Source: Ianthella basta (taxonomy: Eukaryota > Porifera > Demospongiae > Verongiida > Ianthellidae). Taken from it: a stretch of 64,000 nt of DNA. The stretch lies in the NCBI GenBank assembly GCA_964019415.1, contig OZ025869.1, forward strand, positions 12,829,430-12,893,429, written 5' to 3'. The position numbers were made by a program, and so were the translations under genes. Within the stretch, counting starts at the first letter, position 1. Each line of letters opens with the position of its first letter. A model generated the notes under the pieces. The model worked only from the letters and a program-made list of their open reading frames with translations, made no database searches and had not been told where the DNA came from. Of the stretch, positions 1 to 64,000 are shown one piece after another.

Positions 1-841
1 CTTGCCTCATCTTGCCATATCTTGCCTCATCTTGCTATTTCTTGTTTCATCTTGCAATCTCTTGCCTCATCTTGCAATATCTTGCCTCATCTTGCAATGT
101 CTTGCCTCATCTTGCAATATCTTGCCTCATCTTGCTGTATCTTGCTTCATCTTGCAATATTTTGCTTCATCGTGCTACATCTTGCCTCATCTTACTAAAT
201 CTTGTTTCATCTTGCTACATCTTGCCTCATCTTGCTTCATCTTGCTACATCTTGCCTCATCTTGTAATGTCTTGCCTGATCTTGCCTAATCTTGCAATAT
301 CTTGCTTCATCTTGCAATATCTTGCTTCATCGTGCTACATCTTGCCTCATCTTACTAAATCTTGCCTAATCTTGCAATATCTTGCCTCATCTTGCAATAT
401 CTTGCCTCATCTTTCAATGTCTTACCTCATCTTGCTACATCTTGCCTCATCTTGCAATATCTTGCTTAATCTTGCTATTTCTTGCTTCATCTTGCAATAT
501 CCTGCTTCATCGTGCTACATCTTGCCTCATCTTACTAAATCTTGCTTCATCTTGCTACATCTTGCCTCATCTGACTTCATCTTGCTGCATCTTGCCTCAT
601 CTTGCTATTTCTTGCCTCATCTTGCTATTTCTTGCCTCATCTTGCAGTATCTTGCCTCATCTTGTTATATCTTGTCTCATCTTGATTCATCTTGCTATAT
701 CGTTGCTCATCTTGCTACATCTTGCCTCATCTTACTAAATCTTGCTTCATCTAACTACATCTTGCCTCATCTTGATTCATCTTGCTCCATCTTGCCTTAT
801 CTTGTAACGTCTTGCCTCATCTTGCCTAATCTTGCAATATC

Positions 842-1740
842 TTGCCTCATCTTGAAATATCTTGCCTCATCTTGCAATGTCTTGCCTCATCTTGCCTAAT
901 CTTGCAATATCTTGCCTCATCTTGCACAATCTTGCTTCATCTTGCTATATCTTGCGACATCTTGCACTATCTTGCCTTAATTACTACATCTTGCTTTATT
1001 TTGCTATATCTTGCCTCATCTTGCAATATCTTGCCTCAACTTGCAATATCTCGCTACATCTTACTTCATCTTGTTATATCTTGCCTCATCTTGCTTCATC
1101 TTGCTATATCTTGCCTCATCTTGCTATATCTTGCCTCATCTAGCAATATCTTGCCTCATCTTGCAATATCTTACTTCTTCTTGCTATATCTTGCCTTATC
1201 TTGCTCATCTTGCAATATCTTGCCTCATCTTGCTTCATCTTGCTTCATCTTGCTATATCTTGCCTCATCTTGCAATATCTTGCTTCATCTTGCAATACCT
1301 TGCCTCATCTTGCAACATCTTGCCCCATCTTGCTACATCTTGCCTCATTTTGCAATGTCTTGCCTCATCTTGCTACATTTTGCCTCATTTTGCTATTTCC
1401 TGCCTCATCTTACTATTTCTTGCCTCATCTTGCTACATCTTGCCTCATCTTGCAATATCTTGCCTCATCTTGCTATTTCTTGCCTCATCTTTCTATTTCT
1501 TGCCTCATCTTGCAATATCTTGCCTCATCTTGCTACATCTTGCCTCGTCTTGCAATGTCTTGCCTCATCTTGCTACATCTTGCCTCGTCTTGCTATTTCT
1601 TGCCTCATCTTGCTATTTCTTGCCTCATCTTGCAATATCTTGCCTCATCTGGCTATTTCTTGCCTCATCTTGCTATTTCTTGCCTCATTCTGCAATATCT
1701 TGCCTCATCATGCAATATCTTTTCTAATCTTGCAATATCT
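842..1740 (+). repeat. Long-range duplicated satellite block, copy 1
   Basis: This block shares a distinctive series of variant units with 14708-15607, at an offset of 13866 bp over the first part and within a few bases of that further on. Markers include a cttgaaatat unit (851 and 14717), the irregular run ccttaattactac (about 974 and 14840), a cgacatcttgcactat-like segment, and a series of ctatttcttgcctcat pairs. Related but more diverged copies lie near 5188-5870, 34090-34640, 45000-45500 and 56800-57400. The shared irregularities show copying of a whole block, not independent growth of single units. Confidence 0.75.
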
Positions 1741-2249
1741 TGCCTCGTCTTGATATATCTTGCCTCATCTTGCAATGACTTGCCTCATATTGCCAAATCT
1801 TGCAATATCTTGTCTCATCTTGCATTATCTTGCTTCATCTTGCTGTATCTTGCCTCATCTTGCTACATCTTGCCTCGTCTTGCAATATCTTGCCTAATCT
1901 TGCAATATCTTGCCTCATCTTGCAATATCTTGCTTCATCTTGCTATTTCTTGGTTCATCTTGCAGTATCTTGCCTCATCATACAATATCTTGCCTAATCT
2001 TGCAATCTCTTGCCTCATCTTGCAATATCTTGCCTCATTTTGCAATGTCTTACCTCATCTTGCTACATCTTGCCTCATCTTGCAATATCTTGAATAATCT
2101 TGCTATTTCTTGCTTCATCTTGCAATATCTTGCTTCATCGTGCTACATCTTGCCTCATCTTACTAAATCTTGTTTCATCTTACTACATCTTGCCTCATCT
2201 TGCATCATCTTGCTACATCTTGCCTCATCTTGCAATATCTTGCCTAATC

Positions 2250-3815
2250 TTGCTATTTCTTGCTTCATCTTGCAATATCTTGCTTCATCGTGCTACATCT
2301 TGCCTCATCTTACTAAATCTTGTTTCATCTTGCTACATCTTGCCTCATCTTGCTTCATCTTGCTACATCTTGCCTCATCTTGTAATGTCTTGCCCCATCT
2401 TGCCTAATCTTGCAACATCTTGCCTCGTCTTGCAATATCTTGCCTCATCTTGTAATGTCCTGCCTCATCTTGCCTCATCTTGCAATATCTTGCCTCATCT
2501 TGCTATTTCTTGCCTCATCTTGCTATTTCTTGTCTCATCTTTCAATGTCTTACCTCATCTCGCTACATCTTGCCTCATCTTGCAATATCTTGCCTCATCT
2601 TGCTATTTCTTGCTTCATCTTGCAATACCTTGCAACATCTTGCTACATCTTGCCTCATCTTACTAAATCTGGCTTCATCTTGCTACATCTTGCTTCATCG
2701 TGCCTCATCTTGCTACATCTTGCCTCATCTTGCAATGCCTTATTACCTCATCTCGCTACATCTTGCCTCATCTTGCTACATCTTGCCTCATCTTGCTACA
2801 TCCTGCCTCATCTTGCTATTTCTTGCCTCATCTTGCTATTTCTTGCCTCATCTTGCTATATTTTGCCTCATCTTGCTACATCTTGCCTCGTCCTGCAATA
2901 TGTTGTCTCATCTTCTTACATTTTGCCTCATCTTGCTATTTCTTGCCTCATCTTGCTATTTCTTGCCTCATTTTGCAATGTCTTACCTCATCTTGCTACA
3001 TCTTGCCTCATCTTGCAATATCTTGAATAATCTTGCTATTTCTTGCTTCATCTTGCAATATCTTGCTTCATCGTGCTACATCTTGCCTCATCTTACTAAA
3101 TCTTGTTTCATCTTGCTACATCTTGCCTCATCTTGCTTCATCTTGCTACATCTTGCCTCATCTTGTAATGTCTTGCCCCATCTTGCCTAATCTTGCAACA
3201 TCTTGCCTCGTCTTGCAATATCTTGCCTCATCTTGTAATGTCCTGCCTCATCTTGCCTCATCTTGCAATATCTTGCCTCATCTTGCTATTTCTTGCCTCA
3301 TCTTGCTATTTCTTGTCTCATCTTTCAATGTCTTACCTCATCTCGCTACATCTTGCCTCATCTTGCAATATCTTGCCTCATCTTGCTATTTCTTGCTTCA
3401 TCTTGCAATACCTTGCAACATCTTGCTACATCTTGCCTCATCTTACTAAATCTGGCTTCATCTTGCTACATCTTGCTTCATCTTGCCTCATCTTGCTACA
3501 TCTTGCCTCATCTTGCAATGCCTTATTACCTCATCTCGCTACATCTTGCCTCATCTTGCTACATCTTGCCTCATCTTGCTACATCTTGCCTCATCTTGCT
3601 ATTTCTTGCCTCATCTTGCTATTTCTTGCCTCATCTTGCTATATTTTGCCTCATCTTGCTACATCTTGCCTCGTCCTGCAATATGTTGTCTCATCTTCTT
3701 ACATTTTGCCTCATCTTGCTATTTCTTGCCTCATCTTGCTATTTCTTGCCTCATCTTGCTATTTCTTGCCTCATCTTGCAATATCTTGCCTCATCATGGA
3801 ATATCTTGACTGATC
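2250..3815 (+). repeat. 783-bp higher-order repeat, two tandem copies
   Basis: Positions 2250-3032 and 3033-3815 carry nearly the same order of variant decamers, offset by 783 bp. The 3-nt TTA insertion that turns a cttacctcat unit into a 13-mer sits at 2739 and 3522. Only scattered substitutions were seen in the parts compared (for example near 2700/3483 and 2805/3587), before divergence near the end of the second copy. A 150-bp internal repeat precedes it (2101-2250 resembles 2251-2380). The near identity implies a recent unequal exchange or replication slippage. Confidence 0.85.
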
Positions 3816-4480
3816 TTGCAATATCTTGCCTCATCTTGCAATATCTTGCTTTATCTTTCTACATCTTGCCTCATCTTACTAAATCTTGCTTCATCTTGCT
3901 ACATCTTGCCTCATCTTGCTTCATCTTGCTACATCTTGCCTCATCTTGTAATGTCTTGCCTCATCTTGCCTAATCTTGCAATATCTTGCCTCATCTTGCA
4001 ATATTTTGCCTCATCTTGTAATATCTTGCTTCATCTTGCTACATCTTGCCTCATTTTGCAATATCTTGCCTCATCTTGCCTCATCTTGCTACATCTTGCC
4101 TCATCTTGCAATGTTTTATTACCTCATCTAGCTACATCTTGCCTCATCTCGCTACATCTTACCTCATCTTGCTACATCTTGCCTCATCTTACTACATCTG
4201 GCCTCATCTTGCTATATCTTGCCTCATCTTGCTATATCTTGCCTCATCTTGCTACATCTTGCCTCGTCTTGCTATATCTTGCCTCATCTTCTTACATCTT
4301 GCCTCATCTTGCTATTTCTTGCCTCATCTTCCTATTTCTTGCCTCATCTTGCTATTTCTTGCCTCATTCTGCAATATCTTGCCTCATCATGCAATATCTT
4401 GCCTAATCTTGCAATATTTGCCTCGTCTTGCAATATCTTGCCTCATCTTGCAATGTCTTGCCTCATCTTGCCAAAACTTG

Positions 4481-5258
4481 CAATATCTTGCCTCATCTTG
4501 CATTATCTTGCTTCATCTTCCTATATCTTGCCTCATATTGCCTCATCTTGCGATATTTTGCGACATCTTACACTATCTTGCCTCATCTTACTACATCTTG
4601 CTTCATCTTGCTGTATCTTGCCTCATCTTGCTACATCTTGCCTCGTCTTGCAATATCTTGCCTAATCTTGCTACATCTTGCCTCATCTTGCAATATCTTG
4701 CCTCATCTTGCTATTTCTTGCTTCATCTTGCAATATCTTGCCTCATCATGCAATATCTTGCCTAATCTTGCAATCTCTTGCCTCATCTTGCAATATCGTG
4801 CCTCATCTTACAATGTCTTACCTCATCGTGCTACATCTTGCCTCATCTTGCAATATCTTGCCTAATCTTGCTATTTCTTGCTTCATCTTGCAATATCTTG
4901 CCTCATCTTGCATTATCTTGCTTCATCTTCCTATATCTTGCCTCATATTGCCTCATCTTGCGATATTTTGCGACATCTTACACTATCTTGCCTCATCTTA
5001 CTACATCTTGCTTCATCTTGCTGTATCTTGCCTCATCTTGCTACATCTTGCCTCGTCTTGCAATATCTTGCCTAATCTTGCTACAGCTTGCCTCATCTTG
5101 CAATATCTTGCCTCATCTTGCTATTTCTTGCTTCATCTTGCAATATCTTGCCTCATCATGCAATATCTTGCTTAATCTTGCAATCTCTTGCCTCATCTTG
5201 CAATATCGTGCCTCATCTTACAATGTCTTACCTCATCGTGCTACATCTTGCCTCATCT
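4481..5258 (+). repeat. 410-bp higher-order repeat, about 1.9 copies
   Basis: Copy 1 spans 4481-4890 and copy 2 spans 4891-5258. Both contain the same rare units in the same order: cattatcttg, the cctatatcttgcctcatattg run, and gatattttgcgacatc. A unit differing by one base (ctacatcttg at 4671, ctacagcttg at about 5081) separates the copies. A further copy of the segment, carrying the same ctacag variant, occurs near 7190-7540. Confidence 0.8.
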
Positions 5259-8200
5259 AGCAATATCTTGCCTCATCTTGCAATATCTTACTTCTTCTTG
5301 CTATATCTTGCCTTATCTTGCTCATCTTGCAATATCTTGCCTCATCTTGCTTCATCTTGCTTCATCTTGCTATATCTTGCCTCATCTTGTTATATCTTGC
5401 TTCATCTTGCAATACCTTGCCTCATCTTGCAACATCTTGCCCCATCTTGCTACATCTTGCCTCATTTTGCAATGTCTTGCCTCATCTTGCTACATCTTGC
5501 CTCATTTTGCTATTTCCTGCCTCATCTTACTATTTCTTGCCTCATCTTGCTACATCTTGCCTCATCTTGCAATATCTTGCCTCATCTTGCTATTTCTTGC
5601 TTCATCTTTCTATTTCTTGCCTCATCTTGCAATATCTTGCCTCATCTTGCTACATCTTGCCTCGTCTTGCAATGTCTTGCCTCATCTTGCTACATCTTGC
5701 CTCGTCTTGCTATTTCTTGCCTCATCTTGCTATTTCTTGCCTCATCTTGCAATATCTTGCCTCATCTGGCTATTTCTTGCCTCATCTTGCTATTTCTTGC
5801 CTCATTCTGCAATATCTTGCCTCATCATGCAATATCTTCCCTAATCTTGCAATATCTTGCCTCGTCTTGATATATCTTGCCTCATCTTGCAATGACTTGC
5901 CTCATATTGCTTCATCTTGCTGTATCTTGCTTCATCTTGCTACATCTTGCCTCGTCTTGCAATATCTTGCCTAATGTTGCAATATCTTGCCTCATCTTGC
6001 AATATCTTGCTTCATCTTGCTATTTCTTGGTTCATCTTTCAATATCTTGCCTCATCATGCAATATCTTGCCTAATCTTGCAATCTCTTGCCTCATCTTGC
6101 AATATCTTGCCTCATCTTGCAATGTCTTACCTCATCTTGCTACATCTTGCCTCATCTTGCAATATCTTGCATAATCTTGCTATTTCTTGCTTCATCTTGC
6201 AATATCTTGCTTCATCGTGCTACATCTTGCATCATCTTACTAAATCTTGTTTCATCTTACTACATCTTGCCTCATCTTGCATCATCTTGCTACATCTTGC
6301 CTCATCTTGCAATATCTTGCCTAATCTTGCTATATTTTGCCTCATCTTGCTACATCTTGCCTCGTCCTGCAATATGTTGCCTCATCTTCTTACATTTTGC
6401 CTCATCTTGCTATTTCTTGCCTCATCTTGCTATTTCTTGCCTCATCTTGCAATATCTTGCCTCATCATGCCATATCTTGACTGATCTTGCAATATCTTGC
6501 CTCATCTTGCAATATCTTGCCTCATCTTGCAATATCTTGCTTTATCTTTCTACATCTTGCCTCATCTTACTAAATCTTGCTTCATCTTGCTACATCTTGC
6601 CTCATCTTGCTTCATCTTGCTACATCTTGCCTCATCTTGTAATGTCTTGCCTCATCTTGCCTAATCTTGCAATATCTTGCCTCATCTTGCAATATCTTGC
6701 CTCATCTTGTAATATCTTGCCTCATCTTGCTACATCTTGCCTCATCTTGCAATATCTTGCCTCATCTTGCCTCATCTTGCTACATCTTGCCTCATCTTGC
6801 AATGTTTTATTACCTCATCTAGCTACATCTTGCCTCATCTCGCTACATCTTGCCTCATCTTGCTACATCTTGCCTCATCTTACTACATCTGGCCTCATCT
6901 TGCTATATCTTGCCTCATCTTGCTATATCTTGCCTCATCTTGCTACATCTTGCCTCGTCTTGCTATATCTTGCCTCATCTTCTTACATCTTGCCTCATCT
7001 TGCTATTTCTTGCCTCATCTTCCTATTTCTTGCCTCATCTTGCTATTTCTTGCCTCATTCTGCAATATCTTGCCTCATCATGCAATATCTTGCCTAATCT
7101 TGCAATATCTTGCCTCGTCTTGCAATATCTTGCCTCATCTTGCAATGTCTTGCCTCATCTTGCCAAAACTTGCAATATCTTGCCTCATCTTGCATTATCT
7201 TGCTTCATCTTCCTATATCTTGCCTCATATTGCCTCATCTTGCGATATTTTGCGACATCTTACACTATCTTGCCTCATCCTACTACATCTTGCTTCATCT
7301 TGCTGTATCTTGCTTCATCTTGCTACATCTTGCCTCGTCTTGCAATATCTTGCCTAATCTTGCTACAGCTTGCCTCATCTTGCAATATCTTGCCTCATCT
7401 TGCTATTTCTTGCTTCATCTTGCAATATCTTGCCTCATCATGCAATATCTTGCCTAATCTTGCAATCTCTTGCCTCATCTTGCAATATCGTGCCTCATCT
7501 TACAATGTCTTACCTCATCGTGCTACATCTTGCCTCATCTTGCAATATCTTGACTAATCTTGCTATTTCTTGCTTCATCTTGCAATATCTTGCTTCATCG
7601 TGCTACATCTTGCCTCATCTTACTAAATCTTGTTTCATCTTGCTACATCTTGCCTCATCTTGCTTCATCTTGCTACATCTTGCCTCATCTTGTAATGTCT
7701 TGCCTCATCTTGCCTAATCTTGCAACATCTTGCCTCGTCTTGCAATATCTTGCCTCATCTTGTAATGTCCTGCCTCATCTTGCCTCATCTTGCAGTATCT
7801 TGCCTCATCTTCCTATTTCTTGCCTCATCTTGCTATTTCTTGTCTCATCTTTCAATGTCTTACCTCATCTCGCTACATCTTGCCTCATCTTGCAATATCT
7901 TGCCTCATCTTGCTATTTCTTGCTTCATCTTGCAATACCTTGCAACATCTTGCTACATCTTGCCTCATCTTACTAAATCTGGCTTCATCTTGCTACATCT
8001 TGCTTCATCTTGCCTCATCTTGCTACATCTTGCCTCATCTTGCAATGCCTTATTACCTCAACTCGCTACATCTTGCCTCATCTTGCTACATCTTGCCTCA
8101 TCTTGCTACATCTTGCCTCATCTTGCTATTTCTTGCCTCATCTTGCTATTTCTTGCCTCATCTTGCTATATTTTGCCTCATCTTGCTACATCTTGCCTCG

Positions 8201-11200
8201 TCCTGCAATATTTTGCCTCATCTTCTTACATCTTACCTCATCTTGCTATTTCTTGCCTCATCTTGCAGTATCTTGCCTAAACTTGCTATTTCTTGCTTCA
8301 TCTTGCAATATCTTGCCTCATCATGCAATATCTTGCAATATCTTGCCTCATCTTGCAATATCTTGCCTCATCTTGCAATGTCTTACCTCATCTTGCTACA
8401 TCGTGCCTCATCTTGCAATATCTTGCTTTATCTTTCTACATCTTGCCTCATCTTACTAAATCTTGTTATATCTTGCTACATCTTGCCTCATCTTCCCTCA
8501 TCTTGCTACATCTTACCTCATCTTGTTATGTCTTGCCTCATCTTGCCTAAACTTGCAATATCTTGCCTCGTCTTGTAATATCTTGCCTAATCTTGCTACA
8601 TCTTGCCTCATCTTGCAATATCTTGCCTCATCTTGCTATTTCTTGCCTCATCTTGCAATATCTTGCCTCATCTTGCAATATCTTGCCTCATCTTGCAATG
8701 TCTTACCTCATCTTGCCACATCTTGCTTTATCTTTCTACATCTTGCCTCATCTTACTAAATCTTGTTTCATCTTGCTCCATGTTGCCTTATCTTGCTTCA
8801 TCTTGCTACATCTTGCCTCATCTTGTAATGTCTTGCCTCATCTTGCTACATCTTGCCTCATCTTGCCTCATCTTGCTACATCTTGCCTCATCTTGCAATG
8901 TCTTATTACCTCATCTTGCTGCATCTTGCCTCATCTCGCTACATCTTGCATCATCTCGCTACATCTTGCCTCATCTTGCTACATCTTGCCTCATCTTGCT
9001 ACATCTGGCCTCATCTTGCTATATCTTGCCTCATCTTGCTATATCTTGCCTCATCTTGCTACATTTTACCTCGTCTTGCAAATATCTTGCCTCATCTTCT
9101 TACATCTTGCCTCATCTTGCTATTTCTTACCTCATCTTGCTATTTCTTGCCTCATCTTGTTATTTCTTGCCTCATTCTGCAATATCTTGCCTCATCATGG
9201 GATATCTTGCCTAATCTTGCAATATCTTGCCTCGTCTTGCAATATCTTGCCTCATCTTGCAATGTCTTGCAATATCTTGCCAAATCTTGCAATATCTTGC
9301 CTCATCTTGCGTTATCTTGCTTCATCTTCCTATATCTTGCCTCATCTTGCCTCATCTTGCATTATCTTGCGACATCTTACACTATCTTGCCTAATCTTAC
9401 TACATCTTGCTTCATCTTGCTGTATCTTGCCTCATCTTGCTACATCTTGCCTCGTCTTGCAATATCTTGTCTAATCTTGCAATATCTTGCCTCATCTTGC
9501 AATATCTTGCTTCATCTTGCTATTTCTTGCTTCATCTTGCCCTATCTTGCCTCATCATGCAATATCTTGCCTCATCTTGCAATCTCTTGCCTCATCTTGC
9601 AATATCTTGCCTCATCTTGCAATGTCTTACCTCATCTTGCTACATCTTGCCTCATCTTACAATATCTTGTTTTATCTTGCTACATCTTGCCTCATCTTGC
9701 TTCATCTTACTGCATTTTGCCTCATCTTGTAATGTCTTGCCTCATCTAGCCTAATCTTGCAATAACTTGCCTCGTCTTGCACTATCTGGCCTCATCTTGC
9801 TATATCTTTCCTCATCTTGCTACATCTTGCCTCGTCTTGCAATATCTTGCCTCATCTTCTTACATCTTGCTTCATCTTGCTATTTCTTGCCTCATCTTGC
9901 TATTTCTTTCCTCATCTTGCTATATTTCTCCTCCTCTTGCTACATCTTGCCTCGTCCTGCAATATCTTGCCTCATCTTTTTACATCTTGCCTCATCTTGC
10001 TATTTCTTGCCTCGTCTTGCTATTTCTTGCCTCATCTTGCTATTTCTTGCTTCATCTTGCAATATCTTGCCTCAACATGCAATATCTTGCCTAATCTTGC
10101 AATATCTTGCCTCATCTTGCAATATCTAGCCTCATCTTGCTACATCTTAACTCATCTTGCAATATCTTACCTCATCTTGCTACATCTTGCCTCATCTTGC
10201 AGTATCTTGTTTTATCTTGCTACATCTTGCCTCATCTTGCTTCATCTTGCTACATCTTGCCTAATCTTGCAATGTCTTGCCTCATCTTGCCTAGTCTTGC
10301 AATATCTTGCCTCGTCTTGCAATATCTTGCCTCATCTTGCAATATCTTGCCTCATCTTGCTACATCTTGCCTCGTCTTGCAATATCTTGCCTAATCTTGC
10401 AGTATCTTGCCTCATCTTGCAATATCTTGCCTCATCTTGCTATTTCTGACTTCATCTTGCACTATCTTGCCTCATCATGCAATATCTTGCCTAATCTTGC
10501 ATTATCTTGCCTCATCTTGCAATATCTTGCCTCATCTTGCAATGTCTTACCTCATCTTGCTACATCTTGCCTCATCTTACAATATCTTGTTTCATCTTGC
10601 TACATCTTGCCTCATCTTGCTTCATCTTACTACATCTAGCCTCATCTTGTAATGTCTTGCCACATCTTGCCTAATCTTGCAATAACTTGCCTCGTCTTGC
10701 AATATCTGGCCTCATCTTGCTATATCTTGCCTCATCTTGCTACATCTTGCCTCGTCTTGCAATATCTTGCCTCATCTTCTTACATCTTGCTTCATCTTGC
10801 TATTTCTTGCCTCATCTTACGAAATCTTGTTTCATCTTGCTACATCTTGCCTTATCTTGCTTCTTCTTGCTACATCTTGCCTCATCTTGTAATGTCTTGC
10901 CTCATCTTGCTACATCATGCCTCATTTTGCCTCATCTTCCTACATCTTGCCTCATCTTGCAATGTCTTATTACCTCATCTTGCTGCATCTTGCCTCATCT
11001 CGCTACATCTTGCATCATCTCGCTACATCTTGCCTCATCTTGCTACATCTTGCCTCATCTTGCTACATCTGGCATCGTCTTGCAATATCTTGCCTCATCT
11101 TGCAATGTCTTGCCTCATCTTGCTACATCTTGCCTCGTCTTGCAATATCTTGCCGTATCTTGCAATATCTTGCCTCATCTTGCAATATCTTGCCTCATCT

Positions 11201-14200
11201 TGCTATTTCTTGCTTCATCTTGCACTATCTTGCCTCATCATGCAATATCTTGCCTAATCTTGCATTATCTTGCCTCATCTTGCAATATCTTGCCTCACCT
11301 TGCAATGTCTTACCTCATCTTGCTACATCTTGCCTAATCTTACAATATCTTGTTTCATCTTGCTATATCTTGCCTCATCTTGCTTCATCTTACTACATCT
11401 AGCCTCATCTTGTAATGTCTTGCCACATCTTGCCTAATCTTGCAATAACTTGCCTCATCTTGCTATTTCTTGCCTCATTTTGCTATAATTCGCCTCTTCT
11501 TGCTACATCTTGCCTCGTCCTGCAATATCTTGCCTCATCTTCTTACATCTTGCCTCATCTTGCTATTTCTTGCCTCGTCTTGCTATTACTTGCCTCATCT
11601 TGCTATTTCTTGCTTCATCTTGCAATATCTTGCCTCATCATGAAATATCTTGCCTCATCTTGCAATATCTTGCCTCATCTTGCAATATCTTGCCTCATCT
11701 TGCTACATCTTGACTCATCTTGCAATATCTTACCTCATCTTGCTACATCTTGCCTCATCTTACAATATCTTGTTTTATCTTGCTACATCTTGCCTCATCT
11801 TGCTTCATCTTGCTACATCTTGCCTCATCTTGTAATGTCTTGCCTCATCTTGCTACATCTTGTCCTCATCTTGCAATATCTTGCCTCATCTTGCTATTTC
11901 TTGCTTCATCTTGCAATATCTTGCCTCATCATGCAATATCTTGCCTCATCTTGCAATATCTTGCCTCATCTTGTAATGTCTTACCTCATCTTGCTACATC
12001 TTGCCTCATCTTGCAATATCTTGCTTTATCTTTCTACATCTAGGCTCATCTTACTAAATCTTGTTTCATCTTGCTACATCTAGCCTCATCTTGCTTCATC
12101 TTGCTACATCTTGCCTCATCTTGTAATGTCTTGCCTCATCTTGCCTAATCTTGCAATATCTTGCCTCGTCTTGCAATATCTTACCTCATCTTGTAATGTC
12201 TTGCCTCATCTTGCTACATCTTGCCTCATCTTGCCTCATCTTGCTACATCTTGCCTCATCTTGCAATGTCTTATTACCTCATCTCGCTACATCTTGCCTC
12301 ATCTCGCTACATCTTGCCTCATCTTGCTACATCTTGCCTCATCTTGCTATATCTTGCTACATCTTGCCTCGTCTTGCTATATCTTGCCTCATCTTCGTAC
12401 ACCTTGCCTCATCTTGCTATTTCTTGCTTCATCTGGCTATTTCTTGCCTCATCTTGCTATTTCTTGCCTCATTCTGCAATATCTTGCCTCATCATGCAAA
12501 ATCTTACCTAATCTTGCAATATCTTGCCTCGTCTTGCAATATCTTGCCTCATCTTGCAATGTCTTGCCTCATCTTACCAAATCTTGCAATATCTTGCCTC
12601 ATCTTGCATTATCTTGCTTCATCTTCCTATATCTTGCCTCATCTTGCCTCATCTTGCAAAATCTTGCGACATCTTACACTATCTTGCCTCATCTTACTAC
12701 ATCTTGCTTCATCTTGCTGTATCTTGCCTCATCTTGCTACATCTTGCCTCGTCTTGCAATATCTTGCCTAATCTTGCAATATCTTGCCTCATCTTGCAAT
12801 ATCTTGCCTCATTTTGCTATTCCTTGCCTCGTCTTGCAATGTCTTGCCTCATCTTGTAATATCTTTCCTAATCTTGCTACATCTTGCATCGTCTTGCAAT
12901 ATCCTGCCTCATCTTGCTATCTCTTGCCTCATCTTGCTACATCTTACCTCATCTTACAATATCTTGCATCATCTTCCAATGTCTTACCTCATCTTGCTAC
13001 ATCTTGCCTCATCTTGCAATATCTTGCTATATCTTTCTACTGCAATATGTTGCCTCATCTTCTTACATCTTGCCTCATCTTGCTATTTCTTGCCTCATCT
13101 TGCTATTTCTTGCCTCATCTTGCTATTTCTTGCCTCATCTTGTAATGTCATGCCTCATCTTGCTACATCTTGCCTCATCTTGCCTCATCTTGCTACATCT
13201 TGCTTCATCTTGCAATGTCTTATTACCTCATCTCGCTACATCTTGCCTCATCTCGCTACATCTTGCCTCATCGTGCTACATCTTGCCTCATCATGCTACA
13301 TCTGGCCTCATCTTGCTATATCTTGCCTCATTTTGCTATATCTTGCTACATCTAGCCTCGTCTTGCTATATCTTGCCTCATCTTCTTACACCTTGCCTCA
13401 TCTTTCTATTTCTTGCCTCATCTTCCTATTTCTTACCTCATCTTGCTTACTTACCTCATCTTGCTTACTAAATCTTGTTTTATCTTGCTACAACTTGCCT
13501 CATCTTGTAATGTCTTGCCTCATCTTGCCTCAACATGCAATATCTTGCCTCATCTTGCAATATCTTGCCTCATCTTGCAATATCTTGCCTCATCTTGCTA
13601 TTTCTTGCTTCATCTTGCAATTTCTTGCCTCATCATGCAATATCTTGCCTAATCTCACAATCTCTTGCCTCATCTTGCAATATCGTGCCTCATTTTGCAA
13701 TGTCTTACCTCATCTTGCTACATCTTGCTTCATCTTGCAATATCTTGCTTCATCATGCTACATCTTGCCTCATCTTACTAAATCTTGTTTCATCTTGCTA
13801 CATCTTGCCTCATCTTGCTTCATCTTGCTACATCTTGCCTCATCTTGTAATGTCTTGCCTCATCTTGCCTAATCTTGCAACATCTTGCCTCGTCTTACAA
13901 TATCCTGCCTCATCTTGTAATGTCCTGCCTCATCTTGCCTCATCTTGCTATTTCTTGCCTCATCTTGCTATTTCTTGTCTCATCTTTCAATGTCTTACCT
14001 CATCTCGCTACATCTTGCCTCATCTTGCAATATCTTGCCTCATCTTGCTATTTCTTGCTTCATCTTGCAATACCTTGCAACATCTTGCTACATCTTGCCT
14101 CATCTTACTAAATCTGGCTTCATCTTGCTACATCTTGCTTCATCTTGCCTCATCTTGCTACATCTTGCCTCATCTTGCAATGCCTTATTACCTCATCTCG

Positions 14201-14707
14201 CTACATCTTGCCTCATCTTGCTACACCTTGCCTCATCTTGCTACATCTTGCCTCATCTTGCTATTTCTTGCCTCATCTTGCTATTTCTTGCCTCATCTTG
14301 CTATATTTTGCCTCATCTTGCTACATCTTGCCTCGTCCTGCAATATGTTGCCTCATCTTCTTACATCTTGCCTCATCTTGCTATTTCTTGCCTCATCTTG
14401 CTATTTCTTGCCTCATCTTGCTATTTCTTGCCTCATCTTGCAATATCTTGCCTCATCATGCAATATCTTGCCTCATCTTGCAATATCTTGCCTCATCTTG
14501 CTATTTCTTGCCTCATCTTGCAATGTCTTACCTCATCTTGATACATCGTGCCTCATCTTGCAATATCTTGCTTTATCTTTCTACATCTTGCCTCATCTTA
14601 CTAAATCTTGTTTTATCTTGCTACATCTTGCCTCATCTTGCTTCATCTTGCTACATCTTGCCTCATCTTGTACTGTCTTGCCTCATCTTGCCTAATCTTG
14701 CAATATC

Positions 14708-15607
14708 TTGCCTCATCTTGAAATATCTTGCCTCATCTTGCAATGTCTTGCCTCATCTTGCCTAATCTTGCAATATCTTGCTTCATCTTGCACTATCTTG
14801 CTTCATCTTGCTATATCTTGTGACATCTTGCACTATCTTGCCTTAATTACTACATCTTGCTTTATTTTGCTATATCTTGCCTCATCTTGCAATATCTTGC
14901 CTCATCTTGCAATATCTCGCTACATCTTACTTCATCTTGTTATATCTTGCCTCATCCTGCTTCATCTTGCTATATCTTGCCTCATCTTGCTATATCTTGT
15001 CTCATCTAGCAATATCTTGCCTCATCTTGCAATATCTTACTTCTTCTTGCTATATCTTGCATTATCTTGCCTCATCTTGCAATATCTTGCCTCATCTTGC
15101 TTCATCTTGCTTCATCTTGCTATATCTTGCCTCATCTTGTTATATCTTGCTTCATCTTGCAATATCTTGCCTCATCTTGCAACATCTTGCCCCATCTTGC
15201 TACATCTTGCCTCATTTTGCAATGTCTTGCCTCAACTTGCTACATCTTGCCTCATTTTACTATTTTTTGCCTCATCTTACTATTTCTTGCCTCATCTTGC
15301 TATATCTTGCCTCATCTTGCAATATCTTGCCTCATCTTGCTATTTCTTGCTTCATCTTTCTATTTCTTGCCTCATCTTGCAATATCTTGCCTCATCTTGC
15401 TACATCTTGCCTCATCTTGCAATGTCTTGCCTCATCTTTCTACATCTTGCCTCGTCTTGCTATTTCTTGCCTCATCTTGCTATTTCTTGCCTCATCTTGC
15501 AATATCTTGCCTCATCTGGCTATTTCTTGCCTCATCTTGCTATTTCTTGCCTCATTCTGCAATATCTTGCCTCATCATGCAATATCTTGCCTAATCTTGC
15601 AATATCT
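14708..15607 (+). repeat. Long-range duplicated satellite block, copy 2
   Basis: This is the counterpart of 842-1740, including the irregular 19-nt double unit with ccttaattac and the cttgaaatat unit. Copy 2 lacks the 9-nt contracted unit seen near 1200 in copy 1, so the two have diverged by small indels as well as substitutions. Confidence 0.72.
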
Positions 15608-16582
15608 TGCCTCGTCTTGCAATATCTTGCCTCATCTTGCAATGTCTTGCCTCATCTTACCAAATCTTGCAATATCTTGCCTCATCTTGCATTATCTTGC
15701 TTCATCTTCCTATATCTTGCCTCATCTTGTCTCATTTTGCAATATCTTGCGACGTCTTACACTATCTTACCTCATCTTACTACATCTTGCTTCATCTTGC
15801 TATATCTTGCCTCATCTTGCTACATCTTGCCTCGTCTTGCAATATCTTGCCTAATCTTGCAATATCTTGCCTCATCTTGCAATATCTTGCTTCATCTTGC
15901 TATTTCTTGGTTCATCTTGCAATATCTTGCCTCATCATGCAATATCTAGCCTAATCTTGCAATCTCTGCCTCATCTTGCAATATCTTGCCTCATCTTACA
16001 ATATCTTGCATAATCTTGCTATTTCTTGCTTCATCTTGCAATATCTTGCTTCATCGTGCTACATCTTCCTCATCTTACTAAATCTTGTTTCATCTTGCTA
16101 CATCTTGCCTCATCTTGCTTCATCTTGCTACATCTTGCCTCATCTTGTAATGTCTTGCCTCATCTTGCCTAATCTTGCAACATCTTGCCTCGTCTTGCAA
16201 TATCTTGCCTCATCTTGTAATGTCCTGCCTCATCTTGCCTCATCTTGCAGTATCTTGCCTCATCTTGCTATTTCTTGCCTCATCTTGCTATTTCTTGTCT
16301 CATCTTTCAATGTCTTACCTCATCTCGCTACATCTTGCCTCATCTTGCAATATCTTACCTCATCTTGCTATTTCTTGCTTCATCTTGCAATACCTTGCAA
16401 CATCTTGCTATATCTTGCCTCATCTTACTAAATCTGGCTTCATCTTGCTACATCTTGCTTCATCTTGCCTCATCTTGCTACATCTTGCCTCATCTTGCAA
16501 TGCCTTATTACCTCAACTCGCTACATCTTGCCTCATCTTGCTACATCTTGCCTCATCTTGCTACATCTTGCCTCATCTTGCT

Positions 16583-16634
16583 ATCACGACACAGACCCTG
16601 GCAGAGGATGCCTCCTCTTGCTACATCTTGCCTC
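16583..16634 (+). other. Complex 5' junction: RT fragment plus satellite filler
   Basis: Positions 16583-16610 match 28 nt of the RT coding region at 18556-18583. The next stretch, from 16611 to about 16638, matches a satellite variant found at 9930, 24070, 28130, 32260, 32933 and 60570. The element resumes at its GIY-YIG linker region (16633 corresponds to 19268). Satellite and element share tcgtcc at the second switch, so that breakpoint is ambiguous by 6 nt. Template switching during reverse transcription, or nested insertion with deletion, could both give this structure. Confidence 0.8.
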
Positions 16635-17159
16635 GTCCACAAACACTCGCACCCAAGGAGACCAAGACGGGAAATGGATGACCAGAAGCCCAGAACAACC
16701 CTGACCCTCCCTTACATTGCTGGTCTTTCGGAGGCAGTAAGACGGATTCTTGCACCGCTAGAAATCAAGGTGGCTTTCCGCCCACAAAGCACTCTTCGCA
16801 GCTTACTTGTGCACCCCAAGGATCCAGTACCAATGGACCAACGGAAGGGGGTTGTGTACAGCGTGCCTTGTGATGGATGCTCCAAGGTGTACATTGGGCA
16901 AACTGGCCGGAGCCTCAAACACCGGCTGGCAGAACACAGACGTGCCCTGAAGAATGGAGATGTGGCAGCATCGGCCCTCGCAGAACACACCCTCGCAACA
17001 GGTCATCTGGTGGATCTCACCAAGTCAGAAGTAATTGACTGTCACCCATATGCCACCACACGCTGCCTATTGGAGAGTTGGCATATACAACGGAACCCGG
17101 ATGCACTGAATAGGGAGAAGGGAACCTTGCCTGAGGTGTACACTGCCCTCCTAGAGTAG
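16635..17159 (+). pseudogene. 5'-truncated GIY-YIG endonuclease fragment of the PLE
   Basis: About 174 codons corresponding to the C-terminus of the PLE polyprotein, ending at TAG 17157-17159. It retains the whole GIY-YIG domain (GVVY, then VYIGQTGR, a CxxC pair between them, and the later Glu in LLESWH) but lacks the reverse transcriptase and any start of its own. The frame happens to stay open into the satellite upstream (to about 16245), giving an artificial satellite-endonuclease fusion with no biological support. Compared with the full copy it has Arg instead of Gln just before the EMDD residues (16669) and one silent difference (17099). It is best seen as the coding part of the pseudo-LTR, not as a gene. 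Confidence 0.88.
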
Positions 17160-17283
17160 ATTACTATTGGATCTCTACTGTTACTGCCTAAGAAAATTCA
17201 TTGACTGTTAAAATTGTTACTTTAACGTTATTCATGGTCACATCATCAACTGTCACCACATTTCATCACCTGTCACTAACATT

Positions 17284-17293
17284 TATATATAAA
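17284..17293 (+). promoter_or_regulatory. TATA-like run in the upstream pseudo-LTR
   Basis: The run tatatataaa lies about 60 nt upstream of the predicted hammerhead cleavage site and about 105 nt upstream of the first ATG of the full copy. Pseudo-LTRs of PLEs are expected to carry the promoter, so this is the best visible candidate. In an A/T-rich UTR the match could be chance. The same run occurs at 19919-19928. Confidence 0.35.
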
Positions 17294-17316
17294 CTTTAGG
17301 AGTGCTGTATTTTGTC

Positions 17317-17359
17317 ATTCACTGATGAAGGTGGCTGAAAGCTGCCGAAACGTCTGGAT
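17317..17359 (+). ncRNA. Hammerhead ribozyme, upstream pseudo-LTR
   Basis: Core elements are in order. Stem I 5' strand ATTCA is at 17317-17321 and CTGATGA at 17322-17328. Stem II is GGTGGC (17330-17335) paired with GCTGCC (17341-17346) around a TGAAA loop, with two G-U pairs. GAAA follows at 17347-17350, then CGTC at 17351-17354, and stem I 3' strand TGGAT at 17355-17359 (5 bp with one G-U). Stem III reduces to the palindrome ACGT, which cannot close a hairpin but can pair between two molecules. Predicted cleavage is after C17354. Hammerheads of this minimal type are known in PLE pseudo-LTRs. One oddity is the unpaired A17329 where a G-C pair is usual. Activity is not shown by sequence alone. 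Confidence 0.85.
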
Positions 17360-17397
17360 AACTTGTGAAAAATTTTGGCTAGTGCGAACGAACTTGG

Positions 17398-19794
17398 ATG
17401 ATGTCAGACTTACCTAGCCACTCAGGACTTTTCAAACGTGTCAAAGAAGACAACGGCATAGAAGCACTCCAAGCAACTAGGCACTATGTTAACACAGCTT
17501 GTAAGATTAGTCGCACCCATCAACACATTGCCTTTAACCAGAGATGCCGTCGATACCAGTTGTTACCACGCAGTTTGGAAGTGAAACCTCTGGTGCCCAC
17601 CTCACAAGGATGCCGCATTGCAAGAAGAGCAGGTTTCCAGTTCCTGTCAGCACGGGTACAGCACTGCTACAGCAAGTTGAAGAACTTAGAGACGGATCTC
17701 TTCTTCCAGAAGCGTCAATTGGACCATGCCCTTGGTGCACAGAAGCTTGCAGTCCTGGAAAAGCATGTCAGCGACACCCAGACTAAGGTCTCGACTCAGA
17801 CAAAGGAACGGCAGAAGAAGAAGTTCGACAACCTTCTGGCTAGACAAACCTCCATGCAGCAAAGCCCAGGCAACCGGCGTGTGGTGAACCTGTCATCCAG
17901 ACAGCTTGATGACTCACAAATGTCAGCCTTGTCCAAAGGTCTGAATTTTGCACCTGCACCAGGACGTGTTCCCACAGCTCACTTTGTCTCCAGTGTAGAA
18001 GCAGCAATTGGTTGAACCGGAGTCAGTGATAAAGTCGCAGCAAAGGCCCGCATGTGTGTCATTGGCGCAGTCAGTCGTGCAAAGATGCCACCCAGAAACA
18101 TCCCATCAAAGGAAATGAAGGCCCTGAAGGATCTTGCCAACGATGAGGCTATTCTCATATTACCAGCAGACAAGGGCAAGGCCACAGTGGTGATGGACAG
18201 AGCAGATTATGACGGAAAGATGCTGAAGATGTTGAGTGATGAAAGCACGTACCAACCAGTGGAGAAGGACCCGACAGCACCACTGGAGAGAAAGATGAAT
18301 GCCCAACTGATGAATCTTAAGCGATCTGGTCGCCTCCCCAACGATGTGTACGCACAATTGAGGAGCTCAGCTGGCAGGACCCCCCTGATGTATGGCCTAC
18401 CTAAGGTGCACAAGCAGGACGTCCCACTCCGCCCCATTGTGTCCTTCGTGTCCTCTCCGACATACCAGCTGTCCAAGTTCCTAGCCAGCATATTAGCTCC
18501 ACTTGTCGGACGGACTAGCTCCTATGTGAGGAACTCGAAGTCCTTTGTTGATTTCATCACGACACAGACCCTGGCAGAGGATGAGATTCTACTATCCTTT
18601 GATGTGGTATCCCTCTTCACCTGTGTCCCAACGGGGCTGGCTGTCCAGATAGCCCGCCGCCGACTGGAGAATGATCCCTCCCTCCAGGACAGGACTGACC
18701 TCAACATTGATGACATCGTGGATCTCCTGACCATGTGCCTTGACGCAACCTACCTGTCCTTCAGAGGGAAGGTGTACCGGCAAGTACATGGTACCGCAAT
18801 GGGGTCGCCGGTGTCTGTAGTTGTGGCCAACCTGGTAATGGAGGATGTTGAAGAGAGAGCCCTGACCACATTTCCCTCCCCTCCCCGCTTCTGGAAGCGT
18901 TACGTAGACGATACGTGCACAGCTCTCCCCAGGGACATGGTCGAGCCCTTCCATAAGCACCTGAACTGCATCGAGCCATGCATACAATTCACAGTGGAGG
19001 AGGAGTCTGGTGATAGGAGGCTACCCTTTCTGGATGTACAGCTTTGCAGGGATTGTGATGGCACTGTTACTACATCGGTGTATCGGAAGGCCACACACAC
19101 CAACCAATACCTCTCCTTCACATCCCACCACCCGACGGCACACAAGGTAGCTGTGATAAGGACCCTCATGACCAGAGCCAACACTCTTTCATCCTCAGGC
19201 GTGGAGAGAGTGCAGGAAGAGAAACAGATTGTAGAAGCACTGCGAGAGAATGGCTATCCCCCCAGCTTCGTCCACAAACACTCGCACCCAAGGAGACCAA
19301 GACAGGAAATGGATGACCAGAAGCCCAGAACAACCCTGACCCTCCCTTACATTGCTGGTCTTTCGGAGGCAGTAAGACGGATTCTTGCACCGCTAGAAAT
19401 CAAGGTGGCTTTCCGCCCACAAAGCACTCTTCGCAGCTTACTTGTGCACCCCAAGGATCCAGTACCAATGGACCAACGGAAGGGGGTTGTGTACAGCGTG
19501 CCTTGTGATGGATGCTCCAAGGTGTACATTGGGCAAACTGGCCGGAGCCTCAAACACCGGCTGGCAGAACACAGACGTGCCCTGAAGAATGGAGATGTGG
19601 CAGCATCGGCCCTCGCAGAACACACCCTCGCAACAGGTCATCTGGTGGATCTCACCAAGTCAGAAGTAATTGACTGTCACCCATATGCCACCACACGCTG
19701 CCTATTGGAGAGTTGGCATATACAACGGAACCCAGATGCACTGAATAGGGAGAAGGGAACCTTGCCTGAGGTGTACACTGCCCTCCTAGAGTAG
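17398..19794 (+). pseudogene. PLE polyprotein: N-terminal region, reverse transcriptase, GIY-YIG endonuclease (one internal stop)
   Basis: One frame of 799 codons counting the final TAG, broken by TGA at 18013-18015 (codon 206). Start: ATG 17398 or the adjacent ATG 17401, at the edge of the upstream pseudo-LTR. Codons 1-205 are basic and helical, with a probable coiled coil near residues 85-150 and the PLE-typical LSKGLNFAPAPG near 180-192. The 580-residue part numbered from Met 18052 holds LPADKGKATVVMD (fingers), motif A FDVVSLF (Asp184), motif B GTAMGSPVS (247-255), motif C YVDD (284-287), the thumb-side SFTSHHPTAHK, then the endonuclease: GVVY 478-481, Cys485/Cys488, VYIG 491-494, Arg498 and Glu553. 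The protein would nick DNA and copy its RNA at the nick. Total length fits a full-size EN+ PLE. Both halves share the frame, so a single nonsense change is the visible lesion. Two separate ORFs, or readthrough, are less likely. Confidence 0.9.
18052..19794 (+). CDS. Open RT plus GIY-YIG segment downstream of the internal stop
   Basis: A 580-residue uninterrupted frame from the first Met after the TGA at 18013 to TAG 19792-19794. All RT palm motifs and all expected GIY-YIG residues are intact, so the enzymatic part is undamaged at sequence level. No Kozak-like or promoter signal near 18052 argues for real initiation there. It is listed separately only because it is what an automatic gene caller would report. 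Biologically it belongs to the broken 799-codon frame starting at 17398. Base composition and codon use differ sharply from the surrounding satellite, as expected for an inserted element. Confidence 0.75.
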   Translation: MCVIGAVSRAKMPPRNIPSKEMKALKDLANDEAILILPADKGKATVVMDRADYDGKMLKMLSDESTYQPVEKDPTAPLERKMNAQLMNLKRSGRLPNDVYAQLRSSAGRTPLMYGLPKVHKQDVPLRPIVSFVSSPTYQLSKFLASILAPLVGRTSSYVRNSKSFVDFITTQTLAEDEILLSFDVVSLFTCVPTGLAVQIARRRLENDPSLQDRTDLNIDDIVDLLTMCLDATYLSFRGKVYRQVHGTAMGSPVSVVVANLVMEDVEERALTTFPSPPRFWKRYVDDTCTALPRDMVEPFHKHLNCIEPCIQFTVEEESGDRRLPFLDVQLCRDCDGTVTTSVYRKATHTNQYLSFTSHHPTAHKVAVIRTLMTRANTLSSSGVERVQEEKQIVEALRENGYPPSFVHKHSHPRRPRQEMDDQKPRTTLTLPYIAGLSEAVRRILAPLEIKVAFRPQSTLRSLLVHPKDPVPMDQRKGVVYSVPCDGCSKVYIGQTGRSLKHRLAEHRRALKNGDVAASALAEHTLATGHLVDLTKSEVIDCHPYATTRCLLESWHIQRNPDALNREKGTLPEVYTALLE

Positions 19795-20038
19795 ATTACT
19801 ATTGGATCTCTACTGTTACTGCCTAAGAAAATTCATTGACTGTTAAAATTGTTACTTTAACGTTATTCATGGTCACATCATCAACTGTCACCACATTTCA
19901 TCACCTGTCACTAACATTTATATATAAACTTTAGGAGTGCTGTATTTTGTCATTCACTGATGAAGGTGGCTGAAAGCTGCCGAAACGTCTGGATAACTTG
20001 TGAAAAATTTTGGCTAGTGCGAACGAACTTGGATGATG
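19268..20038 (+). repeat. Downstream pseudo-LTR (3' end of the full PLE copy)
   Basis: This 771-bp repeat of 16633-17403 covers the endonuclease C-terminus, the 3' UTR (19795-20038) with a TATA-like run at 19919-19928, and the second hammerhead. It ends with gatgatg, and the satellite resumes exactly at a unit start (cttgcctaat, 20039). Both base differences from the upstream copy are CG here changed to CA (19304 and 19734). Confidence 0.93.
19952..19994 (+). ncRNA. Hammerhead ribozyme, downstream pseudo-LTR
   Basis: Identical to the motif at 17317-17359. Stem I ATTCA/TGGAT is at 19952-19956 and 19990-19994, CTGATGA at 19957-19963, stem II GGTGGC/GCTGCC at 19965-19981, GAAA at 19982-19985, and CGTC at 19986-19989, with predicted cleavage after C19989. 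The two predicted cut sites are 2635 nt apart, so self-cleavage of a read-through transcript would release a unit-length RNA. Confidence 0.85.
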
Positions 20039-23000
20039 CTTGCCTAATCTTGCAATATCTTGCCTCATCTTGCAATATCTTGCCTCATCTTGCTACATCT
20101 TGACTCATTTTGCAATATCTTACCTCATCTTGCTACATCTTGCCTCATCTTGCAATATCTTGTTATATCTTGCTACATCTTGCCTCATCTTGCTTCATCT
20201 TGCTACATCTTGCCTCATCTTGTAATGTCTTGCCTCATCTTGCCTAATCTTGCAATATTTTGCCTCGTCTTGCAATATCTTGCCTCATCTTGCAATGTCT
20301 TGCCTCATCTTGCTACATCTTGCCTCGTCTTGCAATATCTTGCCGTATCTTGCAATATCTTGCCTCATCTTGCAATATCTTGCCTCATCTTGCTATTTCT
20401 TGCTTCATCTTGCACTATCTTGCCTCATCTTGCAATATCTTGCCTCATCTTGCTATTTCTTGCTTCATCTTGCACTATCTTGCCTCATCATGCAATATCT
20501 TGCCTCATCTTGCAATCTCTTGCCTCAGCTTGCAATATCTTGCCTCATCTTGCAATGTCTTACCTCATCTTGCTACATCTTGCCTCATCTTACAATATCT
20601 TGTTTCATCTTGCTACATCTTGCCTCATCTTGCTTCATCTTACTACATCTAGCCTAATCTTGTAATGTCTTGCCACATCTTGCCTAATCTTGCAATAACT
20701 TGCCTCGTCTTGCAATATCTGGCCTCATCTTGCTATATCTTGCCTCATCTTGCTACATCTTGCCTCGTCTTGCAATATCTTGCGTCATCTTCTTACATCT
20801 TACTTCATCTTGCTATTTCTTGCCTCATTTTGCTATTTCTTGCCTCATCTTGCCATATTTTGCCTCTTCTTGCTACATCTTGCCTCGTCCTGCAATATCT
20901 TGCCTCATCTTTTTACATCTTGCCTCATCTTGCTATTTCTTGCCTCGTCTTGCTATTTCTTGCCTCATCTTGCTATTTCTTGCTTCATCTTGCAATATCT
21001 TTCCTCATCATGCAATATCTTGCCTAATCTTGCAATATCTTGCTTCATCTTGCAATATCTTACCTCATCTTGCTACATCTTGCCTCATCTTGCAATATCT
21101 TGTTTTATCTTGCTACATCTTGCCTCATCTTGCTTCATCTTGCTACATCTTGCCTCATCGTGTAATGTCTTGCCTCATCTTGCCTAATCTTGCAATATCT
21201 TGCCTCGTCTTGCAATATCTTGCCTCATCTTGTAATGTCTTGCCTCATCTTGCTACATCTTGCCTCATCTTGCAATATCTTGCCTCATCTTGCTATTTCT
21301 TGCTTCATCTTGCAATATCTTGCCTCATCATGCAATATCTTGCCTAATCTTGCAATATCTTGCCTCATCTTGCAATGTCTTACCTCATCTTGCTACATCT
21401 TGCCTCATCTTGCAATATCTTGCTTTATCTTTCTACATCTTGCCTCATCTTACTAAATCTTGTTATATCTTGCTACATCTTGCCTCATCTTGCTTCATCT
21501 TGCTACATCTTGCCTCATCTTGTAATATCTTGCCTCATCTTGCCTAAACTTGCAATATCTTGCCTCATCTTGCAATATCTTGCCTCATCTTGTAATATCT
21601 TGCCTCATCTTGCTACATCTTGCATCGTCTTGCAATATCCTGCCTCATCTTGCTATTTCTTGCCTCATCTTGCAATATCTTGCCTCATCTTGCAATATCT
21701 TGCCTCATCTTGTATTGTCTTACCTCATCTTGCTACATCTTGCCTCATCTTGCAATATCTTGCTTTATCTTTCTACATCTAGCCTCATCTTACTAAATCT
21801 TGTTTCATCTTGCTACATCTTGCCTCATCTTGCTTCATCTTGCTACATCTTGCCTCATCTTGTAATGTCTTGCCTCATCTTGCCTAATCTTGCAACATCT
21901 TGCCTCGTCTTGCAATATCTTGCCTCATCTTGTAATGTCCTGCCTCATCTTGCCTCATCTTGCAGTATCTTGCCTCATCTTGCTATTTCTTGCCTCATCT
22001 TGCTATTTCTTGTCTCATCTTTCAATGTCTTACCTCATCTCGCTACATCTTGCCTCATCTTGCAAGACCTTGCAACATCTTGCTATATCTTGCCTCATCT
22101 TACTAAATCTGGCTTCATCATGCTACATCTTGCTTCATCTTGCCTCATCTTGCTACATCTTGCCTCATCTTGCAATGCCTTATTACCTCAACTCGCTACA
22201 TCTTGCCTCATCTTGCTACATCTTGCCTCATCTTGCTACATCTTGCCTCATCTTGCTATTTCTTGCCTCATCTTGCTATATTTTGCCTCATCTTGCTACA
22301 TCTTGCCTCGTCCTGCAATATGTTGCCTCATCTTCTTACATCTTACCTCATCTTGCTATTTCTTGCCTCATCTTGCAGTATCTTGCCTCATCTTGCTATT
22401 TCTTGCTTCATCTTGCACTATCTTGCCTCATCATGCAATATCTTGCCTCATCTTGCAATATCTTGCCTCATCTTGCAATATCTTGCCTCATCTTGCAATG
22501 TCTTACCTCATCTTGCTACATCGTGCCTCATCTTGCAATATCTTGCTTTATCTTTCTACATCTTGCCTCATCTTACTAAATCTTGTTATATCTTGCTACA
22601 TCTTGCCTCATCTTCCCTCATCTTGCTACATCTTACCTCATCTTGTTATGTCTTGCCTCATCTTGCCTAAACTTGCAATATCTTGCCTCGTCTTGTAATA
22701 TCTTGCCTAATCTTGCTACATCTTGCCTCATCTTGCAATATCTTGCCTCATCTTGCTATTTCTTGCCTCATCTTGCAATATCTTGCCTCATCTTGCAATA
22801 TCTTGCCTCATCTTGCAATGTCTTACCTCATCTTGCTACATCTTGCCTCACCTTGCTACATCTTGCTTTATCTTTCTACATCTTGCCTCATCTTACTAAA
22901 TCTTGTTTCATCTTGCTACATGTTGCCTTATCTTGCTTCATCTTGCTACATCTTGCCTCATCTTGTAATGTCTTGCCTCATCTTGCTACATCTTGCCTCA

Positions 23001-26000
23001 TCTTGCCTCATCTTGCTACATCTTGCCTCATCTTGCAATGTCTTATTACCTCATCTTGCTGCATCTTGCCTCATCTCGCTACATCTTGCATCATCTCGCT
23101 ACATCTTGCCTCATCTTGCTACATCTTGCCTCATCTTGCTACATCTGGCCTCATCTTGCTATATCTTGCCTCATCTTGCTATATCTTGCCTCATCTTGCT
23201 ACATTTTACCTCGTCTTGCAATATCTTGCCTCATCTTCTTACATCTTGCCTCATCTTGCTATTTCTTACCTCATCTTGCTATTTCTTGCCTCATTTTGCT
23301 ATTTCTTGCCTCATTCTGCAATATCTTGCCTCATCATGCAATATCTTGCCTAATCTTGCAATATCTTGCCTCGTCTTGCAATATCTTGCCTCATCTTGCA
23401 ATGTCTTGCAATATCTTGCCAAATCTTGCAATATCTTGCCTCATCTTGCATTATCTTGCTTCATCTTCCTATATCTTGCCTCATCTTGCCTCATCTTGCA
23501 ATATCTTGCGACATTTTACACTATCTTGCCTAATCTTACTACATCTTGCTTCATCTTGCTGTATCTTGCCTCATCTTGCTACATCTTGCCTCGTCTTGCA
23601 ATATCTTGCCTAATCTTGCAATATCTTGCCTCATCTTGCAATATCTCGCCTCATCTTGCTATTTCTTGCTTCATCTTGCACTATCTTGCCTCATCATGCA
23701 ATATCTTACCTAATCTTGCAATATCTTGCCTCATCTTGCAATATCTTGCCTCATCTTGCAATGTCTTACCTCATCTTGCTACATCTTGCCTCATCTTACA
23801 ATATCTTGTTTCATCTTGCTACATCTTGCCTCATCTTGATTCATCTTACTACATTTTGCCTCATCTTGTAATGTCTTGCCTCATCTTGCCTAATCTTGCA
23901 ATAACTTGCCTCGTCTTGCACTATCTGGCCTCATCTTGCTATATCTTGCCTCATCTTGCTACATCTTGCCTCGTCTTGCAATATCTTGCCTCATCTTCTT
24001 ACATCTTGCTTCATCTTGCTATTTCTTGCCTCATCTTGCTATTTCTTTCCTCATCTTGCTATATTTCTCCTCCTCTTGCTACATCTTGCCTCGTCCTGCA
24101 ATATCTTGCCTCATCTTTTTACATCTTGCCTCATCTTGCTATTTCTTGCCTCGTCTTGCTATTTCTTGCCTCATCTTGCTATTTCTTGCTTCATCTTGCA
24201 ATATCTTGCCTCATCATGCAATATCTTGCCTAATCTTGCAATATCTTGCCTCATCTTGCAATATCTTGCCTCATCTTGCTACATCTTGACTCATCTTGCA
24301 ATATCTTACCTCATCTTGCTACATCTTGCCTCATCTTGCAATATCTTGTTTTATCTTGCTACATCTTGCCTCATCTTGCTTCATCTTGCTACATCTTGCC
24401 TCATCTTGTAATGTCTTGCCTCATCTTGCCTAATCTTGCAATATCTTGCCTCGTCTTGCAATATCTTGCCTCATCTTGCAATGTCTTGCCTCATCTTGCT
24501 ACATCTTGCCTCGTCTTGCAATATCTTGCCGTATCTTGCAATATCTTGCCTCATCTTGCAATATCTTGCCTCATCTTGCTATTTCTTGCTTCATCTTGCA
24601 CTATCTTGCCTCATCTTGCAATATCTTGCCTCATCTTGCTATTTCTTGCTTCATCTTGCACTATCTTGCCTCATCATGCAATATCTTGCCTCATCTTGCA
24701 ATATCTTGCCTCAGCTTGCAATATCTTGCCTCATCTTGCAATGTCTTACCTCATCTTGCTACATCTTGCCTCATCTTACAATATCTTGTTTCATCTTGTT
24801 ACATCTTGCCTCATCTTGCTTCATCTTACTACATCTAGCCTAATCTTGTAATGTCTTGCCACATCTTGCCTAATCTTGCAATAACTTGCCTCGTCTTGCA
24901 ATATCTGGCCTCATCTTGCTATATCTTGCCTCATCTTGCTACATCTTGCCTCGTCTTGCAATATCTTGCGTCATCTTCTTACATCTTGCTTCATCTTGCT
25001 ATTTCTTGCCTCATTTTGCTATTTCTTGCCTCATCTTGCCATATTTTGCCTCTTCTTGCTACATCTTGCCTCGTCCTGCAATATCTTGCCTCATCTTTTT
25101 ACATCTTGCCTCATCTTGCTATTTCTTGCCTCGTCTTGCTATTTCTTGCCTCATCTTGCTATTTCTTGCTTCATCTTGCAATATCTTGCCTCATCATGCA
25201 ATATCTTGCCTAATCTTGCAATATCTTGCTTCATCTTGCAATATCTTACCTCATCTTGCTACATCTTGCCTCATCTTGCAATATCTTGTTTTATCTTGCT
25301 ACATCTTGCCTCATCTTGCTTCATCTTGCTACATCTTGCCTCATCTTGTAATGTCTTGCCTCATCTTGCCTAATCTTGCAATATCTTGCCTCGTCTTGCA
25401 ATATCTTGCCTCATCTTGTAATGTCTTGCCTCATCTTGCTACATCTTGCCTCATCTTGCAATATCTTGCCTCATCTTGCTATTTCTTGCTTCATCTTGCA
25501 ATATCTTGCCTCATCATGCAATATCTTGCCTAATCTTGCAATATCTTGCCTCATCTTGCAATGTCTTACCTCATCTTGCTACATCTTGCCTCATCTTGCA
25601 ATATCTTGCTTTATCTTTCTACATCTTGCCTCATCTTACTAAATCTTGTTATATCTTGCTACATCTTGCCTCATCTTGCTTCATCTTGCTACATCTTGCC
25701 TCATCTTGTAATGTCTTGCCTCATCTTGCCTAAACTTGCAATATTTTGCCTCATCTTGCAATATCTTGCCTCATCTTGTAATATCTTGCCTCATCTTGCT
25801 ACATCTTGCATCGTCTTGCAATATCCTGCCTCATCTTGCTATTTCTTGCCTCATCTTGCAATATCTTGCCTCATCTTGCAATATCTTGCCTCATCTTGTA
25901 TTGTCTTACCTCATCTTGCTACATCTTGCCTCATCTTGCAATATCTTGCTTTATCTTTCTACATCTAGCCTCATCTTACTAAATCTTGTTTCATCTTGCT

Positions 26001-29000
26001 ACATGTTGCCTCATCTTGCTTCATCTTGCTACATCTTGCCTCATCTTGTAATGTCTTGCCTCATCTTGCCTAATCTTGCAACATCTTGCCTCGTCTTGCA
26101 ATATCTTGCCTCATCTTGTAATGTCCTGCCTCATCTTGCCTCATCTTGCAGTATCTTGCCTCATCTTGCTATTTCTTGCCTCATCTTGCTATTTCTTGTC
26201 TCATCTTTCAATGTCTTACCTCATCTCGCTACATCTTGCCTCATCTTGCAATATCTTGCCTCATCTTGCTATTTCTTGCTTCATCTTGCAAGACCTTGCA
26301 ACATCTTGCTATATTTTGCCTCATCTTGCTACATCTTGCCTCGTCCTGCAATATGTTGCCTCATCTTCTTACATCTTACCTCATCTTGCTATTTCTTGCC
26401 TCATCTTGCAGTATCTTGCCTCATCTTGCTATTTCTTGCTTCATCTTGCAATATCTTGCCTCATCATGCAATATCTTGCCTCATCTTACTAAATCTGGCT
26501 TCATCTTGCTACATCTTGCTTCATCTTGCCTCATCTTGCTACATCTTGCCTCATCTTGCAATGCCTTATTACCTCAACTCGCTACATCTTGCCTCATCTT
26601 GCTACATCTTGCCTCATCTTGCTACATCTTGCCTCATCTTGCTATTTCTTGCCTCATCTTGCTATTTCTTGCCTCATCTTGCTATATTTTGCCTCATCTT
26701 GCTACATCTTGCCTCGTCCTGCAATATGTTGCCTCATCTTCTTACATCTTACCTCATCTTGCTATTTCTTGCCTCATCTTGCAGTATCTTGCTTCATCTT
26801 GCTATTTCTTGCTTCATCTTGCAATATCTTGCCTCATCATGCAATATCTTGCCTAATCTTGCAATATCTTGCCTCTTCTTGCAATATCTTGCCTCATCTT
26901 GCAATGTCTTACCTCATCTTGCTACATCATGCCTCATCTTGCAATATCTTGCTTTATCTTTCTACATCTTGCCTCATCTTACTAAATCTTGTTATATCTT
27001 GCTACATCTTGCCTCATCTTCCCTCATCTTGCTACATCTTACCTCATCTTGTTATGTCTTGCCTCATCTTGCCTAAACTTGCAATATCTTGCCTCGTCTT
27101 GTAATATCTTGCCTAATCTTGCTACATCTTGCCTCATCTTGCAATATCTTGCCTCATCTTGCTATTTCTTGCCTCATCTTGCAATATCTTGCCTCATCTT
27201 GCAATATCTTGCCTCATCTTGCAATGTCTTACCTCATCTTGCTACATCCTGCCTCACCTTGCTACATCTTGCTTTATCTTTCTACATCTTGCCTCATCTT
27301 ACTAAATCTTGTTTCATCTTGCTACATGTTGCCTTATCTTGCTTCATCTTGCTACATCTTGCCTCATCTTGCAATGTCTTATTACCTCATCTTGCTGCAT
27401 CTTGCCTCATCTCGCTACATCTTGCATCATCTCGCTACATCTTGCCTCATCTTGCTACATCTTGCCTCATCTTGCTACATCTGGCCTCATCTTGCTATAT
27501 CTTGCCTCATCTTGCTATATCTTGCCTTATCTTGCTACATTTTACCTCGTCTTGCTATATCTTGCCTCATCTTCTTACATCTTGCCTCATCTTGCTATTT
27601 CTTACCTCATCTTGCTATTTCTTGCCTCATTTTGCTATTTCTTGCCTCATTCTGCAATATCTTGCCTCATCATGCAATATCTTGCCGAATCTTGCAATAT
27701 CTTGCCTCGTCTTGCAATATCTTGCCTCATCTTGCAATGTCTTGCAATATCTTGCCAAATCTTGCAATATCTTGCCTCATCTTGCATTATCTTGCTTCAT
27801 CTTCCTATATCTTGCCTCATCTTGCCTCATCTTGCAATATCTTGCGACATCTTACACTATCTTGCCTAATCTTACTACATCTTGCTTCATCTTGCTGTAT
27901 CTTGCCTCATCTTGCTACATCTTGCCTCGTCTTGCAATATCTTGCCTAATCTTGCAATATCTTGCCTCATCTTGCAATATCTCGCCTCATCTTGCTATTT
28001 CTTGCTTCATCTTGCACTATCTTGCCTCATCATGCAATATCTTACCTAATCTTGCAATATCTTGCCTCATCTTGCAATATCTTGCCTCATCTTGCTATTT
28101 CTTTCCTCATCTTGCTATATTTCTCCTCCTCTTGCTACATCTTGCCTCGTCCTGCAATATCTTGCCTCATCTTTTTACATCTTGCCTCATCTTGCTATTT
28201 CTTGCCTCGTCTTGCTATTTCTTGCCTCATCTTGCTATTTCTTGCTTCATCTTGCAATATCTTGCCTCATCATGCAATATCTTACCTAATCTTGCAATAT
28301 CTTGCCTCATCTTGCAATATCTTGCCTCATCTTGCTACATCTTGACTCATCTTGCAATATCTTACCTCATCTTGCTACATCTTGCCTCATCTTGCAATAT
28401 CTTGTTTTATCTTGCTACATCTTGCCTCATCTTGCTTCATCTTGCTACATCTTGCCTCATCTTGTAATGTCTTGCCTCATCTTGCCTAATCTTGCAATAT
28501 CTTGCCTCGTCTTGCAATATCTTGCCTCATCTTGCAATGTCTTGCCTCATCTTGCTACATCTTGCCTCGTCTTGCAATATCTTGCCGTATCTTGCAATAT
28601 CTTGCCTCATCTTGCAATATCTTGCCTCATCTTGCAATATCTTGCTTCATCTTGCACTATCTTGCCTCATCATGCAATATCTTGCCTAATCTTGCATTAT
28701 CTTGCCTCATCTTGCAATATCTTGCCTCATCTTGCAATGTCTTACCTCATCTTGCTACATCTGGCCTCATCTTACAATATCTTGTCTTATCTTGCTACAT
28801 CTTGCCTCATCTTGCTTCATCTTACTACATCTAGCCTAATCTTGTAATGTCTTGCCACATCTTGCCTAATCTTGCAATAACTTGCCTCGTCTTGCAATAT
28901 CTGGCCTCATCTTGCTATATCTTGCCTCATCTTGCTACATCTTGCCTCGTCTTGCAATATCTTGCCTCATCTTCTTACATCTTGCTTCATCTTGCTATTT

Positions 29001-29200
29001 CTTGCCTCATCTTGCTATTTCTTTCCTCATCTTGCTATATTTTGCCTCTTCTTGCTACATCTTGCCTCGTCCTGCAATATCTTGCCTCATCTTTTTACAT
29101 CTTGCCTCATCTTGCTATTTCTTGCCTCGTCTTGCTATTTCTTGACTCATCTTGCTATTTCTTGCTTCATCTTGCAATATCTTGTCTCATCATGCAATAT
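20039..29200 (+). repeat. About 4.2-kb higher-order repeat, two copies and a partial third
   Basis: Unit 1 is 20039-24224 and unit 2 is 24225-28280; a third begins at 28281 and runs to about 29200. From 20039 to about 22060 the offset to unit 2 is a constant 4186 bp with very few differences. It becomes about 4406 bp around 22583-22683 and falls to about 4056 bp by 24246, showing indels of a few hundred bp inside the units. A related block begins near 7720 and stays colinear to about 10640. Unit 1 starts exactly at the 3' edge of the PLE, while units 2 and 3 have satellite at the same place. Confidence 0.82.
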
Positions 29201-32178
29201 CTTGCCTAATCTTGCAATATCTTGCCTCATCTTGCAATATCTTGCCTCATCTTGCTACATCTTGACTCATTTTGCAATATCTTGCCTCATCTTGCTACAT
29301 CTTGCCTCATCTTGCAGTATCTTGTTATATCTTGCTACATCTTGCCTCATCTTGCTTCATCTTGCTACATCTTGCCTCATCTTGTAATGTCTTGCCTGAT
29401 CTTGCCTAATCTTGCAATATCTTGCCTCGTCTTGCAATATCTTGCCTCATCTTGTAATGTCTTGCCTCATCTTGCTACATCTTGCCTCATCTTGCCTCAT
29501 CTTGCTACATCTTGCCTCATCTTGCAATGTCTTATTACCTCATCTTGCTACATCTTGCCTCATCTCGCTACATCTTGCCTCATCTTGCTACATCTTGCCT
29601 CATCTTGCTACATCTGGCCTCATCTTGCTATATCTTGCCTCATCTTGCTATATCTTGCTACATCTTGCCTCGTCTTGCTATATCTTGCCTCATCTTCGTA
29701 CACCTTGCCTCATCTTTCTATTTCTTGCTTCATCTGGCTATTTCTTGCCTCATCTTGCTATTTCTTGCCTCATTCTGCAATATCTTGCCTCATCATGCAA
29801 AATCTTACCTAATCTTGCAATATCTTGCCTCGTCTTGCAATATCTTGCCTCATCTTGCAATGTCTTGCCTCATCTTGCCAAATCTTGCAATATCTTGCCT
29901 CATCTTGCATTATCTTGCTTCATCTTCCTATATCTTGCCTCATCTTGCCTCATCTTGCAATATCTTGCGACATCTTACACTATCTTGCCTCATCTTACTA
30001 CATCTTGCTTCATCTTGCTGTATCTTGCCTCATCTTGCTACATCTTGCCTCGTCCTGCAATATCTTGCCTAATCTTGCAATATCTTGCCTCATCTTGCAA
30101 TATCTTGCCTCATTTTGCCATTCCTTGCCTCGTCTTGCAATGTCTTGCCTCATCTTGTAATATCTTGCCTAATCTTGCTACATCTTGCATCGTCTTGCAA
30201 TATCCTGCCTCATCTTGCTATCTCTTGCCTCATCTTGCAATATCTTACGTACCTCATCTTACAATATCTTGCCTCATCTTGCAATATCTTGCTATATCTT
30301 TCTACATCTAGCCTCATCTTACTAAATCTTGTTTCATCTTGCTACATCTTGCCTCATCTTGCTTCATCTTGCTACATCTTGCCTCATCTTGTAATGTCTT
30401 GCCTGATCTTGCCTAATCTTGCAACATCTTGCCTCGTCTTGCAATATCTTGCCTCATCTTGTAATGTCATGCCTCATCTTGCTACATCTTGCCTCATCTT
30501 GCCTCATCTTGCTGCATCTTGCTTCATCTTGCAATGTCTTATTACCTCATCTCGCTACATCTTGCCTCATCTCGCTACATCTTGCCTCATCGTGCTACAT
30601 CTTGCCTCATCTTGCTACATCTGGCCTCATCTTGCTACATCTTGTCTCATCTTGCTATATCTTGCTACATCTTGCCTCGTCTTGCTATATCTTGCCTCAA
30701 CTTCTTACACCTTGCCTCATCTTGCTATTTCTTGCCTCAGTTGGCTATTTCTTGCCTCATCTTGCTATTTCTTGCCTCATTCTGCAATATCTTGCCTCAT
30801 CATGCAATATCTTGCCTCGTCTTGCAATATCTTGCCTCGTCTTGCAATATCTTGCCTCATCTTGCAATGTCTTGCCTCATCTTGCCAAATCTTGCAAAAT
30901 CTTGCCTCATCTTGCATTATCTTGCTTCATCTTCCTATATCTTGCCTCATCTTGCAATATCTTGCCTCATCTTGCTAGTTCTTGTTTCATCGTGCAATAT
31001 CTTGCCTCATCATGTAATATCCTGCCTAATCTAGCAATCTCTTGCCTCATCTTGCAATATCGTGCCTCATTTTGCAATGTCTTACCTCATCTTGCTACAT
31101 CTTGCCTCATCTTGCAATATCTTGCCTAATCTTGCTATTTCCTGCTTCATCTTGCAATATCTTGCTTCATCGTGCTACATCTTGCCTCATCTTACTACAT
31201 CTTGTTTCATCTTGCTACATCTTGCCTCATCTTGCTTCATCTTGCTACATCTTGCCTCATCTTGTAATGTCTTGCGTCATCTTGCCTAATCTTGCAACAT
31301 CTTGCCTCATCTTACAATATCTTGCCTCATCTTGCAATATCTTGCCTCATCTTGCTATTTCTTGCCTCATCTTGCTATTTCTTGTCTCATCTTTCAATGT
31401 CTTACCTCATCTCGCTACATCTTGCCTCATCTTGCAATATCTTGCCTCATCTTGCTATTTCTTGCTTCATCTTGCAAGACCTTGCAACATCTTGCTACAT
31501 CTTGCCTCATCTTACTAAATCTGGCTTCATCTTGCTACATCTTGCTTCATCTTGCCTCATCTTGCTACATCTTGCCTCATCTTGCAATGCCTTATTACCT
31601 CATCTCGCTACATCTTGCCTCATCTTGCTACATTTTGCCTCATCTTGCTACATCTTGCCTCATCTTGCTATTTCTTGCCTCATCTTGCTATTTCTTGCCT
31701 CATCTTGCTATAATTTGCCTCATCTTGCTACATCATGCCTCGTCCTGCAATATGTTGCCTCATCTACTTACATCTTGCCTCATCTTGCTATTTCTTGCCT
31801 CATCTTGCTATTTCTTGCCTCATGTTGCTATTTCTTGCCTCATCTAGCTATTTCTTGTCTCATCTTGTAATATCTTGCCTCATCATGCAATATCTTGCCT
31901 ATTCTTGCAATATCTCGCCTCATCTTGCAATATTTTGCCTCATCTTTCAATGTCTTACCTCATCTTGCTACATCTTGCCTCATCTTACAATATCTTGTTT
32001 TATCTTGCTACATCTTGCCTCATCTTGATTCATCTTACTACATTTTGCCTCATCTTGTAATGTCTTGCCTCATCTTGCCTAATCTTGCAATAACTTGCCT
32101 CGTCTTGCGCTATCTGGCCTCATCTTGCTATATCTTGCCTCATCTTGCTACATCTTGCCTCGTCTTGCAATATCTTGC

Positions 32179-33435
32179 GTCATCTTCTTACATCTTGCTT
32201 CATCTTGCTATTTCTTGCCTCATCTTGCTATTTCTTTTCTCATCTTGCTATATTTCTCCTCCTCTTGCTACATCTTGCCTCGTCCTGCAATATCTTGCCT
32301 CATCTTTTTACATCTTGCCTCATCTTGCTATTTCCTGCCTTGTCTTGCTATTTCTTGCCTCATCTTGCAATTTCTTGCTTCATCTTGCAATATCTTGCCT
32401 CATCATGCAATATCTTGCCTAATCTTGCAATATCTTGCCTCATCTTGCAATATCTTGCCTCATCTTGCTACATCTTGACTCATTTTGCAATATCTTACCT
32501 CATCTTGCTACATCTTGCCTCATCTTGCAATATCTTGTTATATCTTGCTACATCTTGCCTCATCTTGCTTCTTCTTGCTACATCTTGCCTCATCGTGTAA
32601 TGTCTTGCCTGATCTTGCCTAATCTTGCAATATCTTGCCTCGTCTTGCAATATCTTGCCTCATCTTCTAATGTCTCGCCTCATCTTGCTGCATCTTGCCT
32701 CATCTTGCAATATCTTGCCTCGTCTTGCAATATCTTGCCTCATCTTCTAATGTCTCGCCTCATCTTGCTGCATCTTGCCTCATCTTGCCTCATCTTGCTA
32801 CATCTTGCCTCATCTTGCAATGCCTTATTACCTCATCTCGCTACATCTTTCCTCATCTTCTTACATCTTGCTTCATCTTGCTATTTCTTGCCTCATCTTG
32901 CTATTTCTTTCCTCATCTTGCTATATTTCTCCTCCTCTTGCTACATCTTGCCTCGTCCTGCAATATCTTGCCTCATCTTTTTACATCTTGCCTCATCTTG
33001 CTATTTCCTGCCTTGTCTTGCTATTTCTTGCCTCATCTTGCAATTTCTTGCTTCATCTTGCAATATCTTGCCTCATCATGCAATATCTTGCCTAATCTTG
33101 CAATATCTTGCCTCATCTTGCAATATCTTGCCTCATCTTGCTACATCTTGACTCATTTTGCAATATCTTACCTCATCTTGGTACATCTTGCCTCATCTTG
33201 CAATATCTTGTTATATCTTGCTACATCTTGCCTCATCTTGCTTCATCTTGCTACATCTTGCCTCATCGTGTAATGTCTTGCCTGATCTTGCCTAATCTTG
33301 CAATATCTTGCCTCGTCTTGCAATATCTTGCCTCATCTTCTAATGTCTCGCCTCATCTTGCTGCATCTTGCCTCATCTTGCCTCATCTTGCTACATCTTG
33401 CCTCATCTTGCAATGTCTTATTACCTCATCTCGCT
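32179..33435 (+). repeat. 673-bp higher-order repeat, about two copies
   Basis: Copy 1 spans 32179-32851 and copy 2 spans 32852 to about 33435, offset by 673 bp. Shared rare strings are tatttctcctcctcttg (32251, 32924), catcgtgtaatg (about 32592, 33265) and catcttctaatgtctcg (32661, 33334). Copy 1 also contains an 80-bp internal duplication (32641-32720 repeated at 32721-32800) missing from copy 2, so that slippage happened after the larger duplication or was lost from copy 2. Confidence 0.82.
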
Positions 33436-35160
33436 ACATCTTACCTCATCTCGCTACATCTTGCCTCATCTCGCAACATCTTGCCTCATCTTGCTACATC
33501 TGGCCTCATCTGGCTATTTCTTGTCTCATCTTGCTATTTCTTGCCTCATTCTGCAATATCTTGCCTCATCATGCAATATCTTGCCTAATCTTGCAGTATC
33601 TTGCCTCGTCTTGCAATATCTTGCCTCATCTTGCAATGTCTTGCCTCATCTTGCCAAATCTTGCAATATCTTGCCTCATCTTGCATTATCTTGCTTTATC
33701 TTCCTATATCTTGCCTCATCTTTCCTCATCTTGCAATATCTTGTGACATCTTACACTATCTTGCCTCATCTTACTACATCTCGCTTCATCTTGCTGTATC
33801 TTGCCTCATCTTGCTACATCTTGCCTCGTCTTGCAATATCTTTCCTAATCTTGCAATATCTTGCCTCATCTTGCAATATCTTGCCTCATCTTGCTATTTC
33901 TTGCTTCATCTTGCAATATCTTGCCTCATCATGCAATATCTTGCCTAATCTTGCAATCTCTTGCCTCAATCTTGCCTCATCTTGCAATGCCTTACCTCAT
34001 CTAACTACATCTTGCCTCATCTTGATTCATCTTGCTCCATCTTGCCTTATCTTGTACTGTCTTGCCTCATCTTGCCTAATCTTGCAATATCTTGCCTCAT
34101 CTTGCAATATCTTGCCTCATCTTGCAATGTCTTTCCTCATCTTGCCTAATCTTACAATATCTTGCCTCATCTTGCACTATCTTGCTTCATCTTGCTATAT
34201 CTTGCGACATCTTGCACTATCTTGCCATATCTTACTACATCTTGCTTTATTTTACTATATCTTGGCTCATCTTGCAATATCTCGCTACATCTTACTTCAT
34301 CTTGTTATATCTTGCCTCATCTTGCTTCATCTTGCTATATCTTGCCTCATCTTGCTATATCTTGTCTCATCTAGCAATATCTTGCCTCATCTTGCAATAT
34401 CTTGTTACATCTTACTTCTTCTTGCTATATCTTGCCTTATCTTGCCTCATCTTACAATATCTTGCCTCATCTTGCTTCATCTTGCTTCATCTTGCTATAT
34501 CATGCCTCATCTTGTTATATCTTGCTTCATCTTGCAATATCTTGCCTCATCTTGCAACATCTTGCCCCATCTTACTACATCTTGCCTCATCTTGTAATGT
34601 CTTGCCTCATCTTGCTACATCTTGCCTCATCTTGCTTCAACTTGCTACATCTTGCCTCATCTTGCAATGTCTTGCCTCATCTTGCCTAATCTTGCAATAT
34701 CTTGCCTCGTCTTGCAATATCTTGCCTCATCTTGTAATATCTTGCCTCATCTTGCTACATCTTGCCTCATCTTGCCTCATCTCGCTACATCTTGCCTCAT
34801 CTTACTAAATCTTGTTTCATCTTGCTACATCTTGCCTCATCTTGCTTCATCTTGCTACATCTTGCCTCATCTTGTAATGTCTTGCCTCATCTTGCCTAAT
34901 CTTGCAATATCTTGCCTCGTCTTGCAATATCTTGCCTCATCTTGCTACATCTTGCCTCATCTTGCTACATCTTGCCTCATCTTGCAATATCTTGCCTCAT
35001 TTTGCTATTTCTTGCTTCATCTTGCAATATCTTGCCTCATCTTGCAATATCTTGCCTCATTTTGCTATTTCTTGCTTCATCTTGCAATATCTTGCCTCAT
35101 CATGCAATACCTGGCCTTATCTTGCAATATCGTGCCTCCTCTTGCTACATCTTGCCTCAT

Positions 35161-35620
35161 CTTGCAATATCTTGCCTCGTCCTGCAATATCTTGCCTCAT
35201 CTTGCAATGTCTTACCTCATCTTGCTACATCTTGCCTCATCTTGCAATATCTTGCCTCATCTTACTAAATCTTGCTTCATCTTGCAATATCTTGCCTCAT
35301 CATCAATATCTTGCCTAATCTTGCAATATCTTGCCTCATCTTGCATTATCTTGCCTCATCTTGCAATGTCTTACCTCATCTTGCTACATCTTGTTTCATC
35401 TTGCAATATCTTGCCTCGTCTTGCAATATCTTGCCTCATCTTGCAATGTCTTACCTCATCTTGCTACATCTTGCCTCATCTTGCAATATCTTGCCTCATC
35501 TTACTAAATCTTGCTTCATCTTGCAATATCTTGCCTCATCATCAATATCTTGCCTAATCTTGCAATATCTTGCCTCATCTTGCATTATCTTGCCTCATCT
35601 TGCAAAGGTTTACCTCATCT
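35161..35620 (+). repeat. 239-bp tandem duplication with a shared 1-nt contraction
   Basis: Copies at 35161-35399 and from 35400 to about 35620 share the contracted unit catcatcaatatc (G lost from catcatgcaatatc), which makes the period 239 and not 240. The same contracted unit recurs near 36406 and 39482, marking related segments. Confidence 0.82.
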
Positions 35621-37020
35621 TGCAACATCTTGCCTCATCTTGCAATATCTTACTTTATCTTTCTACATCTTGCCTCATCTTACTAAATCTTGTTTTATCT
35701 TGCTACATCTCTCCTCATCTTGCCTAATCTTGCAATATCTTGCCTCGTCTTGCAATATCTTGCCTCATCTTGTAATATCTTGCCTCATCTTGCTACATCT
35801 TGCCTCATCTTGCAATATCCCGCCTCATCTTGCTATTTCTTGCCTCATCTTACAATATCTTGCCTCATCTTACAATATCTTGCCTCATCTTGCAATGTCT
35901 TAGCTCATCGTGCTACATCTTGCCTCATCTTGCAATATTTTGCTTTAACTTTCTACATCTAGTCTCATCTTACTAAATCTTGTTTCATCTTGCTACATCT
36001 TGCCTCATCTTGCTTCATCTTGCTACATCTTGCCTCATCTTGTAATGTCTTGCCTCATCTTGCCTAATCTTGCAATATCTTGCCTCGTCTTGCAATATCT
36101 TGCCTCATCTTGTAATATCTTGCCTCATCTTGCTACATCTTGCCTCATCTTGCAATGTCTAACCTCATCTTGCTATTTCTTGCTTCATCTTGCAATATCT
36201 TGCCTCATCATGCAATATCTTGCCTAATCTTGCAATATCTTGCCTCGTCTTGCAATATCTTGCCTCATCTTGCAATGTCTTGCCTCGTCTTGCAATATCT
36301 TGCCTTATCTTGCAATGTCTTACCTCATCTTGCTATATCTTGCCTCATCTTGCAATATCTTGCCATATCTTACTAAATCTTGCTTCATCTTGCAATATCT
36401 TGCCTCATCATCAATATCTTGCCTAATCTTGCAATATCTTGCCTCATCTTGCATTATCTTGCCTCATCTTGCAATGTCTTACCTCATCTTGCTACATCTT
36501 GCCTCATCTTGCAATATCTTGCTTCATCTTTCTACATCTTGCCTCATCTTACTAAATCTTGTTTTATCTTGCTACAACTTGCCTCATCTTGTAATGTCTT
36601 GCCTCATCTTGCCTAATCTTGCAATATCTTGCCTCGTCTTGCAATATCTTGCCTCATCGTGTAATATCTTGCCTCATCTTGCTACATCTTGCCTCATCTT
36701 GCAATATCCTGCCTCACCTTGCTATTTCTTGCTTCATCTTACAATATCTTGCCTCATCTTACAATGTCTTGCCTCATCTTGCAATGTCTTACCTCATCTT
36801 GCTACATCTTGCCTCATCTTGCAATATTTTGCTTTATCTTTCTACATCTTGCCTCATCTTACTAAATTGTGTTTCATCTTGCTACATCTTGCCTCATCTT
36901 GCTTCATCTTGCTACATCTTGCCTCATCTTGTAATGTCTGCCTCATCTTGCTTAATCTTGCAATATCTTGCCTCGTCTTGAAATATCTTGCCTCATCTTG
37001 TAATATCTGGCCTCATCTTG

Positions 37021-38566
37021 CTACATACATCTTGCCTCATCTTGCATTATCTTTCCTCATCTTGCTATTTCTTGCTTCATCTTGCAATATCTTACCTCAT
37101 CTTGCTACATCTTGCCTCATCTTGCAATATCTTGCCTCGTCTTGCAATATCTTACCTCATCTTGCAATGTCTTACCTCATCTTGCTATATCTTGCCTCAT
37201 CTTGTAATATCTTGCTTCATCTTACTAAATCTTGCTTCATCTTGCAATATCTTGCCTCATCATGCAATATCTTGCCTAATCTTGCAATATCTTCCCTCAT
37301 CTTACAATATCTTGCCTCATCTTGCAATGTCTTACCTCATCTTGCTACATCTTGCCTCATCTTGCAATATCTTGCTTTATCTTTCTACATCTTGCCTCAT
37401 CTTACTAAATCTTGTTATATCTTGCTATATCTTGCCTCATCTTGCTTCATCTTGCTACATCTTGCCTCATCTTGTAATGTCTTGCCTCATCTTGCCTAAA
37501 CTTGCAATACCTTGCCTCGTCTTGCAATATCTTGCCTCATCCTGTAATATCTTGCCTCATCTTGCTACATCTTGCCTCGTCTTGCAATATCCTGCCTCAT
37601 CTTGCTTTTTCTTGCCTCATCTTGCAATATCTTGCCTCATCTTACAATATCTTGCCTCATCTTGCAATGTCTTACCTCATCTTGCTACATATTGCCTCAT
37701 CTTGTAATGTCTGCCTCATCTTGCCTAATCTTGCAATATCTTGCCTTGTCTTGCAATATCTTGCCTCATCTTGTAATATCTGGCCTCATCTTGCTACATA
37801 CATCTTGCCTCATCTTGCATTATCTTTCCTCATCTTGCTATTTCTTGCTTCATCTTGCAATATCTTACCTCATCTTGCTACATCTTGCCTCATCTTGCAA
37901 TATCTTGCCTCGTCTTGCAATACCTTACTTCATCTTGCAATGTCTTACCTCATCTTGCTATATCTTGCCTCATCTTGCAATATCTTGCTTCATCTTACTA
38001 AATCTTGCCTCATCTTGCAATATCTTGCCTCATCATGCAATATCTTGCCTAATCTTGCAATATCTTGCCTCATCTTGCAATATCTTGCCTCATCTTGCAA
38101 TGTCTTACCTCATCTTGCTACATCTTGCCTCATCTTGCAATATCTTGCTTTATCTTTCTACATCTTGCCTCATCATACTAAATCTTGTTATATCTTGCTA
38201 TATCTTGCCTCATCTTGCTTCATCTTGCTACATCTTGCCTCATCTTGTAATGTCTTGCCTCATCTTGCCTAAACTTGCAATATCTTGCCTCGTCTTGCAA
38301 TATCTTGCCTCATCCTGTAATATCTTGCCTCATCTTGCTACATCTTGCCTCGTCTTGCAATATCCTGCCTCATCTTGCTTTTTCTTGCCTCATCTTGCAA
38401 TATCTTGCCTCATCTTACAATATCTTGCCTCATCTTGCAATGTCTTACCTCATCTTGCTACATCTTGCCTCATCTAGTAATGTCTGCCTCATCTTGCCTA
38501 ATCTTGCAATATCTTGCCTTGTCTTGCAATATCTTGCCTCATCTTGTAATATCTGGCCTCATCTTG
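37021..38566 (+). repeat. 773-bp higher-order repeat, two tandem copies and a partial third
   Basis: The out-of-register string ctacatacatcttgcc marks the copy starts at 37021, 37794 and 38567, exactly 773 bp apart each time. The 9-nt contracted unit taatgtctgcctcat also recurs once per copy (near 36930, 37702 and 38475). Two complete copies are nearly identical, and the third diverges after about 60 nt. Confidence 0.87.
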
Positions 38567-40780
38567 CTACATACATCTTGCCTCATCTTGCATTATCTTT
38601 CCTCATCTTGCTATTTCTTGCTTCATCTTGCAATATCTTGCCTCATCATGCAATATCTTGCCTCATCTTGCAATATCTTGCCTTGTCATGCAATATCTTG
38701 CCTCATCTTGCAATGTCTTACCTCATCTTGCTACATCTTGCCTCATCTTGCAATATTTTGCCTCGTCTTGCAATATCTTACCTCATCTTGCAATGTCTTA
38801 CCTCATCTTGCTATATCTTGCCTCATCTTGCAATATCTTGCTTCATCTTACTAAATCTTGCTTCATCTTGCAATATCTTGCCTCATCTTACAATATCTTG
38901 CATCATCTTGCAATGTCTTACCTCATCTTGCTACATCTTGCCTCATCTTGCTATATTTTGCTTTATCTTTCTACATCTTGCCTCATCTTACTAAATCTTG
39001 TTTCATCTTGCTACATCTTGCCTCATCTTGCTTCATCTTGCTACATCTTGCCTCATCTTGTAATGTCTGCCTCATCTTGCCTAATCTTGCAATATCTTGC
39101 TTTGTCTTGCAAAATCTTGCCTCATCTTGAAATATCTTGCCTAATCTTGCTACATCTTGCATCGTCTAGCAATATCCTGCCTCATCTTGCTATCTCTTGC
39201 CTCATCTTGCAATATCTTACCTCATCTTACAATATCTTGCCTCATCTTGCAATGTCTTGCCTCATCTTGCTACATCTTGCCTCATCTTGCAATATTTTGC
39301 TTTATCTTTCTACATCTTGCCTCATCTTACTAAATCTTGTTATATCTTGCTATATCTTGCCTCATCTTGCTTCATCTTGCTACATCTTGCCTCATCTTGT
39401 AATGTCTTGCCTCATCTTGCCTCATCTTGCAATATCTTACCTCATCTTACAATATCTTGCTTCATCTTGCAATATCTTGCCTCATCATCAATATCTTGCC
39501 TAATCTTGCAATATCTTGCCTCATCTTGCATTATCTTGCCTCATCTTGCAATGGCTTACCTCATCTTGCAACATCTTGCCTCATCTTGCAATATCTTACT
39601 TTATCTTTCTACATCTTGCCTCATCTTACTAAATCTTGTTTTATCTTGCTACATCTCTCCTCATCTTGCCTAATCATGCAATATCTTGCCTCGTCTTGCT
39701 ACATCTTGCCTCATCTTGTAATATCTTGCCTCATCTTGCTACATCTTGCCTCGTCTTGCAATATCCTGCCTCATCTTGCTTTTTCTTGCCTCATCTTGCA
39801 ATCTCTTCCCTCATCTTACAATATCTTGCCTCATCTTGCAATGTCTTACCTCATCTTGCTACATCTTGCCTCATCTTGCAATATCTTGCTTTATCTTTCT
39901 ACATCTTGCCTCATCTTACGAAATCTTGTTCTATCTTGCTATATCTTGCCTCATCTTGCTTCATCTTGCTACATCTTGCCTCATCTTGTAATGTCTTGCC
40001 TCATCTTGCCTAATCTTGCAATATCTTGCCTCATCTTGCAATATCTTGCCTCATCTTATAATATCTTGCCTCATCTTACTACATCTTGCCTCATCTTGCA
40101 ATATCCTGCCTCATCTTGCTATTTCTTGCCTCATCTTGCTTCATCTTGCTACATCTTGCCTCATCTTGTAATGTTTTGCCTGATCTTGCTACATCTTGCA
40201 ATATCTTGCCTCATCATGCAATATCTTGCCTAATCTTGTAATGTCTTGCCTCATCTGGCCTCATCTTGCTACATCTTGCCTCATCTTGCTATATCTTACC
40301 TCGTCTTGCTATATCTTGCCTCATCTTCTTACATCTTGCCTCATCTTGCTATTTCTTGCCTCATCTGGCTATTTCTTGCCTCATCTTGCTGTTTCTTGCC
40401 TCATTCTGCAATATCTTGCCTCATCATGCAATATCTTGCCTAATCTTGCAATATCTTGCCTCGTCTTGCAATATCTTGCCTCATCTTGCAATGTCTTGCC
40501 TCATCTTGCCAAATCTTGCAATATCTTGCCTCATCTTGCATTATCTTGCTTCATCTTCCTATTTCTTTTCTCATCTTGCGTGATCTTGCAATATCTTGCG
40601 ACATCTTACACTATCTTGCCTCATCTTACTACATCTTGCTTCATCTTGCTGTATCTTGCCTCATCTTGCTACATTTTGCCTCGTCTTGCAATATCTTGCC
40701 TATCCTTGTAATATCTTGCCTCATCTTGCAATATTTCGCCTCATTTTGCTATTTCTTGCTTCATCTTGCAATATCTTGCC

Positions 40781-40840
40781 TCATCATGCAATATCTTGCC
40801 TCATCATGCAATATCTTGCCTCATCATGCAATATCTTGCC
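40781..40840 (+). repeat. Three perfect copies of a variant 20-mer
   Basis: The variant tcatcatgcaatatcttgcc occurs three times in a row without a mismatch. Elsewhere this catcatg variant appears singly, so this is a very recent local expansion of one 20-bp unit and shows the smallest scale at which the array is copied. Confidence 0.85.
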
Positions 40841-43800
40841 TCATCTTGCAATATCTTGCCTCATCTTGCAATATCTTGCCTCATTTTGCAATGTCTTACC
40901 TCATCTTTCTACATCTTGCCTCATCTTACTAAATCTTGCTTTATCTTGCTACATCTTGCCTCATCTTGCTTCATCTTGCTACATCTTGCCTCATCTCTTA
41001 ATGTCTTGCCTCATCTTGCCTAATCTTGCAATATCTTGTCTCGTCTTGCAATATCTTGCCTCATCTTGTAATATCTTGCCTCATCTTGCTACATATTGCT
41101 TCATATTGCAATACCTTGCAACATCTAGCTACATCTTGCCTCATCTTACTAAATCTGGCTTCATCTTGCTACATCTTGCTTCATCTTGCCTCATCTTGCT
41201 ACATCTTGCCTTATCTTGCTATTTCCTGCCTCATCTTACTATTTCTTTCCTCATCTTGCTATATTTTACCTCATCTTGCTACATCTTGCCTCGTCATGCA
41301 ATATCTTGCCTCATCTTCTTACATCTTGCCTCATCTTGCTATTTCTTGCCTCATCTTGCTATTTCTTGCCTCATCTTGCAATATCTTGCCTCATCATGCT
41401 ATATCTTGCCTAATCTTGCAATATCTTGCCTCATCTTGCTATTTCTTGCCTCATCTTGCAATATCTTGCCTCATCATGCATTATCTCGCCTAATCTTACA
41501 ATATCTTGCCTCATCTTGCAGTATCTTGCCTCATCTTACAATATCTTACCTCATCTTGCTACTTCTTGCCTCATCTTGCAATATCTTGCTTTATCTTTCT
41601 ACATCTTGCCTCATCATACTAAATCTTGTTTCATCTTGCTACATCTTGCCTCATCTTGCTTCATCTTGCCACATCTTGCCTCATCTTGTAATGTCTTGCC
41701 TCATCTTGCCTAATCTTGCAATATCTTGCCTCGTCTTGCAATATCTTGCCTCATCCTGTAATATCTTGCCTCATCTTGCTACATCTTGCCTCATCTTGTA
41801 ATATCTTGCCTCATCTTGCTATTTCTTGCCTCATCTCGCTATATTTTGCCTCATCTTGCTACATCTTGCCTCGTCCTGCAATATCTTGCCTCATCTTCTT
41901 ACATCTTGCCTCATCTTGCAATGTCTTACCTCATTTTGCTACATCTTGCCTCATCTTGCAATATCTTGCTTTATCTTTCTACATCTTGCCTCATCTTACC
42001 AAATCTTGTTTTATCTTGCTACATCTTAAGTGCCTCATCTTGCTTCATCTTGCTACATCTCGCCTCATCTTGTAATGTCTTGCCTCATCTTGCCTAATCT
42101 TGCAATATCTTGCCTCATCTTGCAATATCTTGCCTCATCTTGTAATGTCTTGCCTCATCTTGCTACATCTTGCCTCATCTTGCAATATCTTGCCTCATCT
42201 TGCTAATTCTTGCTTCATCTTGCAATATCTTGCCTCATCATGCAATATCTTGCCTAATCTTGCAATATCTTGCCTCATCTTGCAATATCTTGCATCGTCT
42301 TGCAATATCCTGCCTCATCTTGCTACATCTTGCCTCATCTTGCAATATCTTGCCTCATCTTGCAATGTCTTACCTCATCATGCTACATCTTGCCTCATCT
42401 TGCAATATCTCGGTTTATCTTTCTACATCTTGCCTCATCTTACTAAATCTTGTTATATCTTGCTACATCTTGCCTCATCTTGCTTCATCTTGCTACATCT
42501 TGCCTCATCTTGTAATGTCTTGCCTCATCTTACCTAATCTTGCAATATCTTGCCTCGTCTTGCAATATCTTGCCTCAACCTGTAATGTCTTGCCTCATCT
42601 TGCCACATCTTGCTTATTCTTTCCTCATCTTGCTACATCTTGCCTCATCTTGCAATGCCTTATTACCTCATCTCGCTACATCTTGCCTCATCATGCCATT
42701 TCTTGCCTCATCTTGCTATTTCTTGCCTCATCTTGCTATATCTTGCCTCTTCTTGCTACAACTTGCCTCGTCTTTCAATATCTTGCCTCATCTTCTTACA
42801 TCTTGCCTCATCTTGCTATTTCTTTCCTCATCTTGCGATTTCTTGCTTCATCTTTTTATTTCTTGCCTCGTCTTGCAATATCTTGCCTCATCATGCAATA
42901 TCTTGCCTAATCTTGCAATATCTTGCCTCATCTTACAATATCTTGCCTCATCTTGCAATGTCTTACCTCATCTTGCTACATCTTGCCTCATCTTGCAATA
43001 TTTTGCTTTATCTTTCTACATCTTGCCTCATCTTACTAAATCTTGTTATATCTTGCTACATCTTGCCTCATCTTGCTTCATCTTGCTACATCTTGCCTCA
43101 TCTTGTAATGTCTTGTCTCATCTTGCCTAATCTTGCAACATCTTGCCTCGTCTTGCAATATCTTGCCTCATCCTGTAATATCTTGCCTCATCTTGCTACA
43201 TCTTGCCTCATCTTGCAATATCTTGCCTCATCTTGCTAGTTCTTGCTTCATCTTGCAATATCTTGCCTCATCATGCAATATCTTGCCTAATCTTGCAATA
43301 TCTTGCCTATTCTTGCAATATCTTGCCTCATCTTGCAATGTCTTACCTCATCTTGCTACATCTTGCCTCATCTTGCAATATCTTGCTTTATCTTTCTACA
43401 TCTTGCCTCATCTTGCTACATCTTGCCTCTTCTTGCAATATCCTGCCTCATCTTGCTATTTCTTGACTCATCTTGCAATATCTTGCTTCATCTTACAATA
43501 TCTTGCCTCATCTTGCAATGTCTTACCTCATCTTGCTACATCTTGCCTCATCTTGCAATATCTTGCTTCATCTTTCTACATCTTGCCTCATCTTACTAAA
43601 TCGTGTTTCATCTTGCTACATCTTGCCTCATCTTGCTTCATCTTGCTACATCTCGCCTCATCGTGTAATGTCTTACCTGATCTTACCTAATCTTGCAATA
43701 TCTTGCCTCGTCTTGCAATATATTGCCTCATCTTGTAATGTCTTACCTCATCTTGCCACATCTTGCCTCATCTTGCCTCATCTTGCTACATCCTACCTCA

Positions 43801-46800
43801 TCTTGCAATGTCTTATTACCTCATCTCGCTACATCTTGCCTCATCTCGCTACATCTTGCCTCATCTTGCTACATCTTGCTTCATCTTGCTACATCTTGCT
43901 TCATCTTGCTACATCTTGCCTCATCTTGCTATATCTTGCCTCATTCTGCAATTTCTTGCCTCATCATGCAATATCTTGCCTCATCTTCTTACATCTTGCC
44001 TCATCTTGCATTATCTTGCCTCATCTTGCATTATCTTGCTTCATCTTTGTACATCTTGCCTCATCTTACTAAATCTTGTTATATCTTGCTACACTTGCCT
44101 CATCTTGCTTCATCTTGCTACATCTTGCCTCATCTTGTAATGTCTTGCCTCATCTTGCCTAATCTTGCAATATCTTGCCTCGTCTTGCAATATCTTGCCT
44201 CATCCTGTAATATCTTGCCTCATCTTGCTACATCTTGCCGCATCTTGCCATATCTTGCCTCATCTTGCAATATCTTGCCTCATCTTGCAATGTCTTACCT
44301 CATCTTGCTACATCTTGCCTCATCTTGCAATATCTTGCTTCATCTTTCTACATCTTGCCTCATCTTACTAAATCTTGTTATATCTTGCTACATCTTGCCT
44401 CATCTTGCTTCATCTTGCTACATCTTGCCTCATCTTGTAATGTCTTACCTCATCTTGCCTAAACTTGCAATATCTTGCCTCGTCTTGCAATATCTTGCCT
44501 CATCTTGTAATATCTTGCCTCATCTTGCTACATCTTGCCTCATCTTGCAATATCCTGCCTCATCTTGCTTTTTCTTGCCTAATCTTGGAATGTCTTGCCT
44601 CATCTTACAATATCTTGCATCATCTTTCAATGTCTTACCTCATCTTGCTACATCTTGCCTCATCTTGCAATATCTTGCTTTATCTTTCTACATCTTACCT
44701 CATCTTACTAAATATTGTTTAATCTTGCTACATCTTGCCTCATCTTGCTTCATCTTGCTACATCTTGCCTCATCTTGTAATGTCTTGCCTGATCTTACCT
44801 AATCTTGCAATATCTTACCTCGTCTTGCAAAATCTTGCCTCATCTTGTAATGTCTTGCCTCATCTTGCAATGTCTTATTACCTCATCTCGCTACATCTTG
44901 CCTCATCTCGCTGCATCTTGCCTCATCTTGCTACATCTTGCCTCATCTTGCTACATCTGGCCTCATCTTGCAATGTCTTGCCTCATCTTGCCTAATCTTG
45001 CAATATTTTGCCTCATCTTGCACTATCTTGCTTCATCTTGCTATATCTTGCGACATCTTACACTATCTTGCCTTATCTTACTACATCTTGCTTTATTTTG
45101 CTATATCTTGCCTCATCTTGCAATATCTTGCCTCATCTTGCAATATCTCGCTACATCTTACTTCATCTTGTTATATCTTGCTTCATCTTGCTTCATCTTG
45201 CTATATCTTGCCTCATCTTGCTATATCTTGTCTCATCTAGCAATATCTTACCTCATCTTGCATTATCTTGTTACATCTTACTTCTTCTTGCTATATCTTG
45301 CCTTATCTTGCCTCATCTTGCAATATCTTGCCTCATCTTGCTTCATCTTGCTTCATCTTGCTATATCTTGCTTCATCTTGTTAAATCTTGCTTCATCTTG
45401 CAATATCTTGCCACATCTTGCAACATCTTGCCCCATCTTGCTACATTTGCCTATCTTGCTATTTCTTGCCTCATCTTTCTATTTCTCGCCTCATCTTGCA
45501 ATATCTTGCCTCATCTTGCTACATCTTGACTCATCTTGCAATGTCTTGCCTCATCTTGCTACATCTTGCCTCGTCTTGCTATTTCTTGCCTCATCTTGCT
45601 ACATCTTGCCTCATCTTGCAATATCTTGCCTATTCTTGCTCTTTCCTGCCTCATCTTGCAATATCTTCCCTCATCTTGCAATATCTTGCCTCATCTTGCA
45701 ATGTCTTACCTCATCTTGCTATATCTTGCCTCATCTTGCAATATCTTGCCTCAGCTTACTAAATCTTGCTTCATCTTGCAATATCTTGCTTCATCTTGCA
45801 ATATCTTGCCTCATCATGCAATATCTTGCCTAATCTTGCAATATCTTGCCTCATCTTGCAATATCTTGCCTCATCATGCAATGTTTTACCTCATCTTGCT
45901 ACATCTTGCCTCATCTTGTAATGTCTTGCCTCATCTTGCCTAAACTTGCAATATCTTGCCTCGTCTTGCAATATCTTGCCTCATCTTGTAATATCTTGCC
46001 TCATCTTGCTACATCTTGCCTCATCTTGCAATATCCTGCCTCATCTTGCTAGTTCTTGCCTCATCTTGCAATATCTTGCCTCATCTTACAATATCTTGCC
46101 TCATCTTACAATGTCTTACCGCATCTTGCTACATCTCGCCTCATCTTGAAATATTTTGCTTTATCTTTCTACATCTTGCCTCATCTTACTCAATCTTGTT
46201 TCATCTTGCTACATCTTGCCTCATCTTGCTTCATCTTGCTACATCTTGCCTCATCTTGTAATGTCTTGCCTCATCTTGCCTAATCTTGCAATATCTTGCC
46301 TCGTCTTGCAATATATTGCCTCATCTTGTAATATCTTGCCTCATCTTGCTACATCTTGCCTCATCTTGCAATATCTTGCCTCATCTTGCTTTTTCTTGCT
46401 TCATCTTGCAATATCTTGCCTCATCATGCAATATCTTGCCTGATCTTGCAATATCTTGCCTAATCTTGCAATTTCTTGCCTCATCTTGCAATGTCTTACC
46501 TCATCTCGCTACATCTTGCCTCATCTTGCAATATCTTGCTTTATCTTTCTACATCTTGCTTCATCTTGCTACATCTTGCCTCATCTTGCTTCATCTTGCT
46601 ACATCTTGCCTCATCTTGTAATATCTTGCCTCATCTTGCCTAATCTTGCAATATCTTGCCTCGTCTTGCAATATCTTGCCTTATCTTGCAATATCCTGCT
46701 TCGTCTTGCTACATCTTGCCTCGTCTTGCAATATCTTGCCTTATCTTGTAATATCTTGCCTCATCTTGCTACATCTTGCCTCATCTTGCAATATCTTGCC

Positions 46801-48500
46801 TCATCTTGCTATTTCTTGCTTCATCTTGCAATATCTTGCCTCATCATGCAATATCTTGCCTAATCTTGCAATCTCTTGCCTCGTCTTGCAATATCTAGCC
46901 TCATCTTGCAATGTCTTACCTCATCTTGCTACATCTTGACTCATCTTGCAATATCTTGCTTTATATTTCTACATCTTGCCTCATCTTACTAAATCTTTTT
47001 TCATCTTACCACATCTTGCCTCATCTTGCATCATCTTGCTACATCTTTCCTCATCTTACAATATCTTGCATAATCTTGCTATTTCTTGCTTCATCTTGCA
47101 ATATCTTGCTTCATCGTGCTACATCTTGCCTCATCTTACTAAATCTTGTTTCATCTTGCTACATCTTGCCTCATCATGCTTCATCTTGCTACATCTTGCC
47201 TCATCTTGTAATGTCTTGCCTCATCTTGCCTAATCTTGCAACATCTTGCCTCGTCTTGCAATATCTTGCCTCATCTTGTAATGTCCTGCCTCGTCTTGCC
47301 TCATCTTGCAATATCTTGCCTCATCTTGCTATTTCTTGCCTCATCTTGCTATTTCTTGTCTCATCTTTCAATGTCTTACCTCATCTCGCTACATCTTGCC
47401 TCATCTTGCAATATCTTGCCTCATTTTGCTATTTATTGCTTCATCTTGCAATACCTTGCAACATCTCGCTACATCTTGCCTCATCTTACTAAATCTGGCT
47501 TCATCTTGCTACATCTTGCTTCATCGTGCCTCATCTTGCTACATCTTGCCTCATCTTGCAATGCCTTATTACCTCATCTCGCTACATCTTGCCTCATCTT
47601 GCTACATCTTGCCTCATCTTGCTACATCTTGCCTCATCTTGCTATTTCTTGCCTCATCTTGCTATTTCTTGCCTCATCTTGCTATATTTTGCCTCATCTT
47701 GCTACATCTTGCCTCATCTTGCAATATCTTGCCTCATCTTGCTATTTCTTGCCTCATCTTGCTATATTTTGCCTCATCTTGCTACATCTTGCCTCATCTT
47801 GCAATATCTTACTTTATCTTGCTACATCTTGCCTCATCTTACTAAATCTGGCTTCATCTTGCTACATCTTGCTTCATCTTGCCTCATCTTGCTACATCTT
47901 GCCTCATCTTGCAATGCCTTATTACCTCAACTCGCTACATCTTGCCTCATCTTGCTACATCTTGCCTCATCTTGCTACATCTTGCCTCATCTTGCTATTT
48001 CTTGCCTCATCTTGCTATTTCTTGCCTCATCTTGCTATATTTTGCCTCATCTTGCTACATCTTGCCTCGTCCTGCAATATGTTGCCTCATCTTCTTACAT
48101 TTTGCCTCATCTTGCTATTTCTTGCCTCATCTTGCTATTTCTTGCCTCATCATGCAATATCTTGCCTCATCATGCAATATCTTGCCTAATCTTGCAATAT
48201 CTTGCCTCATCTTGCAATATCTTGCCTCATCTTGCAATGTCTTACCTCATCTTGCTACATCGTGCCTTATCTTGCAATATCTTGCTTTATCTTTCTACAT
48301 CTTCCTCATCTTACTCAATCTTGTTTCATCTTGCTACATCTTGCCTCATCTTGCTTCATCTAGCTACATCTTGCCTCATCTTGTAATGTCTTGCCTCATC
48401 TTGCCTAAACTTGCAATATCTTACCTCATCTTGCAATATCTTGCCTCATCTTGTAATATCTTGCCTCATCTTGCTACATCTTGCCTCATCTTGCAATATC

Positions 48501-48920
48501 TTGCCTCATCTTGCCTCATCTTGCTACATCTTGCCTCATCTTGCAATATCTTGCCTCATCTTCTTACATCTTGCCTCATCTTGCTATTTCTTGCCTCATC
48601 TTCCTATTTCTTGCCTCATCTTGCTACATCTTGCCTCGTCTTGCAATATCTTGCCTCATCTTCTTACATCTTGCCTCATCTTGCTATTTCTTGCCTCATC
48701 TTCCTATATCTTGCCTCATCTTGCCTCATCTTGCTACATCTTGCCTCATCTTGCAATATCTTGCCTCATCTTCTTACATCTTGCCTCATCTTGCTATTTC
48801 TTGCCTCATCTTCCTATATCTTGCCTCATCTTGCTACATCTTGCCTCGTCTTGCAATATCTTGCCTCATCTTCTTACATCTTGCCTCATCTTGCTATTTC
48901 TTGCCTCATCTTCCTATTTC
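48501..48920 (+). repeat. 210-bp tandem duplication
   Basis: Positions 48501-48710 and 48711-48920 carry the same order of variant units, including the doubled cttgcctcat at the start and the cttcttacatc and cttcctat units. One visible difference is ctatttcttg versus ctatatcttg after the cctat unit near 48605 and 48815. Confidence 0.82.
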
Positions 48921-51900
48921 TTGCCTCATCTTGCTATTTCTTGCCTCATACTGCAATATCTTGCCTCATCATGCAATATCTTTCCTAATCTTGCAATATC
49001 TTGCCTCGTCTTGCAATATCTTGCCTCGTCTTGCAATATCTTGCCTCATCTTGCAATGTCTTGCCTCATCTTGCCAAAACTTGCAATATCTTGCCTCATC
49101 TTGCATTATCTTGCTTCATCTTCCTATAACTTGCCTCATCTTGCCTCATCTTGCGATATCTTGCGACATCTTACGCTATCTTGCCTCATCTTACTACATC
49201 TTGCTTCATCTTGCTGTATCTTGCCTCATCTTGCTACATCTTGCCTCGTCTTGCAATATCTTGCCTAATCTTGCTACATCTTGCCTCATCTTGCAATATC
49301 TTGCCTCATCTTGCTATTTATTGCTTCATCTTGCAATATCTTGCCTCATCATGCAATATCTTGCCTAATCATGCAATCTCTTGCCTCATCTTGCAATATC
49401 TTGCCTCATCTTGCAATATCTTGCATAATCTTGCTATTTCTTACTTCATCTTGCAATATCTTGCTACATCGTGCTACATTTTGCCTCATTTTACTAAATC
49501 TTGTTTCATCTTGCTACATCTTGCCTCATCTTGCTTCATCTTGCTACATCTTGCCTCATCTTGTAATGTCTTGCCTCATCTTGCCTAATCTTGCAACATC
49601 TTCCCTCGTCTTGCAATATCTTGCCTCATCTTGCAATGTCTTGCCTCATCTTGCCTCATCTTGCAATATCTTGCCTCATCTTGCTATTTCTTGCCTCATC
49701 TTGCTATTTCTTGTCTCATCTTTCAATGTCTTACCTCATCTCGCTACATCTTGCCTCATCTTGCAATATCTTGCCTCATCTTGCTATTTATTGCTTCATC
49801 TTGCAAGACCTTGCAACATCTCGCTACATCTTGCCTCATCTTACTAAATCTGGCTTCATCTTGCTACATCTTGCTTCATCTTGCCTCATCTTGCTACATC
49901 TTGCCTCATCTTGCAATGCCTTATTACCTCAACTCGCTACATCTTGCCTCATCTTGCTACATCTTGCCTCATCTTGCTACATCTTGCCTCATCTTGCTAT
50001 TTCTTGCCTCATCTTGCTATTTCTTGCCTCATCTTGCTATATTTTGCCTCATCTTGCTACATCTTGCCTCGTCTTGCAATATGCTGCCTCATCTTCTTAC
50101 ATCTTGCCTCATCTTGCTATTTCTTGCCTCATCTTGCAGTATCTTGCCTAATCTTGCTATTTCTTGCCTCGTCTTGCAATATCTTGCCTCATCATGCAAT
50201 ATCTTGCCTAATCTTGCAATATCTTGCCTCATCATGCAATATCTTGCCTCATCTTGCAATGTCTTACCTCATCTTGCTACATCGTGCCTCATCTTGCAAT
50301 ATCTTGCTTTATCTTTCTTCATCTTGCCTCATCTTACTAAATCTTGTTATATCTTGCTACATCTTGCCTCATCTTCCTTCATCTTGCTACATCTTACCTC
50401 ATTTTGTAATGTCTTGCCTCATCTTGCCTAAACTTGCAATATCTTGCCTCGTCTTGTAATATCTTGCCTAATCTTGCTACATCTTGCCTCATCTTGTAAT
50501 ATCTTGCCTCATCTTGCTATTTCTTGCCTCATCTTGCAATATCTTGCCTCATCTTACAATATCTTACCTCATCTTGCAATGTCTTACCTCATCTTGCTAC
50601 ATCTTGCCTCATCTTGCTACATCTTGCTTTATCTTTCTACATCTTGCCTCATCTTACTAAATCTTGTTTCATCTTGCTACATCTTGCCTTATCTTGCTTC
50701 ATCTTGCTACATCTTGCCTCATCTTGTAATGTCTTGCCTCATCTTGCTACATCTTGCCTCATCTTGCCTCATCTTGCTACATCTTGCCTCATCTTGCAAT
50801 GTCTTATTGCCTCATCTCGCTACATCTTGCCTCATCTCGCTACATCTTGCCTCATCTTGCTACATCTTGCCTCATCTTGCCACATCTGGCCTCATCTTGC
50901 TATTTCTTGCCTCATCTTGCTATATCTTGCCTCATCTTGCTACATCTTGCCTCGTCTTGCAATATCTTGCCTCATCTTCTTACATCTTGCCTCATCTTGC
51001 TATTTCTTGCCTCATCTTCCTATTTCTTGCCTCATCTTACTATTTCTTGCCTCATTCTGCAATATCTTGCCTCATCATGCAATATCTTGCCTAATCTTGC
51101 AATATCTTGCCTCGTCTTGCAATATCTTGCTTCATCTTGCAATGTCTTGCCTCATCTTGCTTAATCTTGCAATATCTTGCCTAATCTTGCGTTATCTTGC
51201 TTCAGCTTCCTATATCTTGCCTCATCTTGCCTCATCTTGCATTATCTTGCGACATCTTACACTATCTTGCCTAATCTTACTACATCTTGCTTCATCTTCC
51301 TATATCTTGCCTCATCTTGCCTCATCTTGCAATATCTTGCGACATCTTACACTATCTTGCCTCATCTTACTACATCTTGCTTCATCTTGCTGTATCTTGC
51401 CTCATCCTGCTGCATCTTGCCTCGTCTTGCAATATCTAGCCTAATCTTGCAATATCTTGCCTCATCTTGCAATATCTCGCCTCATCTTGCTATTTCTTGC
51501 TTCATCTTGCAATATCTTGCCTCATCATGCAATATCTTGCCTAATCTTGCAATCTCTTGCCTCATCTTGCAATATCTTGCCTCATCTTGCAATGTCTTAC
51601 CTCATCTTGCTACATCTTGCCTCATCTTGCAATATCTTGCCTAATCTAGCTATTTCTTGCTTCATCTTGCAATATCTTGCTTCATCGTGCTACATCTTGC
51701 CTCATCTTACTAAATCTTGTTCATCGTGCTACATCTTGCCTCATCTTGCTTCATCTTGCTACATCTTGCCTCATCTTGTAATGTCTTGCCTCATCTTGCC
51801 TAATCTTGCAACATCTTGCCTCGTCTTCCAATATCTTGCCTCATCTTGTAATGTCCTGCCTCATCTTGCTTCATCTTGCAATATCTTGCCTTACCTTGCT

Positions 51901-54900
51901 ATTTCTTGCCTCATCTTGCTATTTCTTGTCTCATCTTTTAATGTCTTGCCTCATCTCGCTACATCTTGCCTCATCTTGCAATATCTTGCCTCATCTTGCT
52001 ATTTATTGCTTCATTTTGCAATACCTTGCAACATCTTGCTACATCTTGCCTCATCATGTTACATCTTGCCTCATCTTGCTATTTCTTGCCTCATCTTGCC
52101 ATTTCTTGCCTATTCTTGCTATATTTTGCCTCATCTTGCTACATCTTGCCTTGTCTTGCAATATCTTGCCTCATCTACTTACATCTTGCCTCATCTTGCT
52201 ATTTCTTGCCTCATCTTGCTATTTCTTGCCTCATCTTGCTATTTCTTGCTTCATCTTGCAATATCTTGCCTCATCAAGCAATATCTTGCCTTATCTTGCA
52301 ATATCTTCCCTCATCTTGCAATATCTTGCTTCATCTTGCATTGTCTTACCTCATCTTGCTACATCTTGACTCATCTTGCAATATCTTGCTTTATTTTTCT
52401 ACATCTTGCCTCATCTTACTAAATCTTGTTATATCTTGCTACATCTTGCCTCATCTTGCTTCATCTTGCTACATCTTGCCTCATCTTGTAATGTCTTGCC
52501 TGATCTTGCCTAATCTTGCAATATCTTGCCTCATCTTGCAATATCTTGCCTCATCTTGCAATATCTTGCCTCATCTTGCTACATCTTGCCTCGTCTTGCA
52601 ATATCTTGCTACATCTTGCCTCTTCTTGCAATGTCTTATTACCTCATCTCGCTACATCTTACCTCATCTCGCTCCATCTTTACTCATCTTGCTACATCTT
52701 GCCTAATCTTGCTACATCTGGCCTCATATGGCTATTTCTTGCCTCATCTTGCTATTTCTTGCCTCATTCTGCAATATCTTGCCTCATCATGCAATATCTT
52801 GCCTCATCATGCAATATCTTGCCTCGTCTTGTCATATCTTGCCTCATCTTGCAATGTCTTGCCTCATCTTGCCAAATCTTGCAATATCTTGCCTCATCTT
52901 GCATTATCTTGCTTCATCTTCCTATATCTTGCCTCATCTTGTCTCATCTTGCAATTACTTGCAGCATCTTACACTATCTTTTCTCATCTTACTACATCTC
53001 GCTTCATCTTGCTGTATCTTGCCTCATCTTGCTACATCTTGCCTCGTCTTGCAATATCTTGCCTAATCTTGCAATATCTTGCCTCATCTTGCAATATCTT
53101 GCCTCATCTCGCTATTTCTTGCTTCATCTTGCAATATCTTGCCTCATCCTGCCAAATCTTGCAATCTCTTGCCTCATCTTGCATTATCTTGCTTCATCTT
53201 CCTATATCTTGCCTCATCTTGCCTCATCTTGCAATATCTTGCGACATCTTACACTATCTTGCCTCATCTTACTACATCTTGCTTCATCTTGCTGTATCTT
53301 GCCTCATATTGCTACATCTTGCCTCGTCTTGCAATATCTTGCCTCATCTTGCAATATCTTGCCTCATCTTGCTATTTCTTACTTCATCTTGCAATATCTT
53401 GCCTCATCATGCAATATCTTGCCTAATCTTACAATCTCTTGCCTCAATCTTGCCTCATCTTGCAATGTCTTACCTCATCTTGCTACATCTTGCCTCATCT
53501 TGCAATATCTTGCCTAATCTTGCTATTTCTTGCTTCATCTTGCAATATCTTGCTTCATCGTGCTACATCTTGCCTCATCTTACTAAATCTTGCTTCATCT
53601 TGCTACATTTTGCCTCATCTGACTTCATCTTGCTGCATCTTGCCTCATCTTGCTATTTCTTGCCTCATCTTGCTATTTCTTGCCTCATCTTGAAGTATCT
53701 TGCCTCATCTTGTTATATCTTGTCTCATCTTGATTCATCTTGCTATATTGTTTCTCATCTTGCTACATCTTGCCTCATCTTACTAAATCTTGCTTCATCT
53801 AACTACATCTTGCCTCATCTTACTTCATCTTGCTCCATCTTGCCTTATCTTGTAACGTCTTGCCTCATCTTGCCTAATCTTGCAATATCTTGCCTCATCT
53901 TGCAATATCTTGCCTCATCTAACAATATCTTGCCTCATCTTGCCTAATCTTGCAATATCTTGCCTCATCTTGCACTATCTTGCCTAATCTTGCAATATCT
54001 TGCCTCATCTTGCACTATCTTGCTTCATCTTACTATATCTTGCGACATCTTGCACTATCTTGCCTTATCTTATTACATCTTGCTTTATTTTGCTATATCT
54101 TGCCTCTTCTTGCAATATCTTGCCTCATCTTGCATTGTCTTACCTCATCTTGCTACATCTTTCCTCATCTTGCAACATCTTGCTTTATCTTTCTACATCT
54201 TGCCTCATCTTACTAAATCTTGTTATATCTTGCTACATCTTGCCTCATCTTGCTTCATCTTGCAACATCTTGCCTCATCTTGTAATGTCTTGCCTCATCT
54301 TGCCTAATCTTGCAATATTTTGCCTCGTGTTGCAATATCTTGCCTTATCTTGCAATATCTTGCCTTGTCTTGCTACATCTTGCCTCGTCTTGCAATATCT
54401 TGCCTTATCTTGTAATATCTTGCCTCATCTTGCTACATCTTGCCTCATCTTGCAATATCTTGCCTCATCTTGCTATTTCTTGCTTCATCTTGCAATATCT
54501 TGCCTCATCATGCAATATCTTGCCTAATCTTGCAATATCTTGCCTCGTCTTGCAATATCTTGCCTCATCTTGCAATGTCTTACCTCATCTTGCTACATCT
54601 TGCCTCATCTTGCAATATCTTGCCTCGTGTTGCAATATCTTGCCTCATCTTGCAATGTCTTATCTCATCTTGCTATATCTTGCCTCATCTTGCAATATCA
54701 TGCCTCATCTTGCTAAATCTTGCTTCATCTTGCAATATCTTGCCTCATCATGCAATATCTTGCCTAATCTTGCAATATCTTGCCTCATCTTGCAATGTCC
54801 TACCTCATCTTGCTACATCTTGCCTCATCTTGCATTATCTTGCTTTATCTTTCTACATCTTGCCTCATCTTACTAAATCTTGTTATATCTTGCTACATTT

Positions 54901-57900
54901 TGCCTCATCTTGTAATGTCTTGCCTCATCTTGCCTAATCTTGCAATATATTGCCTCGTCTTGCAATACCTTGCCTCATCTTGTAATATCTTGCCTCATCT
55001 TGCTACATCTTGCCTCATCTTGCAATATCCTGCCTCATCTTGCTATTTCTTGCCTCATCTTACAGTATCTTGCCTCATCTTACAATATCTTGCCTCATCT
55101 TGCAATGTCTTAGCTCATCTTGCTACATCTTAACTCATCTTGAAATATTTTGCTTTATCTTTCTACATCTTGCCTCATCTTACTAAATCTTGTTTCATCT
55201 TGCTACATCTTGCCTCATCTTGCTTCATCTTGCTACATCTTGCCTCATCTTGTAATGTCTTGCCTCATCTTCCTAATCTTGCAATATATTGCCTCGTCTT
55301 GCAATATATCTTGCCTCATCTTGTAATGTCTTGCCTCATCTTGCCAAACCTTGCAATATCTTGCCTCATCTTGCATTATCTTGCTTCATCTTCCTATATC
55401 TTGCCTCATTTTGCCTAATCTTGCAATATCTTGCCTCGTCTTGCAATTTCTTGCCTCATCTTGCCTCATCTTGCTACATCTTGCCTCATCTTGCAATGCC
55501 TTATTACCTCATCTCGCTACATCTTTCCTCATCTCGCTACATCTTGCCTCATCTTGCTACATCTTGCCTTATCTTGCTACATCTGGCCTCATCCTGCTAC
55601 ATCTTGCCTCATCTTGCTACATCTTGCCTCGTCTTGCAATATCTTGCCTCATCTTCTTACATCTTGCCTCATCTTGCTATTTCTTGCCTCATCTGGCTAT
55701 TTCTTGCCTCATCTTGCTATTTCTTGCCTCATTCTGCAATATCTTGCCTCATCATGCAATATCTTGCAATATCTTGCCTCGTCTTGCAATATCTTGCCTC
55801 ATCTTGCAATGTCTTGTCTCATCTTGCCAAATCTTGCAAAATCTTGCCTCATCTTGCATTATCTTGCTTCATCTTCCTATATCTTGCCTCATCTTGCCTC
55901 ATCTTGCAATATCTTGCGACATCTTACACTATCTTACCTCATCTTACTACATATTGCTTCATCTAGCTGTATCTAGCCTCATCTTGCTACATCTTGCCTC
56001 GTCTTGCAATATCTTGCCTAATCTTGCAATATCATGCCTCATCTTGCATTATCTTGCCTCATCTTGCTATTTCTTGCTTCATCTTGCAATATCTTGCCTC
56101 ATCATGCAATATCTTGCCTAATCTTGCAATCTCTTGCCTCATCTTGCTACATCTTGCCTCATCTTGCTACATCTGGCCTCATCTTGCTATATCTTGCCTC
56201 ATCTTGCTATATCTTGCCTCATCTTGCTACATCTTGCCTCGTCTTGCAATATCTTGCCTCATCTTGCTACATCTTGCCTCATCTTGCTATTTCTTGCCTC
56301 ATGTGGCTATTTCTAGCCTCATCTTGCTATTTCTTGCCTTATCATGCAATATCTTGCCTCATCTTGCAATGTCTTACCTCATCTTGCTACATCTTGCCTC
56401 ATCTTGCAATATCTTGCCTCATCTTGCTACTTCTTGCTTCATCTTGCAATATCTTGCTTCATCGTGCTACTTCTTGCCTCATCTTACCAAAACTTGTTTC
56501 ATCTTGCTACAACTTGCCTCATCTGACTTCATATTGCTGCATCTTGCCTCATCTTGCTATTTCTTGCCTCATCTTGCTATTTCTTGCCTCATCTTGCTAT
56601 GTCTTGCCTCATCTTGCAGTATCTTGCCTCATCTTGTTAAATCTTGTCTCATCTTCATTCATCTTGCTATATCGTTGCTCATCTTGCTACATCTTGCCTC
56701 ATCTTACTAAATCTTACTTCATCTAACTACATCTTGCCTAATCTTGATTCATCTTGCTCCATTATGCCTTATCTTGTAACGTCTTGCCTCATCTTGCCTA
56801 ATCTTGCAATATCTTGCCTCATCTTGCAATATCTTGCCTCATCTTGCAATGTCTTGCCTCATCTTGCCTAATCTTGCAATATCTTGCTTCATCTTGCAAT
56901 ATCTTGTTATATCTTACTTCTTCTTGCTATATCTTGCCTTATCTTGCCTAATCTTGCAATATCTTGCCTCATCTTGCTTCATCTTGCTTCATCTTGCTAT
57001 ATCTTGCCTCATCTTGTTATATCTTGCTTCATCTTGCAATATCTTGCCTCATCTTGCAACATCTTGCCCCATCTTGATACATCTTGCCTCATTTTGCAAT
57101 GTCTTGCCTCATCTTGCTACATCTTGCCTCATCTTGCTATTTCTTGCTTTATCTTGCTATTTCTTGCCTCATCTTGCTACATCTTGCCTCATCTTGCAAT
57201 ATCTCGCCTCATCTTGCTATTACTTGCCTCATCTTTCTATTTCTTGCCTCATCTTGCAATATCTTGCCTCATCTTGCTACATCTTGCCTCATCTTGCAAT
57301 GTCTTGCCTCATCTTGCTACATCTTGCCTCGTCTTGCTATTTCTTGCCTCATCTTGCTATTTCTTGCCTCATCTTGCTGTATCTTGCCTCATCTTGCTTT
57401 TTCTTGCCTCATCTTGCAATATCTTCCCTCACCTTGCAATATTTTGCCTCATCTTGCAATGTCTTACCTCACCTTGGTATATCTTGCCTCATCTTGCTAT
57501 ATCTTGCCTCATCTTACTAAATCTTGCTTCATCTTGCAATATCTTGCCTCATCATGCAATATCTTGCCTAATCTTGCAATATCTTGCCTCATCTTGCAAT
57601 ATCTTGCCTCATCTTGCAATGTCTTACCTCATCTTGCTACATCTTACCTCATCTTGCAATATCTTGCTTTATCTTTCTACATCTTGCCTCATCTTACAAA
57701 ATCTTGTTTCATCTTGCTACATCTTGCCCCATCTTGCTTCATCTTTCTACATCTTGCCTCATCTTTTAATGTCTTGCCTCATCTTGCCTAATCTTGCAAT
57801 ATCTTGCCTCGTCTTGCAATATCTTGCCTCATCCTGTAATATCTTGCCTCAACTTGCTACATCTCGCCTCATCTTGCAATATCCTGCCTCATCTTGCTAT

Positions 57901-58315
57901 TTCTAGCCTCATCTTACAATATCTTGCCTCATCTTACAATATCTTGCCTCATCTTGCAATGTCGTAGCTCATCTTGCTACATCTTACCTCATCTTGCAAT
58001 ATTTTGCTTTATCTTTCTACATCTTGCCTCATCTTTCTAAATCTTGTTATATCTTGCTACATCTTGCCTCATCTTGCTTCATCTTGCTACATCTAGCCTC
58101 ATCTTGTAATGTCTTGCCTCATCTTGCTACATCTTGCCTCATCTTGCAATATCTTGCCTCATCTTGCTATTTCTTGCTTCATCTTGCAATATCTTGCCTC
58201 ATCATGCAATATCTTGCCTAATCTTGCAATATCTTGCCTCATCTTGCAATATCTTGCCTCATCTTTCTACATCTTGCCTCATCTTGCTTCATCTTGCTAC
58301 ATCTTGCCTCATCTT

Positions 58316-58417
58316 CGATGATCTTCGCTCTGAAGAAGACCAGAGCATCTGGTCGAAACGTCGGCAAGGTTTTCAACCCTGTTATGAAGCTGGAATTAGA
58401 GAACCAACCCTTTCTGA
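58316..58417 (+). mobile_element. 102-bp non-satellite insert, probable 3' end of a second PLE-like element
   Basis: The sequence is unrelated to the satellite and to the PLE at 16583-20038 except for a hammerhead core. About 55 nt follow its predicted cleavage site, close to the 49 nt found in the intact PLE. The satellite resumes at a unit start (cttgcctcat, 58418), just as it does after the PLE. A short, severely 5'-truncated insertion is therefore the simplest reading. An ATG at 58384 lies 22 nt after the cleavage site, comparable to the start codon near the pseudo-LTR edge in the PLE. A retrozyme fragment is an alternative. The edges are uncertain by a few bases because of short matches to the satellite. 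Confidence 0.65.
58323..58369 (+). ncRNA. Second-family hammerhead ribozyme motif
   Basis: CTGAAGA is at 58330-58336; position 7 of the hammerhead core may be any base, so A is allowed. Stem II GACCAGA/TCTGGTC (58338-58344 and 58348-58354) is a perfect 7-bp helix with loop GCA. GAAA is at 58355-58358, then CGTC at 58359-58362. Stem III is again the palindrome ACGT. Stem I pairs CTTCGCT with GGCAAGG with one A-C mismatch and two G-U pairs. An unpaired A follows the CTGANGA box, as in the PLE hammerhead. The stems differ in sequence from the PLE motif while the fold is the same, which supports a real, independent ribozyme. Predicted cleavage is after C58362. Confidence 0.72.
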
Positions 58418-61400
58418 TCTTGCCTCATCTTGTAATGTCTTGCCTCATCTTGCCTAAACTTGCAATATCTTGCCTCGTCTTGCAATATCTTGCCTCATCT
58501 TGTAATATCTTGCCTCATCTTGCTACATCTTGCCACGTCTTGCATTATCCTACCTCATATTGCTATTTCTTGCCTCATCTTGCTACATCTTGCCTCATCT
58601 TGCAATATCTTGCTTTATCTTTCTACATCTTGCCTCAGCTTACTAAATCGTGTTTCATCTTGCTACATCTTGCTTCATATTTCTTCATCTTGCTACATCT
58701 TACCTCATCTTTTAATGTTTTGCCTGATCTTGCCTAATCTTGCAATATCTTGCCTCGTCTTGCAATATCTTGCCTCATCTTGTAATGTCTTGCCTCATCT
58801 TGCAATGTCTTATTACCTCATCTCGCTACATCTTGCCTCATCTTGCTACATCTGGCCTCATCTTGATACATCTTGCCTCATCTTGCTATATCTTGCCTCA
58901 TCTTGCTACATCTTGCCTCGTCTTGCAATATCTTGCCTCATCTTCTTACATCTTGCCTCATCTTGCTATTTCATGCTTCATCTGGCTATTTCTTGCCTCA
59001 TCTTGCTATTTCTTGCCTCATTCTGCAATATCTTGCCTCATCATGCAATATCTTGCCTCATCATGCAATATCTTGCCTCGTCTTGCCATATCTTGCCTCA
59101 TCTTACAATGTCTTGCCTCATCTTGCCAAATCTTGTAATATCTTGCCTCATCTTGCATTATCTCGCTTCATCTTCCTATATCTTGCCTCATCTTGCCTCA
59201 TCTTGCAACATCTTGCGACATCTTACACTATCTTGCCTCATCTTACTACATCTTGCTTCATTTTGCTGTATCTTGCCTCATCTTGCTACATCTTGCCTCG
59301 TCTTGCAATATCTTGCCTATTCTTGCAATATCTTGCCTCATATTGCTATATCTTGCCTCATCTTGCTATTTCTTGCTTCATCTTGCAATATCTTGCCTCA
59401 TCATGCAATATCTTGCCTCATCTTGCAATCTCTTGCCTCATCATACAATATCTTGCCTCATCTTGCAATATCTTGCCTCATCTTGCAATATCTTGCCTCA
59501 TCTTGCAATGTCTTACCTCATCTTTCTACATCTTGCCTCAACTTACTAAATCTTGTTTTATCTTGCTACATCTTGCCTCATCTTGCTTCATCTTGCTACA
59601 TCTTGCCTCATCTTGTAATGTCTTGCCTCATCTTACCTTGCCTCGTCTTGCAATATCTTGCCTCATCTAGTAATATCTTGCCTCATCTTGCAACATCTTG
59701 CTTCATCTTGTAATACCTTGCAACATCTTGCTACATCTTGCCTCATCTTACTAACTCTGGCTTCATCTTGCTACATCTTGCTTCATCTTGCCTCATCTTG
59801 CTACATCTTGCCTCATCTTGTAATGTCTTGCCTCATCTTGCCCAATCTTGCAATATCTTGCCTCGTCTTGCAATATCTTGCCTCATCTTGTAATGTCTTG
59901 CCTCATCTTGCTACATCTTGCTTCATCTTGCCTCATCTTGCTATTTCTTGCCTCATCTTGCTATATTTTGCCTCATCTTGCTACATCTTGCCTCGTCCTG
60001 CAATATCTTGCCTTATTTTCTTACATCTTGCCTCATCTTGCAATGTCTTACCTCATTTTGCTACATCTTGCCTCATCTTGCAATATCTTGCTTTATCTTT
60101 CTACATCTTGCCTCAACTTACTAAATCTTGTTTTATCTTGCTACATTTTGCCTCATCTTGCTTCATCTTGCTACATCTTGCTTCATCTTGTAATGTCTTG
60201 CCTCATCTTGCCTAATCTTGCAATATCTTGCCTCGTCTTGCAATATCTTGCCTCATCTTGCTACATCTTGCCTCATCTTGCTACATCTTGCCTCGTCTTG
60301 CAATATCTTGCCTCATTTTGCTATTTCTTGCTTCATCTTGCAATATCTTGCCTCATCTTGCAATATCTTGCCTCATTTTGCTATTTCTTGCCTAATCTTG
60401 CAATAACTTGCCTCGTCTTGCACTATCTGGCCTCATCTTGCTATATCTTGCCTCATCTTGCTACATCTTGCCTCGTCTTGCAATATCTTGCCTCATCTTC
60501 TTACATCTTGCTTCATCTTGCTATTTCTTGCCTCATCTTGCTATTTCTTTCCTCATCTTGCTATATTTTGCCTCCTCTTGCTACATCTTGCCTCGTCCTG
60601 CAATATCTTGCCTCATCTTTTTACATCTTGCCTCATCTTGCTATTTCTTGCCTCGTCTTGCTATTTCTTGCCTCATCTTGCTATTTCTTGCTTCATCTTG
60701 CAATATCTTGCCTCATCTTGCAATGCCTTATTACCTCATCTCGCTACATCTTGCCTCATCTTGCTACATCTTGCCTCATCTTTCTACATCTTGCCTCATC
60801 TTGCTATTTCTTGCTTCATCTTGCTATTTCTTGCCTCATCTTGCTATATTTTGCCTCATCTTACTACATCTTGCCTCGTCCCGCAATATCTTGCCTCATC
60901 TTCTTACATCTTGCCTCATCTTGCTATTTCTTGCCTCATCTTGCTATTCCTTGCCTCATCTTGCTATTTCTTGCCTCATCTTGCAATATCTTGCCTCATC
61001 ATGCAATATCTTACCTAATCTTGCAATATCTTGCCTCATCTTGCAATATCTTGCCTCATCTTGCAATGTCTTACCTCATCTTGCTACATCTTGCCTCATC
61101 TTGCAATATTTTGCTTTATCTTTCTACATCTTGCCTCATCTTACTAAAGCTTGTTATATCTTGCTACATCTTGCCTCATCTTGCTTCATCTTGCTACATC
61201 TTGCCTCATCTTGTAATATCTAGCCTCATCTTGCTACATCTAGCCTCATCTTGCAATATCTTGCCTCATCTAGCTATTTCTTGCCTCATCTTGCAATATC
61301 TTACCTCATCATGCAATATCTTGCCTAATCTTGCAATATCTTGCTTCATCTTGCAATATCTTGCCTCATCTTGCAATGTCTTACCTCATCTTGCTACATC

Positions 61401-64000
61401 TTGCCTCATCTTGAAATATCTTGCTTTATCTTTCTACATCTTGCCTCATCTTACTAAATCTTGTTATATCTTGCTACATCTTGCCTCATCTTGCTTCATC
61501 TTGCTACATCTTGCTTCATCTTGTAATGTATTCCCTCATCTTGCCTAAACTTGCAATATCTTGCCTCATCTTGCAATATCTTGCCTCATCTTGTAATATC
61601 TTGCCTCATCTTGCTACATCTTGCCTCATCTTTCAATATCTTGCCTCATCTTGCTATTTCTTGCTTCATCTTGCAATATCTTGCCTCATCATGCAATATC
61701 TTGCCTCATCTTGCAATATCTTGCCTCATCATACAATATCTTGCCTCATCTTGCAATATCTTGCCTCATCTTGCAATATCTTGCCTCATCTTGCAATGTC
61801 TCACCTCACCTTACTACATCTTGCCTCATCTTGCAATATCTTGCCTCATCTTGCAATGTCTTCCTCATCTTGCCAAATCTTGCAATATCTTGCCTCATCT
61901 TGCATTATCTTGCTTCATCTTCCTATATCCTGCCTCATCTTGCCTCATCTTGCAATATCTTGCGACATCTTACACTATCTTGCCTAATCTTACAACATCT
62001 TGCTTCATCTTGCTGTATCTTACCTAATCTTACTACATCTTGCCTCGTCTTACAATTTCTTGCCTAATCTTGCAATATCTTGCCTCATCTTGCAATATCT
62101 TGCCTCATCTTGCTATTTCTTGTTTCATCTTGCAATATCTTGCCTCATCATGCAATATCTTGACTAATCTTGCAATCTCTTGCCTCATCTTGCAATATCT
62201 TGCCTCATCTTGCAATGTCTTACCTCATCTTGCTACATCTTGCCTCATCTGGTAATATCTTGCCTAATCTTGCTATTTCTTGCTTCATCTTGCAATATCT
62301 TGCTTCATCGTGCTACATCCTGCCTCATCTTACTAAATCTTGTTTCATCTTGCTACATCTTGCCTCATTTTGCTTCATCTTTCTACATCTTGCCTCATCT
62401 TGTAATGTCTTGACTCATCTTGCCTAATCTTGCAATATCTTGCCTCGTCTTGCAATATCTTGCCTCTTCTTGTAATGTCCTGCCTCATCTTGCCTCATCT
62501 TGCAATATTTTGCCTCATCTTGCTATTTCTTGCCTCATCTTACTATTTCTTGCCTCATCTTGCAATATCTTGCCTCATCATGCAATATCTTGCCTAATCT
62601 TGCTATATTTTGCCTCATCTCTCTACATCTTGCCTCGTCCTGCAATATCTTGCTTTATCTTTCTGCATCTTGCCTCATCTTACTAAATCTTGTTTTATCT
62701 TGCTACATCTTGCCTCATCTTGCATCATCTTGCTACATCTTGCCTCATCTTGTAATGTCTTGCAACATCTTGCCTAATCTTGCAATATCTTGCCTCGTCT
62801 TGCAATATCTTGCCTCATCTTGCTATATCTTGCCTCATCTTGCTACATCTTGCAATATCTTGCCTCGTCTTGCAATATCTTGCCTCATTTTGTAATATCT
62901 TGCCTCATCTTGCTACATCTTGCCTCATCTTGCAATATCTTGCCTCATCTTGCTATTTCTTGCCTCATCTTGCAATATCTTACCTCATCATGCAATATCT
63001 TGCCTAATCTTGCAATATCTTGCCTCATCTTGCAATATCTTGCCTCATCTTGCAATGTCTTACCTCATCTTGCTACATCTTGCCTCATCTTGCAATATCT
63101 TGCTTTATCTTTCTACATGTTGACTCATCTTACTAAATCTTGTTATATCTTGCTACATCTTGCCTCATCTTGCTTCATCTTGCTACATCTTGCTTCATCT
63201 TGTAATGTCTTGCCTCATCTTGCTTAAACTTGAAATATCTTGTCTCGTCTTGCAATATCTTGCCTCATCTTGTAATATCTTGCCTCATCTTGCTACATCT
63301 TGCCTCGTCTTGCAATATCCTGCCTCATCTTGCTATTTCTTGTCTCATCTTGCAATATCTTGCCTCATCTTACAATATCTTGCCTCATCTTGCAATGTCT
63401 TACTTCATCTTGCTACATCTTGCCTCATCTTGCAATATCTTGCCTCATCTTGCAATGTCTTGCCTCATCTTGCTACATCTTGCCTCATCTTGTAATATCT
63501 TGCCTAATCTTGCTATTTCTTGCTTCATCTTGCAATATCTTGCTTCATCGTGCTACATCTTACCTCATCTTTCTAAATAGTGTTTCATCTTGCTACATCT
63601 TGCCTCATCTTGCTTCATCTTGCTACATCTTGCCTCATCTTGTAATGTCTTGCCTCATCTTGCCTAATCTTGCAACATCTTGCCTCGTCTTCCAATATCT
63701 TGCCTCATCTTGTAATGTCCTGCCTCATCTTGCCTCATCTTGCAATATCTTGCCTCATCTTGCCATTTCTTGCCTCGTTTTGCTATTTCTTGTCTCATCT
63801 TTCAATGTCTTACCTCATCTCGCTACATCTTGCCTCATCTTGCTACATCTTGCCTCATCTTACTAAATCTGGCTTCATCTTGCTACATCTTTCTTCATCG
63901 TGCCTCATCTTGCTACATCTTGCCATATCTTGCAATGTCTTATTACCTCATCTCGCTACATCTTGCCTCATCTTGCTACATCTTGTCCTCATCTTGCTAC
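58418..64000 (+). repeat. Satellite array, right part (10/20-bp unit)
   Basis: Same unit and orientation as the rest of the array, continuing past the window edge. It includes TTA-insertion markers near 58811, 60728 and 63941, a block at 60400-60700 resembling 9770-10060 and 23900-24200, and a final block from about 63500 matching the region around 2250-2740 and 51650-52050. An 11-nt expanded unit (cttgtcctcat) sits near 63983, as at about 11860. No gene or RNA is visible. Confidence 0.96.

Follow-up and report, generated by a model that had tools for sequence, protein, structure and literature searches.

A hammerhead-bearing island in a sponge satellite is a fragment of an abundant PLE family found as unlike head-to-head pairs

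Among the closest described systems is the Poseidon PLE of Anolis carolinensis (PAc), which combines an RT with a GIY-YIG domain and carries a hammerhead near the start of its ORF (PMC11167929). In vitro, this one purified PLE initiates reverse transcription internally at two sites, which lie near an AC-rich stem-loop and are separated by a tail of 30-40 nt; both target strands are cut and extended, and the ribozyme is unneeded, its mutants inserting normally. The same study reports no RNA-seq ends at the cut (PMC11167929). The described copies of the Adineta vaga Penelope families have inverted pLTRs, head-to-head structures and TSDs of 8-10 bp, with a 31-bp tail, called optional, at one inverted pLTR (PMC3846280). 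Metazoan retrozymes are small and numerous, carry type I hammerheads and have been suggested to be moved by PLEs (PMC7229834).

The window analysed here, a stretch of 64,000 nucleotides from the sponge Ianthella basta (contig OZ025869.1), is a satellite throughout, with units of ~20 bp arranged end to end. A scan of the window yielded only two non-satellite islands, a PLE at ~16.6-20.04 kb and a 102-bp island at 58316-58417; all features given below are on the forward strand. The larger island, which we take to be a PLE from its recognised motifs and structure, represents a different family from the one that is the subject of this report and forms a partial direct tandem (16636..20038, boundaries approximate). 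Core patterns of a hammerhead are present both in its upstream partial copy (17322..17354) and in its downstream copy (19957..19989); in the latter, the predicted cut falls after 19989 and the junction lies ~49 nt further on, near 20038. The reading frame of this element is broken by a stop between its two ORFs, at 18013-18015.

The first-pass annotation had described the small island as an orphan hammerhead ribozyme, left as the minimal 3' end of a second PLE or retrozyme family. The 102-bp island is real, but the match to the family described below covers only 97 nt (58321..58417), which correspond to nt 1-97 of the unit of a second PLE family, that is, to a short-start arm, with 3/97 differences from the reference unit. 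On the right, it stops where the short arms of other second-family copies stop. The 5 nt at the left junction, CGATG (58316..58320), lie outside the family match. An exact extension search placed them at only two positions in the genome, the island itself and C6:4956301, and CGATG was therefore rejected as a common 5' extension of the RNA. The window copy thus consists of one short arm, bordered on the left by a 5-nt junction and sitting in satellite; the long arm is absent and no TSD is recognisable. As an object, it is an ordinary short PLE insertion fragment, and its interest lies in the footprints left by the family as a whole. The flanks of a long PLE copy on contig C6 (L058) translate like the satellite of the window, so that PLE copies sit in this satellite on another contig too.

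The hammerhead core of the island (58330..58362; unit nt 10-42) was identified by pattern match. It reads CTGAAGA-A-GACCAGA-GCA-TCTGGTC-GAAACGTC and conforms to CUGANGA ... GAAA ... UH with a paired stem II, the perfect 7 bp of which (58338-58344 / 58348-58354) had been noticed at first pass and are borne out. The window contains three matches to the core pattern, one in the island and two in the window PLE, whereas 100 shuffles contain none; genome-wide, the pattern ending in GAAACGTC gives 1,743 matches, compared with 94 for the reversed control. The predicted cut falls after 58362 (unit nt 42), 55 nt upstream of the junction at 58417, and the interval between the cut and this short RT start (58363..58417) includes part of a predicted AC-rich stem-loop. 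As the first-pass annotation had noted, the second family has the same minimal kind of hammerhead as the window PLE, with ACGU as the only stem III in the island, and the similarity of the cut-to-junction distances (55 nt in the island, about 49 nt in the window PLE) is meaningful, as both spacings fit a start site held at a kept distance from the ribozyme.

Small PLE hammerheads that cleave as dimers have almost no stem III, a feature shared by the island core with its ACGU. The proposed check against Rfam returned no hammerhead in the island, whether the gathering score or E≤10 served as the cut-off. When the island is folded as a single strand, the most favourable structure differs from the hammerhead (the z-score is only -1.23). 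The Rfam result and this fold are both expected for a minimal motif in which stem III is only the palindrome ACGU, and an expected negative is no support either. A two-copy cofold prefers other helices as well, so that fold energies lend the hammerhead no support. Given the missing Rfam match, we class the island core as a minimal PLE-type motif and not as a canonical hammerhead.

Orphan status does not survive a search of the 209-Mb genome. The 102 bp picked out 53 candidate places, and the 40 of these that were scored contain at least 59 matches; the 19-mer at the end of the island has 1,808 matches (≤1 mismatch), and the 21-mer comprising this end plus the tail has 1,204 (≤2 mismatches), with 0 matches for the reversed control of either. 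The longer copies for which a search had been proposed do exist, and in them the unit flanks sequence resembling RT and GIY-YIG; far from being absent or set in unrelated surroundings, the copies are many and PLE-flanked. In L018, an inverted arm and a direct arm of nt 1-129 enclose ~1.8 kb with RT sequence and a broken GIY-YIG-like region, with the inverted unit on the 5' side and the unit plus tail on the 3' side, an arrangement of inverted pLTRs with a tail. The L018 coding stretch has many longer copies of ~93-95% identity among the best 40 of 274 candidates scored. The ORF of L053 shares 262/597 identities (44%) with the protein P0001 of the window PLE. Pfam gave weak RVT_1 matches, below the curated cut-off, and no GIY-YIG match in the two PLE proteins; by eye, both contain VVY...YIG followed downstream by an R/E pattern, a possible GIY-YIG motif. 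Collectively, the copy numbers, the coding flanks of L018 and the 44% identity identify a second, abundant PLE family, with a tentative GIY-YIG assignment made by eye.

Of the two identities offered at first pass, PLE or retrozyme, the former therefore stands, and the position of the unit beside RT and GIY-YIG-like coding sequence argues against a separate retrozyme family. In some respects, the island and the short copies related to it do look the part of a non-autonomous retrozyme whose tandem repeats yield circular RNA, in that copies are short (~100-230 bp) and numerous and carry a type I hammerhead, and animal retrozymes of ~170-400 nt are among those described (PMC7229834). Metazoan retrozymes are, however, built of tandem repeats that give rise to circular RNA, as presented in that description, whereas the two-armed copies of the second family are head-to-head with varying centres, the unit ends flank PLE coding sequence and the unit is continuous with the ORF; even L047, the sole direct pair among the 79 stretches examined, has PLE ORF between its units. 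We accordingly consider a retrozyme origin extremely improbable.

The anatomy of the unit recasts the junction at the right end of the island. In L056, TATAAATA (TATA box) starts 30 nt upstream of unit nt 1, and 49/124 arm ends lie at nt 1-2, from which we deduce that transcription begins at nt 1. The sole ATG of the reference unit occupies nt 97-99, and in L067 and L047 the frame stays open beyond nt 129, leading into the ORF. What had been taken for a 3' junction, and for the minimal 3' end of an element, is thus rather an internal reverse-transcription start at the ATG of the ORF. The predicted AC-rich stem-loop spans nt 72-101, with the loop ACCAACCC, and the unit has a small hairpin (TCTTC...GAAGA) in the region of the recurrent junctions described below. 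Compared with PAc as described in vitro, the second family is similar in having start sites ~32 nt apart, 55 and ~87 nt past the predicted cut, and a predicted AC-rich stem-loop near them; arms ending near nt 97 or nt 129 are the natural counterpart of the two RT starts of PAc. The two differ in the ORF start, which in PAc is at stem II, whereas the first ATG of the second-family unit is at nt 97.

To characterise the insertions, 79 stretches were examined, of which 39 came from the similarity search and 40 from contig C1. The former were chosen by similarity to the short arm, a choice that does not fix the partner arm; the latter, 40 of 87 regions in a plan drawn among the matches listed, were chosen by the 19-mer common to both arm types. 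The pair and arm counts omit seven stretches, namely L077 and L078, which belong to a large palindrome, L096-L099, which are the same as L087/L088, and L043, which is the same as L037. Among the 48 simple head-to-head pairs, 44 are long/short, two are long/other (L028, L062) and two were scored long/long. Both of the last were rejected: the partner arm of L019 is a 73% older copy, and the right arm of L067 reads into the ORF. Long/short pairs therefore make up 44/46 informative pairs, with no long/long and no short/short pair among the 79 stretches less the seven omitted. The two arms of such a pair begin at different sites, one close to nt 97 and one close to nt 129. If the ends were chosen independently, about half of the pairs should be equal-ended, and since none is, independent choice is rejected. 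Among the unlike pairs, the long arm is the left one in 18 and the right one in 28. L020, which falls outside the automatic 48, contains two insertions, both long/short.

TSDs of 8-15 bp flank 40/44 long/short pairs (they were not scored in L014, L026, L083 and L095), whereas in a control with mispaired flanks repeats of more than 6 bp arose in 9/2,000 draws. Pair centres vary between most loci, which indicates separate insertions, and a recurrent class joins nt 1-2 to nt 12-15. This set of features is reminiscent of the Adineta vaga Penelope, which shares the inverted pLTRs, the head-to-head structures, the short TSDs and the one-sided tail. In Adineta vaga, however, copies are few, and the text of the paper, in which the word hammerhead does not appear, proposes self-priming on antisense RNA, inferred from palindromes at head-to-head junctions (PMC3846280); the second family offers a large sample, in which each pair has a tail at one end and none at the other. 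A comparable snap-back here, with the second arm copied from the first arm of a single cDNA, would be in keeping with the many junctions between nt 1-2 of one arm and nt 12-15 of the other, where the unit has its small hairpin. It nevertheless predicts arms with equal ends, contrary to the ~97 versus ~129 of nearly all informative pairs, and sits poorly with the TSDs; furthermore, the stops at the sense-strand ribozyme cut site described below point to a sense RNA template. Self-priming is thus improbable as the origin of the pairs, in comparison with two-strand extension from two start sites.

One-armed short copies, to which the window copy belongs, are a minority, represented by L017, L031, L036, L037, L039, L044 and L045 among the 72 retained stretches (L031 runs past the end of its fetched stretch). 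None of them scored a TSD in the automatic scoring, and one-armed long copies with a TSD are L023, L061 (partly microhomology) and L034 (by eye). An order of events in which the long start comes first is not claimed, as in one-armed short L044 a 13-bp repeat can be made out by eye at some distance from the ends.

Junctions across the genome were collected with two patterns, one in which one arm reaches nt 43 and the other nt 51 (46 matches) and one with nt 48 on the first arm (65 matches). The 46 junction entries parsed comprise 36 of pattern 1, with palindromic loci counted once each, and 10 of pattern 2, through which alone minus-arm stops at nt 44-48 are visible; two C11 entries with an identical string are probably one duplicated locus. 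The minus arm ends at nt 43 in 29/46 entries, and the plus arm, which is not so conditioned, does so in 8/36 entries of pattern 1. At the 29 unambiguous junctions, 32/58 ends are at nt 43, with 6 at the next commonest position, and in 8 of these junctions both arms end there, separated by fillers of 1-20 nt. Among the fetched loci, 6/124 arm ends are at nt 43-44, as judged from BLAST edges with an uncertainty of a few nt. Step counts of k-mers over the cut were dropped, because CpG decay in this region would pass for a break.

The hammerhead model places its predicted cut immediately before nt 43. Arms ending right after this cut indicate that cleaved RNA is probably a template in vivo and suggest that the ribozyme built into the family works in the animal. 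These stops run opposite to the results for the anole PLE, in which no RNA-seq ends lay at the cut and ribozyme mutations left insertion in vitro unaffected (PMC11167929). RT stalling, or a second transcription start, could also place ends at nt 43, where the 3' strand of stem I begins; structured RNA is known to stall RTs, and the match to the predicted cut would then be a coincidence of position. Yet the peak falls on the single nucleotide that the hammerhead model had preset, whereas stalling would be expected at the entry to stem I (~nt 49) or stem II (~nt 34), and the fillers at junctions with both arms at nt 43 look like the products of run-off ends. We therefore regard stalling or a second start as unlikely, and ribozyme cleavage as the better account of the stops. 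Separately, the direct pair in L047 (227-587) consists of a unit that runs from nt 44 via the tail into the ORF, joined to a unit from nt 43, and a 9-bp repeat flanks this structure, which looks as if RT had jumped from one ribozyme-cleaved RNA template to another.

The two arms of a pair do not appear to acquire their 5' limits separately. The partners of minus arms that stop at nt 43 start at nt 41-51 in 29/29 entries, pattern 1 showing partners only down to ~nt 20. A search for the nt-43 stop with a longer partner gave 20 matches, of which at most 9 are possibly real: 7 share the length of L094, which has a substitution after the anchor and no break, and 4 rows are two palindromic loci. In the other long/short pairs, 73/84 arms are at nt -10 to 40 and 1/84 at nt 41-51. 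Because nt-43 arms are partnered at nt 41-51, and other arms are rarely found there, both arms tend to share, and paired arms probably do share, an RNA 5' end, which would fit a single shared RNA, or else a hammerhead dimer in which two RNAs are cut jointly. We put at even odds a model in which each two-armed PLE insertion results from two coupled reverse transcriptions, one on either target strand, obliged to begin at different start sites on a shared template, one RNA or a pair held together by the ACGU stem III, with cleavage in vivo setting the 5' ends of both cDNAs. If this model is correct, the ribozyme would take an active part in transposition, serving to process the RNA and perhaps also to dimerise it.

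Alternatively, the arms could be primed independently from separate, unlinked RNAs, with the long/short pairing reflecting only how well each site suits a strand. The anole study is compatible with this in that its in vitro data show no need for a shared RNA and no start-site difference between top and bottom strands (PMC11167929); in the latter respect PAc differs from the second family, in which both sites are used in each pair. Strand preference alone, however, does not yield the link between nt-43 stops and partners at nt 41-51, and independent priming consequently appears doubtful, if less so than stalling, as compared with a shared template.

Taken together, we assign a probability of roughly 85% to the reading that the island arose as a one-armed insertion of a second, abundant PLE family of the endonuclease type, which inserts from two start sites into two strands. 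The family RNA would start at unit nt 1 and carry the minimal hammerhead, with a predicted cut after nt 42, the ATG at nt 97-99 and RT starts at ~nt 97 and ~nt 129. Insertion would involve cutting of both target strands and extension of each with cDNA, one per start site; two-strand extension is shown by the genomic structures, and the enzymology is modelled on that of the anole PLE. The cDNAs would extend to the RNA 5' end, that is, to nt 1 or, after hammerhead cutting, to nt 43, and their ends would be joined via microhomology or filler to give a head-to-head pair between TSDs of 8-15 bp. The window copy would have made or kept the nt-97 arm only.

Two start sites were already known in vitro from the anole PLE. 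No report of either the strict long/short pairing or the cut-site stops was found in the open-access literature searched. The findings bear on PLE integration and on the role of PLE hammerheads, and constrain the mechanism; the ~1,800 end matches in a single genome amount to natural statistics for PLE insertion, and both the pairing rule and the cut-site stops can be checked in other PLE-rich genomes.

Pairs of insertions spaced by ~6.2 kb are present at three places on C1 (L087/L088, L096/L097 and L098/L099, near 4.41, 5.39 and 5.46 Mb), which suggests that a larger repeat carries them, and one head-to-head junction is present twice in the large palindrome of L077 and L078 (C1:1892474-1893329), with long ends in one and short ends in the other. 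Finally, among 20 genome core strings hand-picked from the 100 matches listed, with most second-family variants and at least one other string omitted, a stem II of at least 4 bp is kept in 14 and lacking in 6, compared with 7.6% of shuffles retaining it, which points to several hammerhead families in the genome. Some of the other stem II variants form close head-to-head pairs, such as C1:303963/304020 and C1:9843828/9843935, so that other PLE families may insert likewise.
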